Source: an uncultured Alphaproteobacteria bacterium (GTDB taxonomy: Bacteria; Pseudomonadota; Alphaproteobacteria; UBA11222). Taken from it: 64,000 nucleotides of DNA. The notes under the pieces were generated by a model that was given only the letters and a program-made list of their open reading frames with translations, made no database searches and was not told the origin of the DNA. Below are positions 1-64,000 of the stretch, one piece after another. Where the stretch lies: NCBI GenBank assembly GCA_947258435.1, contig CAMYID010000003.1, positions 1 through 64,000 on the forward strand, in the 5' to 3' direction. Made by a program: the position numbers and the translations under genes. The stretch's first letter is position 1, and every line of letters starts with the position of its first letter.

Positions 1-839
1 ATCGCGCCGCGACCACTATCGCAGGTGCGGCGCTGGGCGCCATGCGCACGCCGGGCAGCCTGCCCCCGCAGCGATCGCGCGGACATGGCAGCGGCTTTGC
101 AGGCGCGGGCGCATTTGGCGCCGCACAGGCCTTCCAGGCACCGGCCGATCAGGGACTGCCGGGCCTGCAGGAGCCAAGTGCCGCTTTCGCGCGCCCGGCG
201 GAGGAACGGGCCGCGCCGGCGGACCGGGCCGCAGACAACCCCGCATCCCCCGACACAGACTTTCCGCTTGGCGTCGCGCGCGGCCAGTTGCATGAAACCT
301 ATATCGTCAGTCAGACGAGGGACGGCATCGTCATCACCGATCAGCATGCCGCCCATGAACGGCTTGTCTATGAGCGGATGAAGAACCTGCTCGAGGCGGG
401 CGCGGTACCGCGGCAGGCGCTGTTGCTGCCCGAGGTGGTGGAGCTTGATCCCGATGCCATCGCACGGCTGAGCGAGCGCATAACAGAGCTTGCCGAACTT
501 GGGCTTGGACTTGAACCGTTCGGCCCGGGCGCGATTGTCGTGCGCGAGGTGCCGGCACTTCTGGGCACTGTCGATGTGCAGGGGCTGGTGCGCGATCTGG
601 CCGACGATCTGGCCGAATGGGAGTCGAGCCATGCGCTCAGGCAGCGGCTTGAGGAGGTATGTGCGTCCATGGCCTGCCATGGCAGTGTACGCGCGGGGCG
701 GCGGCTGACGGCGGAGGAAATGAATGCCCTCCTGCGGGAGATGGAGGCGACCCCCCATTCGGGACAATGCAATCATGGCCGCCCGACCTATGTCGAGCTG
801 AAACTGGCCGATATTGAGCGGCTGTTCGGCCGCCGCTAA
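1..839 (+). CDS. mutL: DNA mismatch repair protein MutL, C-terminal part (5' truncated by window edge)
   Basis: Frame is open to the window start; contains '[33 protein letters not shown]' and C-terminal '[43 protein letters not shown]', typical of the MutL dimerisation domain. Confidence 0.95.
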
Positions 840-1399
840 CCGCTGAACAGGAGAAAGCGCAGCCGGGTCTGACCGTAATCGCGCATGTCATTGAGGGTGA
901 ACCCGTCGGGGAGCACAAAAGTCTCATCTGCCGCACATTCAAGGGCGATAACGGCGCCAGGCACAAGCCAGCCGCCCTGCCTTGCCGCGCACAATGCGGG
1001 GGCGGCAAGATCGCGCCCGTAAGGCGGATCCATCACCACAAGATCGAACGGCCCGCCCGCATTGCTTTCAAGTGGGCCGAGTTTCGTTGCATCGCGGCGA
1101 TAGATTTTGGTTCGCCCGGTTTCGTTCAGCGTTTCGATATTCTGCCGGATCGCAGCGCGCGCGGGGGCCGCCATCTCCACAAACAAGGCCCGCGCCGCGC
1201 CACGCGACAGGGCCTCAAGCCCGAGCGCGCCGCTGCCCGCGAACAGATCGAGCACCCGCGCCCCCTGCGGCAGTACAGACGTGCCATGGGCAAGGATATT
1301 GAACAAGGCTTCACGTACCCTGTCGGTTGTCGGGCGGGTTGTGTCGCCCCGGGGGGCGATGAGCGGCCGCCCGCGATGCGTACCCCCGACAATTCTCAC
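836..1399 (-). CDS. rsmD: 16S rRNA (guanine(966)-N(2))-methyltransferase RsmD
   Basis: N-terminus '[36 protein letters not shown]', SAM motif '[20 protein letters not shown]', catalytic 'MDPPYG'. Confidence 0.95.
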
Positions 1400-2430
1400 A
1401 GGCCACCACCACCTTTACGCGGGCCACGCCGTTGTTTCGGGTGCAGCCGGTTGCCGGGACGGCTTGTGCCACGGGCCGCTTTATCCCCGCCCGCCGCTTT
1501 CTTCACTGCCGGATTTTGGCCTGTCATGTTCTGGCCGGTCGCTTTCGGGGAGACGTTTTTTTTCGACCCGACCGGTTTTTTCGCCCCGGCCCGTTTTTTC
1601 GCCCTGCCCGGTTCCGGTTTGCGGGGTTTGCCGCCCGCGGGCGGCCGCGTCTTGCCCCGACCGATGGCCCAGCCATCGCGCCCGCCCTCACCAAGCTGAT
1701 CGGCCAGGATACGTGGCGGCACCTCGGCCACCGCACCTTCCTCAAGCTGGCCGAGCTGAAACGGCCCGTATGACAACCGGATCAGCCGGTTGACCCGCAA
1801 CCCAAGATGCGCGAGCACACGCCGCACCTCGCGATTCTTGCCCTCCGACAGGGTAACGGTGAGCCACGCATTATCCTTCTGCTGCCGGTCGATGCGCGCC
1901 CGGATCGCGCCATAGCGCACCCCCTCGATCTCGATTCCCGCCGACAAGGCATCGAGCGCCGCCGGATCGGGTTTACCGAACACCCGCGCGCGGTAGCGCC
2001 GCGCAAGCCCGGTGGCGGGCAATTCCAGCCGCCGCGCCAGTGCGCCGTCATTGGTCAGAAGCAACAACCCTTCGGAATTGATATCAAGCCGCCCGACACT
2101 GATGACCCGCGGCATATGCTCGGGCAGTGCATCGAAAACCGTGGGCCGTCCCTGCGGATCGCGGCTTGTCGTCACCTGGCCGCGCGGCTTGTAGTAGCGC
2201 CACAGCCGCGCCGGAGCCGGGGCGGGGATGGGTTTGTCATCGACCGTAATCCGGCTTTTGCCGGTTACATTGACCGCAGGACCAGTCAGTATCTGACCAT
2301 CGAGCCTGACCCGGCCTTCCGCAATCAGCCGCTCCGCCTCGCGCCGCGAGCAGACCCCCGCCCGCGCCAGATGCTTGGCAATCCGTTCCCCCGGCCGGGG
2401 GGAGGCAATATTTCGTTGTTGATCAGACAT
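1396..2430 (-). CDS. Pseudouridine synthase, RsuA/RluB family, with a long basic C-terminal tail
   Basis: S4 domain 'ERIAKHLARAGVCSRREAERLIAEGRVRLDG' and catalytic 'ISVGRLDINSEGLLLLTNDG'. Start set at the internal Met (MSDQQRN) of the longer ORF. Confidence 0.9.
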   Translation of the reverse strand: MSDQQRNIASPRPGERIAKHLARAGVCSRREAERLIAEGRVRLDGQILTGPAVNVTGKSRITVDDKPIPAPAPARLWRYYKPRGQVTTSRDPQGRPTVFDALPEHMPRVISVGRLDINSEGLLLLTNDGALARRLELPATGLARRYRARVFGKPDPAALDALSAGIEIEGVRYGAIRARIDRQQKDNAWLTVTLSEGKNREVRRVLAHLGLRVNRLIRLSYGPFQLGQLEEGAVAEVPPRILADQLGEGGRDGWAIGRGKTRPPAGGKPRKPEPGRAKKRAGAKKPVGSKKNVSPKATGQNMTGQNPAVKKAAGGDKAARGTSRPGNRLHPKQRRGPRKGGGGL

Positions 2431-2503
2431 AGCTGCTATGTAGCAACCTGCCTGCGATTTGACGAGCCTTGACGACATAGTAACAGCAGCGCATCTTCCC
2501 TCC

Positions 2504-2971
2504 ATGCCAGTTTCGGACAGCTATATCAGCCGGTTCATGGCCCCTGCCCTGGAGCAGGCGGAGGCCGCAGCACAGCTGGGCGAGGTACCGGTCGGGGCAG
2601 TGCTGGTCGATCCCAGATCGGGCGAGATTGTCGCGGCGGCGCATAACCGGGACCGGGCGCTGTGTGATCCGACCGCCCATGCGGAGATGCTTGTGATCCG
2701 GGCGGCCAGCACGGCGCGGCAAAGCCAGCGGCTTGGCGGGCTTGATCTTTTCGTGACGCTGGAGCCCTGTGCGATGTGCGCGGCGGCGATTTCGTTTGCG
2801 CGTATCCGCAGGCTTTATTACGGCGCGACCGACCTGAAGGGCGGCGCGGTGGATAGCGGGGGACGCTTTTTCGGTCAGCCCAGCTGCCACCATGCCCCGG
2901 AAGTCTATGGCGGTATCGCAGATGTCGCCTCCACCCGGCTTTTGCGTGATTTCTTCGCGGCAAGGCGCTAG
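2504..2971 (+). CDS. tadA: tRNA-specific adenosine deaminase TadA
   Basis: Deaminase zinc motifs 'HAEM' and 'PCAMC' in 'FVTLEPCAMCAAAISFARIRRLYYGATDLKGGAVDSG'. Start at MPVSDSY. Confidence 0.93.
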   Translation: MPVSDSYISRFMAPALEQAEAAAQLGEVPVGAVLVDPRSGEIVAAAHNRDRALCDPTAHAEMLVIRAASTARQSQRLGGLDLFVTLEPCAMCAAAISFARIRRLYYGATDLKGGAVDSGGRFFGQPSCHHAPEVYGGIADVASTRLLRDFFAARR

Positions 2972-3076
2972 AGTTCGCTCATTGCAATTTCACGATAATG
3001 ATGCGGATGCCGGTCATGCCCTTATCCGCATCGCGGCGGCGGACATTCGCGCACCGCACAGCAGGGAGGCAGCACC

Positions 3077-4315
3077 GTGGATTTCGAACATAATGAACGT
3101 ACAAAGGAACTGATCGCGCGGGTCGAAAAGTTCATGGATGATTACATCTATCCGAACGAGAAAACCTTCGCCGAGCAGCAGGCCGCATTCGGCACAGATC
3201 GCTGGCAGGTGCCCGCGATCCTTGACGAGCTGAAGGCCAAGGCCCGCGAACAGGGGCTGTGGAATATGTTCCTGCCCGACAGCGAGCTTGGTTTCGGGCT
3301 GTCCAATCTGGAATATGCGCCGCTATGCGAGATCATGGGACGGGTCAGCTTTGCCTCGGAAGTATTCAACTGCTCCGCCCCCGATACCGGCAATATGGAA
3401 GTGCTTGAGCGTTATGGCGCGGACTGGATGAAGGAAAAATATCTCAAGCCGCTGCTGGCGGGTGAGATCCGCTCGGTCTTCTGCATGACAGAACCCGCCG
3501 TCGCCTCGTCGGATGCGACCAATATTCAGACGGAAATCCGTCGCGAAGGCGATGAATATGTCATCAACGGCACGAAATGGTGGTCATCCGGCGCGCTCGA
3601 TCCGCGCTGCAAACTGCTCATCGTGATGGGCAAGACAAATCCGGACTCAAACCGCCATACCCAGCAGTCGCAGGTCATCGTCGAACCCGACATGCCCGGC
3701 GTCACCATCAAGCGCAACCTGCCGGTCTTCGGATTTGACGATGCGCCGCACGGCCACGCGGAAATCGAATTCAAGGATGTGCGCGTGCCGGTCGAACATG
3801 TGATTCTGGGCGAAGGCCGCGGTTTCGAGATTGCGCAGGGCCGGCTTGGCCCGGGCCGTATCCACCATTGCATGCGCACCATCGGGGTGGCCGAGCGCGC
3901 CCTTGAGAAAATGTGCGAACGGCTGCTGACGCGTGAGGCGTTCGGCAAGAAAATCTCGGAACATTCCGTATGGGAACAACGGGTCGCCGAAGCGCGCACC
4001 AATATCGAGATGTGCCGCCTGCTGGTGCTCAAGGCCGCCGATATGATGGACAAGGTCGGCAACAAGATCGCCCGGACCGAGATTGCCATGATCAAGGTTG
4101 CCGCGCCACGCATGGCGCTGAAGATCATCGACGATGCGATCCAGGCCTTTGGTGCCTGCGGCGTGACGACCGATTCGGGGCTGGCGCGCTCTTACGCCAG
4201 CATGCGCACCCTGCGTCTTGCCGACGGGCCGGACGAGGTGCATAACCGCACCATTGCACGGCTTGAATATGGCAAGACCGGCGCGCGCATGCATGCGCGC
4301 GAAGCTGCGCAATAG
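3077..4315 (+). CDS. Acyl-CoA dehydrogenase family protein
   Basis: 412 aa; '[39 protein letters not shown]' and C-terminal '[42 protein letters not shown]'. Confidence 0.93.
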
Positions 4316-4433
4316 GCGCAGCACCCGCCGCATATCTGCCCGCGCGTCGCCGATCATGTGGCGCGCGGTTTAACCCCTGTCCGGCGGGAGCGCCCGACCC
4401 GGCGGAGCTTCCGCGCATCCGGCCGAAACGGTA

Positions 4434-5564
4434 ATGCGAATGCTGAACGTTGATGTCGCCCACAAGATGGAGGCATTCAGCCTCGATGCCCGCTTCACCT
4501 GCAAGAGCGGCGAGGTGACCGCCCTGTTCGGCCCCTCAGGCGCGGGCAAGACCAGCCTGATCAATATGATCGCCGGGCTGATCCGCCCGCAGCGCGGCCA
4601 TATTACCATCGATGGCGATGTGCTGTGCGATACCGAACAGAATATCCACCTGCCGCCCCATCGCCGGCAGGCGGGCTATGTATTTCAGGAAAGCCGGCTG
4701 TTTCCCCACTATACGGTGGCGGGCAATCTGAGCTACGGGCACAGCCGCAAAGGGGATGCGCCGCCGCTTGCCGGCTTTGACGATGTCGTCTCGGTGCTTA
4801 ATCTGGGGGGGCTGCTCAAGCGCCGGCCCGCGACCCTGTCGGGCGGGGAGCGGCAGCGGGTCGCGATCGGACGCGCGCTTTTGTCCAATCCGCGTTTTCT
4901 GCTCATGGACGAACCGCTTGCCTCGCTCGATCTGGCGCGCAAGGCGGAGATCATGCCGCTGATCGAACAGATCCGCAGCCTGTGCCGCATCCCGATCCTT
5001 TATGTCAGCCATGCGGTGGACGAGATTTTGCGGCTTGCCGACCGGATGGTGCTGGTCGAACAGGGGCTTGTCAGCGCGACCGGCACGGTTGAGGAGGTTT
5101 TCAGCCGCCTCGATCTGCGCCAGACGGTCGGGCAGGAAGATGCCGGGGCGGTGCTGCGCGTCCGGGTGGCCGCCCATGACGCCGCTTTCGCCCTGACCGA
5201 ACTCGGCTTTGCGGGGGGGCGGCTGTTCGTGCCGCAAATCGACGCGCCCCCGGGCAGCGAATTACGGGTGCGGATACTGGCCCGCGACGTCGCCCTGTCA
5301 CTCAGCGCGCCCGACGATGCAAGCATGCTGAATATCCTGCCCGCCACGATCACCCAGATCAGCGCCCCGCACGGCCCCTATGTGGAAATCGGGCTGGATG
5401 CGGGGGCACCGCTGATTGCGCGGCTGACGCGCAAGTCGCAGACCCGGCTTGGACTTGTACCGGGCAAACAGGTCTTTGCGCTGATCAAGGCGGTGTCGAT
5501 CAGCCGGCAGAATCTCGGCGGCCGGCTCACCGGAACCCGACAAGCAAGGCCAAACCGTACATGA
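4434..5564 (+). CDS. modC: Molybdenum ABC transporter ATP-binding protein ModC
   Basis: Walker A 'GPSGAGKTS', signature 'LSGGERQRVAIGRALL', Walker B 'LLMDEPLASLD', C-terminal TOBE/Mop-like region. Confidence 0.85.
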   Translation: MRMLNVDVAHKMEAFSLDARFTCKSGEVTALFGPSGAGKTSLINMIAGLIRPQRGHITIDGDVLCDTEQNIHLPPHRRQAGYVFQESRLFPHYTVAGNLSYGHSRKGDAPPLAGFDDVVSVLNLGGLLKRRPATLSGGERQRVAIGRALLSNPRFLLMDEPLASLDLARKAEIMPLIEQIRSLCRIPILYVSHAVDEILRLADRMVLVEQGLVSATGTVEEVFSRLDLRQTVGQEDAGAVLRVRVAAHDAAFALTELGFAGGRLFVPQIDAPPGSELRVRILARDVALSLSAPDDASMLNILPATITQISAPHGPYVEIGLDAGAPLIARLTRKSQTRLGLVPGKQVFALIKAVSISRQNLGGRLTGTRQARPNRT

Positions 5565-5589
5565 GCAAGGACAGCTAACAGGAAACGCT

Positions 5590-6063
5590 ATGCAGCAGGA
5601 CGTCCCGACCCGCCAATCGATGGTGAAGTTCGACGATTATGAGGGCCCCGACAACCCGCCCGAGGGCTGGCGGCTGTATCGCTCCTCAAGCCCGTTCACC
5701 CAGCAGGTGGGGCGCATGTATCAGCATTGGGACAAGGAAGCGAAAATCTTCCGGCGCGGCTTCCGTATCCGCAAGGCCCATTGCAATACCCGCGGCAAGG
5801 TGCATGGCGGCATGCTGATGACCTTCATCGACAGCGTGATGGGCATGACCCTGTGGCTGTCGGAGGAACGCCAGGGCGTCACCGCCCAGATGAATACCGA
5901 ATTTCTGTCGAATGCGGATCCGGGCGACTGGATCGAGGCGGAAGCGCAGGTGGATCGCTGTACCAGGACCGTGGCCTTCCTCAAGATCCGCGTCCGGGCG
6001 GGGGACAGGCTGGTGCTCACCGCATCGGGTATTTTTTCCCTGCGCGAGCGTAAAGAGAAATAG
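5590..6063 (+). CDS. PaaI-family hotdog-fold thioesterase
   Basis: 'NTRGKVHGGMLMTFIDSVMGMTLWL' matches the hotdog HGG(x)xxxxxD motif. Confidence 0.85.
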   Translation: MQQDVPTRQSMVKFDDYEGPDNPPEGWRLYRSSSPFTQQVGRMYQHWDKEAKIFRRGFRIRKAHCNTRGKVHGGMLMTFIDSVMGMTLWLSEERQGVTAQMNTEFLSNADPGDWIEAEAQVDRCTRTVAFLKIRVRAGDRLVLTASGIFSLRERKEK

Positions 6064-6069
6064 CCCCGG

Positions 6070-6675
6070 TCAGGGCAGGAAGCTGCGTTCCCTGGTCTGA
6101 CCGAAATAGTCCATGGCGATTTCGGTCATCCGTACCAGAGTGCGTGCGGGATCCTGCGCCCCGCGCGGCGCATTGATATTCGCGGTCCAGATCGGCGGTT
6201 CGCCCTTGCGGAACAGGACCAGCCGCAGCCCCAGCCGCGGCAGCGCCTGCTTGCCCTGTTTGGAACGCAGCAGCACATCGACCTCGACTTCCGACCGGCT
6301 GGCGGACCCGCCGCGGCCCGAGACCACCACATCACGCCCCTGTCGACCGCCCAGCCCATCGGGCGAATCATTAATATGGAAGCGCAGGAACAAATTGCTG
6401 TCACCGCTCACCACATATCCCTGCGCGCCGAGGCTGCGGACAAGCACTGCCGCCACCTTGTCGGCGCGTTCCCCGATATCGGTCGCCTCGACCTTGATCG
6501 CCGCACCAGGCTGCACGGTGGCATTGGCCCAGGCCTGCAACTGCCATTGTGCGTTGTCTTTCTCGGTATCCTGCGCCGCCGCCAGCGCCGGCCAGAGCAA
6601 TAACAGGATCGCAGCGCATACTGCCCGCCCGCCCCTCAGCCCCCGGACGCCCGTCGATCCCGGTCTGGCATGCAT
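6070..6675 (-). CDS. Secreted hypothetical protein
   Basis: Predicted signal peptide 'GRAVCAAILLLLWPALAAAQ'; no family recognised by eye. Start chosen at MHARPG. Confidence 0.6.
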   Translation of the reverse strand: MHARPGSTGVRGLRGGRAVCAAILLLLWPALAAAQDTEKDNAQWQLQAWANATVQPGAAIKVEATDIGERADKVAAVLVRSLGAQGYVVSGDSNLFLRFHINDSPDGLGGRQGRDVVVSGRGGSASRSEVEVDVLLRSKQGKQALPRLGLRLVLFRKGEPPIWTANINAPRGAQDPARTLVRMTEIAMDYFGQTRERSFLP

Positions 6676-6768
6676 GTCCCTCAACCTCTTCAAGAATTGA
6701 ACCGATTCCCAGCTTAGCGCCGTTACGCCGGAACAGCAAAGCCCGGCGACACACTCGCCCACCCTGTC

Positions 6769-9462
6769 CTAACCTGTCGACGACGGGTTCAGTTCCGCCA
6801 CCGCACGGCGCAACCCGTCGGCGATCCGGGCGGCCTCGCTCTCGCCCTCGCCCGCAGCGGCAAGTTCGGCGGCCCGGCGCGGTGCGCCGACATGCACGCC
6901 GAGCGGAACAAGACGCGGCCAAAAACGCCCTGGCGGCAGGGCGGCGAAGCTGCCTGCGATCCAGACCGGCACAACCGGCACATCATGCTGCGACAACAGC
7001 GCGCCGATTCCGGGCTGGAACCGCCCAAGCGCCCCGCTTTGCGAACGCCGCCCCTCGGGAAACCAGACGATATGCCGCCGCGCCTCAAGCAGCACACCGG
7101 CCTGCCGCACCGCCTGCGCGGCCCCTCTGTCGGGATCGACCGGTGCGACCTGCGCAAGCCGGGCAAGCAATCGGCGCACGGGTCCGGCGAACATGAACCC
7201 CGCCCAGGCCAGCCAGCAGGTTTGCCGCAACCGCTGCCAGCCAAGTGCCGCCGCAAGCACCATCGGATCAAGATAACTCATATGGTTGGCGGCATAGATA
7301 ACCGGGCCGGCACGCGGCAAATGCGCCACCCCATGCACCTTCAGGCGAAAGCAAAGCCGCATCAACAGCATATCGAGGAGATAGAGAAACCAGGCAGCCG
7401 CCCGTCCCAATATACCAGGAGGGTCGGGGGGGCCGGGGGGTACGGTCGGTGAAGGGGCGTCCGGGAGATCTTCTTCCGCCGGTTCCGCCCGCGCCGCAGC
7501 GTTGACCGCGCGCAGCAGATCACGCAGGCTCACCACCGCGGCAATGTCGGCTTCGTTGAGCCGGATATGGCAGCGTTCCTCGATTTCCATGGTCAGGCCG
7601 CTCCAGCCGAGCGAATCGAGATCGAGATCGAATTGCGGGCTCATATCAGGGTGCAGCGGCCGATCCCGGTAACGCGCCTCAAGCAGCTCCCAGACCGCGG
7701 CTGCCGGTCCGCTGGCAAGCAACGCCCGATCCGCCGCGTCAAGTGGCGCGCGCGCCGCGGCCTCCGCCTGCCCGCCCTTTTCCGCTTCATGCCCGCCCTT
7801 TTCAGCTTGGTGATAGAGGGCGGGCAAGAGATGGCGCTTCAGTTTGCCCAGACGGGTCCGCGGCAAATCCAGCCGCACCAACCGGAAATCCCGCAATCGA
7901 CGATAGGGCGGCAGAGCGTGACCGGCATCCGCCACCGCGTCGCGCAACAATGTGCGCGCCTGCAAGGTACCCCGCGCACGCAGCGCACGGTCGTCGGGAA
8001 CGACAAGACCGCACAGCGCCCCCTCCTGTTCGAAAACCGCCACGTCGGCGATCAGGGGATGGGCGCGATAGGCATCCTCAAGCGCTTCGGGCGCGATGTT
8101 CTTGCCATCGGACAGGACGATCATCTCCTTTATCCGCCCGACAAGATGCAGATAGCCGCCGCGGTCAATGAAACCGCGATCGCCGGTTCGGAACCAGCCA
8201 TCTTCAGTGAAAGCGGCGCGGGTCTCCTCGGCCAGGTTGCGATAGCCTGAAAAGACGCTGGGGCCGCGCGCCTGAACCTCGCCATGGCCTGCCGCATCGG
8301 CATCCGCAATCCTGAGCCTTACGCCGGCCAGCGGCAGACCGGCACTGTCGAGATTGACGGAGCCCGGGCGGTTGAAGGTCAGGATCGGCGCAGTCTCGGT
8401 CAGTCCATAGCCGCTCAGGAGCTCCCAACCCAGCCCGACAAGCCGATCGGCGACATCCCGGTCAAGATGCGCGCCGCCGCAGGCCAAGCGCACAAGTTCG
8501 GGCGCGAAACGGCGATGCAGGGGTGCAAATAAATGCCGACCGATGCGCATACCCGTCAGTCGGAAAACCCAGACCGACAGCGCGAGCAGCAAGGCGAAGG
8601 AGCGGCGGGCAACCAAACCGCCAGCGCCAAACCGGCCCGCAATCCCCTCAAGCAGCGCATTGTAAAGGCCGGGCACGCCGATCAGCACGGTGACATGCGC
8701 CCGCCGCAACGCCTGCGCAAGCGCCGGTCCGCCGACGCCGGCGGGGAAGACCAGTGTTGCGCCCGCCGACAGGCTGCCAAGCAGCCCGACGGTAAACGGA
8801 TAGGCATGATGCACAGGCAACGGCACAAGCGCCACTGCCGCCGCCGACAAAAGCCCCGCCTCGCCCAAGCCGTTAATATTGGCGATAAAATTGCGGTGCG
8901 TCAGGGGCACCGCCTTGGGTGTTCCTGTTGTCCCCGACGTATAAAGCCAGGCGGCCACCGCATCGGGATCGGGGTGCGGGGGATCAAGCGGCTGTTCCGC
9001 GCACCAGTCCTGCCAACCCGCAACACCCGCACGCGCACCGCTCAACAGACAACAAGCAATCTCGCCGGGCATCGCCCCGATCCAGCCCAGATGCCGGTCA
9101 GCAATCAGGGCATGACACGCGCCGCTATCGGCGGCCAGCCGGCGCAGCTCATCGGCGGGCGCCCCGTCATCGAGCGGCACCGCCACACCCCCCGCGCACT
9201 GCACCGCGAAATAACCGATAACCCATTGCGGTATGTTGGGGGCAACGATCAGCACCGGTGTACCGGATCCGACCCCGCGCGCGACAAGCCCGCGCGCCAG
9301 CCGCCCGATATCGCCTGCCAGCTCAGCATAACTCACCCGGTTGCAGGCATCTTCCGGGCCAAATGCAATCAATGCGGATCTGTCGCCGCGCGCCGCGAAG
9401 GATGCAACCAGATCCGGCAGACTGGTATAATCTTCCCCTGTCACTGGCCACCTCCCTGTCAC
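6769..9462 (-). CDS. Three-domain fusion: AMP-dependent acyl-CoA/acyl-ACP synthetase, acyl carrier domain, PlsC-type acyltransferase
   Basis: 897 aa; AMP-binding 'AWLYTSGTTGTPKAVPLTHRN', carrier-type 'FDLDLDSLGWSGLTMEIEERCHI', PlsC 'YAANHMSYLDP' and 'WFPEGRRSQSG'. Confidence 0.85.
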   Translation of the reverse strand: MTGRWPVTGEDYTSLPDLVASFAARGDRSALIAFGPEDACNRVSYAELAGDIGRLARGLVARGVGSGTPVLIVAPNIPQWVIGYFAVQCAGGVAVPLDDGAPADELRRLAADSGACHALIADRHLGWIGAMPGEIACCLLSGARAGVAGWQDWCAEQPLDPPHPDPDAVAAWLYTSGTTGTPKAVPLTHRNFIANINGLGEAGLLSAAAVALVPLPVHHAYPFTVGLLGSLSAGATLVFPAGVGGPALAQALRRAHVTVLIGVPGLYNALLEGIAGRFGAGGLVARRSFALLLALSVWVFRLTGMRIGRHLFAPLHRRFAPELVRLACGGAHLDRDVADRLVGLGWELLSGYGLTETAPILTFNRPGSVNLDSAGLPLAGVRLRIADADAAGHGEVQARGPSVFSGYRNLAEETRAAFTEDGWFRTGDRGFIDRGGYLHLVGRIKEMIVLSDGKNIAPEALEDAYRAHPLIADVAVFEQEGALCGLVVPDDRALRARGTLQARTLLRDAVADAGHALPPYRRLRDFRLVRLDLPRTRLGKLKRHLLPALYHQAEKGGHEAEKGGQAEAAARAPLDAADRALLASGPAAAVWELLEARYRDRPLHPDMSPQFDLDLDSLGWSGLTMEIEERCHIRLNEADIAAVVSLRDLLRAVNAAARAEPAEEDLPDAPSPTVPPGPPDPPGILGRAAAWFLYLLDMLLMRLCFRLKVHGVAHLPRAGPVIYAANHMSYLDPMVLAAALGWQRLRQTCWLAWAGFMFAGPVRRLLARLAQVAPVDPDRGAAQAVRQAGVLLEARRHIVWFPEGRRSQSGALGRFQPGIGALLSQHDVPVVPVWIAGSFAALPPGRFWPRLVPLGVHVGAPRRAAELAAAGEGESEAARIADGLRRAVAELNPSSTG

Positions 9463-9611
9463 TGATCACTCCGGGGCCATTACGCGATTGATCGCCCAGT
9501 CTGGGGCAAAGCCGGCGCACAGACAACCGATGCGCGGCCTGCCGATTCACGGGGCGGGCTGGGGCAGTCTGCGAGGCAGGCAGGGGGGGGCAGGCAGTGG
9601 ACGGGCGGCGG

Positions 9612-10409
9612 CTATTCCCCCCTGAATTCGGGTTTGCGCTTTTCGTTGAAGGCGCGCACGCCCTCGCGCCGGTCCTGCGACACATAGACCCGGTCATAGG
9701 CATCAAGCTCTTGCATCAGACCGGTTTTGAGATCGGACTGAATGCCGAAATTCACCGCCTTCTTGACCTGCCGGATCGATAGCGGCGCATTGCCGCAGAT
9801 CGCCGTCGCCGTGGCAAGCGCATCGGGCAACAGGGCGTCAGCAGCGCAGACCCGGTTGACGATCCCCCATTCAAGCGCCTCGGCCGCGCTGAACGGCCGG
9901 GCGGTCATGAGGATTTCCTTGGCGCGCGGCGTACCGGCCACCCGCGGCAGATTCTGGGTGCCGCCACAGCCGGGAATAATGCCAAGGCTCGTCTCGGTCA
10001 GGGCGAAACGCGCACCCTGCGCGGCATAGGCGAAATCGCAGGCCAGCGCGATCTCGCAACCGCCGCCAAAGGCAGCGCCATTGACCGCGGCGATCACCGG
10101 CAGCGGGCAATCCATGATACCGTAAACCGCCTGCTCGAAGATCACATGCTGGGCGCGCCACTGCCGGTCGGTCATGCCGTCGCGCTCTTTCAGATCGCCG
10201 CCGGCGCAGAACGCCTTGCTGCCGGTGCCGGTAATCACCACACAGCGCACATCCCCGGCATCCTGGTTCAGCCCGTCCTGAAAGACATCGCGCAGATCGA
10301 GGCCCATCTGCGTATTAAGCGCATTGCGTGCATCGGGGCGGTTCAGCCCGATCTGCAAAAGACCCGCTGCGGGCCGCGTCAATTCCAGTGTTTCGTACCG
10401 ATCCTGCAT
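9612..10409 (-). CDS. Enoyl-CoA hydratase/isomerase family protein
   Basis: 'FCAGGDLKE', '[54 protein letters not shown]'. Confidence 0.93.
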
Positions 10410-10581
10410 CAGTTTCTGCCTTCCTGCTGTCCATCTGGCTGTTCGCCGCTTTTACGCGGATAAAATAGGCGGCAAAAGGGAAAAGGATGCGAATTTTAAC
10501 TGCGCGGCCGCGCAAAAAGCTCTATGGTGCCTCAAATCTAGTGATTTCAGCGCAACCAACACATTTGCAGGGAGAAATAAC

Positions 10582-11757
10582 ATGCGGGAAGCCGTGATTG
10601 TTTCAACAGCGCGCACCGGGCTGGCCAAGTCCTTCCGGGGCGGCTTTAACGCCACCCATGCCGGCGCTTTGGGCGGACATGTGGTGAAGCATGCGATCGA
10701 ACGCGCGGGCATTGAGCCGGCGGAAGTCGATGACGTTTATATGGGCTGTGTCGCCCCCGATGGCGGCTCGACCGCCAATGTCGCGCGTTCCTCGGCCTTG
10801 TGGGCGGGCTGCCCGACTTCAGTGTCGGGTGTGACGATCAACCGTTACTGCTCGTCCGGCCTGCAATCGATTGCCATGGCCGCGCATCACATCATCCTCG
10901 ACAATGCCGATATTGCCATTGGCGCGGGCGTGGAAACCATCTCCATGGGCGGTCATGTGGCACAGGATCCCAAAGACCCCAAGCTGGAAGCGGAATATCC
11001 CGCCCTGTGGATGCCGATGATCGAAACCGCCGATATCGTGGCGCAGCGTTACAATGTGGCCCGCGACTATCAGGACGAATATTCGCTTGAATCGCAGCGC
11101 CGCACCGCCGCCGCGCAGCAGGCCGGCAAGTTCGACGATGAAATCGTGCCGATGAAGACCAAAATGGCCGTCAAGGACAAGGAAACCGGCAAGGTTGAAA
11201 TGAAGGAAGTCGTCGTCGACCGTGACGATTGCAACCGCCCCAACACCACCGCCGAGGGGCTTGCCTCGCTTGACCCGGTTCGCGGTGAAGGCAACTTCAT
11301 CACCGCCGGCAATGCCAGCCAGCTGTCCGACGGCGCCTCCGCCTGCCTGCTGATGGAAGCCAAGGAAGCCGAACGCCGGGGCGTCACGCCGATGGGGATC
11401 TTCAAGGGCTTTGCTGTCGGCGGCTGCGAACCCGATGAGATGGGGATCGGCCCGGTCTTTGCCATTCCCAAGCTGCTTGAGCGGACCGGCCTGTCGATGG
11501 ACGATATCGATCTGTGGGAACTGAACGAAGCCTTTGCAAGCCAGGTGCTTTACAGCAAGGACAAGCTCGGCATTCCGCATGAGAAGCTGAATGTGAATGG
11601 CGGCTCGATCGCGATCGGTCATCCCTTCGGTATGACCGGCAGCCGTCTGACCGGCCATGCGCTGATCGAAGGCAAGCGCCGGGGCGCGAAAAACGTCGTC
11701 GTCACCATGTGCATCGGTGGCGGCATGGGCGCCGCGGGCCTGTTCGAGGTCGTCTAG
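10582..11757 (+). CDS. Acetyl-CoA C-acyltransferase (thiolase)
   Basis: '[18 protein letters not shown]', catalytic Cys region '[19 protein letters not shown]', C-terminal '[20 protein letters not shown]' and '[16 protein letters not shown]'. Confidence 0.95.
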
Positions 11758-11830
11758 CTCTCGCAGGGTTCGCCTGAAACAGACTTTCAAGTCGCCAACA
11801 GGCCTTCAGGGCACTAACAAGCCAACGGAA

Positions 11831-11860
11831 AAGCCGGGTCCCTCGCCCGGCTTTTTCTTT
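11831..11860 (+). terminator. Rho-independent terminator downstream of thiolase
   Basis: aaGCCGGGtccctcgCCCGGCtttttcttt: 6-bp GC stem followed by a T-rich run. Confidence 0.8.
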
Positions 11861-12007
11861 TCTTCCCGATCCGTGCGGGCTTGTTTTACCCGGACCTGTG
11901 ACGGGCCGGACTCGATCCCGTCCGCCATTTTCCCTAGACTTGTTACCCAGATTTGAAATTTGCTCCGGTATCCGCGGCAAGAGATCACAGGGCGTGACGA
12001 CACAGGC

Positions 12008-13189
12008 ATGATGACAGGGCAAACCAGCCGGCGGCGTTTTCTGAAAATCGCGGGGGCATCGGGGGTGATTGCCGCCGCCGCGGGTGGTGGCTATATGCTG
12101 ACACGCGGCCCGACGCGGGCCTTGCGTCCCTGGCAAGAGGCAGGAACGGCATTCCATGCCGATCCGGTTCGCGCCGCCCTGTCCTATGCGATTCTGGCAC
12201 CAAGCCCCTATAACCGGCAACCCTGGCTCGTTGAACTGCCAGGGCCGCAAGAGGCGCTGCTTTATTGCGATCTCGACCGCCTGCTGCCCCATACCGACCC
12301 GTTCAACCGGCAGACCGTGATCGCACTTGGCTGCTTTCTCGAACTGTTCTCCCTCGCCGCGGCGGAGGCCGGATTTACCACGCAGATCGATCTGTTTCCC
12401 CAAGGCGATCCGGGGAACGGGCTCGACAGCCGACCGATCGCGCGGCTCGGCCTCACGGCACAGCCGGACCTCCCCGGGGATCCGCTGTTTGCGCATTGCC
12501 TGAACCGCCGCACCACCCGCGAAATCTATGATATGGGGCGCGATGTACCCGCCGCCGCACTTGACCGGCTGCAAACCGCGGCCCTGGCGGCGGCAACCGT
12601 GCGGTTCGGCGCAACCCGCAATCAGGCCGAGGCCGGGCAATTGCGCAAACTGACCCGTGAGGGGGTGCATCGGGAATTCGCCAGCCGCGCGGTACGGCAG
12701 GAAACTGTCGATTTCATGCGTATCGGTCGCCGCGAAATCGAGCGGAACCCCGACGGCATCGCCGTGTCGAATCCGATTGTCGAGCTATTGCAGCAACTTG
12801 ACATGATCGACCGCGAAAATATGGCGGCCCGCAAATCCCGGGCCTTCGCCCTGGGGTTTGAGCGGATGGAGAAACTCACCCTCGCAAGTCCGGGCTTTTT
12901 CTGGATTGCCACCGCCGATAATGACCGGAGCAGTCAGATCGCCGCCGGCCGGGCCTATCTGCGCACAGCGTTGCAAGCAACCGCGGACGGGCTCGCCATG
13001 CAGCCCCTCAGCCAGGCACTGCGCGAATATCCGGGGATGCGCAAGCTTTATGTGCAGATGCACCGGCTGCTGATGGAACAGCCGGGCGAGCGGATTCAGA
13101 TGCTGGCCCGGATCGGCTATGCCAAGCCGGTTCCGCCCGCCCCGCGTTGGCCGCTGGAGCACCGGCTGCGGGCATCGGCCAGTGGCTGA
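12008..13189 (+). CDS. Tat-exported nitroreductase-like protein (Acg-type)
   Basis: Twin-arginine leader 'MMTGQTSRRRFLKIAGASGVIAAAAGGGYML', then nitroreductase-like 'ALSYAILAPSPYNRQPWLVEL'. Confidence 0.7.
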   Translation: MMTGQTSRRRFLKIAGASGVIAAAAGGGYMLTRGPTRALRPWQEAGTAFHADPVRAALSYAILAPSPYNRQPWLVELPGPQEALLYCDLDRLLPHTDPFNRQTVIALGCFLELFSLAAAEAGFTTQIDLFPQGDPGNGLDSRPIARLGLTAQPDLPGDPLFAHCLNRRTTREIYDMGRDVPAAALDRLQTAALAAATVRFGATRNQAEAGQLRKLTREGVHREFASRAVRQETVDFMRIGRREIERNPDGIAVSNPIVELLQQLDMIDRENMAARKSRAFALGFERMEKLTLASPGFFWIATADNDRSSQIAAGRAYLRTALQATADGLAMQPLSQALREYPGMRKLYVQMHRLLMEQPGERIQMLARIGYAKPVPPAPRWPLEHRLRASASG

Positions 13190-13331
13190 TCGCCTTGCAT
13201 CAGCCATAGCATTGCGGCGCAACATCATATAGACAGAATGCAACAGATAAGCACCACAATGCGACAGAATGAGACAGAAGTGAGACAGCTGTTGCAAAAT
13301 GTTGCGCAACAGGTCCACGGGAGCGGAAGAG

Positions 13332-14243
13332 ATGGCGGTAACTATCCCCTTTGTACGCGATATCGCGTTCGAATATGGCGTCTGCGAATGGGTATCGCCG
13401 CTGATCCGCAGGGTGATCTGCAATAATCCCAGCGGCTTTACCTATAAGGGAACCGGCACCTATATCGTGGGCCGCGGCAAGCTTGCCGTGATCGATCCCG
13501 GCCCGCTCGACGAAGCGCATGTCGCCGCGCTGCTGAAAGCGATCGAGGGGGAAACGGTGACCCATATCCTGATCACCCACACCCATATGGATCATTCCCC
13601 CGCCACCACGCCGCTCAAGGCGGCGACCGGCAATCCGCCCGCCTATGGTTTCGGACCGCATGGGGAAGGCAAGATCCTTGCCGGACAATCGGTCGAAGCG
13701 GGCGGCGATCAGGACTTTACCCCCGATATCCGCGTCGCCCATGGCGATGTCATCGAAGGGGAGGGCTGGACCATCGAATGCGTGCATACGCCGGGCCATA
13801 CCTCAAACCATCTGTGCTTTGCCCTGCGCGAGGAAAAAGTGCTGTTTACCGGCGATCATGTGATGGGCTGGTCAACCAGCGTAATCTCGCCGCCCGACGG
13901 GGATATGCGCGATTATATGGCAAGCCTCGATCTGCTGCTGACGCGCGACGATCAGATATACTGGCCAACCCATGGTCCGGCCATCACCGACCCCAAACCC
14001 TTTGTCCGCGCCTTTATCGATCACCGCGAGGAACGCGACGCGCAAATCCTTGCCTGTCTGGCGGACGGGATCGACAGGATTCCGGAGATGGTCAAGCGGA
14101 TGTATGCCGATGTGAACCCGCTGCTGCATCCCGCGGCGGCACGATCGGTATTGTCGCATCTGATCAACCTTGAGCAGCAGGGCAAAGTGACGATTGCCGA
14201 TGGGGCGGCACCGGGCCCCGATGCCCGCTACCGCCCGGCGTGA
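13332..14243 (+). CDS. MBL-fold metallo-hydrolase (LACTB2-like)
   Basis: 'ILITHTHMDHSP', 'CVHTPGHTSNHLCFAL', 'LFTGDHVMGWSTSVISPPDGDMRDYMASLDLL'. Confidence 0.88.
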   Translation: MAVTIPFVRDIAFEYGVCEWVSPLIRRVICNNPSGFTYKGTGTYIVGRGKLAVIDPGPLDEAHVAALLKAIEGETVTHILITHTHMDHSPATTPLKAATGNPPAYGFGPHGEGKILAGQSVEAGGDQDFTPDIRVAHGDVIEGEGWTIECVHTPGHTSNHLCFALREEKVLFTGDHVMGWSTSVISPPDGDMRDYMASLDLLLTRDDQIYWPTHGPAITDPKPFVRAFIDHREERDAQILACLADGIDRIPEMVKRMYADVNPLLHPAAARSVLSHLINLEQQGKVTIADGAAPGPDARYRPA

Positions 14244-14333
14244 GGGAAAAAAAGCGCGCAGATGTAATAAGGGCGACAGCAATTCGATGGATCAAGGCTT
14301 GTTGACTTGCAGCGGATCGATGCGACAGGTTAC

Positions 14334-15083
14334 ATGATCGCCATGCAACGCTTTGCCAATCCCGCCAACTTTCTGAAACTGGCCACCCGGCTGACCCCCT
14401 TCGCGGCGGCGATTGCCTTTATCCTGCTGGCAGTTGGCAGTTATCTGGCCCTGTTCGTCGCGCCCCCTGACTATCAGCAGGGCGATACGGTCCGCATCAT
14501 GTTCGTGCATGTGCCTGCCGCCTGGATGACGACCTTCTGTTTCGGCGTGATGGCGGCCGCAAGCGCGGTGGGGCTGATCTGGGGGCATCCGGTCGCCTAT
14601 GTCGCGGCCAAGGCGACCGCACCGGTAGGGGCGGCCTTCACGGTCATGGCGCTTGTCACAGGTGCGCTGTGGGGACAGCCGATGTGGGGCACCTGGTGGG
14701 TATGGGATGCGCGGCTGACATCTGTCCTGATCCAGCTTTTCATCTATCTTGGCTATATGGCGCTGTGGAATGCCATCGAGGACCCGGTGCGCGGCGCGAA
14801 AGCGACCGCGATCTTCGCACTTGTCGGCGCGGTCAATCTGCCGATCATCAAGTTTTCGGTGGAGTGGTGGAATACCCTGCATCAGCCCGCCAGCATCGCG
14901 CGGGTGGAGGGACCGGCGATCCACAGCAGTATCCTGACCCCGCTGCTGATCATGCTGGCCGGGTTTACGGTTTTCTATATCTGGCTGCTGCTCGTCCGGA
15001 TGCGGCAGGAGATTCTGGCGCGGCGAATCCGCACATTACAGCTGGCGCGCACCCGCAAGCTGCAGGTTGGGGAGGCGGGCTGA
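14334..15083 (+). CDS. ccmC: Heme exporter/ABC permease CcmC
   Basis: Tryptophan-rich motif 'GQPMWGTWWVWDARLTSVLIQLFIYLGYMAL'. Start among several candidates (14307/14334/14343). Confidence 0.9.
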   Translation: MIAMQRFANPANFLKLATRLTPFAAAIAFILLAVGSYLALFVAPPDYQQGDTVRIMFVHVPAAWMTTFCFGVMAAASAVGLIWGHPVAYVAAKATAPVGAAFTVMALVTGALWGQPMWGTWWVWDARLTSVLIQLFIYLGYMALWNAIEDPVRGAKATAIFALVGAVNLPIIKFSVEWWNTLHQPASIARVEGPAIHSSILTPLLIMLAGFTVFYIWLLLVRMRQEILARRIRTLQLARTRKLQVGEAG

Positions 15084-15084
15084 C

Positions 15085-15258
15085 ATGGCGGAATTTTTCG
15101 CGATGGGCGGTTTCGCCGCCTTCGTCTGGCCGGCCTGGGCGACCGTCATTATACTGATGGCTGCTATCGCTCTTGCCAGCCTGCGCCGCCTGCGGCAGAC
15201 GGAAGCCACATTAACCGCGCTTGAATCCGGGGCCAGTATAAAGACAGACATAACATGA
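15085..15258 (+). CDS. ccmD: Heme exporter protein CcmD
   Basis: Short single-TM protein '[37 protein letters not shown]' between ccmC and ccmE. Confidence 0.8.
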
Positions 15259-15704
15259 CCCGCAAGCGCAGACGGCTTTATCTTGTAGTCGGCGCGATGG
15301 CGCTTCTGGGCGTTGCCGCCGCATTGGTGCTGACGGCGATCCGCGATACGCTGGTCTTTTTCTACAGCCCAATGGAACTTGCGGAAAAAGATATCCCGCC
15401 GGGCAAGAATTTCAGGCTGGGCGGGCTTGTCGCCGAAGGTTCGGTCGAAAAACTGCCCGATGGTCTTACCACCCGCTTTGTCATCACCGATCTGAGCGCT
15501 GAGGTGCCGGTACTTTACCGCGACCTGCTGCCGGATTTGTTTCGCGAGGGTCAGGGTGTGGTGGCCGAAGGCGCGCTGAACCCGGAAGGGGTTTTCATGG
15601 CGCGGCAGGTACTGGCCAAGCATGATGAGAATTACATGCCGCCCGAGGTCGCCGAGGCGCTGAAAAAGTCCGGGCAATGGCAAGGCGCGGCGGAAACGGA
15701 ATAG
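15255..15704 (+). CDS. ccmE: Cytochrome c maturation heme chaperone CcmE
   Basis: '[39 protein letters not shown]', '[12 protein letters not shown]', '[14 protein letters not shown]' (HxxxY heme-binding region). Confidence 0.95.
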
Positions 15705-15719
15705 GACGGGCAGGCACGC

Positions 15720-17732
15720 ATGCTTCCAGAAATCGGAAATTTCGCCCTTGTGCTGGCCCTTGTGCTGGCAATTGTCCAGAGCAGCCTGCCGATGATCGGC
15801 GCGCAGCTTGGCAACAGGCAGATGATGGCGGTTGCCGAACCCGCCGCTTTCGGACAGTTCCTGTTCGTTGCCATTGCCTTCGCGCTCCTGACCCATGCCT
15901 TCATCGTTTCGGATTTTTCGGTGCTGACGGTTGTCGCCAATTCCCACAGTGCGAAACCGATGCTCTATAAGATTTCGGGCGTCTGGGGCAATCATGAGGG
16001 CAGCCTTGTATTATGGGTGCTGATCCTGACCCTGTTCGGTGCGGCGGTGGCCCTGTTCGGGCGCAACCTGCCCGCCAGCCTGCGCGCGCGGGTGCTGAGC
16101 GTACAGGCCATGATCGCGGCGGGCTTTCTGCTGTTCATGCTGCTGACCTCAAACCCGTTTTTGCGGGTGATCCCGCCACCGCCAGACGGGAACGGCCTCA
16201 ATCCGCTGCTGCAGGATCCCGGCCTCGCCTTTCATCCACCGTTTCTTTATCTCGGCTATGTCGGGTTTTCGATGGCCTTCTCATTCGCTGTCGCGGCCCT
16301 GATCGAGGGGCGCGTCGATCCGGCCTGGGCCCGCTGGGTGCGGCCCTGGACGCTGGCGGCCTGGTGTTTTCTGACAATCGGTATCGCCATGGGTTCCTGG
16401 TGGGCCTATTACGAGCTTGGCTGGGGCGGCTGGTGGTTCTGGGATCCGGTGGAGAACGCGTCTTTCATGCCCTGGCTGCTTGGCACCGCCCTGCTGCATT
16501 CGGCTATCGTCGTGGAAAAGCGCGATGCCTTGAAAAGCTGGACGCTGCTGCTTGCGATCCTGACCTTTTCGCTCAGCCTGCTTGGGACCTTCATCGTCCG
16601 TTCAGGCGTGCTGACATCGGTGCATGCCTTTGCTACCGACCCCACCCGCGGGGTTTTTATCCTTGCCCTGCTGGTTGTGGCGATCGGCGGCTCGCTGGCG
16701 CTGTTTGCAATCCGCGCGCCCGCATTGAAAGGCGGCGGACTGTTTTCACCGATCAGCCGCGAGGCTGCACTGGTGCTCAATAACTGGCTGCTTGCAACCG
16801 CCTGCGCGACGGTATTGCTTGGCACGCTTTACCCGCTCTTCATGGACGCGCTGAGCGGCGGCGAAGACAAGGTGACCGTGGGGCCGCCTTTCTACAATGC
16901 GACATTCGTCCCGCTGATGATCCCGCTGCTTGTGGCGATGAGCATCGGCCCGTTGCTGGCATGGAAACGCGGCGATCTGCCCGGTGTACTGCAGCGGCTG
17001 AAATTCGCGGCAATCCTTTCCGCGCTGATCGGGCTTGCCACGCTTTATCTGAGCTGGGGCGGACCTGTGCTTGCGGCATTCGGCATCGCATTGGGGGCAT
17101 GGCTGATACTGGGACCGGTGACCGATGCTGTGGAGCGGACAAAGCTGTTCCGCGCGCCGCTATCGCAAAGCTGGGCGCGGGCGCGTGGACTGCCACGCGC
17201 CAGCTGGGGCGCGATGGTCGCGCATGCGGGGATGGGGGTAGTTGTACTTGGCATTACCGGCAGCACCGCCTGGACGGAGGAAAAGATCACCGTCATGCGC
17301 CAGGGGGAAACGGTCACGGTCGGCGGCTATGACTATCGCTTTGAGGGTGCCGAGCAGATTGCGGGGCCCAATTACAGCGCCATACGCGGGCATTTCCGGG
17401 CCAGCCGCGAGGGGCGCGACATCGCAACCCTTTCGCCCGAGGCACGCAGCTATCCCACACCGCCGATGGAAACCACCGAAGCGGCCATTCATCCGCGTCT
17501 GAGCGGCGATCTGTTCGCGGTGATCGGCGAAAGGCAGGCCGATGGCGGTTGGGCGGCACGGCTTTACTTCCGGCCATTTTTATCCTGGATCTGGGCCGGC
17601 TGTATTCTGATGACACTGGGTGGCATTGTCAGCCTCACCGACCGGCGCCACCGGGTCGGCGCGCCCCGCCGCGCGGCACAGAAACCCGGCACCCAGAAAC
17701 CCGGCGCGCGGCAGACCGCGCCGGCGGCGTGA
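15720..17732 (+). CDS. ccmF: Heme lyase CcmF/NrfE family subunit
   Basis: 670-aa polytopic protein with 'WGNHEGSLVLWVLIL', 'AYYELGWGGWWFWDPVENASFMPWL', 'LGTFIVRSGVLTSVHAFA'. Confidence 0.96.
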   Translation: MLPEIGNFALVLALVLAIVQSSLPMIGAQLGNRQMMAVAEPAAFGQFLFVAIAFALLTHAFIVSDFSVLTVVANSHSAKPMLYKISGVWGNHEGSLVLWVLILTLFGAAVALFGRNLPASLRARVLSVQAMIAAGFLLFMLLTSNPFLRVIPPPPDGNGLNPLLQDPGLAFHPPFLYLGYVGFSMAFSFAVAALIEGRVDPAWARWVRPWTLAAWCFLTIGIAMGSWWAYYELGWGGWWFWDPVENASFMPWLLGTALLHSAIVVEKRDALKSWTLLLAILTFSLSLLGTFIVRSGVLTSVHAFATDPTRGVFILALLVVAIGGSLALFAIRAPALKGGGLFSPISREAALVLNNWLLATACATVLLGTLYPLFMDALSGGEDKVTVGPPFYNATFVPLMIPLLVAMSIGPLLAWKRGDLPGVLQRLKFAAILSALIGLATLYLSWGGPVLAAFGIALGAWLILGPVTDAVERTKLFRAPLSQSWARARGLPRASWGAMVAHAGMGVVVLGITGSTAWTEEKITVMRQGETVTVGGYDYRFEGAEQIAGPNYSAIRGHFRASREGRDIATLSPEARSYPTPPMETTEAAIHPRLSGDLFAVIGERQADGGWAARLYFRPFLSWIWAGCILMTLGGIVSLTDRRHRVGAPRRAAQKPGTQKPGARQTAPAA

Positions 17733-17737
17733 CGACG

Positions 17738-18280
17738 ATGCGCTGGCGCAGTTTCATCCCGCTTGCCCTGTTTGCGGCTTTGGCTGTCGCATTATTTGTC
17801 GGGCTTGACCTGAATCCACGGATTATTCCATCCGCCCTGATCGGCAAACCCGCCCCCGCCCTTGATCTGCCGCCATTGCCAGGCAAGGAACCGGGACTGG
17901 TGGCCGCGCGGCTGCGGGACGGCGAACCGACGCTTGTCAATGTCTGGGCCTCCTGGTGCGGTCCCTGCCGGATCGAGCATCCGCAGCTTATGGCGCTGGC
18001 CGAAGACGAAATCATTCGCATGATCGGCATCAACTACAAGGATCGACAGGCCAATGCCCTGCGTTTTCTGGCCCAGCTTGGCGATCCCTATGAAGCGGTC
18101 GGGGTCGATGCAACCGGCCGGACCTCAATCGACTGGGGCGTGTACGGGGTACCGGAAACCTTTATCCTCGATGGCGCGGGCCGGATCCTGCTCAAACATG
18201 TCGGGCCGATCCGGGAAGAGGATCTGGAGGAAAAGATCCTGCCCGCGATCGCGGCCGCGAAGAGGGGGACCGAACCATGA
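17738..18280 (+). CDS. ccmG: Periplasmic thiol:disulfide oxidoreductase DsbE/CcmG
   Basis: Thioredoxin motif 'NVWASWCGPCRIEHPQL', 'DWGVYGVPETFILDGAGRI'. Confidence 0.93.
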   Translation: MRWRSFIPLALFAALAVALFVGLDLNPRIIPSALIGKPAPALDLPPLPGKEPGLVAARLRDGEPTLVNVWASWCGPCRIEHPQLMALAEDEIIRMIGINYKDRQANALRFLAQLGDPYEAVGVDATGRTSIDWGVYGVPETFILDGAGRILLKHVGPIREEDLEEKILPAIAAAKRGTEP

Positions 18281-18750
18281 GAACCATGAAGCGCGGATTT
18301 TTCCTGCCCCTGCTGTTGGCCCTGTTCTTGCCCTTGCAGGCGATGGCGATTGCCTTTGATGTGGAACAGTTGGCTGACCCGGCGGAGGAAGCACGCGCGC
18401 GCGATCTGATGCGCGAACTCCGTTGCCTGGTCTGCCAGAACCAGTCCATCGAGGATTCCAATGCGACCCTTGCCAAGGATCTGCGCAAGATCGTCCGGCA
18501 ACGGATCGAGGCCGGCGACAGCGATGCGCAGGTCCGGCAATTCCTGGTTGACCGCTATGGCGAATGGGTATTGATGCGGCCCCCCTTCAAACCCGCCACC
18601 CTGGCCTTGTGGCTTGGCCCTGTTCTGCTGTTGGCTATTGGCGGGGTCACCTTGTGGTTTGGCATAAGACGCAGGAAGGATCCGCAGCAGGCACCCCCCT
18701 TGAGCGCGGAAGAAGAAGCCCGGATCGCGGCACTGAACCGCGACCCCTGA
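18277..18750 (+). CDS. ccmH: Cytochrome c-type biogenesis protein CcmH (CcmL-type)
   Basis: 'RELRCLVCQNQSIEDSNATLAKDLRKIVRQRI' with LRCxxC motif. Confidence 0.93.
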   Translation: MRTMKRGFFLPLLLALFLPLQAMAIAFDVEQLADPAEEARARDLMRELRCLVCQNQSIEDSNATLAKDLRKIVRQRIEAGDSDAQVRQFLVDRYGEWVLMRPPFKPATLALWLGPVLLLAIGGVTLWFGIRRRKDPQQAPPLSAEEEARIAALNRDP

Positions 18751-18885
18751 GCTGCGAACCGGGCTGTGGTGCGAAGCGCAGTATTCCGCCAATGCCGCGG
18801 CATGGTCCCACGCCGTTAACTTTTTGCCAATTTTTGTCTGCCAGTCTGCGCGATCAGTTTCCATGATGCCCGGAAATGTGACCGA

Positions 18886-19326
18886 ATGCCCGTAATCGGC
18901 CCCTCCAATCTGATCGGTGCGCAGGCCTATGCCTCGCAAATCCGCCGGCAATCGGCGGAAAATACCGATGCGCGCGCTGCAGCGGCGCAACGCGAGGCAA
19001 GCGACCGGACAAACCGGCAGCAAAGCGCACGCGATGAAGCGGTGCGTATCGATGCGCGGCGGGTCGATGCTCGGCAGATCGATGTGCAGCAGGCCGATGC
19101 GCAACGCACCGCCCGGAAACTTGAGCTGGCGGAGCTGAGCGAAGCACCGCCAGCGCAAAGCACAAACAGGCTGAGCAGCGCATTGAACCCGACCCTGGGC
19201 GACGTTGAACGCCGCGCCAATCCTGAGGCGCAGCCCCGCCCGGCACCATCCAGCCGCGAAGCCCCCAACGGGCCGACGAGACAACGTTTCGTGCCACCGG
19301 GCACGCAGCTCGATATCCGGGTCTAA
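18886..19326 (+). CDS. Hypothetical low-complexity protein (A/R/Q/D-rich, short tandem repeats)
   Basis: ORF of 146 aa starting MPVIGPSNLIGAQAYASQIRR; flanked by ccmH and convergent queG. Confidence 0.5.
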   Translation: MPVIGPSNLIGAQAYASQIRRQSAENTDARAAAAQREASDRTNRQQSARDEAVRIDARRVDARQIDVQQADAQRTARKLELAELSEAPPAQSTNRLSSALNPTLGDVERRANPEAQPRPAPSSREAPNGPTRQRFVPPGTQLDIRV

Positions 19327-20480
19327 CCCTCTACAACCGGCGGCAGGTCAAGTGCTGCCGCCCATTCCTCCCGAACGGCCGGATCGGCTTCTCCGTCCAG
19401 ATACTGCGTACCGAGCGTTTCGATCCGCGCCCGATCGGCAAGCTGCGCAAGCGCCCAGACCGCCATTGCCCGGACCAGCGGTGAACCGTCCTCAAGCAAC
19501 CGCTCAACCGCGCTCAACAACGCCCGCTCACCACTATTGCCCGCCGCGATCAGGCAATTGCGCACGAACCGGTCGCGGCCCGTGCGCTTGATGGGCGAGC
19601 CGGCAAAACGCGCCCGGAACGCCGGATCGTCCAGTCGCAGCAATTCGGCCAGCGGCGGGTTATCGGCGCTGGCGCGCGGGTGAAAGGCGGCTTCCGATGC
19701 GGTGGCGGCCCATTTGTTCCAGGGGCACACCGCAAGACAATCGTCACAGCCATAGATCCGGTTACCCATGGCGCGGCGGAATTCAGGCGCGATATGGCCT
19801 GAATATTCAATCGTCAGATAGGAAATGCAGCGCCGGGCATCGAGCTGACGCGGCGCGGGAAATGCCCCCGTCGGGCAAATATCAAGACAGGACCGGCAGG
19901 AACCGCAGTGATCGGACTCGGGCTGATCGGGTGTGAGCGGCAGGGTCGTGAAAATCGCCCCCAGAAACAGCCAGGAGCCGAATTGCCGCGAAACCAGATT
20001 CGTATGCTTGCCCTGCCAGCCAAGGGCGGCGGCACGCGCCAGCGGCTTTTCCAGGACCGGTGCCGTATCGACAAACACCTTCACCTGGGCCCCGGTTTCG
20101 CGATGCAGCCAGCCGGCAACCTTTTTCAGCCGTTTCTTGACGATGATATGATAATCGCGCCCCTGGGCATAACAGGAAATATTGCCCGCCGACCTTTGCG
20201 CAAGCTTCTCCATCGGATCGGATGCGGGCGCGTAATTCATCCCCAGCATGACGATGCTGCGGACCTCGGGCCACAGGCTAAAGGGATCGGCGCGGCGATC
20301 CGCCTTGGCTTCCAGCCAGCCCATCTCTCCCTGCCGGCCAAGGGCAAGGAATTCCCTGAACCGGATACCATCCGCAGCAATTGCGGCGGGATCGGCAATG
20401 CCGAATGTCGCAAAGCCTGCGGCCTGCGCCTCGTCGCGCAGGCGGAGGGCAAGATCACGGTCCTGATGCGCGGTACCCAC
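19323..20480 (-). CDS. queG: Epoxyqueuosine reductase QueG
   Basis: Two 4Fe-4S motifs 'CGSCRSCLDICPTGAF' and 'CDDCLAVCPWNKWA'; 'CISYLTIEYSGHIAPEFRRAMGNRIYGCDDC'. Confidence 0.95.
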   Translation of the reverse strand: MGTAHQDRDLALRLRDEAQAAGFATFGIADPAAIAADGIRFREFLALGRQGEMGWLEAKADRRADPFSLWPEVRSIVMLGMNYAPASDPMEKLAQRSAGNISCYAQGRDYHIIVKKRLKKVAGWLHRETGAQVKVFVDTAPVLEKPLARAAALGWQGKHTNLVSRQFGSWLFLGAIFTTLPLTPDQPESDHCGSCRSCLDICPTGAFPAPRQLDARRCISYLTIEYSGHIAPEFRRAMGNRIYGCDDCLAVCPWNKWAATASEAAFHPRASADNPPLAELLRLDDPAFRARFAGSPIKRTGRDRFVRNCLIAAGNSGERALLSAVERLLEDGSPLVRAMAVWALAQLADRARIETLGTQYLDGEADPAVREEWAAALDLPPVVEG

Positions 20481-20483
20481 CGC

Positions 20484-21155
20484 TCAAAAATCCAGATCCG
20501 CATAATGGACAGGCGCCGACAGGCCCGCCACCCTGTCCGCCAGGAGCGGGCGGAAACTGGGCCGGGATTTGATCGGCGCATACCAGTTCTTTACCAGCGG
20601 ATACTCGTCCCAGGGCACTTCCCCCAGAAAATCAAGGCAGGAGAGCTGCGCGGCTGCGGTGATATCGGCAAGGCTGAATTCCGCGCCCGCGATCCAGCGG
20701 CGGTGATCGATCAGATTGGACATATATTTCAGGTGAATCGCGAGATTGGCATAGCCCGCGCGCAAGGCCAGACCGTCCGGTGTGCCCTGACGCATCAGCC
20801 GCTTATTGAGCTTTTCATAGAGGATGTAGGCGGTAACCTCGCGCTGGAACTTCTGATCGAACCAGGCAACCAGCCGCCGCACTTCGGCGCGCGCGACCGG
20901 GTCAAAGCCGATCAGGCGGCGATCGGGATAGGCCTCATCCAGATATTCGCAGATCGCCTGACTGTCGCTGATGACATGCCTGGCTGTCTCTTCCACCAGA
21001 ACCGGCACCTGTGCTGCGGGGTTCAGCCGCACGAATTCAGGCCGCCGCTGCCAGGGATATTCGGTGTGCAGTTCGAAACCCAGCCCCTTTTCGGCCAGCG
21101 CAAGGCGTACTTTGCGGCAGAAAGGCGAAACCGGGAGGTGATAGAGAATACGCAT
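20484..21155 (-). CDS. Glutathione S-transferase family protein
   Basis: 'MRILYHLPVSPFCRKVRLALAEKGL', 'AAQVPVLVEETARHVISDSQAICEYLDEAYP'. Confidence 0.9.
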   Translation of the reverse strand: MRILYHLPVSPFCRKVRLALAEKGLGFELHTEYPWQRRPEFVRLNPAAQVPVLVEETARHVISDSQAICEYLDEAYPDRRLIGFDPVARAEVRRLVAWFDQKFQREVTAYILYEKLNKRLMRQGTPDGLALRAGYANLAIHLKYMSNLIDHRRWIAGAEFSLADITAAAQLSCLDFLGEVPWDEYPLVKNWYAPIKSRPSFRPLLADRVAGLSAPVHYADLDF

Positions 21156-21354
21156 GCGCTCAGTTTATCTTATCTTGCAAATAGCCGATAGCGGCGCGGG
21201 ATGATATAGATGCCCGGCGGGCAGGGGCAAGCAGGGCAGGGCAGACAATTTCAGGCGGACATTATTCCGGTTACCGGTCAGCCGTCGACGCGCGGGTCCC
21301 GCGGCGTTCTGCGCGCTCACCCGCCCCGCAGGGGCAATTGATCAGGACCGTTCA

Positions 21355-22161
21355 GTGACCTTTTTACAGATTTTCATTCTGGCCATTATTCAGGGCGTTA
21401 CCGAGTTTCTGCCGATTTCATCCTCGGGCCATCTTGTGCTTGTGCCGCTGCTGAGCGACTGGCCCGATCAGGGGCTGCTGCTCGATGTCGCGGTACATGT
21501 GGGGACGCTTCTGGCGGTAATGATTTACTTCCGCGGCGATGTGCTGCGCATGGCGGCGGGGCTGCGCCATATTTCGCAGGGCCGGCGCAGCGAGCAGGCG
21601 CGGCTTGTCGGCCTGATCGCCCTGTCCGCGGTGCCGATTATCCTGGCGGGACCGGTTCTGTTTTATTTCGACCTCACAGGGCTTATGCGCAATGCGGCGC
21701 TGATCGGCTGGACCACCTTGGGTTTCGGTATCGCGCTTTATATCGCCGATCAGGCGGGAATGACGATTTACCGGCTTGAGCATCTGCGACTGCGCACAGC
21801 GCTTGGGCTTGGGCTTGCACAGATCCTTGCGCTTATTCCGGGCACCAGCCGTTCGGGCATCACCATTACGGCAGCACGGCTTTTCGGGTTCGAACGGCGC
21901 GATGCGGCCCGTATTTCCATGCTGATGTCGATACCGACCATCGCCGGGGCGGGTGTGATTGGCGGGATCGAACTTTACCGCGCCGGTGAAACAGCCCTGC
22001 AAACAGAAGCTTTGTTCGCGGCCCTGCTGGCCTTCGGATCGGCGCTGCTTGCCATCCGGCTGTTCATGCAATGGCTCGAACGCGCAAGCCTCACGCCTTT
22101 TGTGATCTATCGCATCCTGCTGGGAGCGGGACTGCTGATCTGGGTCTATTATGTCAGATAG
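21355..22161 (+). CDS. uppP: Undecaprenyl-diphosphatase UppP (GTG start)
   Basis: 'IIQGVTEFLPISSSGHLVLVP', 'LIPGTSRSGITITAARLFGFERRDAARISMLMSIP'. Confidence 0.96.
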   Translation: MTFLQIFILAIIQGVTEFLPISSSGHLVLVPLLSDWPDQGLLLDVAVHVGTLLAVMIYFRGDVLRMAAGLRHISQGRRSEQARLVGLIALSAVPIILAGPVLFYFDLTGLMRNAALIGWTTLGFGIALYIADQAGMTIYRLEHLRLRTALGLGLAQILALIPGTSRSGITITAARLFGFERRDAARISMLMSIPTIAGAGVIGGIELYRAGETALQTEALFAALLAFGSALLAIRLFMQWLERASLTPFVIYRILLGAGLLIWVYYVR

Positions 22162-22184
22162 CGCGTGCCCCATGGGGCGGGCGC

Positions 22185-23138
22185 TCAGGCGTATTTGCGC
22201 GTATCGAACTGGCCTGTCCGGCGGTACCGCTGCAGATAGCCTGGCACAATAACCTCGACCGAAGTCGGATGTGCGATGCCAAGCGCGGCAAGCCCGGGCA
22301 GATCTTCTGACGCCATATTATCGATCTGCAACTGCTTGACCTGATCGATCGTCAGTAACGGCCGGGGCAGCAATTGCAGGAAGGCCGCCTGTATTTTTGC
22401 CGCGAAAACCGGCACCGGCAGTAACAGACGCCGGCGTTCGGTCTCGCGCAGTACAAGCGCCATCAATTCGCGGAAGCTGTAGATACGCGGGCCGCCAAGC
22501 TCATAAAGCGCGCCGGCGGTGGCCGGATCATCAAGCGCGGCCAGAATCGCATCCGCCACATCCCCGACATAAACCGGCTGGAAACGCGTTTCACCGCCAC
22601 CGATCAGCGGCAGCGCGGGCAGAAAACGGGCAAGCGCTGCAAACCGGTTGAAGAAATCATCCTCCGGACCGAACACAAGCGAGGGACGCAGGATCGTCGC
22701 CTCGGGATAATATTCGCGGCAGGCCACCTCCCCCGCCGCCTTGCTGCGCCCGTATTTCGAGGGCGAGTCCGGATCCGCACCGATGGCCGACACATGGATA
22801 AGCCGCCTGACACCTTCCGCACGCGCGGCCTGCGCAATGGCCCCCACCCCCGCATGGTGCACCGCATCGAATTTCTGCGGCCCTGATTCGTTCAGAATCC
22901 CGACCAGATTGACGGCATAATCCGCCCCGTCCAACGCCCGCGCAATGGTGCTGGGATAGCGGATATTGACCTGCACCGGTTCGACCTGACCGACATCGCC
23001 CATCGGCTTGAGAAAACCCGCAAGATTAGGTTCGCGCACCGCAGCCCGCACGCGGATCCCGCGTTTTGCCAATCGCCGAATGAGATGACGCCCGATAAAG
23101 CCGGATCCGCCAAATACCGTGATCAGTTCGCCCGCCAT
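22185..23138 (-). CDS. Complex I NDUFA9-like NAD(P)-binding SDR protein
   Basis: 'MAGELITVFGGSGFIGRHLIRRLAKRGIRVRAAVREP', 'ADYAVNLVGILNESGPQKFDAVH'. Start at the internal Met. Confidence 0.85.
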   Translation of the reverse strand: MAGELITVFGGSGFIGRHLIRRLAKRGIRVRAAVREPNLAGFLKPMGDVGQVEPVQVNIRYPSTIARALDGADYAVNLVGILNESGPQKFDAVHHAGVGAIAQAARAEGVRRLIHVSAIGADPDSPSKYGRSKAAGEVACREYYPEATILRPSLVFGPEDDFFNRFAALARFLPALPLIGGGETRFQPVYVGDVADAILAALDDPATAGALYELGGPRIYSFRELMALVLRETERRRLLLPVPVFAAKIQAAFLQLLPRPLLTIDQVKQLQIDNMASEDLPGLAALGIAHPTSVEVIVPGYLQRYRRTGQFDTRKYA

Positions 23139-23389
23139 AACACCCTCTTCAATTTCATCCGGCCCCGTTTTGGCCACGCCCGTGCGGCGGCCAAAATCCC
23201 GTACCGTCATCGCATATACCCTTTTAACGCAGACTTACCCGAAAAGGTATAGCAGACCAATATCCATCCACCATGCGGACAATGCATAATCCCGGCCCCC
23301 GATCCGCCGGTTCGGGGGCAAGAATTCACCGCAACTCAGAAAAACCTTTGACATTGCGGCCGTGCAAAGTTACGTCAACGCCCTGTTGG

Positions 23390-23476
23390 GCCCAGGTGGC
23401 GGAATTGGTAGACGCGCTAGCTTCAGGTGCTAGTGCCCGTATGGGCGTGGAAGTTCGAGTCTTCTCCTGGGCACCA
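23390..23476 (+). tRNA. tRNA-Leu(CAG), CCA encoded
   Basis: GCCCAGG...CCTGGGC-A-CCA acceptor; D-arm 'TGGCGGAATTGGTAGACGC'; anticodon loop TTCAGGT; long variable arm; T-arm 'AGTTCGAGT'. 87 nt. Confidence 0.95.
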
Positions 23477-23569
23477 TACCCGACAGTAGCTTTCCGCTCA
23501 CCCGCGGTGTTGGAACTCTGTTAAGCTTGCCCGGCTAGATTGGCGCCCTTGGCAAGATTTGAGAAATTC

Positions 23570-24181
23570 ATGGATATCCAGTTTCATACCGGCGACCTTC
23601 CCGATCATGTGCAGTTTCGCGATTCGGTCGCGATCGACACAGAAACCATGGGGCTGAACCCGCTGCGCGACAGATTATGCGTCGTGCAGCTTTCGGCCGG
23701 CGACGGATCGGCGCATCTGGTCCGGCTGCCCAGGGGGCAGTATGACGCGCCCAACCTCAAACGCCTGTTGGCGGACCCCGCGATCATCAAGATTTTCCAT
23801 TTCGCCCGCTTCGATGTGGCGGTGCTGAAACAGTATCTGCAGGTCGATACAACGCCGATTTACTGCACCAAGATCGCCTCGAAACTGGTGCGCACCTATA
23901 CCGACCGGCACGGTCTGCGCGATATTTGCAAGGAACTGCTGAATGTCGATATCTCAAAAGGACAGCAGAGTTCGGACTGGGGCAATGACGATCTGAGCGA
24001 TGCGCAATGCAAATATGCCGCCTCCGACGTCTTGCATCTGCATGCGCTGAAAAGCCATCTGGACACCATGCTGGAACGTGAAGACCGCCGCGAACTGGCA
24101 CAGGCCTGTTTCGATTTCCTGCCCGTCCGGGCGGAACTCGACCTGGCCGGCTGGCCCGAAGCCGATATTTTCGCGCACTGA
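23570..24181 (+). CDS. rnd: Ribonuclease D (short form, 3'-5' exonuclease)
   Basis: DEDD-type 'SVAIDTETMGLNPLRDRLCVVQLS', 'IKIFHFARFDVAVL', 'QCKYAASDVLHLHALKSHL'. Confidence 0.88.
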   Translation: MDIQFHTGDLPDHVQFRDSVAIDTETMGLNPLRDRLCVVQLSAGDGSAHLVRLPRGQYDAPNLKRLLADPAIIKIFHFARFDVAVLKQYLQVDTTPIYCTKIASKLVRTYTDRHGLRDICKELLNVDISKGQQSSDWGNDDLSDAQCKYAASDVLHLHALKSHLDTMLEREDRRELAQACFDFLPVRAELDLAGWPEADIFAH

Positions 24182-24365
24182 GCCAACGAACCCTCCGTTC
24201 GAGAACATTGCGCCGGGGCAGACCGGAAAACGATCACAATTGCCACTATAAGCACCTGAAATATTTGACCAATAGCCTTGAGCTGCGCATACTCGGCGAA
24301 CTTGGCATGATTTTCGCTTTGCCGGGCATCTTCGCAGTGCATTAAGCGGGAGCAAACTTAAGTCC

Positions 24366-25391
24366 ATGAACTCAGACGACCGTATGGCCCCAGGCGCCGC
24401 ATCCGGCGGCTATACTGACGATCTGCCTGAAATCGCGGCGGGGCGGCGCGTCCTGACAACTGCGGCGCAGGCGCTGCAATCGATGGCGAAATCGCTTGAT
24501 GGCGAATTCATCCGCGCGGTGGATGCCCTGTGCGCCGTCAATGGCCGGGTGATCGTCAGCGGCATGGGGAAAAGCGGTCATATTGCCCGCAAACTTGCCG
24601 CGACGCTTGCCTCCACCGGCACGCCGGCCCAATTCATTCATCCCGGTGAAGCAAGCCATGGCGATCTGGGTATGATTACGCCGGCAGATGCCTGTCTGAT
24701 GCTGTCGAATTCGGGGGAAACCCCTGAACTCAACGATCTGATCGCACATACGCGCCGGCACAAGATCCCGCTGATCGGTGTGGCGCGCAATCCCGATTCC
24801 ACCCTGTTGCGCAGCGCCGACGTCGCGCTTGTCCTGCCGCCCGCGCCCGAAGCCTGCCCGATGGGCAAGGCACCGACTACCTCGACAACGGTGACCTTGT
24901 CGCTGGGCGATGCGCTGGCTGTCGCGGTGATGGAGCGCAAAGGCTTTTCAATCGATGATTACCGGCTGCTGCATCCGGGCGGGCAGATCGGCAAATCCCT
25001 GTTGCGGGTGCGCGATCTGATGCATCCGGACGGGCTGCCGCTGGTGGGCCCTGACGCCACTATGCGCGAGGTCCTGCTTGTAATGACATCGGGGCAGTTC
25101 GGTTGCGCCGGCGTGGTGAACAGCGATGCTGCGCTGATCGGGGTGATTACCGATGGCGATCTGCGCCGCCACATGCCGGACGGGGATTTGCTGTCCCTGC
25201 GGGCGGATGATGTGATGACCGCCAACCCGAAAACCATTGCCCCTTCCGCGCTGGCGGCAGAGGCACTTGGGCTGATGGCCGGAAAAATCACCTGCCTGTT
25301 CGTCTGCGAAAAGAGCGCCGGCACAGGGCCGGGTGCGAAACCGGTCGGGATACTGCATATTCACGACTGCCTTCGCGCGGGGGTTGCCTGA
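24366..25391 (+). CDS. kdsD: Arabinose-5-phosphate isomerase, KpsF/GutQ family (SIS + CBS domains)
   Basis: 'VIVSGMGKSGHIARKLAATLASTGTPAQFIHPGEASHGDLGMI', 'LSNSGETPEL', 'LLHPGGQIGKSLLRVRDLMHPDGLPLV'. Confidence 0.95.
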   Translation: MNSDDRMAPGAASGGYTDDLPEIAAGRRVLTTAAQALQSMAKSLDGEFIRAVDALCAVNGRVIVSGMGKSGHIARKLAATLASTGTPAQFIHPGEASHGDLGMITPADACLMLSNSGETPELNDLIAHTRRHKIPLIGVARNPDSTLLRSADVALVLPPAPEACPMGKAPTTSTTVTLSLGDALAVAVMERKGFSIDDYRLLHPGGQIGKSLLRVRDLMHPDGLPLVGPDATMREVLLVMTSGQFGCAGVVNSDAALIGVITDGDLRRHMPDGDLLSLRADDVMTANPKTIAPSALAAEALGLMAGKITCLFVCEKSAGTGPGAKPVGILHIHDCLRAGVA

Positions 25392-26050
25392 TGCCGCAAA
25401 CCGATAGCGGGGAATTTCTGACATCGGTGCGTCTGCCGCTGCCGCCCGATGCCAATCTGAACCGGCGCAGCCGCCGCATCCGTATCCTGAAAGTCCTGCT
25501 GCCGCTCAGTGCGGTCGCCCTGCTGATCGGGATTATCGCCTGGCCCGGAATCATCAGCAATGATGCGAATTTTGCGCTGACTTATGCCAACATCTCCGCG
25601 GTCAATGACGATCTGCGGATGATCAGCCCGCGTTTCACCGGGAGCGACGCGCAGAACCGCCGCTATATCATCACCGCCGATATGGCGACCCAGCAGGAAA
25701 GCGACCGTGAACTTGTGACACTGGATATTCTGCAGGCGGATATCGCCATGGCGGACGGGTCGTGGATTGCCGTCAGCGCGGCCACCGGCGAATTTCACAC
25801 GGGACGGCAGAGCCTGCTGCTGCAAGGCAAGATCGACGCCTATTCCGATCTTGGTTACGAATTCCACGCAAAGACAGCCGCAATCGACCTGAATGAAGGG
25901 AGCCTTGAAAGCGATATGCCGGTACAGGGGCAAGGCCCGCTGGGGCAAATCTCAGCCAATGGAATCCGGCTTACGCAACGGGGCGAGAACATGCTGTTTG
26001 TCGGCGGGGTGAAAGTCACCATTTTTCCGCAGGCAGGAGCGGCAAGTTGA
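25391..26050 (+). CDS. lptC: LPS export system protein LptC
   Basis: Single N-terminal TM, 'SPRFTGSDAQNRRYIITADMATQ', syntenic with kdsD-lptC-lptA-lptB. Confidence 0.88.
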   Translation: MPQTDSGEFLTSVRLPLPPDANLNRRSRRIRILKVLLPLSAVALLIGIIAWPGIISNDANFALTYANISAVNDDLRMISPRFTGSDAQNRRYIITADMATQQESDRELVTLDILQADIAMADGSWIAVSAATGEFHTGRQSLLLQGKIDAYSDLGYEFHAKTAAIDLNEGSLESDMPVQGQGPLGQISANGIRLTQRGENMLFVGGVKVTIFPQAGAAS

Positions 26051-26646
26051 TGCGTCTGAAGTCAATGGGGCTGCGCTTGAGGGGGCTGTTGCGATATTGC
26101 GGTCCTGGATATGGCCTGAAATATACCGCGATTGCTTGTTTGCTGCTGTCCGGGCTGAGCATCGCGGCAACGGCGCAGAACGGCCAGCCGCAGCTTGGCT
26201 TCAAGCATGATACAAGCCAGCCGCTTGAGATCACCGCGGACAGCCTGGAAGTCGCGCAGCAGAACCAGACCGCTGTTTTCGTCGGCAATGTACAAGCCTC
26301 CCAGGGTGAGCTGCAACTGACAGCCGACAGTCTGCGGGTCTATTACCGCGATCAGAAAAGCAGCGAAACGCCGACGCAGGGCGCGATTTCCCGGCTTGAT
26401 GCGATCGGCAATGTGACCATGACCTCGCCCGCGGAACAGGCCACCAGCGAATGGGCGGTTTACGATGTCGATAGCGGGGCCATCACATTGGGCGGGCAGG
26501 TGGCGCTGACACGCGGGGAAAATATTATTCGCGGCGCACAGCTTGTGGTGGATCTGACTACGGGGTTAAGCCGGATCGTTGGCGCGGGCGGCAATCAGGG
26601 GCGTGTGAAGGGCGTTTTTGTGCCCACACAACAGGGCAGACAATAG
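26047..26646 (+). CDS. lptA: LPS transport periplasmic protein LptA
   Basis: 'PLEITADSLEVAQQNQTAVFVGNVQASQGELQLTADSLRVYY', OstA-type repeats. Confidence 0.92.
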   Translation: MMRLKSMGLRLRGLLRYCGPGYGLKYTAIACLLLSGLSIAATAQNGQPQLGFKHDTSQPLEITADSLEVAQQNQTAVFVGNVQASQGELQLTADSLRVYYRDQKSSETPTQGAISRLDAIGNVTMTSPAEQATSEWAVYDVDSGAITLGGQVALTRGENIIRGAQLVVDLTTGLSRIVGAGGNQGRVKGVFVPTQQGRQ

Positions 26647-26654
26647 GACGGGGA

Positions 26655-27497
26655 ATGGCGAATTTGAAGCGCGAAAGCAAGATCGGGCAGCGCGAGGATA
26701 CGGCCGGCATACCGGATGCGGAATCGCGGCGAATACCGGAGGGCACCGATAGCGGACCGAAACTGGTGCAGGAAAACAGCGGCCTTGTCGCTGAGCGCAT
26801 CGGCAAGAGTTACAAGAAAAGGCCGGTTGTACGCGAGGTCACCCTGAAACTGCAGCGGGGCGAGGTCGTCGGGCTGCTGGGGCCCAACGGTGCGGGCAAG
26901 ACAACCTGCTTTTATATGATCACCGGGCTGATCGGGGTGGATACCGGGGCAATCCGGCTCGACGGTCATGATGTGACGCACCTGCCCATGTATCGTCGCG
27001 CGCGGCTGGGTGTTGGCTATCTGCCGCAGGAGGCATCGATCTTTCGCGGCCTGACGGTGGAGCAGAATATTCAGGCAATCATCGAAATGGTCGAACCCGA
27101 TGCCGATCACCGGGAGGCGATTCTCGACGAATTGCTGGCCGAATTTTCGATCACCCATTTACGCCGGACCCCGGCGCTGGCGCTGTCAGGGGGTGAAAGA
27201 CGGCGGGTGGAAATCGCACGGGCGCTTGCAACCCGCCCCGCCTTCATGCTGCTTGATGAGCCGTTCGCGGGCATCGACCCCATCGCCATCGGCGATATTC
27301 GTGACCTTGTCGGTCAGCTACGCGAACGCGGCATCGGCGTCCTGATCACTGATCATAATGTGCGTGAAACGCTCGATCTGATCGACCGGGCCTATATCAT
27401 CCATGAAGGCCGTGTGCTGATGGAAGGCAAGCCCGAGGAAATTGTCGGCAATCAGGATGTCCGGCGGGTCTATCTTGGTGAACGTTTCAGTCTTTAA
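26655..27497 (+). CDS. lptB: LPS export ABC transporter ATP-binding protein LptB
   Basis: 'GLLGPNGAGKTTCFYMITGLIGVDTGAIRLDGHDVTHLPMYRRARLGVGYLPQEASIFRGLTVEQNI', signature 'LSGGERRRVEIARAL'. Has a longer N-terminal extension than usual; the true start may be internal. Confidence 0.95.
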   Translation: MANLKRESKIGQREDTAGIPDAESRRIPEGTDSGPKLVQENSGLVAERIGKSYKKRPVVREVTLKLQRGEVVGLLGPNGAGKTTCFYMITGLIGVDTGAIRLDGHDVTHLPMYRRARLGVGYLPQEASIFRGLTVEQNIQAIIEMVEPDADHREAILDELLAEFSITHLRRTPALALSGGERRRVEIARALATRPAFMLLDEPFAGIDPIAIGDIRDLVGQLRERGIGVLITDHNVRETLDLIDRAYIIHEGRVLMEGKPEEIVGNQDVRRVYLGERFSL

Positions 27498-27559
27498 CAT
27501 CCAGCAACCATTCGGCATTAGAATTTCCCGGCGATCAAGAAGGAATTTTGGCAGGAACC

Positions 27560-29125
27560 ATGGCGCTGTCGCCCAGACTGGAACTCAAGCAGACGCAGGG
27601 TCTTGTGATGACCCCGCAATTGCAGCAGGCAATCAAGCTGCTGCAATTGTCGAATATTGAGCTTGAGGCCTATGTCGCCGCCGAGATGGAGCGTAATCCG
27701 TTGCTCGACTGGGATGACGGCAATGCGCGCGATGAGCGCGCCGACCCGCCCGGCACCGACAGGGAAGACACGCACGGTCTGTCCGCCACGACATCACCGC
27801 AACCGGAGTCGCAGCTCGATCTGCGCGAGGATGCGCCGGCGGCGGGGGCTGTCGATACGCTCGATACCGATTATGAAAATCTGTATGACGGGGATAGCGG
27901 TGCCGATGCGGCGCACACATCCGAACAGCCCGAACAGCAGGGCTCGCTCGCCGGGGATAGCTGGGCCAATGCGGGTACCGAAGGCCGCAGCGGCAGTTTC
28001 GAGCAACGCGATTTCAATTTCGACGAAATGGTGGGGGCGGAAGTCTCGCTGCGCGACCATCTGATCGAACAGCTTCATCTTGCCACCGCCGATTCGCAGC
28101 AACAGCTGATCGGCGTGCAGTTGATCGACAGCCTGGATGAGGCGGGCTATCTGCGCGAGCCTTTGGCTGAACTTGCCGCCCGCATCGGCTGCACGCTCAT
28201 GGATGCGGAGGCCGTGCTGAAAATTCTGCAGCAATTCGAACCGACCGGCGTCTTTGCCCGCGACCTTGTGGAATGTCTTGCGCTGCAATTGCGCGAACAG
28301 AACCGCTATGATCCGGCGATGCAGGCCATGCTCGATAATCTGTCGCTGCTGGCGCAGCGCGACCGCGACGCGTTAATGCGGCTTTGCGGCGTCGATGCGG
28401 AAGACCTGTCCGATATGATCGCCGAGCTGCGCGCACTGAATCCGAAACCGGGGCTGACATTCGGCGGCGCGCCGGTGCAGCCGATCATTCCCGATGTTTT
28501 TGTGCAGCGCGCCAATGATGGCAACTGGAAGGTCGAGCTGAATAACGCCACCCTGCCGCGGGTTCTCGTCAATGCGCAATATTGCGCGTCAATCGATACA
28601 CGCCATGCGAAACCCGAAGAGCGGCAGTATATTTCCGAATGCCTGAGCAGCGCCAACTGGCTGGTCAAAAGCCTGGCGCAACGTGCACGGACAATTCTCC
28701 GTGTGTCGTCGGAAATCGTGAAGCAGCAGCATGGCTTTTTCGACCATGGCGTCTCGCACCTGAAACCGCTTAACCTGCGCACCGTCGCCGAAGCGATCGA
28801 CATGCATGAATCGACGGTAAGCCGCGTAACGGCGAATAAATATGTCGCGACCAGCCGCGGCATATACGAAATGAAATATTTCTTTACCGCCTCGATCGCC
28901 TCCAGCCGGGGCGGCGATGCGCATTCAGCCGAATCCGTCCGCCATCAAATCAAAAGCCTGATCGACGCGGAAGCACCGGACAAGATCCTGTCTGACGACA
29001 AGCTTGTCGCATTGCTGCGGGCGCAGGGGATCGATATCGCGCGGCGGACTGTCGCAAAATATCGCGAAGCCATGCGAATCCCCTCATCGGTGCAGCGGCG
29101 GCGCGAAAAACGCCTGTCCGCCTGA
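27560..29125 (+). CDS. rpoN: RNA polymerase sigma-54 factor RpoN
   Basis: 'MALSPRLELKQTQGLVMTPQLQQAIKLLQLSNIELEAYV' and RpoN box 'ARRTVAKYREAMRIPSSVQRRREKRL'. Confidence 0.97.
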   Translation: MALSPRLELKQTQGLVMTPQLQQAIKLLQLSNIELEAYVAAEMERNPLLDWDDGNARDERADPPGTDREDTHGLSATTSPQPESQLDLREDAPAAGAVDTLDTDYENLYDGDSGADAAHTSEQPEQQGSLAGDSWANAGTEGRSGSFEQRDFNFDEMVGAEVSLRDHLIEQLHLATADSQQQLIGVQLIDSLDEAGYLREPLAELAARIGCTLMDAEAVLKILQQFEPTGVFARDLVECLALQLREQNRYDPAMQAMLDNLSLLAQRDRDALMRLCGVDAEDLSDMIAELRALNPKPGLTFGGAPVQPIIPDVFVQRANDGNWKVELNNATLPRVLVNAQYCASIDTRHAKPEERQYISECLSSANWLVKSLAQRARTILRVSSEIVKQQHGFFDHGVSHLKPLNLRTVAEAIDMHESTVSRVTANKYVATSRGIYEMKYFFTASIASSRGGDAHSAESVRHQIKSLIDAEAPDKILSDDKLVALLRAQGIDIARRTVAKYREAMRIPSSVQRRREKRLSA

Positions 29126-29169
29126 GGCAACGGCAGCCGGAACCCGCGCATAGCGGCTCAGCTTACAGA

Positions 29170-32100
29170 TTACTTGTTCAGAAGATCGCGAACCTGGCGG
29201 TTGACAAAGGCAATCTTGGCAACGCTCAGCATACCGGCGCGCATTTCCTGCATAAGCTCGGTCGTGCGTCGCACTGTTCGCGCATGACTCTCAAGCCAGG
29301 CGTCGACAGATTCTTCAGGCCCAAGCTTGGCATCGCGGGCAAGCGCCTGCGTTGTCAGAACCCGCTGCTGACCGTACAGATCATCGATCATGGCATTCAT
29401 GGCAAGCCGTTCCCAATGGCCATCCACAATGCCCCCTTCCGCGCTGGCGCGCAGCCAGTCGAGCTGCAGTTCCGAGCCGATCCTGAAAAAGGCGCAGGCG
29501 ACATCGCCGATCTTGCGGCCCGTATCGCGCGCAACCATGACCATCTCCGCTGCCGCCGCCATCGGCTCGAACGCCGCGGCCTCCCAGGCCAGACGGTCCG
29601 GCACGTCGGCTGCCAGCAGATCGTTTCGCCGCCGTTCGAAGGCTGCTGTATCAAACTCGGACAGGTGCCGGTCAATTTCCCCCCGAAGCTGACCGATTTC
29701 CCGCTGATAGACATCGACCGTTGCGCCGATATCAAGCGGCTGGGGCACATTGCGCAGGAACCAGATTGTAATGCGGCGCAGCAATTCGCGGCCATCCAGA
29801 TGCATCTGGCCCTGCACATCGGTGCCAACCTTGTTGTCGAGCGCCGAAATCGCCTGCCAGCAGCCGCGCATCTGCAGGCTTTCGCGGGCTGCCACATAGG
29901 CGCGCAGAATTTCCGCCACACCAAAGCCGGTTTCTTCCACCACCGCATTGACGAAAGTCGGACCCATTCTGTTGACCACGGAATTGGCCAGCAGGGTCGC
30001 GCTGATCTCACGACGCAGACGGTGAGCGCGGATCGCATCCGCATAGGGCTCACGCAGCGGCGTGGGGAAATAATCGATCAGATCCTGCGCAAGATAGGGT
30101 TCGTCCGGCACATCGCTGTCAAGCAGCGTCTGAAAGAGATCAATCTTCGCATAAGCCGTCAGTACAGAGATTTCGGGTCTGGTCAGCCCTTTTCCGGCTG
30201 CGGCACGATCTGACAGTTCCTCCTCATTGGGTAGAAACTCGATCGCGGGATCGAGTTTTCCCTGACGTTCGAGACTGCGCATATAGCGCAGATGCGCATC
30301 GCGCATCTGGTAGGCCCGCATCGCCTCAAGGCTGATCGCAAGCGTCTGCTGATAATTATTGTTCAGGACAAGATCGGCCACCTCATCGGTCATGTCCGCA
30401 AGCAGCTGATCGCGCTGCTTGCCGGTCATATCGCCGGCCGCAACAACCGATCCCAGCACGATCTTGATATTGACCTCATGGTCGGAACAATCGACGCCGG
30501 CGGCGTTATCCACCGCATCGGTATTAATGCGTCCGCCATTTTTGGCGAACTCGATACGCGCAAGCTGCGTGCAGCCAAGATTGGCCCCTTCGCCAACCAC
30601 CTTGACCCGCAACTGCGACGCATCGACCCGTACTGCTTCATTCGCCTTGTCGCCGACATCGAGCTGGCTTTCGCTGCCCGCCTTCACATAAGTCCCGATA
30701 CCGCCGAACCACAGCAGGTCGGCATCGGTTTCCAGTAATGCACGGATCAAGTCATTGGGGGCAAGCGCCGCCGCCCTCACACCGGTCAATTGCTGTATTT
30801 CAGGCGTCAGCGGGATCGATTTCGCGGCGCGGCTGAATATGCCGCCGCCCCTGCTGATCAATCCCTTGTTGTAATCCTGCCAGGATGAACGCGGCAGGCC
30901 GAACAGCCTCTGGCGTTCGCGATAGCTTGCCGCGGGATCAGGCTCGGGATCGATGAAGATATCGCGGTGATCGAAGGCGGCGATCAGACGGGTTTGCTGC
31001 GACAGCAGCATACCATTGCCGAACACATCGCCCGACATATCGCCGCAACCGATCGCGGTGAAGGGCGTCGTCTGAATGTCAGTACCCAGTTCCCGGAAAT
31101 GGCGCTTTACCGCTTCCCATGCACCGCGCGCGGTAATCCCCATCTTCTTGTGGTCATAGCCAGCAGAACCGCCTGACGCAAAAGCATCATCGAGCCAGAA
31201 GCCGTAATCGCGGGCCACCTCATTTGCGATATCGGAAAATGTCGCGGTCCCCTTGTCGGCTGCCACAACCAGATAAGGGTCGTCCGCGTCATACCGCACA
31301 AGCTGCGGCGGCGGGACGATTTTATTGTCCACCAGATTATCGGTGAGGTCGAGCAGGCCTGAAATGAACAGCCGATAACAGCCGATCGCCTCTTCCTGCG
31401 CGTCATCGCGGGATGCGTTGACGGGAATTTGTTTGGGCACAAACCCGCCCTTCGACCCGACCGGCACGATCACCGCATTCTTGACCTGCTGTGCCTTCAC
31501 AAGCCCAAGCACTTCGGTCCGGAAATCCTCGCGCCGATCGGACCAGCGCAATCCCCCGCGCGCAACCTTGCCGCCCCGCAGATGCACACCCTCGACCCGT
31601 GGCGAGTAAACAAAAATCTCGACCAGTGGCCGCGGCTTGGGCAATTCGTCAATAGCCCGGCTATCGAATTTGAAAGACAAATAACTCTTATGCCCGCCCG
31701 CCGCAGCGGACTGGTAATAGTTTGTCCGCAACGTTGCATCGATGAGATTGAGGAAGCGACGCAGGATGCGATCATCATCAAGGCTTTCCACCGCATCGAG
31801 CGCTGCTTCGATTTCACCGCGCAGCTTCTTTTGCGCATCCTCTCCACGCGCCGTATTTGCCGGATCGAACCGCATTTCGAAAATTTCAATCAGCTTGCGG
31901 ACTATATCGGGATTATTATTGAGCGCCCGCTCCATATATTCCTGACTATAGGTGATGGCCGCCTGCCGCAGGAATTTGGTATAGGCCCGCAGAATGACGA
32001 TCTCACGCCAGTTCAGATCGGCGCGCAGCGCCAGTTTGTTGAGCCCGTCATTTTCGACCTGCCGCGCCCACAATGCCTGAAACAGATCCTCAAGCTTGCC

Positions 32101-34026
32101 ACGCGATTGCGCCAGATCGACAGGCCGGCCTTCCGCTTCCCCCATGACGAAATCATGCAGCCAGAACAATTCGCCGTCGCTTCTGCGGATTGCGTAGGGA
32201 TGCTCGCCAATTACGCGCAATCCGATATTTTCCAGCATCGGCAGACAATCGCTTAGCGGCACCGCCTCATTCAGCTGAAACAATTTGAAGCGTATCGTCG
32301 CATCGGCATCTTCCACATTGCGGTAGAAGGTAACGCCAATGCCGCGCTGCGCCGCGGCGAGATTTTCCATCCGGTCGATATCATGGACCGCCAGGCTGGA
32401 ATGGAAACGTTCGGCATAATCGCCGGGAAAACTGTCGCGATACTGTTCCCACAGTTTAAGCCCGCGCTCACCGCCCGCATGGGCCAGAATCGCCTCATGC
32501 AGATCGTCTGTCCATTGCCGGGCCGCCTGTTCGATCCGGGCTTCAAGCTGCTCGATATCGACTTCCGGCACCGAACCGGGCGTCGTGCGGACCATGAAAT
32601 GGACCCGCGCCAGCGGTTCATCGCCGAATTCAGGTGAAAAGCCTGTGATCTCGCCGTCAAATGCGTCGGCCAGCAAAACGCCGATTTCGCGCCGCAGATC
32701 GGTGTGAAACCGCTCGCGCGCAATGAAGACAAGACAGGATACGAAGCGCTCAAAACGGTCGCGCCGGATAAAAAGCCGGGTGCGCGGCCGCTCAAGCAGG
32801 CGCAGCATGCCAAGCGCATTGCCATAAAGCGTATCGGGCGGTGCCTGAAATAGTTCATCGCGCGGATAGGTCGCCAGAATATTCAGCAACGCCTTGCCAT
32901 CATGGCTGTCCGGCGCAAAACCGGCCTTTTTCAGAATCTGGCTGACCTTGTGGCGCAGCAGCGGAATATCGCCGGGCACCCGGTTGTAAGCGCTTGAGGT
33001 GAAAAGCCCGATAAAGCGTTTTTCACCCACCACCTCGCCATCGGCATTGAATTGCTTGACGCCGACATAATCCATATGGGTCGTGCGGTGCACCACCGAA
33101 CGGACGTCGGTCTTTGTGATGATCAGTGGAATGGGCTGCTTCAGATTTTCGATAATCTCATGCGACAGGGAGGCAAGCTGCCCGCTGCCGGTGCGAAACA
33201 GCTTGGTGTCGGGATTGCGCAATACGCCAAGGCCGCTGGCGGTCCGCAAGGTGGCTTCCGCGCCATTGCCATTATTGGCAAAACTGTATTCGGCATAGCC
33301 CAGCAATGTGAAGTGATTATCTTTCAACCATTCAAGGAAGGCCCTTGCTTCGTCGCGTTCGACCGCCTCGATTTCGGGGGGCAGTTCGGCAAGTTCCGCA
33401 ATCGCCTCATCCAGCTTGCCCAGCATTGCCTGCCAGTCGCTTACCGCTGCGCGGACATTTTGCAGCACAACAGCCAGATGTTCGCGCAAACTTTCAAGCT
33501 TTGCCGCATCCGCCTGTTCATCGATCGACAGATGAATGAAGGATTCCCGCCGGCCATCCGCCGACAGGCGCTGCCACTGCCCGTCCTTGTCGCGTAAAAC
33601 GCTCATAACCGGGTGGCCGACCATGTGAATGCCAATCCCCAGCTGATTGAGCGCGCCGGTGACGGAATCAAGCAGAAACGGCATATCGTCATTGACGATC
33701 TGAATGACCGCATGGGTGGAATGCCAGCCATGCGCCTCGATATCGGGTTGATAGACGCGAATCTGAGGCATGCCGTCCTGACGGGTGGCGGCAAGTTTGT
33801 AATGCGCAAGCGCTGCCCCATAAAGATCAGGCGGCGACATCTGCAACAGATCTTCCGCCAGCACATTTTCATAGAACAGTTGAATAAAACGGCCCAGATC
33901 AGCCGTGTCGCTTGTTTCACGCTGTTCCGAATAGGCGATGGTTTCTTGCAAGAGTTGCGCTTTTCTTTCTTCCGCGCGGGCCATAATCATGCCTGAGATT
34001 CCACTTAGCTTTTCGTGAATACGCAA
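29170..34026 (-). CDS. NAD-glutamate dehydrogenase, large (~180 kDa) type
   Basis: 1,618 aa; 'GGKVARGGLRWSDRREDFRTEVLGLVKAQQVKNAVIVPVGSKGGFVPKQ', 'VVGEGANLGCTQLARIEFAKNGGRINTDAVDNAAGVDCSDHEVNIKI'. Start could be internal (33990 or 33984). Confidence 0.96.
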   Translation of the reverse strand: MRIHEKLSGISGMIMARAEERKAQLLQETIAYSEQRETSDTADLGRFIQLFYENVLAEDLLQMSPPDLYGAALAHYKLAATRQDGMPQIRVYQPDIEAHGWHSTHAVIQIVNDDMPFLLDSVTGALNQLGIGIHMVGHPVMSVLRDKDGQWQRLSADGRRESFIHLSIDEQADAAKLESLREHLAVVLQNVRAAVSDWQAMLGKLDEAIAELAELPPEIEAVERDEARAFLEWLKDNHFTLLGYAEYSFANNGNGAEATLRTASGLGVLRNPDTKLFRTGSGQLASLSHEIIENLKQPIPLIITKTDVRSVVHRTTHMDYVGVKQFNADGEVVGEKRFIGLFTSSAYNRVPGDIPLLRHKVSQILKKAGFAPDSHDGKALLNILATYPRDELFQAPPDTLYGNALGMLRLLERPRTRLFIRRDRFERFVSCLVFIARERFHTDLRREIGVLLADAFDGEITGFSPEFGDEPLARVHFMVRTTPGSVPEVDIEQLEARIEQAARQWTDDLHEAILAHAGGERGLKLWEQYRDSFPGDYAERFHSSLAVHDIDRMENLAAAQRGIGVTFYRNVEDADATIRFKLFQLNEAVPLSDCLPMLENIGLRVIGEHPYAIRRSDGELFWLHDFVMGEAEGRPVDLAQSRGKLEDLFQALWARQVENDGLNKLALRADLNWREIVILRAYTKFLRQAAITYSQEYMERALNNNPDIVRKLIEIFEMRFDPANTARGEDAQKKLRGEIEAALDAVESLDDDRILRRFLNLIDATLRTNYYQSAAAGGHKSYLSFKFDSRAIDELPKPRPLVEIFVYSPRVEGVHLRGGKVARGGLRWSDRREDFRTEVLGLVKAQQVKNAVIVPVGSKGGFVPKQIPVNASRDDAQEEAIGCYRLFISGLLDLTDNLVDNKIVPPPQLVRYDADDPYLVVAADKGTATFSDIANEVARDYGFWLDDAFASGGSAGYDHKKMGITARGAWEAVKRHFRELGTDIQTTPFTAIGCGDMSGDVFGNGMLLSQQTRLIAAFDHRDIFIDPEPDPAASYRERQRLFGLPRSSWQDYNKGLISRGGGIFSRAAKSIPLTPEIQQLTGVRAAALAPNDLIRALLETDADLLWFGGIGTYVKAGSESQLDVGDKANEAVRVDASQLRVKVVGEGANLGCTQLARIEFAKNGGRINTDAVDNAAGVDCSDHEVNIKIVLGSVVAAGDMTGKQRDQLLADMTDEVADLVLNNNYQQTLAISLEAMRAYQMRDAHLRYMRSLERQGKLDPAIEFLPNEEELSDRAAAGKGLTRPEISVLTAYAKIDLFQTLLDSDVPDEPYLAQDLIDYFPTPLREPYADAIRAHRLRREISATLLANSVVNRMGPTFVNAVVEETGFGVAEILRAYVAARESLQMRGCWQAISALDNKVGTDVQGQMHLDGRELLRRITIWFLRNVPQPLDIGATVDVYQREIGQLRGEIDRHLSEFDTAAFERRRNDLLAADVPDRLAWEAAAFEPMAAAAEMVMVARDTGRKIGDVACAFFRIGSELQLDWLRASAEGGIVDGHWERLAMNAMIDDLYGQQRVLTTQALARDAKLGPEESVDAWLESHARTVRRTTELMQEMRAGMLSVAKIAFVNRQVRDLLNK

Positions 34027-34080
34027 ATATACCCAAGATGACTTTCAGAAGTGTTACGAAAGACACAGAAATATAATATA

Positions 34081-34088
34081 GAAAATTC
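34081..34088. repeat. Left copy of 8-bp target site duplication GAAAATTC
   Basis: Directly abuts the left TIR; identical octamer directly follows the right TIR at 36851-36858. Confidence 0.85.
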
Positions 34089-34181
34089 GGTAGTGTCTCA
34101 GTTTGAAAATAATGGGGATTGACGGGCTATCGAATCCGGCCATCGTTTCCTATATGCTTAGGGGTAAGCATAGGAGACAAG

Positions 34182-34367
34182 ATGACAATCGAAGAGCGCG
34201 TTGAACGGCTAAAACGGTGCGTGAAAGAGCAAGAAGCGCAGCGCCAGTGGCTTCTGGACGTCAATTGGGAAGATAGCGGTGGAGACGCAGCCAAGGCTGC
34301 GATGGAGCATGATCGCATCATTGAAATGTACGGCGAGCTAATTCGCAAGCTTGAGGCGCGCCTGTAA
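34182..34367 (+). CDS. Small hypothetical cargo protein (61 aa, charged helical)
   Basis: MTIEERVERLKRCVKEQEAQRQWLLDVNWEDSGGDAAKAAMEHDRIIEMYGELIRKLEARL; preceded by 'aggagac' SD-like sequence; overlaps the next ORF's start. Confidence 0.7.
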   Translation: MTIEERVERLKRCVKEQEAQRQWLLDVNWEDSGGDAAKAAMEHDRIIEMYGELIRKLEARL

Positions 34368-34600
34368 TGCCCACCGGACCTAAAGGACAGAAGCGCCCCG
34401 CTGACGTGATCGGCAACGCCATTAAGGTGGCCAGAATCGCGACCGGCGAGACCGAAGATACCGTCAAGGATGATGGCAAAGACCCAGCCGCCAAGGCGCT
34501 TGGCGCTAAGGGCGGGAAGGCGCGCGCTGCCAAGCTGACGCCAGAACAGCGCGCGGAGATTGCGCGGAAGGCGGCTGAGAAGCGATGGAAAAAGGACTAG
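34367..34600 (+). CDS. Small basic hypothetical cargo protein (77 aa)
   Basis: '...AKALGAKGGKARAAKLTPEQRAEIARKAAEKRWKKD', a pattern common in accessory-genome small proteins; translationally coupled to 34182-34367. Confidence 0.7.
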   Translation: MPTGPKGQKRPADVIGNAIKVARIATGETEDTVKDDGKDPAAKALGAKGGKARAAKLTPEQRAEIARKAAEKRWKKD

Positions 34601-35412
34601 GACAGTATCGCTTTATATGCCGCTATTTTCTGTTCCAGTTTCTCCAACCCCTCTAGGTCCATAACAGCATTGATCCGCACTTTTCCTCCGGCGAACTCGA
34701 CGCGAATATCGTTCAGTTCCGCATCTTCGGCAGGTGGCGGTGACGGAACGTCGCGTGGCTTTGCCGGGGGTTCTTGGTGAACATGGTTCATATCATCGCC
34801 GTCTTCGGGCTCGTGGAGGTTGCTGGTATCTTCATGCTCAGCATCATCCAAAGATACATCAGGCGATTCTAGCAGTCCAGCAAAACCTACCGTCTGCCGG
34901 TATTCAGTCACCAACTCCTCTGCCGCCTTGTCGCTGTACGTTGCAGCGCCGCTGTCGGCTCGATCTAGCGTGAGGTAACTCTTAAGGGCCAGGTCCATTC
35001 CGCCAGACGCGCCTGGGAGGCCATATTTTTCCCATAATTCTGCATGGATTTTCGGGGCAAGTGCTGCTGCGCGAACGGCAGCTTTTCGCTTTTCAGAATT
35101 CGGGTCAGGATCGCGGATTAGGCGTATCGCGCTATCGGTCAGCTTGAACCGACGCTTGTCGCCACTCCCATCGTCCTGAAGTAGCCCAAATTGCTTTAAT
35201 GCGGCAATTGTTGCGAACAAGCCGCTGCTTTTTTCCCCGTATTCCCACGCCTTCGCTGCAACGCCCACCGGTACGGGATGGTGAAGGGCCTTTTCGTGTA
35301 GCGACACCGCTCGTTCTATCGCCTTATTTAAGGGAATTGCCGGATAAGGCGGGCTGCGAAAACGTGGTTGCTTTTCGTCATTAGTGTCACTGGTTGCGGT
35401 GTGGTCCGTCAT
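34597..35412 (-). CDS. Hypothetical cargo protein with possible winged-helix-like N-terminus
   Basis: 271 aa from MTDHTATSD; GGAGG SD upstream; N-terminal 'GVAAKAWEYGEKSSGLFATIAALKQFGLLQDDGSGDKRRFKLTDSAIRLI' resembles a wHTH; acidic/proline-rich linker; short C-terminal beta-beta-alpha-like module. Confidence 0.75.
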   Translation of the reverse strand: MTDHTATSDTNDEKQPRFRSPPYPAIPLNKAIERAVSLHEKALHHPVPVGVAAKAWEYGEKSSGLFATIAALKQFGLLQDDGSGDKRRFKLTDSAIRLIRDPDPNSEKRKAAVRAAALAPKIHAELWEKYGLPGASGGMDLALKSYLTLDRADSGAATYSDKAAEELVTEYRQTVGFAGLLESPDVSLDDAEHEDTSNLHEPEDGDDMNHVHQEPPAKPRDVPSPPPAEDAELNDIRVEFAGGKVRINAVMDLEGLEKLEQKIAAYKAILS

Positions 35413-35432
35413 ATCTGCCTCCATGTGAAGGC

Positions 35433-35461
35433 AATATAGGCCGCTACCTCGTATCTGTCAA
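35433..35461 (-). promoter_or_regulatory. Sigma70-type promoter for the minus-strand cargo gene, with operator-like motif in the spacer
   Basis: Minus strand TTGACA (35461-35456), 17-bp spacer, TATATT (35438-35433); spacer contains ACGAGGTAGC. Confidence 0.7.
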
Positions 35462-35510
35462 TCAAAAGGAAGGTAAGTTTTGTCTCCAATATATCTCTTG
35501 ACGAGGTAGC
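35443..35510. repeat. Inverted 10-bp repeat GCTACCTCGT / ACGAGGTAGC (48-bp gap), candidate operator pair
   Basis: 35443-35452 GCTACCTCGT and 35501-35510 ACGAGGTAGC are exact reverse complements. Confidence 0.7.
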
Positions 35511-35526
35511 TGTGCGGAGGTAGTGT
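35498..35526 (+). promoter_or_regulatory. Possible plus-strand promoter driving tRNA-like/transposase unit
   Basis: TTGACG (35498-35503), 17-bp spacer, TAGTGT (35521-35526); weak -10. Confidence 0.35.
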
Positions 35527-35549
35527 CTCGAATCAGAAAGGAGAAGCCC

Positions 35550-35612
35550 ATGGCTAGGAGGGCTCCGGGCCCCGGCATTACGCCGACCGTTGATCGGGGC
35601 CTGTGCAAATAG
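35550..35612 (+). CDS. Candidate 20-aa mini-ORF MARRAPGPGITPTVDRGLCK in the leader of the transposase unit
   Basis: ATG...TAG with upstream 'aaaggagaagccc' SD-like sequence; coding status unproven. Confidence 0.3.
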   Translation: MARRAPGPGITPTVDRGLCK

Positions 35613-35696
35613 AGAAGCCGTTGCGAGGTTCCTGGCGGGATACGCAACGGCTTTCAGGTTGGCAGGCGGCCAGCCGAAAGGCTGGCCGCTCCCAAA

Positions 35697-35769
35697 GCGC
35701 CCGTAGCTCAGCGGATAGAGCATTCCTTTCGTAGGGGACCGGTCGCAGGTTCGAATCCTGCCGGGCGCT
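35697..35769 (+). tRNA. tRNA-like gene, anticodon CGT (Thr by decoding); no CCA directly encoded after the discriminator
   Basis: GCGCCCG/CGGGCGC acceptor (7/7), GCTC/GAGC D-stem, anticodon loop TTCGTAG, T-arm GCAGG-TTCGAAT-CCTGC, 5-nt variable loop; anticodon stem has one T-C mismatch; discriminator T followed by CACCA. Confidence 0.75.
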
Positions 35770-35780
35770 CACCACTTCAC

Positions 35781-35816
35781 TACGGCTGCCACTTCCATAA
35801 CATAGTGGCAGCCGTA
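35781..35816. repeat. 13-bp perfect inverted repeat/hairpin between tRNA-like gene and transposase
   Basis: TACGGCTGCCACT (35781-35793) / AGTGGCAGCCGTA (35804-35816); no T-tract follows. Confidence 0.8.
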
Positions 35817-35883
35817 TGTGAATCCTACATTAAAGTTGATTCATATGCTTGACACTAAGCATAAAAGTTCACATATATCGGGT

Positions 35884-36828
35884 ATGGCAAACGTCCTACC
35901 CACTCCGAAGCGCGTTCAAATCCTCCATATGCTTTGTGAAGGTTCGTCCATGCGTTCCATCGCACGGATCACCGGGGTTTCCATCAACACGGTTTCGAAG
36001 CTGCTTGTGGACGCGGGCGAAGCCTGCGCGGCTTATCACGATGAGCATGTGCGCGGCCTGTCATGCGAACGCATCCAGTGCGATGAAATCTGGTCGTTCA
36101 CCTACGCCAAGGCAAAGAACGTTGATACCGCAAAGAAGGCCCCGACATTCGCGGGCGATGTTTGGACCTGGACCAGCATTTGCGCGGACAGCAAACTGAT
36201 CTGCAATTGGTTTGTCGGCGGGCGTGATGCGGAGTTCGCCAACATCTTCATGGACGATCTGGCCGACCGGCTGGACCATCGCGTTCAGCTTACGACCGAT
36301 GGCCACAAGGTCTATCTCGATGCCGTGGCCGGTGCGTTCGGAAACGATATCGACTATGCGCAACTTGTGAAGCTGTTCGGTGCCGCACCGGATGCCGTCA
36401 AAGGCCGCTACAGCCCTGCCAAGTGCACCGGGATCAAGAAACACGAGCGGAATGGTTCGCCCGACCCAGACCATATCAGCACGTCTTATGTGGAACGCAT
36501 GAACCTTTCGATCCGCATGGGGCTTCGCCGGTTCACGCGCCTGACCAATGCGTTCTCAAAGAAATTCGAGAACCATTGCCACGCGCTGGCGCTGTATTTC
36601 GTCTGGTACAATTTCTGTCGCCAGCACAAGAGCCTTGGCGGCATCTCACCGGCAATGGCTGCTGGCGTCAGCGATACGCTTCGTGATCTGGAATGGATTG
36701 TCGGCCTGATTGATGAGCGCGCGCCAAAGCCGGGACCGCGCGGGCCTTACAAAAAACGCAAAAATGAAATGCTTACTGATCAGGAATTGGAGTCACTTCG
36801 TCATGAAATGAGCGAGTCGCAAAAATGA
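35884..36828 (+). CDS. IS1-family-like DDE transposase
   Basis: N-terminal HTH 'ILHMLCEGSSMRSIARITGVSINTVSKLL'; 'QCDEIWSFTYAKAKN', 'LTTDGHKVYLDAV' (TDG as in IS1), 'SYVERMNLSIRMGLRRFTRLTNAFSKKFENH'. Start could extend to GTG at 35818. Confidence 0.85.
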   Translation: MANVLPTPKRVQILHMLCEGSSMRSIARITGVSINTVSKLLVDAGEACAAYHDEHVRGLSCERIQCDEIWSFTYAKAKNVDTAKKAPTFAGDVWTWTSICADSKLICNWFVGGRDAEFANIFMDDLADRLDHRVQLTTDGHKVYLDAVAGAFGNDIDYAQLVKLFGAAPDAVKGRYSPAKCTGIKKHERNGSPDPDHISTSYVERMNLSIRMGLRRFTRLTNAFSKKFENHCHALALYFVWYNFCRQHKSLGGISPAMAAGVSDTLRDLEWIVGLIDERAPKPGPRGPYKKRKNEMLTDQELESLRHEMSESQK

Positions 36829-36850
36829 AAATTCAAACTGAGACACTACC

Positions 36851-36858
36851 GAAAATTC
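36851..36858. repeat. Right copy of 8-bp target site duplication GAAAATTC
   Basis: Identical to 34081-34088, directly after the right TIR. Confidence 0.85.
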
Positions 36859-37124
36859 GATAACACCCTGTCACAGATGATCAGGTTAGTTATTGTCTTT
36901 TTTACACATCCGTAAGAGGATTGTGGCCGGTCGCAGCGGAAAATTGTCGGGGTAACCGCAGCGGACGAACGGCAGGCCCGCCAGGGCAAGCCAAAAAATC
37001 AGTTTGTTGTCGGGGCATATGGGCTGCTTTAGAAAAGCCTGCTATGACAACGGGTTACGGGGGGCAGGATATCCGGTCTTGCCCACAGAAACGGTACATG
37101 CATGCCAAAAATGGGAGCAAGACT

Positions 37125-38474
37125 ATGACAGTCGCTGCAGACGATCTCGATACATTTATGAACGGCCTGAAAAGGCGTAATCCAGGGGAACCCGAATTCC
37201 ACCAGGCGGTACAGGAAGTTGCGGGCAGCATCATTCCCTTTATCAAGGACAAGCCGAAATATATAAAAATGCGTATCCTGGAACGGCTGGCCGAGCCGGA
37301 CCGGGTGGTCGCCTTCCGCGTCTGCTGGGAAGATGATGAGGGAAATATCCGGGTCAATCGCGGCTATCGTGTGCAGAATTGTAATGCCATCGGCCCTTAT
37401 AAGGGCGGCATTCGCTTCCATCCGAGTGTCACGCTGAGCGTGCTGAAATTCCTGGCTTTTGAGCAAACCTTCAAAAACAGCCTGACCGGCCTGCCGATGG
37501 GTGGCGGCAAGGGCGGCGCGGATTTCAATCCGAAAGGCAAGTCGGATAATGAAGTGATGCGCTTCTGCCAGTCATTCATGACCGAGCTGCATCGCCATAT
37601 CGGCCCCGATACCGATGTGCCGGCCGGTGATATCGGCGTCGGCGCGCGCGAAATCGGTTATATGTTCGGTCAGTATAAGCGGCTGGAAAACCAGTTCACC
37701 GGCGTGCTGACCGGTAAGGGGATGGAATTCGGCGGCAGCCTGATCCGGACTGAGGCGACCGGCTATGGCACCATCTATATGATGCAGGATATGCTGACCC
37801 GCATCGGCGACGGGTTTGAGGGCAAGACCTGCCTGGTTTCGGGTTCGGGCAATGTGGCGCAATATGCGACAGAGAAGATCAATCAACTGGGCGGCAAGGT
37901 TGTCACCATGTCCGACAGTTCGGGCTTTATCCACGTGCCCGGCGGTATCGATGAGGAAAAGCTTGCCTGTATCATCGACCTGAAGAATGTGAAGCGCGGC
38001 CGGCTTGAGGAAGCCACCAAGGAGTTCGAATGCACCTATCACGAGGGCGAACGGCCGTGGAATGTACCCTGCGATCTGGCCTTCCCCTGCGCCACCCAGA
38101 ATGAAATCAGCGGCGATGAAGCCAAGGCGCTGATCAAGAATGGCTGCATGGGCGTTTCCGAAGGTGCCAATATGCCGACCGTGCAGGAAGGCATCGATGC
38201 CTTTATCGATGCGAAAATCCTGTTCGCCCCGTCCAAGGCGGCCAATGCCGGCGGCGTTGCGGTGTCGGGCCTTGAAATGAGCCAGAACAGCGCGCGGATT
38301 TCATGGAAAGAACCGGAATTGCAGCAATTGCTGCGCGACATCATGCAGGGCATTCACGATAATTGTGTCGAATATGGTGCCGAACCGGGCGGACATGTGA
38401 ACTACCTGAAAGGCGCAAACATCGCGGGCTTTGTCAAAGTTGCCGATGCGATGCTCGCTTACGGGGTTGTCTGA
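37125..38474 (+). CDS. gdhA: Glutamate dehydrogenase, hexameric (probably NADP-specific) type
   Basis: 'RVNRGYRVQNCNAIGPYKGGIRFHPSVTLSVLKFLAFEQTFKNSLTGLPMGGGKGGADFNPKGKSDNEVMRFCQSFM'. Start at MTVAADDL. Confidence 0.95.
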   Translation: MTVAADDLDTFMNGLKRRNPGEPEFHQAVQEVAGSIIPFIKDKPKYIKMRILERLAEPDRVVAFRVCWEDDEGNIRVNRGYRVQNCNAIGPYKGGIRFHPSVTLSVLKFLAFEQTFKNSLTGLPMGGGKGGADFNPKGKSDNEVMRFCQSFMTELHRHIGPDTDVPAGDIGVGAREIGYMFGQYKRLENQFTGVLTGKGMEFGGSLIRTEATGYGTIYMMQDMLTRIGDGFEGKTCLVSGSGNVAQYATEKINQLGGKVVTMSDSSGFIHVPGGIDEEKLACIIDLKNVKRGRLEEATKEFECTYHEGERPWNVPCDLAFPCATQNEISGDEAKALIKNGCMGVSEGANMPTVQEGIDAFIDAKILFAPSKAANAGGVAVSGLEMSQNSARISWKEPELQQLLRDIMQGIHDNCVEYGAEPGGHVNYLKGANIAGFVKVADAMLAYGVV

Positions 38475-38531
38475 ACCCGGGCATAATTCTTCACTTCATC
38501 GTGCATTCGCTGTGCGATAAGATCGATCAGA

Positions 38532-38564
38532 GCGAGGGGCGGGCCCGATTGACCCGCCCCTCGC
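38532..38564 (+). terminator. Strong hairpin downstream of gdhA, possible terminator
   Basis: GCGAGGGGCGGG-cccgattga-CCCGCCCCTCGC, 12-bp perfect stem; poor T-tract (aattctg). Confidence 0.5.
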
Positions 38565-38592
38565 AATTCTGAACTTCCCATCCGGTCAGCCC

Positions 38593-39897
38593 GTGCCCGC
38601 ACCTGTCTCTTCTTCCCGCGCCGCATTTTTCTGGCTGATGGCACTCATAATTGCCGTACCCGTTATTGTTTTCGCAGCCAATGGCACGGTCATCATTCTG
38701 GGGCTATGCATGCTCGCCGCGCCCGCATGGCCTGCCTTTCGCGGCACCTTCACGGAGCTGATGCGCTCCCCGCCCGGCCTGGCACTGATCGGGCTTGCAT
38801 TCTGGATTGCGCTGAGCATCGGGTGGAGCGCCGCGCCAGAGGAAAGCGCGATCACCGCTGTTCGCCTGCTGCTGCTGTGGCTTGCGGGGCTGGCGGCGCT
38901 GGCGGGCGCACGATATTTCCGGATTCCGAAGATCGGCAAATTGTCGCTGCTCATCGCCTATACCGCGATGCTTGCGCTTTATATGGCCGAGCTCGCAACG
39001 GACGGTGCGCTGATCAGCCTGTTCAAACAGCTCGATGCCGACCATTTCACGCAATTTTCCGACGCCGCCCAACGCGAAGCCTATCGCTCGCTGCTGGCCT
39101 TCAACGCCATCGGACGCGGCGGCGTTCTGCTTGTATTGCTGATCTGGCCGGTCGCCGCCTTGCTGATCGATGGTGGCGCCGGTCGTAGCAAGGGCGGTTT
39201 GGTTCTGGTCCTATTGCTGGGGGCGACGATCTGGCTTCTGCTGCAATTGCCGGTCGGGGCCGCCCCGCTGGCCCTGCTGGCGGGGCTGGCGGCGTTCGGA
39301 CTGAGCTTTGCCGCGCCGCGCCGCTTGCCGCAGCTGATCGGAGTTGCCGCGGCAGCCCTGCTTCTGGCAATGCCGGTCATTGCCTACACGATCGACCGGC
39401 CCGAAGCGCTTGGCATTGAAAAGCGCAGCATTCCGCCTTCCTGGCAGCATCGCATCGAAATCTGGCACTACACCGCCGACCACATCGCCGAAAAACCGCT
39501 GACAGGCTGGGGGTTTGACGGTGCGCGTCATATCGACGCCAAAGCCACCCGATTTGTGGCGGAATTGCCCGATGGCAGCGACATCGCCTATCCGAATGTG
39601 ACGCTGCTGCCGCTGCATCCCCATAACGGGGCGCTGCAGATCTGGCTGGAGCTTGGGCTGCCCGGTGCGCTGCTGGCCGCGGCCCTGCTTGTCACGCTGG
39701 GGTTCCGTATCGCGGCGCTGCCGCTCACAACCGCCAGGCGGGCAGCGGCGACAGCGGCTTTCAGCGCAACCTTCAGCCTGATCCTGCTGAGCTTCGGCCT
39801 GTGGCAGAACTGGTGGCAGGCAAGCTTCTGGCTGCTGCTTGTCCTGTTCGCCCTGGTCGTCCAGCCCTCACCCGTCCATAGCAATGAAGATGCCTAG
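38593..39897 (+). CDS. O-antigen ligase/polymerase-like membrane protein (WaaL/Wzy family)
   Basis: Polytopic; 'RIEIWHYTADHIAEKPLTGWGFDGARHI' and 'LPLHPHNGALQIWLELGLPGALLAAALL' typical of Wzy_C ligases. Confidence 0.85.
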   Translation: MPAPVSSSRAAFFWLMALIIAVPVIVFAANGTVIILGLCMLAAPAWPAFRGTFTELMRSPPGLALIGLAFWIALSIGWSAAPEESAITAVRLLLLWLAGLAALAGARYFRIPKIGKLSLLIAYTAMLALYMAELATDGALISLFKQLDADHFTQFSDAAQREAYRSLLAFNAIGRGGVLLVLLIWPVAALLIDGGAGRSKGGLVLVLLLGATIWLLLQLPVGAAPLALLAGLAAFGLSFAAPRRLPQLIGVAAAALLLAMPVIAYTIDRPEALGIEKRSIPPSWQHRIEIWHYTADHIAEKPLTGWGFDGARHIDAKATRFVAELPDGSDIAYPNVTLLPLHPHNGALQIWLELGLPGALLAAALLVTLGFRIAALPLTTARRAAATAAFSATFSLILLSFGLWQNWWQASFWLLLVLFALVVQPSPVHSNEDA

Positions 39898-39948
39898 CCT
39901 GAACGCGCGACCCCGAACGCGCAGCCCGGAACCCGTTCGACCGTCGGC

Positions 39949-40740
39949 CTAGCCGCCTGTCCCGCTACCGAATACGGTCTGCAGCAATTCGGTCGTGCGC
40001 CGGGCAGGATCTTCGCGAATGGCCGCTTCTTCGCGCGCCAGCAGCAGAAACACCCCGTCAACAGCCCGGCCCAGCACGTGGTTTGTCAGATTGGCCTTCA
40101 CATCGGGTACAAAGGGAATATTACGATATTCCCCCATCATCTGATCATAAAGCTGCACCGCCCCGACTTGCGCAAGCTGCGTATCGACAATCGGTCGCAT
40201 GCCATCGGCGAGCGGCTGCGCCATGCGTGCCTCGAAATAACGGGTCGCCGAATCGCTGGGCCCGTTATAGATGTCGCGCACATCCTGCAGGCTCATTTTG
40301 GCGATCGCATCGATGAACAGGGCACGCGCCTGCGGTACAGCGGCTTCCGCAGCCCGGTTCAGACGCAGCTCAAGATTATTGCCAATCGCCCCCATCCCGA
40401 CCCGTTGCAACGCCTGATCCACCATCTGCAGACTGTCGGGCAACGGAATATGCACATCAGCATTGCCATTGAAGCCATTGGTGGTACCCAGCCGGTCGAC
40501 CACCCGCTCCGCCCCGACCCGCAGGGCCTCGCGCAGCCCGGCGCTGATCTGATCCGCGCTCAGATCCGACATAGCCGCGGAAGAGGATTGCTCTTCGGTC
40601 CCGCCAAGCGTCCCGAGCAGCGCGCGCCCCTGATCGAACCAGTTCTGCTGCGCCTGCGCGCCGGCGGGCACAGCAATGATCAATGCCGCCCAGAAGGTTA
40701 TCGGCCCCAAACGGTGTGAAAATTCCCGGGTAACGGACAT
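39949..40740 (-). CDS. DUF4197-like secreted protein
   Basis: Signal peptide then 'SADQISAGLREALRVGAERVVDRLGTTNGFNGNADVHIPLPDSLQMVDQALQRVGMG'. Start chosen at MSVTREF. Confidence 0.8.
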   Translation of the reverse strand: MSVTREFSHRLGPITFWAALIIAVPAGAQAQQNWFDQGRALLGTLGGTEEQSSSAAMSDLSADQISAGLREALRVGAERVVDRLGTTNGFNGNADVHIPLPDSLQMVDQALQRVGMGAIGNNLELRLNRAAEAAVPQARALFIDAIAKMSLQDVRDIYNGPSDSATRYFEARMAQPLADGMRPIVDTQLAQVGAVQLYDQMMGEYRNIPFVPDVKANLTNHVLGRAVDGVFLLLAREEAAIREDPARRTTELLQTVFGSGTGG

Positions 40741-40835
40741 CAAAAAAACTCCAATGAAAGGACTGAAATAGTGGCCCACTATGGCGAAAATTATACCCCG
40801 GTGACAGTGCAGGCGGCCATAATGACCGCGATTTA

Positions 40836-41729
40836 TTATTCCCCCAGCATATAAACCGAACGCAGAAACCGTTCCGGCGTCATAAAGCCACCGGCCCATT
40901 CCGCATCGAAGGGCGCAAGAATATCAGCCGCCACCGCGTCATCCACCCCCATCCCCTTTGCTTTTGCCGCAGCCACCGCTTCTGCGACGCCGGTCAGCAT
41001 GGCGTGATAAGCAACCAGTTCCTGCCGGTCGGACAGCGGCCCGTGACCGGGGATGATCACCGTGGCCGCATCGGCCAATTCAAGCCCGCGCGCCACCCCG
41101 GCGATCATGCCGGCAAGCGAGCCGGCGCTTGAGCCATCGATGAACGGATAGAAGCCGTTGAAATACACATCGCCCATATGCAGCACATTGCGGCCGGGAA
41201 AATGCACCAGCGCATCGCCATCGGTATGTGCATGGGCGGTATGATAGACATCGACGCGCGTGCCGTTGAGATGGAAACTGACCCCGTCTTTGAAGGTTAC
41301 AACCGGCAACGCGGCATCTGGTGCGGGCGGCACCATACGACCGAGTGCGGGCATCGCCTGCCCTTTTTCCATCCGGGTGCGGACATTTTCATGCGCAACG
41401 ATCAGTGCCCCGCCACCTCCGAACGCTTCATTGCCGCCGGTATGATCGCCATGCCAGTGCGTATTGACCAGAAAGCGTACCGGCTGGCCCGCTACCTTCT
41501 GTACCGCCTTATTGATCTTGTCGCTCAGCGGTGCGAACTGATCGTCGATCATCAGCACCCCTTCGGGACCAAAGAACAAGCCGATATTGCCCCCCTGCCC
41601 GGTCAGCATGGCGAGATCGTCGCCAATCGCGGTCGTCTGGATATTTACCGCATCGAAATTCTGCGCCTGCGCCGCCGCCGCGCCGCACAGGACACCTGCC
41701 GTCACCAGAAAGCTGAATATCCGCCGCAT
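40836..41729 (-). CDS. Secreted MBL-fold metallo-hydrolase
   Basis: Signal peptide 'MRRIFSFLVTAGVLCGAAAAQAQ'; 'NTHWHGDHTGGN', 'YHTAHAHTDGDALVHFP', 'IPGHGPLSDR'. Confidence 0.85.
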   Translation of the reverse strand: MRRIFSFLVTAGVLCGAAAAQAQNFDAVNIQTTAIGDDLAMLTGQGGNIGLFFGPEGVLMIDDQFAPLSDKINKAVQKVAGQPVRFLVNTHWHGDHTGGNEAFGGGGALIVAHENVRTRMEKGQAMPALGRMVPPAPDAALPVVTFKDGVSFHLNGTRVDVYHTAHAHTDGDALVHFPGRNVLHMGDVYFNGFYPFIDGSSAGSLAGMIAGVARGLELADAATVIIPGHGPLSDRQELVAYHAMLTGVAEAVAAAKAKGMGVDDAVAADILAPFDAEWAGGFMTPERFLRSVYMLGE

Positions 41730-41832
41730 ACCGCATCCCTCCCGTCTCATCAGGTGGCGCAATCCTATCACAACCGCCCGCAAGAGCCGATCACAGCCCC
41801 GCGATCAGAACACAAGGGCGGATGCGGGCCGC

Positions 41833-42624
41833 TCAGCGCGCCGTCCAGCCACCATCCACCGGCAGGGACGCGCCGGTTATGGAGGCCCCGGCCTCTGAAC
41901 ATAAAAACACAGCCAGCGCGCCGATTTCCGCGACGCTTGCAAATTTCCGGTTGGGCTGGGGCGCGAGAATCACCTGCTCGATCACCTCTTCCTCGCTCAT
42001 GCCGTGGGATTTCGCCTGATCGGGGATCTGTTTCTCCACAAGCGGCGTCCAGACATAGCCTGGACAGATCGCATTGCAGGTGATGCCGTCTGTCGCGCTC
42101 TCCAACGCTGTCACCTTGGTAAAGCCAACCATGCCATGCTTGGCGGCGACATAGGCGGATTTGAAAGGCGAGGCGACAAGTCCGTGAGCGGAGGCGATAT
42201 TCACGATCCGCCCCCAGCCGCGCGCCTTCATCCCGGGCAGCACAGCCCGGCTTGTATGGAAAACCGAAGACAGATTGATCGCAATGAGCTGATCCCACTT
42301 CTCCACGGGGAAACTGTCGATCGGCGCCACATGCTGGATCCCGGCATTATTGATCAGGATATCGACAGGACCCAGCGTCCGCTCCGCCTCCGCCACCATC
42401 GCCGCGACCGCCTGCGGGTCCGACATATCCGCCGACAGGGGCGCGCAGCGCACGCCGAATTCGCCGGCGATCTCACCACAAAGCGGCGCGATTTCCCCAT
42501 CCGGCCGACTGCCATTCACCCCGATATGGCAGCCCTCAGCCGCCAGCGCACGGGCAATGCCAAGCCCGATCCCGCTGGTCGCCCCGGTAATCAATGCGAT
42601 CTTGTCCGTCAGTTGCTGTGGCAC
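41833..42624 (-). CDS. bdhA: 3-hydroxybutyrate dehydrogenase (SDR)
   Basis: 'KIALITGATSGIGLGIARALAAEGC', 'NIASAHGLVASPFKSAYVAAKHGMVGFTKVTALE', 'CPGYVWTPLVEKQIPDQAKSHGMSEEEVI'. Confidence 0.9.
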   Translation of the reverse strand: MPQQLTDKIALITGATSGIGLGIARALAAEGCHIGVNGSRPDGEIAPLCGEIAGEFGVRCAPLSADMSDPQAVAAMVAEAERTLGPVDILINNAGIQHVAPIDSFPVEKWDQLIAINLSSVFHTSRAVLPGMKARGWGRIVNIASAHGLVASPFKSAYVAAKHGMVGFTKVTALESATDGITCNAICPGYVWTPLVEKQIPDQAKSHGMSEEEVIEQVILAPQPNRKFASVAEIGALAVFLCSEAGASITGASLPVDGGWTAR

Positions 42625-42741
42625 GAGCCTGTCTCTCCCTTGTCAGCCTGTCTCCCTTGCGGGGCAAACGCTTTTACGCGAAAGCGGCAACGCGGAAAAT
42701 CCGCCGGCCCACAGCGTGCAGACAGGGCGCGGGGCGGGGCG

Positions 42742-44295
42742 CTATTGCGCCACCGCTTCCCCTGCCGCCGCCGCATCCAGCCGCAACTCGCGCTTCAATA
42801 CCTTGCCGGTGGCGTTGCGCGGCAGTTCATCGACGAAACGGACCGTGCCCGGCTGCTTGAACTTTGCAAGTTTCGGCCGGCAATGGCGCAACACATCCTC
42901 CTCGCTGAGGGTTGACCCTTCCGCGCGGACGACGATCGCCTGCCCGGTTTCGCCCCAGCGTTCATGGGGGACCCCGATGACCGCCACATCCGCGACCCCC
43001 TCAAGCTGGAAGATGATATTCTCGATCTCCGCCGGATACACATTTTCACCGCCCGAGATGTACATATCCTTCCAGCGATCAACGATATAGACATAGCCAT
43101 CGGCATCACGCCGCGCCGCATCGCCTGTCTTCAGCCAGCCATCGATAATCGTTTCGGCTGTCGCATCAGGCCGGTTCCAGTAGCCCGGTGTCACATTGGG
43201 CCCCTTGACCCAGATCTCGCCAACCTGCTCCGCCTCGGTCACATCCTGGCCTTCTTCATCGACGATCCGCATGTCCATATGCAGGGCGGGCAAGCCGGCC
43301 GATCCGACTTTCTCAAGCGCCATATGCGCATCGAGCACGGTAACGATGGGGCTTGTTTCGGTCATGCCATAACCCTGCTGTAGCGCAACGCCTTTTTCAG
43401 CCCAGCTATCAAGCAGGGAACGCGCGGCAGGCGATGCGCCAATACCGCAGGTCAGCAGGCCGGAAAAATCAGCCTCCGCAAAGTCGGGATGCTGGCTCAT
43501 AAACAGATACATGGCCGGCACGCCGAAAAAATGCGTAAAGGCATGCCCGTTCCGCGCATCGAGCAATTGCAGGATCGTCGCGGGATCGAATTCACGGGCC
43601 ACGGCGACCGTGCCACCGACATGAAACACGATATTGGCATAGCAGTTGAGCCCGCCGGTATGGAAGGTCGGCATTACCACCAGATGCTTTGTATCAAGGC
43701 TGACCCGCGCCGGCGGTCCCAGATTGACCGCATTCCAGAAAGTCATGCCATGGGTGATCATCGCCCCTTTGGGCAGCCCTGTCGTACCCGAGGTGTACAT
43801 GATAGTGGACAGATCCGCATGGGTTACCTCGGCGCGCGCGGTCAGCGGACCGGCCTTGGCGATTCCGGCCTCATAAGGGCTGTCGGTACCATCGAAGTTA
43901 TTCTCAAGAATAACCGGCAGCTTGCAAAGCTTCTCCAGCGCTTCGGCCGCATCGGCGAATTCAGGCCCGTAGATCAGCACCCGGGGCGCGGCATCCCCGA
44001 CAATGAATTCAAGCTCCGGTACAGTCAGCCGCCAGTTAAGCGGCAGAAAGACAAGCCCCGCTTTCGCGCAGGCAAACTGAATCTCAAAAAAATCTGAGCT
44101 GTTATGCGCCAGCACTCCGACCCGATCGCCTTTTTCAATGCCAAGCCCGTTTGTGAGGAAGGCCGCAAGCTTTTCGGCGCGCATGTTGAATTCGCCATAG
44201 GTGAATTCGCGTCCGGAATGCAGATCGATAGCGGCGGTTTTATCCGCGAAGCGGGTTGTGTGATAGGCCAGCCAATCATATGCGTTGATGGTCAT
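42742..44295 (-). CDS. Long-chain-type acyl-CoA synthetase (AMP-binding)
   Basis: 'STIMYTSGTTGLPKGAMITHGM', 'QQGYGMTETSPIVT', 'VDRWKDMYISGGENVYPAEIEN', 'RNATGKVLKRELR'. Confidence 0.92.
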   Translation of the reverse strand: MTINAYDWLAYHTTRFADKTAAIDLHSGREFTYGEFNMRAEKLAAFLTNGLGIEKGDRVGVLAHNSSDFFEIQFACAKAGLVFLPLNWRLTVPELEFIVGDAAPRVLIYGPEFADAAEALEKLCKLPVILENNFDGTDSPYEAGIAKAGPLTARAEVTHADLSTIMYTSGTTGLPKGAMITHGMTFWNAVNLGPPARVSLDTKHLVVMPTFHTGGLNCYANIVFHVGGTVAVAREFDPATILQLLDARNGHAFTHFFGVPAMYLFMSQHPDFAEADFSGLLTCGIGASPAARSLLDSWAEKGVALQQGYGMTETSPIVTVLDAHMALEKVGSAGLPALHMDMRIVDEEGQDVTEAEQVGEIWVKGPNVTPGYWNRPDATAETIIDGWLKTGDAARRDADGYVYIVDRWKDMYISGGENVYPAEIENIIFQLEGVADVAVIGVPHERWGETGQAIVVRAEGSTLSEEDVLRHCRPKLAKFKQPGTVRFVDELPRNATGKVLKRELRLDAAAAGEAVAQ

Positions 44296-44416
44296 GCTCA
44301 GCGTCTCCCTGCAGAATTTTTTATGTTTTTTGTCATTGTTTGCCGGATTTTTCCGTCGCGGCAGTCAAGCAAATTCACACAGCCCGGGCAAGCATCCCCC
44401 GGTTGATCGGGAAAAT

Positions 44417-46111
44417 TTAATGCGCCGCCGCATGGCCGGGCCGGGCGGCGGCAATCGCACGGCTGAGCAGGATAACCGGCAACAGGGCCACAAGCACGAT
44501 GGTCAGCGCCGCCAGCGCGCTGTCTTCCAGCCGACCGGTCGAGGCATAGGTGTAAACATGGGTGGCAAGCGTATCGAAGTTGAACGGCCGCAGGATCAGC
44601 GTTGCCGGCAGCTCCTTCATGCAATCGACGAAAACAAGCAGGACCGCAGTCAGCACCGGCCCGCGCAGCAAAGGCACATGAACCCTGCGCAATGCCGCGC
44701 CGGGACCGTTGCCCAGGCTGCGTGCCGCCATGTCCATGCTCGGTGTGATCTGCGCCAGCCCTGATTCAACCGCCCCGAAAGACAGCGCCAGAAACCGCAC
44801 CACATAAGCAAAAATCAGCGCAATTACCGTGCCGCTCAGCAATAATCCCGTCGACAATCCGAATTGCGCCCGCATCCAGTCATCGACGAGATTGTCGAAT
44901 GCCCCGAACGGGATCAGCACCCCAAGCGCCAGCACGGCGCCCGGCACCGCATAACCGATGCTTGCAAGCCGGGTCACCGCCCGTTGCAGCGGCGTGTTAT
45001 GCAGCCGCTGCCCATAAGCCAGAAACAGCCCGATCACGACCGAAACCAGCGCCGCCGCAGCCGCCAGCGTCAGGCTGTTCAGCGCATAGCCCAGAAACGC
45101 ACTGTCCCAGGATTGCGCAAACCGGCCAACCGCCATTTTGAGCAGAATGCCGCCCGGGATCAGAAACCCGAGCATCAGCGGCAACAGGCAGGCCAGAAAA
45201 GCAAGCAAGGCGCGCGGTCGCGACAGGGTGAATTGCGGCAAGGCCCGCACCCGGGCGGTGGTGTCGTGAAAACGCCGGTCACGCCGGGCCAGCCGTTCCA
45301 CATAAATCAGCAGCAGCACGAAACCCAACAGGCTGAGTGCAATCTGCGCCGCGCCCGCCGCGCTGCCCATGCCAAGCCAGACATCGTAGATCCCCGCGGT
45401 CAGCGTCCGGACAGCAAAATAATCGACCGTGCCGAAATCGCCGATCGCCTCCATCAGGGCAAGGATCACCCCGACGGCAATGGCAGGCCGTGCCAATGGC
45501 AGGGCCACGCGCCTGAATACCGCCCAGGGGCCATGGCCCAGAGTACGGCTGACCTCCAGCACGCAGACAGATTGCTGCAGAAAGGCGGTGCGCGCGGTCA
45601 GATACACATATGGGTAAAGCACACAGGCCATCACCATGATGGCGCCGCCAAGCGACCGGATTTCTGGAAACCAGTAATCGCGCGGCGTTCGCCAGCCGAA
45701 CAGATCGCGCAGCAGGGTCTGAACAGGCCCGGCAAACTCCAGAAAATCCACATAGGTATAGGCGGTGATATAGGCCGGCATGGCCAGCGGGGCGAGCAAT
45801 GCCCATTCGAAGACCCGGCGGCCGGGGAAACGGCACATCGTGACAAGCCAGCCGGTTCCCACCCCAAGCAGCAGCACGCCGGCACCCACCCCCAGCATCA
45901 ACAGCAAGGTCGTGCGGATCAGATGCGGCAGTACGGTTTGCGACAGATGCGGCCAGATATCGCCACTTGAGCCCGCGGCAATGACCGCTACAGCCAGCAC
46001 CGGCAGCATGACGATAACCGCAATCGACAGCCCCCCCACCGACCAGAAATCGGGGCGCCAGCCAATGCGGTGAGTTGGGGCCGCTGCCCGGTGATCTGCG
46101 CTGACAGACAT
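44417..46111 (-). CDS. Ferric iron ABC transporter permease (FbpB-type, two fused permease modules)
   Basis: Two EAA-like loops: 'LEVSRTLGHGPWAVFRRVALPLARPAIAVG' and 'MDMAARSLGNGPGAALRRVHVPLLRGPVLTA'. Confidence 0.88.
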   Translation of the reverse strand: MSVSADHRAAAPTHRIGWRPDFWSVGGLSIAVIVMLPVLAVAVIAAGSSGDIWPHLSQTVLPHLIRTTLLLMLGVGAGVLLLGVGTGWLVTMCRFPGRRVFEWALLAPLAMPAYITAYTYVDFLEFAGPVQTLLRDLFGWRTPRDYWFPEIRSLGGAIMVMACVLYPYVYLTARTAFLQQSVCVLEVSRTLGHGPWAVFRRVALPLARPAIAVGVILALMEAIGDFGTVDYFAVRTLTAGIYDVWLGMGSAAGAAQIALSLLGFVLLLIYVERLARRDRRFHDTTARVRALPQFTLSRPRALLAFLACLLPLMLGFLIPGGILLKMAVGRFAQSWDSAFLGYALNSLTLAAAAALVSVVIGLFLAYGQRLHNTPLQRAVTRLASIGYAVPGAVLALGVLIPFGAFDNLVDDWMRAQFGLSTGLLLSGTVIALIFAYVVRFLALSFGAVESGLAQITPSMDMAARSLGNGPGAALRRVHVPLLRGPVLTAVLLVFVDCMKELPATLILRPFNFDTLATHVYTYASTGRLEDSALAALTIVLVALLPVILLSRAIAAARPGHAAAH

Positions 46112-46202
46112 GGATCGCCCAATAGTGATGGCCGCAGGCAGCGAAACCGCCTGCGGCCGGGAAACTCAGAAATCAGCGATTGTTATAGGCGTTTGCGCCC
46201 TG

Positions 46203-47267
46203 TCAGTCATCAAATCCGGTTTCATTGACGATTTCGATCGCCCGGCGACGGTGTTTTGCAATCTCGGACAAAGGCAGCGGATCGGCCTTGAACTCGCCCC
46301 AGCCCTTGACCATTTCCGACCAGGCCACACCGGGCTTCACCGGATATTCGTTATTGACCTCGGCATAGATATGCTGCGCCTCGTCGCTGACCAGAAACAG
46401 CATCAGCTTTTCGGCGTGATCGCGATTGGGCGCATGTTTCGCCATGGCCATACCCGACAGATTGACATGCGCACCGCGGCCCGCCAGCCCTTCACCGGAC
46501 TGATTGGGGAAGACCATGCGCACGGCTTCAGCGGCCGGCCGCTGTTCGGGATCGTTCAGCATCACCGCGTAATAATAGGTATTGCCAATGGCGATATCGC
46601 ATTCACCCTGAGCCACCGCCTTGATCTGCGCGCGGTCATTGCCCTGTGGCTTGCGCGCGAGATTGTCCTTGATACCCAGCAGCCAGTCCTTTGCCGCCTG
46701 TTCGCCATGATGCGCGATGATCGATGACAGCAGCGCAATATTGTATTTATTGGTACCGCTGCGGACGCAAATGCGGCCTTTCCATTTCTCATCCGTCAGC
46801 GCCTCGTAGGTGGTGATCTCACCTTCCGCGACACGCTCCTTCGACGCATAGACGACACGGGAACGCACGGTCAGCCCGAACCAGTGATCATCAGGGTCGC
46901 GGTAACGGGCCGGAATATTTTCATCAAGCGCCGCTGCATCGACCGGCTGGGTAATGCCCTTTTCGACAATGCCGGTCAGCCGCGCAATATCGGTTGTCAG
47001 GATCACATCGGCGGGGCTGTTTTTGCCTTCCGCGGCGATCCGCTCATCAAGCCCCTTTTTGGCGAATATGACATTGACCTTGATGCCGCTTTGTTCGGTG
47101 AATTTCGCAAAAAGCGGTTCAACCAGATAGGGCTGGCGATAGGAGTAAACATTCACCTCCTGCGCAAATGCCGCGGACATGCCGCCGCCGACAAACAGTG
47201 CCGCGATCCCCGCAGCGCCCATAACCAGGCCGCGCATCGCCGCGCGCCTTCCGGCAAGTTTTTTCAT
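46203..47267 (-). CDS. Ferric iron ABC transporter substrate-binding protein (FbpA/FutA-like)
   Basis: Signal peptide; 'EVNVYSYRQPYLVEPLFAKFTEQSGIKVNVIFAKKGLDERI', 'CDIAIGNTYYYAVMLND'. Confidence 0.9.
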   Translation of the reverse strand: MKKLAGRRAAMRGLVMGAAGIAALFVGGGMSAAFAQEVNVYSYRQPYLVEPLFAKFTEQSGIKVNVIFAKKGLDERIAAEGKNSPADVILTTDIARLTGIVEKGITQPVDAAALDENIPARYRDPDDHWFGLTVRSRVVYASKERVAEGEITTYEALTDEKWKGRICVRSGTNKYNIALLSSIIAHHGEQAAKDWLLGIKDNLARKPQGNDRAQIKAVAQGECDIAIGNTYYYAVMLNDPEQRPAAEAVRMVFPNQSGEGLAGRGAHVNLSGMAMAKHAPNRDHAEKLMLFLVSDEAQHIYAEVNNEYPVKPGVAWSEMVKGWGEFKADPLPLSEIAKHRRRAIEIVNETGFDD

Positions 47268-47381
47268 TTTCTGTCCCTACTTCGTGTAAGCGGCACCGCC
47301 GCCATTATGTCGTTGTGCGTGATTTCAGGGTTCGTGATTGCTTCATCGCAACTCTTCTGCCTTCACGGCAATCTTGCTTTT

Positions 47382-47400
47382 GCGAATGAATTGCATTTTC
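47382..47400. promoter_or_regulatory. Candidate Fur-like box upstream of the FbpA-like gene
   Basis: Minus strand GAAAATGCAATTCATTCGC matches 13/19 positions of the classical GATAATGATAATCATTATC consensus by hand comparison. Confidence 0.35.
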
Positions 47401-47610
47401 AGGGATAATGGCGTTTGTAATGCATCCTGTCAACCATATCCAGGCCCGCGCACGGCGCGACGGCAATCAGACAAAAAGTCGCGACCGAGCGATGCGGGCG
47501 GTGCGCGGCACCCGGCCCCCGGGATAGGGCGCGCAACCGGCAAAGAAATTACGCAGGATACGCGATTTGCACTTGAAAGCCCCGCATCCCTGGCCTAAAT
47601 CAGTCGCGCG

Positions 47611-47636
47611 TTAGCACTCTCGTAATCGAGTGCTAA
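47611..47636. promoter_or_regulatory. CIRCE element (HrcA operator) upstream of groESL
   Basis: TTAGCACTC-tcgtaatc-GAGTGCTAA; perfect 9-bp arms, spacer 8 nt. Confidence 0.93.
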
Positions 47637-47699
47637 CGCCTTGTCGATTATACGCGCCGCCTGAACAGGCGCGAGCGCGGGGAAACAGGAGGAAGCTAA

Positions 47700-47987
47700 A
47701 TGAGTTTTCGACCCCTTCACGACCGGGTGCTGGCCCGTCGTCTTGACGCCGACGAAAAAACCGCTGGCGGTATCATCATCCCCGATTCCGCCAGGGAAAA
47801 GCCCCAGGAAGGCGAGGTTATCGCCGTCGGGCCGGGGGCGCTTTCGGAAAAAGGCGAAACCGTGCCGATGAATGTCAAGAAAGGCGATCGCATTTTGTTC
47901 GGCAAATATTCGGGCACCGAAGTGAAAGTCGATGGCGAGGAGCTTGTGATCCTCAAGGAATCCGACATTTTCGGCGTTATTTCCTAA
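47700..47987 (+). CDS. groES: Co-chaperonin GroES
   Basis: '[46 protein letters not shown]'. Confidence 0.98.
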
Positions 47988-48012
47988 CCAAAACCAGCCG
48001 TTAAGCTGATGA

Positions 48013-49656
<1,644 letters not shown>

Positions 49657-49702
49657 GGCCACGCGCACGGGCCGGCACCACCGGCCCGTACCGCAAGCTG
49701 GG

Positions 49703-49738
49703 CGCGGCCCGAGGAAACTCGGGCCGCGTTTTATTTTT
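49703..49738 (+). terminator. Rho-independent terminator downstream of groEL
   Basis: CGCGGCCCGAG-GAAA-CTCGGGCCGCG followed by ttttattttt. Confidence 0.92.
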
Positions 49739-49756
49739 GTACTGATGAAATTCTGG

Positions 49757-51040
49757 TCAGCGGCCGCGAACCGCACGATATTGCGCCTGCCAGCTATCAC
49801 GAAGCTGATCGCGGAATTGCGGCGCCGCGATCTCGATCAGCGCATTGGCTGCGGCATCAAGCGGCAGCCCCCGCACCCGCGCGATACCATATTCGGTCAC
49901 GAAATAATCCGCATCCGTGCGCAATGCGGTGGTTATCCCGTCAGCGGGGATCTGCGGCACGATACGCGAGATCTTGCCGCCCGCGGCGGTTGCGGTGAAG
50001 GCAACAATACCCCGCCCGCCTTTCGAACGCAGCGCGCCGCGCATGAAATCGACCGACCCGCCGGTACCGCTGATCTGCCGCCCGCCAACAACTTCTGAAT
50101 TGAGCTGGCAGAACAGATCCACCTCGACCGCTGAATTGATTGCGACGAAATTGTCGATCTGCCCCAGAACCGCGACGTCATGGGTATATTCAGCGGTGCG
50201 GAAAGCGATATCGGGACAGATGCCCGACCAGTCCATCAATTCACGACTGCCAGCGGCAAAGCCGGTTACGATCTTGCCCTTGTCGATGGTTTTCGCAGCA
50301 CCTGTGATCACCCCGCGATCGACAAGCGGCTTGATGCCCTCGGGTATCATGCCCGAATGCACCCCCAGATCGTTGCGCTCGCCAAGCGCGGCAAGCGCGG
50401 CATTGGGAATGGCACCGATCCCGGTTTCGATACAGTCCCCGTCCCGGATCAGGCTTGCCACATGCGCACCGATCTGCGCGGCTACATCGTCGATCGGCGC
50501 GACGGGCAGAAGCTGGACGGGAATATCTGATTTCACCGCATAATTCACCGCCGATAGCGGGACTTTCGCCATATCGGGGGGCGCGGGCAGCGCAGCATTG
50601 ATTTCCGCGATCACAAGCGCGGCCTTATCCAGAATCGCCGGCGCGAAATCAAGACCATAGCCATGGCTGCACATGCCGTTCGCATCGGGGGGGCCAAGCT
50701 GGATGATCGCGGTATCGATCTGCGCCTGATCGCGCAGATAGAGATAGCGCTGATAATGCTGCACCGGCACAAAATCGATCTGCCCGGCCTTGAAGGACGC
50801 GCGCATCTCAGCGGAAATGAAGAAAGTGAGGGTCCGCGCCTCGGGATGGAAGCCTGCATAATCAACCTTGCTCATCCCCGGCAGCGGATTGGCGATATAG
50901 GTCACACCCTGGCTTGCCTCGGGCGTGGCCTGAAGCGCGGCAAGAATCGCCTGCGGTTCCATCACCCCGCCGGCGATCGCCACATGCATCCCCGGCTCAA
51001 GCAGTGCCGGCGCTTCTTCCGCTGCGATCCATTTTGTCAT
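49757..51040 (-). CDS. Acetyl-CoA hydrolase/transferase family (4-hydroxybutyrate CoA-transferase-like)
   Basis: 'GDCIETGIGAIPNAALAALGERNDLGVHSGMIPEGIKPLVDRGVI', 'NSEVVGGRQISGTGGSVDFMRGA'. Confidence 0.88.
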   Translation of the reverse strand: MTKWIAAEEAPALLEPGMHVAIAGGVMEPQAILAALQATPEASQGVTYIANPLPGMSKVDYAGFHPEARTLTFFISAEMRASFKAGQIDFVPVQHYQRYLYLRDQAQIDTAIIQLGPPDANGMCSHGYGLDFAPAILDKAALVIAEINAALPAPPDMAKVPLSAVNYAVKSDIPVQLLPVAPIDDVAAQIGAHVASLIRDGDCIETGIGAIPNAALAALGERNDLGVHSGMIPEGIKPLVDRGVITGAAKTIDKGKIVTGFAAGSRELMDWSGICPDIAFRTAEYTHDVAVLGQIDNFVAINSAVEVDLFCQLNSEVVGGRQISGTGGSVDFMRGALRSKGGRGIVAFTATAAGGKISRIVPQIPADGITTALRTDADYFVTEYGIARVRGLPLDAAANALIEIAAPQFRDQLRDSWQAQYRAVRGR

Positions 51041-51145
51041 GACGTCCCGCCCCTCGCTCTGTTCTGTTATTCTGTGAAACTGCCTTGCTCAGGGCGGCAG
51101 CATACCGCCATCGCCCCGCCACGCAACCGCAATTGGCGTAAAAGG

Positions 51146-52276
51146 CTAGCCGCCGAAACGGCGATAGGCGAATGGCGGGGGCGCGGCGTCGGCATCGCGC
51201 TCGGCAATTGCCAGCATCTGCGCGTGAGCGGGGGAAAGCGCGCAGGCGGGATCGGTATTTTCCGCTGCCCCTGTCAGCGCCATCGCCTGGCACCGGCAGC
51301 CACCGAAATCAGTTTCGCGATACGCGCAACTCCGGCAGGGTTCGCGCATCCATCTGGTGCCGCGAAACCGCTCAAAAGCCTCGCCGTCGCGCCAGATGTC
51401 GGCGAGCGGACGCTGTGTCACATTCTCGAATACAAGGCCTGGAATGGATTTGGCCGCATGGCAGGGCAGCACATCCCCGTCAGGCGCGACAACAAGGAAT
51501 TGCCGCCCCCACCCCCCCATGCAGGGCTTGGGCCGCGCGGCATAGTAATCGGGCACCACATAATCAATGACAAGCCGGCCCGCATGCGCCACCCGCGCCG
51601 CGGCGACAGCCTCGCTGGCGCGATCGATCTGCGCCCGGGTCGGCATCAGCGCCGCGCGGTTGCGCAACGCCCAGCCATAATATTGCACATGGGCGATTTC
51701 GATCCGCCCCGCTTGCAATGACAAGGCAAGTGCGATCATATCCGGCAGCCGGTCGAGATTTTGCCGATGCACGACAAAATTGACCGTCAGCGGCAGTTCC
51801 GCAGCCCGCACCGCTTCTGCCGCGGCGCATTTACGCGCGAAGCTGTCGCGATAGGCAGAGATATGATCCGCCATCACCGGATCGGTATCCTGAAAACTGA
51901 GCTGCACATGATCAAGCCCGCAATCGGCAAGCGCCTGCGCGCCATCGCGGTCAAGGCGGACGCCCGATGTGATCAGATTGCTGTAAAGCCCACATCCCGC
52001 CGCATGGGTGATCAGCGGCAGCAGATCGGGCCGCGCCATCGGCTCGCCCCCTGACAGGTGAAGCTGCAAAACGCCCAGCGCGCGCGCCGCCGCGAACAGC
52101 TGTTGCCAGCTTTCGGTCGACAGCTCCGTACCCCGCCCGGACAAGGAAACCGGATTATAGCAATAGGGACATTGCAGCGGGCAGCGATGGGTCAGCTCCG
52201 CAAGCAGGCCAAGTGGCGGCGCAACCGCGGGGCGGTCGGGGGCCTTGTCAGGAACGTTATCGGAGCCCCCGCTCAC
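51146..52276 (-). CDS. pqqE: PQQ biosynthesis radical SAM protein PqqE
   Basis: 'LLAELTHRCPLQCPYCYNPVSL' (CxxxCxxC), C-terminal Cys-rich 'REPCRSCAYRETDFGGCRCQAMALTG'. Confidence 0.97.
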   Translation of the reverse strand: MSGGSDNVPDKAPDRPAVAPPLGLLAELTHRCPLQCPYCYNPVSLSGRGTELSTESWQQLFAAARALGVLQLHLSGGEPMARPDLLPLITHAAGCGLYSNLITSGVRLDRDGAQALADCGLDHVQLSFQDTDPVMADHISAYRDSFARKCAAAEAVRAAELPLTVNFVVHRQNLDRLPDMIALALSLQAGRIEIAHVQYYGWALRNRAALMPTRAQIDRASEAVAAARVAHAGRLVIDYVVPDYYAARPKPCMGGWGRQFLVVAPDGDVLPCHAAKSIPGLVFENVTQRPLADIWRDGEAFERFRGTRWMREPCRSCAYRETDFGGCRCQAMALTGAAENTDPACALSPAHAQMLAIAERDADAAPPPFAYRRFGG

Positions 52277-52581
52277 AGGCGCAGAAATCCGCGTAAGGCG
52301 AGATCGCGCACCAGCTCCATAACATCGGCGCCGATGACATCGCGCGGCGCCTCATAAGTCGCCGCCAATGCATCGCAGATTTCAGCAAGCGGACGTTCGC
52401 CATCGATACGCGACAGGATCGCATGCGCAATATCATCAAGCAGCAGGACCCGTTCAGGGGCATTCAGCAACCACTGCCCGCGCACCTCGTCGCGGACAAG
52501 TTTGACCCCCCGCGCAAGCCGGGGGCAACTATCGTCCTTCAGGGTCGGGAAAGGGGGGGATGCGCGCTCCTGATCCGTCAT
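52273..52581 (-). CDS. pqqD: PQQ biosynthesis peptide chaperone PqqD
   Basis: 'PRLARGVKLVRDEVRGQWLLNAPERVLLLDDIAHAILSRIDGERPLAEICDALAATY'. Confidence 0.95.
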   Translation of the reverse strand: MTDQERASPPFPTLKDDSCPRLARGVKLVRDEVRGQWLLNAPERVLLLDDIAHAILSRIDGERPLAEICDALAATYEAPRDVIGADVMELVRDLALRGFLRL

Positions 52582-53363
52582 CGGGGTACCTGCGCGGGGT
52601 CTTCGGGCACAAAGGCACCGGGGGGGATATGTCCGGGCGCGACATAGGCATGATGCAGCGCATCAAGCTGCGCCCACAGCATATCAGTCTTGAAATAAAG
52701 GGCATCCAGCACATCCTGCTGCGCCGCGGCGCTCGTCGCTTCGCGCTTACAATAGGCAAGCGCGAAGGCGCTGTCCTCGGGCGCCTGGGTCAGCCGCGCC
52801 TCGAAATAGCTCAGCGTCTCCTCGCTCACAAAGTCATAATTGCGCAACATGCCCGCCACCCGTTCGGAAATCAGCGTCGGAGAAAACAGTTCAGTCAGGG
52901 AAGACGCCACCGCCTGTAACAGACTTTCCTCACGTACATAACGGACATAGGCATCGCAGGCGAATTTCGTGGCCGGCAGTATGCCTTCCTCCGACATCAC
53001 ATAGGCGCGTGGCAGGCCAAGCCCGTCGGTCAGCATCAGCCAGCGCGCCACACCGCCCGCCTCATTGCCGCGCCCGTCGTGATCGGCGACCCGCCGCACC
53101 CATTCGCGCCGCAGGTCCGGGTCACTGACCCGCGACATCAGCGCTGTATCCTTCATCGGAATACGGCTTTGATAATAGTAACGATTAAGCGCCCAGGCCT
53201 GCACCTGCCCCTTATTCAGCGCGCCCGAATGCAGCAGATGATGAAACGGATGGTTCGCATGATAACGTTCGGTGCCGATCCGGTGCAGGGCCGCCTCAAG
53301 CCCCTCGGGGCTCAACGGCTCGGTAAGCAGCATGCGCCCGCCGGGCCGGTACCGCCCGCTCAT
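52578..53363 (-). CDS. pqqC: Pyrroloquinoline-quinone synthase PqqC
   Basis: 'ERYHANHPFHHLLHSGALNKGQVQAWALNRYYYQSRIPMKDTALMSRV'. Start possibly upstream at 53399. Confidence 0.96.
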   Translation of the reverse strand: MSGRYRPGGRMLLTEPLSPEGLEAALHRIGTERYHANHPFHHLLHSGALNKGQVQAWALNRYYYQSRIPMKDTALMSRVSDPDLRREWVRRVADHDGRGNEAGGVARWLMLTDGLGLPRAYVMSEEGILPATKFACDAYVRYVREESLLQAVASSLTELFSPTLISERVAGMLRNYDFVSEETLSYFEARLTQAPEDSAFALAYCKREATSAAAQQDVLDALYFKTDMLWAQLDALHHAYVAPGHIPPGAFVPEDPAQVPR

Positions 53364-54274
53364 AGCCGGATCTCCATCCCGTCCATGGCCACTTCCCAAC
53401 CCGCGGTCGCAACCTGCCGCCGCGCGTCCGAATCGCGCATCAGCACGGGGTTTGTGTTGTTGATATGGATATAGAACTTGCGCTCGACCGCGACATCGGC
53501 AAGCGCTGCCAGACTGCCCTCCGGACCGCTCATCGCGATATGGCCCATCCGTGTACCTGTCTTGATCCCCTCGCCCGCCGCCAGCATCTCATCATCGGTG
53601 AACAGCGTGCCGTCGAAAAACAGCACCGCTGCCCCCGCAATCCGCGCGCGCAGCGCATCATCCACCCGCGCGCAGCCCGGAATATAATAAAAGCGCCGGC
53701 CGCTTGCCGCTTCGCGCACCTCAAGCCCGACCGTATCTTCCGCCACGGTGCCAAAGCCTTCCGCCGCCGGGTCTTCGAGGTAGAGCGCAACCTTGCCCGG
53801 AACGGCAAAGGCGGTCACCGTCAATCCGGGCAGGGGCGCAAATTCGCGCTCAAGCTGCGTCTGTTCGCGGGTGACGTAATCGGGATTGAGCACATTGAAA
53901 ATCGAATTGGCGCGTAAGGTGGTATGCACCCGGGCGGTGGCGAACAGGCTGAAGGGCTGGCTTTCACGCAGATTAAGCAGTCCGGCCACATGATCCACAT
54001 CCGCATTCGTCAGCACGACCGAACGGATCGGCGACTGGCGAAGCGGCCCGTCCGCGCGTGGATGCAATTGCGGATTATCGTTGATCTGCTGCCGCAGATC
54101 GGGAGACGCGTTGAACAGACACCATTGCTGCCCGTCAAGGCTGATTGCGACCGAAGACTGTGTCTGGGGCGGCACCATCGGATCGGATGCCCGGGCACGC
54201 CGACACTGGGCGTTATTTGCGTTCCATTGCGGAAATCCGCCGCCTGCCGCCGCGCCCAAAGTCAGGATATGCAT
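53360..54274 (-). CDS. pqqB: PQQ biosynthesis protein PqqB
   Basis: 'MHILTLGAAAGGGFPQWNANNAQCRRAR', 'VVLTNADVDHVAGLLNLRE'. Confidence 0.97.
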   Translation of the reverse strand: MHILTLGAAAGGGFPQWNANNAQCRRARASDPMVPPQTQSSVAISLDGQQWCLFNASPDLRQQINDNPQLHPRADGPLRQSPIRSVVLTNADVDHVAGLLNLRESQPFSLFATARVHTTLRANSIFNVLNPDYVTREQTQLEREFAPLPGLTVTAFAVPGKVALYLEDPAAEGFGTVAEDTVGLEVREAASGRRFYYIPGCARVDDALRARIAGAAVLFFDGTLFTDDEMLAAGEGIKTGTRMGHIAMSGPEGSLAALADVAVERKFYIHINNTNPVLMRDSDARRQVATAGWEVAMDGMEIRL

Positions 54275-54354
54275 TCAGATTACCTTCGCCCGAACAGTCG
54301 CCCCCATATCATCGGGCCGTCTGAACATGCAGCCTGGAGGCTGCGCGGCTAAAG

Positions 54355-54438
54355 CTATTTGGCAAGCTCGGCGCAGGCGTAACAGTTGATTTCCATGCCA
54401 ACGGCGATTTCGGTTACCTTCGGCTTTGTCCAGGCCAT
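54355..54438 (-). CDS. pqqA: PQQ precursor peptide PqqA (27 aa)
   Basis: MAWTKPKVTEIAVGMEINCYACAELAK with the conserved ExxxY pair; directly upstream of pqqB. Confidence 0.93.
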   Translation of the reverse strand: MAWTKPKVTEIAVGMEINCYACAELAK

Positions 54439-54536
54439 GATGCTCGCTCCCTTGAATCTGATCGCAGCGGTTTGCCGCAGTCTCGTTTGAAACCGCCGCG
54501 AATGCAAGAGGCGAAGCATCCGGCCCAGCGCCTGCC

Positions 54537-55364
54537 TCACCGCCGGTGGAAAATACCCCGCTCAGGATCGTAACCCGCCCTTGCAATCAGAAAGAATAGG
54601 ATCGTACAGCCAGCCATCAACCCATAGCCGAATGCATCAAACCGCCCCTGAGAGGCCACGCGCAGCAATTCGACCAGGTGGGTAAAGGGATTAAACAGCG
54701 CCATCATGCCCAGATAGCCGGCCTCAGCGGCAGCAAAGCGCGACAGCGGATATAACGCGCTTGAGAGGAAAAACATCGGGAAGATGACGAAGTTCATCAA
54801 TCCGGCGAAATTTTCAAGCTGACGCACATATACCGATATCGCCAGCCCCAGCGCGCCGAGCATCGCCCCGCCCACAAGCAGCGCGGGCAGCAGATAAAGC
54901 CAGCCCGACACCCCGATCCCGACCCCGAAAAATGCCGCCAGCCCCAGAAACAGATAGGCTTGCGCTGTCGCAAGCAGGCTGATCGCCGCAAGCTTGCAGA
55001 ACAGAATATAGGCGCGCGGCAAAGGGGCGCTCAGCAACAGCCGCATCATCCCCATCTCGCGCTCATACACCATGGACAGGGCCGATTGCATGCCGTGAAA
55101 CAGCAACACAATGCCAAGCAGACCAGGCAACATGTAATCACCATAGCTGCCCGGACCGTCATAGGCCGCCTCGAACCCGACCGCGACGATCACAAGCCAC
55201 AGAAGCGGGCGCATCAGCGCTGCCAGAAAACGGCTGCGCTGATGCAGGAATTTGCTGAATTCACGCTCGCTCACCGCGATGAAGGCGCGCAGCAAATGCA
55301 AAAATGCGGGGCGACGGGCCGCGCGCAGTCCGCCCCGCGACCCACCGATCGTCTCAGAAGGCAT
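54537..55364 (-). CDS. ABC-2 type transporter permease
   Basis: 'LMRPLLWLVIVAVGFEAAY', 'YEREMGMMRLLLSAPLPRAYILFCKL', 'NFVIFPMFFLSSALYPLSRF'; polytopic. Confidence 0.85.
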   Translation of the reverse strand: MPSETIGGSRGGLRAARRPAFLHLLRAFIAVSEREFSKFLHQRSRFLAALMRPLLWLVIVAVGFEAAYDGPGSYGDYMLPGLLGIVLLFHGMQSALSMVYEREMGMMRLLLSAPLPRAYILFCKLAAISLLATAQAYLFLGLAAFFGVGIGVSGWLYLLPALLVGGAMLGALGLAISVYVRQLENFAGLMNFVIFPMFFLSSALYPLSRFAAAEAGYLGMMALFNPFTHLVELLRVASQGRFDAFGYGLMAGCTILFFLIARAGYDPERGIFHRR

Positions 55365-56355
55365 AGGACAGGCTCAATGCGCCGAAATTATCCGCCTCCC
55401 GCTGGCCGTCAAATTCCCGGCTGCGGAAAATCTGCGTATAGGCAAGCCGCACCTGACGGATGGTAACGACAAGCCCGAGTTGCGCATCGCCGACCAGAAT
55501 TTTCCGGTCGACACTTGCGCTGTCGGTAAAACTGTTGCCGTCGAGAAAGATGTTCCGCGCCACGGCCCGCCCCTCGACGCCGGCAAAGATATACCAGCTG
55601 AACGGACGGCCTCTCGGATCGAAAAAGCCCGATCCGGGCAAACTTGGCCGGATCCGGGGCGGCCCGAAATCAGTCGGCAACCCGTCCCCGATCCGCACGG
55701 TTGCGCCGGCGGCCGCATAGGTAAACACATTTCCGAGCGCAAGCCCGCTATGGGGGGTGAAATCCGCTTGCAGCCATGATGTGAAATTATGCGGTTTCGC
55801 GCGCCTTTTGCGTTCGTAGAACAGCACGATCCCCGGTTCGTTCTTGAGCTGATGCGACCAGCCTTCGGGCCGTGTTGTATCGATCCATTCATGCCAGCTT
55901 GTCTGGACATCTTCCGCAAAGGATTCCGGGCCGACAATACCCAGATCCAGTTCAAGAATCTCCAGCAGCCCGTCATCATGCTCGGAAGTCATCCCCACAC
56001 TGCCATAAAGCCAGCCGGCATATGGGCGGTCGCGCGGATCGGGCTGTTTGCGGGTGATATCGTCGGGGGTATAAATATTCTGCCCGACCCCCAGGCTGAA
56101 ACGCAAACGAGCGCCCGGTTCGAAAAACGGTATGCGCGATGCCGCACCCGAAACCGGCCGCAACTGCACGTCGGCCGGGTAGAAGACGCTGAATTTCAGG
56201 CCGTTCGTATAATGCCTGTCATCACCATTGCCGAACAGGTCATTTTCCGACTGCGCATTGACGACCGCGCGCTCGGCCGCCATTGCCGGCATAGTCCCCA
56301 AGCCCAGAGCATGCGACACGATCCAAGCAGCCCCCAGCAGCAATATCGGTTTCAC
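55354..56355 (-). CDS. LpxR-family lipid A 3'-O-deacylase-like outer membrane protein
   Basis: 'NAQSENDLFGNGDDRHYTNGLKFSVFYP', 'DRPYAGWLYGSVGMTSEHDDGLLEILELDLGIVGPESFAEDVQTSWHEW', C-terminal aromatic 'LSYAF'. Confidence 0.85.
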   Translation of the reverse strand: MKPILLLGAAWIVSHALGLGTMPAMAAERAVVNAQSENDLFGNGDDRHYTNGLKFSVFYPADVQLRPVSGAASRIPFFEPGARLRFSLGVGQNIYTPDDITRKQPDPRDRPYAGWLYGSVGMTSEHDDGLLEILELDLGIVGPESFAEDVQTSWHEWIDTTRPEGWSHQLKNEPGIVLFYERKRRAKPHNFTSWLQADFTPHSGLALGNVFTYAAAGATVRIGDGLPTDFGPPRIRPSLPGSGFFDPRGRPFSWYIFAGVEGRAVARNIFLDGNSFTDSASVDRKILVGDAQLGLVVTIRQVRLAYTQIFRSREFDGQREADNFGALSLSYAF

Positions 56356-56388
56356 GAAGGCTCCCCCTTTTACGCAGTCAGAACAACT

Positions 56389-57189
56389 TTACCCGCGCGC
56401 AAATTGCCCCCGGCCGATGGCCAAACTAAGGCAGAAGAACAAGCTTGCCGCGACAACTATCGACGGGCCGGACGGAGTATCGAACCATAACGAACCGTAC
56501 AGCCCGCCGACCACCGATGCGAGACCGATCACAACAGCGACCCCCGCCATCATTTCCGGGGTGCGCGCAAGGCTTCGCGCCGCTGCCGCCGGAATGATCA
56601 GCAGGGCAGTGATCAGCAATACGCCGACAATCTTCATCGCCACCGCAATCAAAAGCGCCATCAGCAGCATGAAACCCAGCCGCAGCTGCACCACCGGCAC
56701 GCCTTCGACCTGTGCCAGTTCCTCATTTACCGTCATCGCCAGCAGCGGTCGCCAGATCGTCGCAAGCGTTGCCAGCACCACCGCGCCCACGCCATAGATC
56801 CAGTAAATATCAACCATGCTGACGGCCAATAGTTCCCCGAACAGATAACTCAGAAGATCGACCTGCACCGCAAGCAGACTGACCGCGATCAGCCCGAGCG
56901 ACAATGTCGCATGCGCCAGAATGCCAAGCAGCGTATCACTTGAAAACCGCGCCCGCTGACCGAAGCTCGACAGGGTCAGCGCCACAAAAGCCGTCACCGC
57001 GATCACCCCGAAAATCGGCGCAGACCCAAACAGCATGCCAAGCACCACCCCAAGCAGTGCGGAATGCGCCATCGTATCGCCGAAATAGGCCATACGCCGC
57101 CACACGACAAAACAGCCCAGCGGCCCGGCGATGCAGGCAACACCCGCCCCCGCGACAAGCGCGCGCAGAAAAAAGTCCGTGATCATCAT
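56389..57189 (-). CDS. znuB: Zinc ABC transporter permease ZnuB
   Basis: 'ACIAGPLGCFVVWRRMAYFGDTMAHSALLGVVLG' and ABC-3 family topology. Confidence 0.93.
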   Translation of the reverse strand: MMITDFFLRALVAGAGVACIAGPLGCFVVWRRMAYFGDTMAHSALLGVVLGMLFGSAPIFGVIAVTAFVALTLSSFGQRARFSSDTLLGILAHATLSLGLIAVSLLAVQVDLLSYLFGELLAVSMVDIYWIYGVGAVVLATLATIWRPLLAMTVNEELAQVEGVPVVQLRLGFMLLMALLIAVAMKIVGVLLITALLIIPAAAARSLARTPEMMAGVAVVIGLASVVGGLYGSLWFDTPSGPSIVVAASLFFCLSLAIGRGQFARG

Positions 57190-57989
57190 CAGATGCCCCC
57201 ATCACCCTCTGGCACCACTGTTCCCGACGCATCATGGTGATGATCATGGCCATGGGTATAGACAGCGAAAGCATCTGCCGCCTGTGCCCCAAATAGCCGG
57301 ATATATTCCGGGTCCTGCGCCACCCCTTCGGGCGTTCCGTCGCAGCACACATGACGATTGATGCACAAAACTTTATCTGCGGCCCCCACCACCAGATGCA
57401 GATCATGGGACACGATCAGAATGCCGCAACCGCGCCGGTCGCGGATCCTGCCGATCAGCCGGTAGAGTTCCGCCTGCCCTGCGAAATCGACCCCCTGAGA
57501 TGGCTCATCCAGTACAAGCAGGTCAGGCGCGCGCAACAAGGCCCGGGCAAGCAGGACACGCTGCCGCTCACCCCCCGACAGCGTGTGCGCCGACGCATCG
57601 ATCAGATGCGCAACCCCGGTTTCCGACAATGCCGCCAGCACCTCCTGCCGGTTCGCCCGCATGGTCAACCGCATCAGCCGCGCAACGCTCAGTGGCAGCA
57701 CCGGCTCCAGGGGCAGCTGCTGCGGCACATAACCGACACGCAATCCGGCCGCGCGCCAAATAACGCCGCTATCAGCGGTGCCAAGCCCCAGCAGCAGCTT
57801 GACAAGTGTGCTTTTTCCCGCCCCGTTCGGGCCGATCAGGGAAACAATCTCGCCGGCGGCAATCGAAATATCAATATGTTCAAGCACCGGCCGACCGCCC
57901 AGGGACAAGGACAAGTCACGGCCTGACAGCAAACTGTCACGCGGTGTGGCAGGCATGGCGCGCAAGGGCGCACGCGCGAGGCTATTCAT
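57189..57989 (-). CDS. znuC: Zinc ABC transporter ATP-binding protein ZnuC
   Basis: 'SLIGPNGAGKSTLVKLLLGLG', 'LSGGERQRVLLARALLRAPDLLVLDEPSQGVDFAGQAELY', His-rich C-terminus 'HGHDHHHD'. Confidence 0.93.
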   Translation of the reverse strand: MNSLARAPLRAMPATPRDSLLSGRDLSLSLGGRPVLEHIDISIAAGEIVSLIGPNGAGKSTLVKLLLGLGTADSGVIWRAAGLRVGYVPQQLPLEPVLPLSVARLMRLTMRANRQEVLAALSETGVAHLIDASAHTLSGGERQRVLLARALLRAPDLLVLDEPSQGVDFAGQAELYRLIGRIRDRRGCGILIVSHDLHLVVGAADKVLCINRHVCCDGTPEGVAQDPEYIRLFGAQAADAFAVYTHGHDHHHDASGTVVPEGDGGI

Positions 57990-58491
57990 GCTGTGCCCGC
58001 GCGCACGCGGCGCAAAGGCCCGAAACCTCGACCATCGTGGCATCAACAGAGAAGCTTGCCGCCTGCGCGCCCTCGTGAATTGCCTTTCCCAGAGTGGGAT
58101 TGCTGAATTCCATTACCGCGCGACAGTCGCGGCAGATCAGGAACTGCGACCCATGGTCCGATTGTGGATTGGCGCAGGCGATGAAGGCATTCAGGCTCGC
58201 CAGCCGATGCACAAACCCCTGCGCCATCAGAAAGTCCAGCGCCCGGTAAACGATAACCGGTGCGGGGCGCCCCTTCGGCCCCGCCATCTTTTCGAGGATT
58301 TCGTAGGCACCGGCTGCGGTATGACTTTTTGCAATAATTTCAAGCACCTGCCGCCGCTTTTCTGTCAGCCGAACCCGACGCTCAGCACAGATCCGCTCCG
58401 CCGCTTCAAGGATGCTGGCCGCGCATGAATGATGATCATGGTCCGGTGTGGGAAAAAGCTCGATCGCTGAATGCAAATTTGCCAAAATCAC
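57982..58491 (-). CDS. zur: Fur-family zinc uptake regulator Zur
   Basis: 'RRVRLTEKRRQVLEIIAKSHTAAGAYEIL', 'FLICRDCRAVMEF', C-terminal 'CAACARAQHE'; in operon with znuCB. Confidence 0.92.
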   Translation of the reverse strand: MILANLHSAIELFPTPDHDHHSCAASILEAAERICAERRVRLTEKRRQVLEIIAKSHTAAGAYEILEKMAGPKGRPAPVIVYRALDFLMAQGFVHRLASLNAFIACANPQSDHGSQFLICRDCRAVMEFSNPTLGKAIHEGAQAASFSVDATMVEVSGLCAACARAQHE

Positions 58492-58573
58492 CTCTTCTGC
58501 CGACTATGATTGATCTGCCGCGACGCGGCATCACCCGGTGGGTCGCCCGGTTGCGTCAAGAGAATGCAACAAT

Positions 58574-58588
58574 TGTTATTGTATAACA
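58574..58588. promoter_or_regulatory. Candidate Zur box between zur-znuCB and the divergent 58671 gene
   Basis: TGTTAT-tgt-ATAACA inverted repeat, 83 bp upstream of the zur start and 83 bp upstream of the 58671 start. Confidence 0.7.
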
Positions 58589-58670
58589 TTTTATGCAGTA
58601 AAACGACTCTTTGCTACATGACACAAGCGTAGGATTGCGAGGCGCAAGAACAAGTCAGGAGGAAAAGCAG

Positions 58671-59336
58671 ATGTGTTTCTCCGCAACAGCAAGCTTTACG
58701 GTTGCCGTATTTGCGGGTGCGGCGGGGATTGCCTGCCTGACGCAGTTCAACCGCAAGCAGGAGCTGTTGCTCGCTGCCTTTCCGCTGCTGTTCGGCGCAC
58801 AGCAGGCGATCGAGGGCATGTTGTGGCTGACATTGGGGGCGGAAACGCCAGACCCCGCCCTGCAACAATGGCTTTCGGGGCTGTTTATTTTTTTTGCCGA
58901 AATATTCTGGCCGACTGCGGCACCGCTTGCCATCCTGCTGACCGAAACCGAGCGTTATCGGGTCTGGGCATTGCGCACCCTGACCCTGATGGGGCTTGTG
59001 ACGAGCATTTATCTGCTCACCAGCATTATGCAATCGCCCTATTCAGCCACGATACTGGGCCACAGCATCCACTATCACAATGGCTTTGACTATTTCCCCA
59101 ACGGGCAGTTCGTCTATGTACTGTGCACGGTGATGCCCTTCCTGCTATCGTCGGGCAGGATGATCCAGCTGCTCGGGCTCACGATTTTCGCGGGCTATGG
59201 CATAACCTTGCAATTTTATTCAGAAGCGCTGGTTTCTGTCTGGTGCTTCTTCGCCGCCATTGCCAGCATGCTGATCTACCTGCATTTCGCCCGCCCCGCC
59301 CCGCAACATAGCCAGGAGCCGGTTCCCCAGAAATAA
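58671..59336 (+). CDS. DUF6629-like integral membrane protein
   Basis: Starts 'MCFSATASFTVAVFAGAAGIACL', multiple TM helices, ending in 'ALVSVWCFFAAIASMLIYLHF'; SD 'aggagg' upstream. Confidence 0.75.
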   Translation: MCFSATASFTVAVFAGAAGIACLTQFNRKQELLLAAFPLLFGAQQAIEGMLWLTLGAETPDPALQQWLSGLFIFFAEIFWPTAAPLAILLTETERYRVWALRTLTLMGLVTSIYLLTSIMQSPYSATILGHSIHYHNGFDYFPNGQFVYVLCTVMPFLLSSGRMIQLLGLTIFAGYGITLQFYSEALVSVWCFFAAIASMLIYLHFARPAPQHSQEPVPQK

Positions 59337-59439
59337 CAGCTTTATCCGCCTGTTCGGCTGTGCAGAACGCAAGCGGCTGGATTTGCCCTGCCGCCATGAT
59401 AGGCTTGTCGCACAGCAAGTTCAGCGACAAGGGTGCGAT

Positions 59440-60381
59440 ATGGCGTATGGCGTCGGGTTGGGCATAGCCAATTTTCCGTTTGAGAACGGCGATGGGTTCT
59501 GGCGTTGGGTCGAATTGTGCGAGCAGGGCAATGTGGATTCGATCTGGCAGTCCGACAGGCTTGTGTCGCGTGATCCCAATCTTGAATGTCTGAGTGTGAT
59601 GGCCGCCCTTGCGGGCGGCACGAAACGCCTCAAATTCGGTATGAATGTCGCATCCGCCGGGTTACGCGATCCACTACTGCTTGCCAAGCAATGCGCAACC
59701 ATTGACGTATTGAGCAATGGGCGGCTGCTGCCCGCCTTCGCTGTGGGCAGCGCCATTGGCCCGGACTGGGTGTCGACCGGGCGGCCGACCAGACGCCGCG
59801 GAATACGCACAAATGAAGCTCTTGAGCTGATTTCCCGGCTGTGGCGTGAGGATAATGTCAGCTTTGAGGGAGAGTTCTTTCACTATCAGGATGTGTCGAT
59901 CAGCCCCAGGCCGGTCAATCCCGATATACCGCTGTGGGTTGGCGGTTCCGCGCCCGCGGCAATCGAGCGGACGGCAAAATACGGAACCGGCTGGCAGGCG
60001 GGAATCGAAACCCCCGCGCAGGTTGCCCCCGTCATCGCGGGGATCAAGCGCGCGCTTGTCAAACATGACCGCAAGATCGATTTCGATCATTACGGGGCGG
60101 GCTTCGGATTTCGGTTCGGAAGCTGGGAAGACGATCCCGCCGCCCGTAATGTCGCGGCTTTGTCGCGCCGGGTGAAGGATAATCCGCGCGGTTATCTTGC
60201 CATCGGTTCGGCGGAAGATATTCTGGCGCGAATTCGCGAATTTATTGCAGCAGGGGTGCATAAATTCATCCTGCGACCGATTGCGACCGACACTGAAGAT
60301 GTCCTTGCCCAGACCCGTTTGCTGATCGATGAGGTGATCCCGCAGGTCGAGGCGATGAACGCCGCAAGCGACGCGGCCTGA
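59440..60381 (+). CDS. LLM class flavin-dependent oxidoreductase
   Basis: 'LCEQGNVDSIWQSDRLVSRDPNLECLSVMAALAGGTKRLKFGMNVASAGLRDPLLLAKQCATIDVLSNGRL'. Confidence 0.92.
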   Translation: MAYGVGLGIANFPFENGDGFWRWVELCEQGNVDSIWQSDRLVSRDPNLECLSVMAALAGGTKRLKFGMNVASAGLRDPLLLAKQCATIDVLSNGRLLPAFAVGSAIGPDWVSTGRPTRRRGIRTNEALELISRLWREDNVSFEGEFFHYQDVSISPRPVNPDIPLWVGGSAPAAIERTAKYGTGWQAGIETPAQVAPVIAGIKRALVKHDRKIDFDHYGAGFGFRFGSWEDDPAARNVAALSRRVKDNPRGYLAIGSAEDILARIREFIAAGVHKFILRPIATDTEDVLAQTRLLIDEVIPQVEAMNAASDAA

Positions 60382-60392
60382 GGAGGAACGGG

Positions 60393-62696
60393 ATGGGACA
60401 GTTTGCCGTCGGACAAGCGCTGCGCCGCAAGGAAGATGACCGTTTCATCACCGGGCAGGGCTGCTATGGGGATGATGTCAATCTGCCAGGCCAGGTATAT
60501 GGCAGCTTTGTGCGCGCGCCCTATGCCCATGCCGATATCCTGTCGATCGATGCAAGCCAAGCGCGCGCCGCACCGGGCGTGATCGCCGTGCTGACGGGCA
60601 CCGATCTTGCCGCCGCCGGGCTTGGCGGCATGCCCTGTATCGCGCGGCTGCCCGGGCGCGATGGAACATCCGCCATTCTGCCGCATCGCGACGCGCTGGC
60701 GCAAAGCCGGGTGCGGCATACAGGCGAACCGGTCGCCATCGTTATCGCCGATAGCGTCGCACATGCGCGCGACGCGGCCGAGCTTGTCGCCGTCGATTAC
60801 GCGGAATTGCCGCTTGTGGCGGACACGGCAGAAGCCATGGCGGAAGGGGCACCGCAAATCTGGCCCGAAGCGCCACGCAATCTGTGCCTTGACTGGGAAA
60901 CCGGCGATGCCCGCGCAACCGAGGAGGCGTTCGCCCGCGCCGATCACATCAGCCGCCTCGGACTTGTGAATAATCGGCTCATCGCCAACCCGATGGAACC
61001 GCGCATGGCGATTGGCGAATATGACCGGGCAACCGAACGCTATACGGTGCATACCGCGACACAAGGGGTGTTCCGCTGGCGCGGGCTGGTCGCGGAACCG
61101 ATATTTCATTTGCCGCCAGACCAGATGCGGGTGCGCACCTATGATGTGGGGGGCAGCTTCGGGATGAAGGCATTCGTCTATCCCGAACAGATCGTCTGCG
61201 CCTGGGCGGCGAAGCAGGTCGGGCGGCCTGTCAAATGGACGGGAGAGCGGGCCGAGTGCTTCCTTACCGACAATCAGGGGCGCGATCATCTGACCGATGC
61301 GGAGATGGCGCTCGACAAATCGGGCAAAATCCTTGCCGTGCGCTGCCATGTCACTGCAAATATCGGTGCCTACGCCTCGGTGATGGGCCCCGGCGTACCA
61401 ACGGTCGCAGCCGGCGGCCTTCAGGTCGGCGTCTATGCGGTGCCCGCGCTTTATGTGAATGTGCGGGCCGTTTTCACCAATACCGCGCCGGTGGACGCCT
61501 ATCGCGGGGCAGGTCGCCCCGAAGCCGCTTATGTGATCGAGCGGCTGATCGACCGCGCGGCACGTGAACTGGATATGGCGCCCGATGCGCTGCGGGCGCG
61601 CAATTTCATCCCGCCCGGGGCCATGCCCTATCAAAGTGCTGGTGGCTTCAGTTATGACAGCGGCAATTTCAATCATGTGATGGAAAAGGCAAAACAGCTT
61701 GCCGACTGGGACGGGTTCGCCGCACGGCGCGATGCCCGTCCCGCCGATGGCAGACTGCGTGGTATCGGCATGGCCTATTATGTTGAAAAAGCTGGCGGAC
61801 CGCCGCAGGAAACCGCCCGCATATCGGCACGGCCCGACGGGACAATTCTTGTCTATATGGGCAACCAGTCAAACGGTATGGGGCATGAGACGGTCTATGC
61901 GCAAATTGCCGCCGATACGCTCGACATTCCCTTTGAGAAAATCCGTGTGACAAGCGGGGATTCGGATATATTGTCCGATGGCGGATTAAGCGGTGGATCA
62001 GGTTCGGGCCTGATGGGCAGCGGGGCCGTCGATCTGGCCGGCCTGTCGCTTCTGGAAAAAGCACGCGCAGTTGCGGCAGAAGCGCTTGAAGCCGCGGCAG
62101 AAGATATCGACTATCGCGACGGCGTCTTTACTATTGCCGGCACCGACAGGCAGATCGGATTATGGGACGTTGCACGTCAGGCCGACCCCGAACATGGTCT
62201 TTCCGGGGACGGACAGTATCAGAACACACCTAACCAGTTTCCCAATGGCTGTCATATTTGCGAGGTGGAAGTCGACCCTGAAACCGGAAGCATTGCAATC
62301 CTGCGCCATACCATCGTCGATGATTTCGGTACCGTTCTGAACCCGATGATCGTCGCGGGGCAAGTGCATGGCGGGACGGCGCAGGGCCTTGGCCAGGCGC
62401 TGGGAGAGCAGGCGGTCTATGACCCCGAAAGCGGCCAGCTTATCACCGGTTCTTTCATGGATTATTGGATACCGCGCGCTGCCGATCTGCCCGATTTTAC
62501 GGTCGCGACAGAGGAAATCCCCTGCACAACGAATGCATTTGGCGTCAAAGGGTGTGGCGAGGCGGGGGCAACGGGTGCACCGCCCGCCCTTGTCAATGCG
62601 GTGCTTGACGCGGTCGCCGAACGCGGCATTACGCATCTCGATATGCCACTGACCCCTTATCGCATGTGGCGTATACTGAATGATAATACACCATGA
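60393..62696 (+). CDS. Xanthine dehydrogenase/CoxL-like family molybdopterin-binding large subunit
   Basis: 767 aa; 'GQALRRKEDDRFITGQGCYGDDV', 'VDAYRGAGRPEAAYVIERLIDRAARELDM' (AYRGAGR, form II-like), 'GCGEAGATGAPPALVNAVLDAV'. Confidence 0.93.
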   Translation: MGQFAVGQALRRKEDDRFITGQGCYGDDVNLPGQVYGSFVRAPYAHADILSIDASQARAAPGVIAVLTGTDLAAAGLGGMPCIARLPGRDGTSAILPHRDALAQSRVRHTGEPVAIVIADSVAHARDAAELVAVDYAELPLVADTAEAMAEGAPQIWPEAPRNLCLDWETGDARATEEAFARADHISRLGLVNNRLIANPMEPRMAIGEYDRATERYTVHTATQGVFRWRGLVAEPIFHLPPDQMRVRTYDVGGSFGMKAFVYPEQIVCAWAAKQVGRPVKWTGERAECFLTDNQGRDHLTDAEMALDKSGKILAVRCHVTANIGAYASVMGPGVPTVAAGGLQVGVYAVPALYVNVRAVFTNTAPVDAYRGAGRPEAAYVIERLIDRAARELDMAPDALRARNFIPPGAMPYQSAGGFSYDSGNFNHVMEKAKQLADWDGFAARRDARPADGRLRGIGMAYYVEKAGGPPQETARISARPDGTILVYMGNQSNGMGHETVYAQIAADTLDIPFEKIRVTSGDSDILSDGGLSGGSGSGLMGSGAVDLAGLSLLEKARAVAAEALEAAAEDIDYRDGVFTIAGTDRQIGLWDVARQADPEHGLSGDGQYQNTPNQFPNGCHICEVEVDPETGSIAILRHTIVDDFGTVLNPMIVAGQVHGGTAQGLGQALGEQAVYDPESGQLITGSFMDYWIPRAADLPDFTVATEEIPCTTNAFGVKGCGEAGATGAPPALVNAVLDAVAERGITHLDMPLTPYRMWRILNDNTP

Positions 62697-62754
62697 TGCA
62701 AATGCTTGATATCGCTGAATGATTCCGGGAGCAATCAGCCCGCAGCCTGCTGAC

Positions 62755-63570
62755 TTACCTGCCGGTAAATCGTGGCGCCCGCTTGGCAAGGAACGCCGCA
62801 ATCCCCTCACGCCCGTCTTCGGTACCCGCCATCGCGGCGATGCCCCGCGCCTCAAGTTCCATCTGGGTTTCCGGGCCGTTACTGTAACTGTCGATCAGCA
62901 GACGTTTGACCACCCCATGCGCCTGCGTCGGCCCATCGGCGATTTTGCGCGCCATTTCGGTGGCGGTGCCCAGTAACTGCTCATCGGGAACGATTTCTGT
63001 AACAAGCCCCCAGTCAAGCGCTGTTGCCGCATCAAGCCTGCGGTTGGTCAGCATCAGCTCCTGTGTGCGGCGAAGTCCGATCAGCCGCGGCAGAAAATAG
63101 CTCGAACTGCCATCGGGCGACAGGCCTGCGCCGGTATAGGCCATGGTGAATTTGGCCGAGGCGGCGGCAAGCACAAGATCGCCTGCCACAGCAAGACTGA
63201 AACCGGCCCCTGCGGCAGTGCCGTTGACTGCGACAATCAGCGGCGCATTCATCCGCATAAAGCGCGAGGTCGCCGCGTGCAGATAAGCCGTCAGTTCCTT
63301 AAGTCGCGCAGGCAGGGCATCGCCAAAACCGGAGAACGCTTTCAGATCCCCGCCAGCGCAGAACATCTTGCCCGCACCGGTCAGAATGACGGCGCGGATA
63401 TCGGGTGTTTCGTCGCAATGGATGGCCGCCTGCATCAGCCCATGCCCCATCTCAAGATCAACACCATTCGCCGCGTCCGGCCGGTCAAGGGTAACGGTCG
63501 CAACATTGCCGCTTACGTCAAAGGCAATCGCACTGTTATCTTTCAACGCATCCGGCATCGGCCCGTTCAC
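62755..63570 (-). CDS. Enoyl-CoA hydratase/isomerase family protein
   Basis: '[10 protein letters not shown]', 'PLIVAVNGTAAGAGFSLAVAGDLVLAAASAKFTMAYTGAGLSPDGSSSYFLPRLIG'. Confidence 0.92.
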   Translation of the reverse strand: MNGPMPDALKDNSAIAFDVSGNVATVTLDRPDAANGVDLEMGHGLMQAAIHCDETPDIRAVILTGAGKMFCAGGDLKAFSGFGDALPARLKELTAYLHAATSRFMRMNAPLIVAVNGTAAGAGFSLAVAGDLVLAAASAKFTMAYTGAGLSPDGSSSYFLPRLIGLRRTQELMLTNRRLDAATALDWGLVTEIVPDEQLLGTATEMARKIADGPTQAHGVVKRLLIDSYSNGPETQMELEARGIAAMAGTEDGREGIAAFLAKRAPRFTGR

Positions 63571-64000
63571 CCTGAACAGTCACAATTCACGACTTCTTCT
63601 TCCTCATCATCCCTGTCGCCCGAACCGCCCAGATTTTCCTCTGCGACAATCCGGAGATAACGGTCCTCCTCCGTGGGATTTACAACCGCGAGGGGATCGG
63701 TGACAACCGGCCCGCCATCAAGAGTTTCTTCGTCCTCGCGCGCATTGTTCGCCGCAAGCAGCTCTTCGCCATTATCTTCCTGCGTCAGGTTTTCGATCTG
63801 GTTACTGACAACATCGACACTGTCTTGCTGCACCTGCTCATCCAGAGTATCGGTATCGACCTCTTGCCCGACAACCGCATCGCTGAAGGTAAAGCTGCTA
63901 CCCAGCGCATTTCCGGCGAACTGTATGAGCGCAATCGCCTGCGCCCCGCTTAACCCGCCGATCGTTCCCTCAAGATTACCGCCCGATGCATCGACAGACA
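63567..64000 (-). CDS. Acidic hypothetical protein, C-terminal part (continues past window end)
   Basis: Minus-strand frame is open to position 64000; translates '...SVDASGGNLEGTIGGLSGAQAIALIQFAGNALGSSFTFSDAVVGQEVDTDTLDEQVQQDSVDVV...' and ends 'DDEEEEVVNCDCSG'. Confidence 0.55.
   Translation of the reverse strand, partial: SVDASGGNLEGTIGGLSGAQAIALIQFAGNALGSSFTFSDAVVGQEVDTDTLDEQVQQDSVDVVSNQIENLTQEDNGEELLAANNAREDEETLDGGPVVTDPLAVVNPTEEDRYLRIVAEENLGGSGDRDDEEEEVVNCDCSG

Follow-up and report, generated by a model that had tools for sequence, protein, structure and literature searches.

Divergent promoters in an IS1-like transposon appear to control a winged-HTH gene and a pseudoknotted rare-codon RNA, a candidate toxin-repressor module

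What is controlled by two promoters that point away from each other inside a mobile element and carry the same 10-bp motif in inverted orientation? The question is raised by positions 35433-35526 of an alphaproteobacterial contig, of which 64,000 nucleotides were analysed (the window). The initial annotation had proposed that a single regulator, possibly the adjacent cargo protein itself, acts there on both the cargo gene and a transposase/tRNA unit. The features of the region are as follows.

34597-35412, minus strand: cargo gene encoding a 271-aa winged-HTH protein, a candidate autorepressor
35433-35461, minus strand: cargo promoter, TTGACA-17-TATATT, the best sigma70-like site in the 64-kb window
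35443-35452, minus strand: inverted arm 1, ACGAGGTAGC, within the spacer of the cargo promoter
35498-35526, plus strand: structured-RNA promoter, TTGACG-17-TAGTGT, identified by positional conservation (15 of 19 loci)
35501-35510, plus strand: inverted arm 2, ACGAGGTAGC, overlapping the -35 of the structured-RNA promoter
35519-35529, plus strand: internal copy of the transposon end, GGTAGTGTCTC, covering the -10 of the structured-RNA promoter

The two 10-mers are exact inverted copies and lie where the initial annotation had placed them, arm 1 inside the minus-promoter spacer. No third exact copy occurs within the 64 kb, and dinucleotide shuffling of the 138-bp interval that holds both arms gave a 10-bp inverted pair in 0 of 400 trials. 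The description of the minus promoter as near-consensus also held, as this is the sole site on both strands of the window with 6/6 and at least 5/6 matches. The plus promoter is weak by sequence in isolation: there are about 75 sites of its grade per strand of the 64-kb window, and shuffling the sequence around it yields an equally good score in 63% of cases. It is nevertheless supported by its position, since a TTGAC-type box lies 33-46 nt upstream of the structured-RNA start in 15 of 19 homologous loci; the view that it is a chance-level match was withdrawn for this reason. The 11-bp end copy over its -10 is unusual among related elements, and it is conceivable that the transposase acts on the structured-RNA promoter there.

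The element that carries this region is a 2.76-kb IS1-like transposon (34089-36850) with 19-bp inverted ends and 8-bp target duplications, and a genome of the same genus (G001) has the uninterrupted, empty insertion site. Its parts outside the control region are listed here.

34081-34088, repeated at 36851-36858: left 8-bp target duplication, GAAAATTC, recognised by sequence and by the empty site in G001
34089-34107, plus strand: left terminal inverted repeat, GGTAGTGTCTCAGTTTGAA
34182-34367, plus strand: s1, a small variable ORF (61 aa)
34367-34600, plus strand: s2 (77 aa), found in nearly all relatives
35884-36828, plus strand: IS1-like single-ORF transposase (314 aa)
36832-36850, minus strand: right terminal inverted repeat

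The transposase scores 58.3 bits against the IS1 profile NF033558, below the cut-off of 100, and is thus related yet divergent. Membership in IS1595 was considered and rejected (NF033547, 12.7 bits against a cut-off of 75). Among 80 relatives examined, nearly all follow a common plan: the same two ends enclose s2 at the left, then a single slot whose passenger varies, and finally the transposase. Many of their passengers are RosmerTA antitoxin/toxin genes or belong to other toxin-antitoxin or defence-like families; RosmerTA is the commonest, with about 21 of 104 passenger ORFs. The C-terminal KGG..RRxEIAxKAA..RW motif of s2 also matches the antisense-strand passenger region in L008, L015, L026, L043 and L075.

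In the window, the passenger is the cargo gene with its divergent partner. The cargo N-terminus had been described as wHTH-like, and structure prediction (AlphaFold2) bears this out: a winged HTH with helices at 28-42, 49-55 and 63-74 and strands at 78-81 and 88-91 is modelled confidently (pLDDT ~84-94 over that part). Among the closest solved folds found by Foldseek are ArsR/SmtB-type repressors and BigR, with deviations of 2.4-2.8 A over 70-75 columns from the ArsR/SmtB-like folds and no E-value at or below 0.001. The protein has no match in PADLOC and falls into no Pfam or NCBIfam family above cut-off, and searches of plasmids, phages and viral contigs gave almost no matches. We assembled a cargo family of 36 loci from family searches, transposon-relative loci and the viral contig L188, some of them fragments of metagenome assemblies; duplicate loci (L141 = L070, L142 = L085, L191 = L190) were counted once each.

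What lies across the interval from the cargo gene became clear from these loci. An initial alignment of nine cargo-tRNA leaders gave two covarying hairpins, and the covariance model R2 then picked up the RNA, again pointing away from the cargo gene, in another 11 cargo loci; most of these have no tRNA, and all had been left out of model building. The divergent cargo/structured-RNA layout is found in 18 of the 36 loci. The features on the right-hand side are these.

35535-35673, plus strand: structured RNA (model R2), defined by covariation
35550-35612, plus strand: mini-ORF MARRAPGPGITPTVDRGLCK, with SD AAAGGAG and tandem AGG AGG as codons 3-4 (35556-35561)
35568-35574/35595-35601, plus strand: helix P1 of the structured RNA
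35615-35625/35643-35653, plus strand: helix P2
35582-35588/35657-35663, plus strand: pseudoknot P3
35697-35770, plus strand: tRNA called tRNA-Thr(CGT), with an Arg-like body and an atypical anticodon arm

The E-values of R2, which like those of R1 are rough owing to a short calibration, included 1e-16 for L180, 1e-13 for L197, 9e-12 for L145, 1.5e-11 for L192, 1.8e-11 for L073 and 5e-11 for L202; among the weaker loci were L195 (5e-6), L204 (2e-5) and L196 (1e-4). In 308 alphaproteobacterial genomes, R2 matched only the window, the genome of L085, L208 and a weak partial site. The L208 match (G193:C3:2668-2806, 3e-10) has no recognised cargo gene nearby. Within the cargo family, R2 showed no such RNA in about half of the loci.

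The fold was assessed on 30 aligned matches, of which 21 were full-length and the others covered P2 alone, read from the opposite strand. Changes on both sides occur in every helix, a signal that is lost when the partners are slid; pairing in P2 reaches 98.6%, and each of its 11 pairs shows both-side changes. The whole structure scores 0.366, compared with 0.142 when shuffled and at most 0.078 when slid. For P3, which joins the P1 loop to the segment after P2, a locus's own partners score 6.2 against 5.0 for swapped ones (0 of 2000 permutations). Comparison of loci shows a conserved structured RNA. It has no match in Rfam 15 at E<=1; the window as a whole gives only the tRNA and a sub-threshold antisense match, and among the relatives the tRNA alone reaches cut-off, other matches being sub-threshold (e.g. 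sX4, 25.8-34.9 bits against 70).

Most of the loci with a tRNA share an anatomy of a leftward promoter, a rightward TTGAC-type promoter, an SD, a mini-ORF with tandem AGA/AGG codons, two hairpins and the tRNA. The initial annotation had the plus promoter serve the tRNA unit; the tRNA does stand at the end, but the structured RNA and the rare-codon mini-ORF, which had been missed, come first. In the window, the mini-ORF begins AAAGGAG..ATG GCT AGG AGG, and AGA and AGG together make up 49 of the 1010 arginine codons (4.9%) in the long ORFs. Tandem AGA/AGG codons occur within the first five codons in 17 loci, which are related to one another, so that multiplying their probabilities gives no valid significance. 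Because AGA and AGG forms both occur, an AGGAGG ribosome-binding site alone does not account for the feature, and the comparison shows conservation of the rare codons as such. The tandem pair is missing in four RNA-bearing loci (L085, L177, L190 and L202). As the R2 columns include the rare codons, the loci newly found with the model are supportive of the codon feature and not a fully independent test of it. Structure and coding are moreover entangled, since the mini-ORF spans P1 and in many loci extends into P2. Scanning of the RNA-less cargo loci gave no frame of the type SD-AUG-AGR-AGR, except in L143, where it coincides with a weak R2 match. An arrangement that is possibly a cousin of the module was seen at L022:1000-1290, where a DUF5343 passenger is accompanied by the short frame ATG AGG AGG GAT TAA and by a tRNA with a Gly body whose anticodon arm is damaged.

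On this comparative evidence, the winged-HTH gene and the structured RNA make up a two-gene module, which has its control region in the divergent promoter pair. Inverted repeats of at least 8 bp are present in 9 of the 19 divergent cargo-RNA intervals, compared with 1.5 expected (P ~5e-6). Their sequences vary from locus to locus, and inspection of cargo promoters in related loci did not recover the exact 10-mer, whose conservation had been named as a check. Such differing dyads would fit co-divergence of each repressor with its own operator. Inverted repeats of 9 bp or more are also present upstream of 4 of 20 unrelated passengers. The suggestion of an autorepressor is supported: the winged HTH, the recurring divergent layout and the dyad enrichment in the shared interval speak for it. 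The specific 10-mer is not conserved. From these three points there are good grounds to infer that the cargo protein is a predicted autorepressor which would act on both divergent promoters.

The reading that we prefer, and regard as an even bet, is that the module pairs this autorepressor with a CreT-like RNA that traps a rare tRNA, carried as a transposon passenger. The leftward promoter would yield the winged-HTH protein, and the rightward promoter a small RNA with a pseudoknot, which opens with a strong ribosome-binding site, an AUG and two rare arginine codons in a row and in the window continues into an atypical tRNA. Most likely, dyads in the interval (in the window, the two inverted 10-mers) are bound by the protein, which represses both promoters. 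If repression failed, ribosomes would initiate on the mini-ORF and pause at AGG AGG ahead of the P1/P3 pseudoknot; the scarce arginine tRNA would be trapped or dropped and growth would slow, much as toxic minigenes and CreT RNA toxins act. As for the 3'-terminal tRNA, it may fix the end of the RNA via RNase P, or may contribute misreading. A toxin-repressor pair looks at home in its passenger setting, given that the cargo of this transposon family is mostly toxin-antitoxin or defence-like. Against this reading stand the operator sequence, which differs between loci, the repeats upstream of unrelated passengers, the cargo-family loci in which no such RNA is seen, the few RNA-bearing loci that lack the tandem pair, and the CRISPR control by which CreT is defined.

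Under a different explanation, which we consider unlikely, the tRNA is itself the effector, mistranslating (Ser at UAA, Leu at Arg or Trp codons) and either harmful or stress-adaptive; it would be silenced by the wHTH protein, and the leader RNA would only help its expression. A tRNA accompanies the module in 10 of the 36 cargo loci (the window, L010, L042, L070, L085, L144, L147, L177, L188 and L198), although that of L188 is truncated and that of L198 lies past the cargo gene and shares its strand. Most of these tRNAs mix body and anticodon, and the repeated alteration of the anticodon is what such an explanation would predict. A Ser body with UUA is found in L010, L042, L070, L085 and the viral contigs L188-L191; Leu bodies beside cargo-family genes carry the Arg anticodon GCG (L147:5348-5448) or the Trp anticodon CCA (L198:1368-1454). 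Neither the seryl- nor the leucyl-tRNA synthetases depend on the anticodon.

The tRNA-Ser(UUA) genes, of ochre-suppressor type and borne on transposons or viral contigs, are located at L010:3655-3744, L042:3826-3925, L070:3804-3901, L085:408-495, L189:220-310 and L190:9080-9192. Exact matches to the UUA pattern among 385 alphaproteobacterial genomes are confined to two such transposons, which likewise suits a tRNA effector, and mistranslating tRNA-ProX genes that are toxic in E. coli provide a precedent (PMC10365949). Element-wide recoding of UAA by these suppressor-type tRNAs was rejected, as UAA serves as the stop codon of the very cargo genes that these elements carry. The occurrence of a tRNA in only 10 of the 36 cargo loci, compared with 18 for the RNA, argues against the tRNA as effector, as do the damaged-looking anticodon arms in the window, L022, L144 and L177. 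The window tRNA is closest to tRNA-Arg (84%) and has no CCA at the usual place. Its CGU anticodon, along with the pairs G1-C72 and C2-G71, would be equally compatible with ordinary charging by threonine, a further point against the tRNA as effector. The host has an ordinary tRNA-Thr(CGT) elsewhere.

It is also rather improbable that the RNA is an attenuator, in which the mini-ORF would be a leader peptide and the position of the ribosome at the tandem arginine codons would set P1, P2 and the pseudoknot, and hence the output or release of the tRNA. The tRNA does follow the RNA directly and in the same orientation in the window, L010, L042, L070, L085, L144, L177, L189 and L190, and P1 starts about one ribosome footprint past the tandem codons. 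However, most loci have no U-tract at P2, which therefore does not qualify as a plain terminator, and the RNA has no tRNA downstream in L073, L145, L180, L192, L195, L196, L197 and L202. A search for a tRNA remnant in L073, L143, L145 and L146 gave none.

The proposal of the initial annotation, one inverted 10-mer operator that coordinates cargo, tRNA and transposase, draws on the exact inverted 10-mers on both promoters, but is very improbable in view of how the transposase is organised. It has its own conserved promoter immediately upstream (35844-35872), and it shares a different dyad with the s1-s2 operon.

34153-34172: dyad TATGCTT-N6-AAGCATA, candidate element operator copy 1, upstream of s1
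35844-35863: dyad TATGCTT-N6-AAGCATA, candidate element operator copy 2, overlapping the transposase -35

This dyad, which differs from the 10-mer motif, was found at the left operon in 52 and before the transposase in 48 of the 68 relatives scored, compared with 2 of 340 control windows. Judging by this distribution, it is the element's own operator, common to the s1-s2 operon and the transposase. A possible binder is s2, which occurs almost throughout the relatives; its predicted structure has three helices (pTM 0.36). Of the single regulator, the cargo/RNA side stands, on account of the dyad excess and the shared layout; control of the transposase from the 10-mer site is unsupported because of the separate promoter and the different dyad. 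That the inverted 10-mers are a relic of duplicated promoter DNA and play no part in regulation would agree with the absence of ACGAGGTAGC from other cargo promoters, but is scarcely credible beside the conserved divergent layout and the dyad excess over 19 loci.

With the repressor and the tRNA-trapping RNA as the preferred reading, the module can be compared with known systems. We found no earlier description of it in the literature searched, the coverage of which is partial, and the recurring winged-HTH/pseudoknotted-RNA module is apparently undescribed; the RNA is not in Rfam, and none of the libraries searched holds a curated name for the protein family. The carrier resembles IS1-family passenger transposons in its IS1-like transposase (58 bits), 8-bp duplication and 19-bp inverted ends, but differs in falling below the NCBIfam IS1 cut-off (100 bits) and in its extra conserved s2, variable passenger slot and two-site operator. 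The RosmerTA toxin-antitoxin/phage-defence systems (RmrT/RmrA; PMC10440598) occupy the same passenger slot of related elements; unlike these, the window cargo has neither a PADLOC match nor a Pfam/NCBIfam family above cut-off.

With the ProRSx/tRNA-ProX pair of Streptomyces, the module has in common a dedicated gene pair and a tRNA that combines the body for one amino acid with the anticodon for another. Its partner protein, however, is a winged-HTH protein instead of a synthetase, the bodies are of Ser, Leu and Arg types, and the tRNA sits behind a structured mini-ORF RNA. Anticodon-altered tRNAs that pipelines label by anticodon as tRNA-Thr, tRNA-Trp or tRNA-Stop can belong to mobile modules.

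The closest likeness on the RNA side is to CreTA. For its action, CreT depends on an SD and a good start codon that is directly followed by two AGA codons in a row, and on a stable stem-loop (PMC8501985). The window RNA has an SD, an AUG and tandem rare codons just past the start, and downstream of the mini-ORF start it has a stable stem-loop, with P1, P2 and the pseudoknot covarying. CreT is, however, defined by CRISPR control, and no CRISPR, CreA or Cas was noticed among the ORFs of the element; a divergent winged-HTH gene stands where CreTA has its regulator. The module RNA also differs in its conserved fold of two hairpins and a pseudoknot, often followed by an altered tRNA, and in its occurrence in alphaproteobacteria and transposons. 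That it represents a new mobile class of toxin-repressor system, with a pseudoknotted rare-codon ribosome trap and an anticodon-swapped tRNA on one transcript silenced by a winged-HTH protein, is a tentative and still doubtful proposal. If true, rare-codon tRNA trapping would be a toxin strategy that extends well beyond CRISPR and is spread by transposons, and a trapping toxin would be governed by an ordinary DNA-binding protein and coupled with altered tRNAs.
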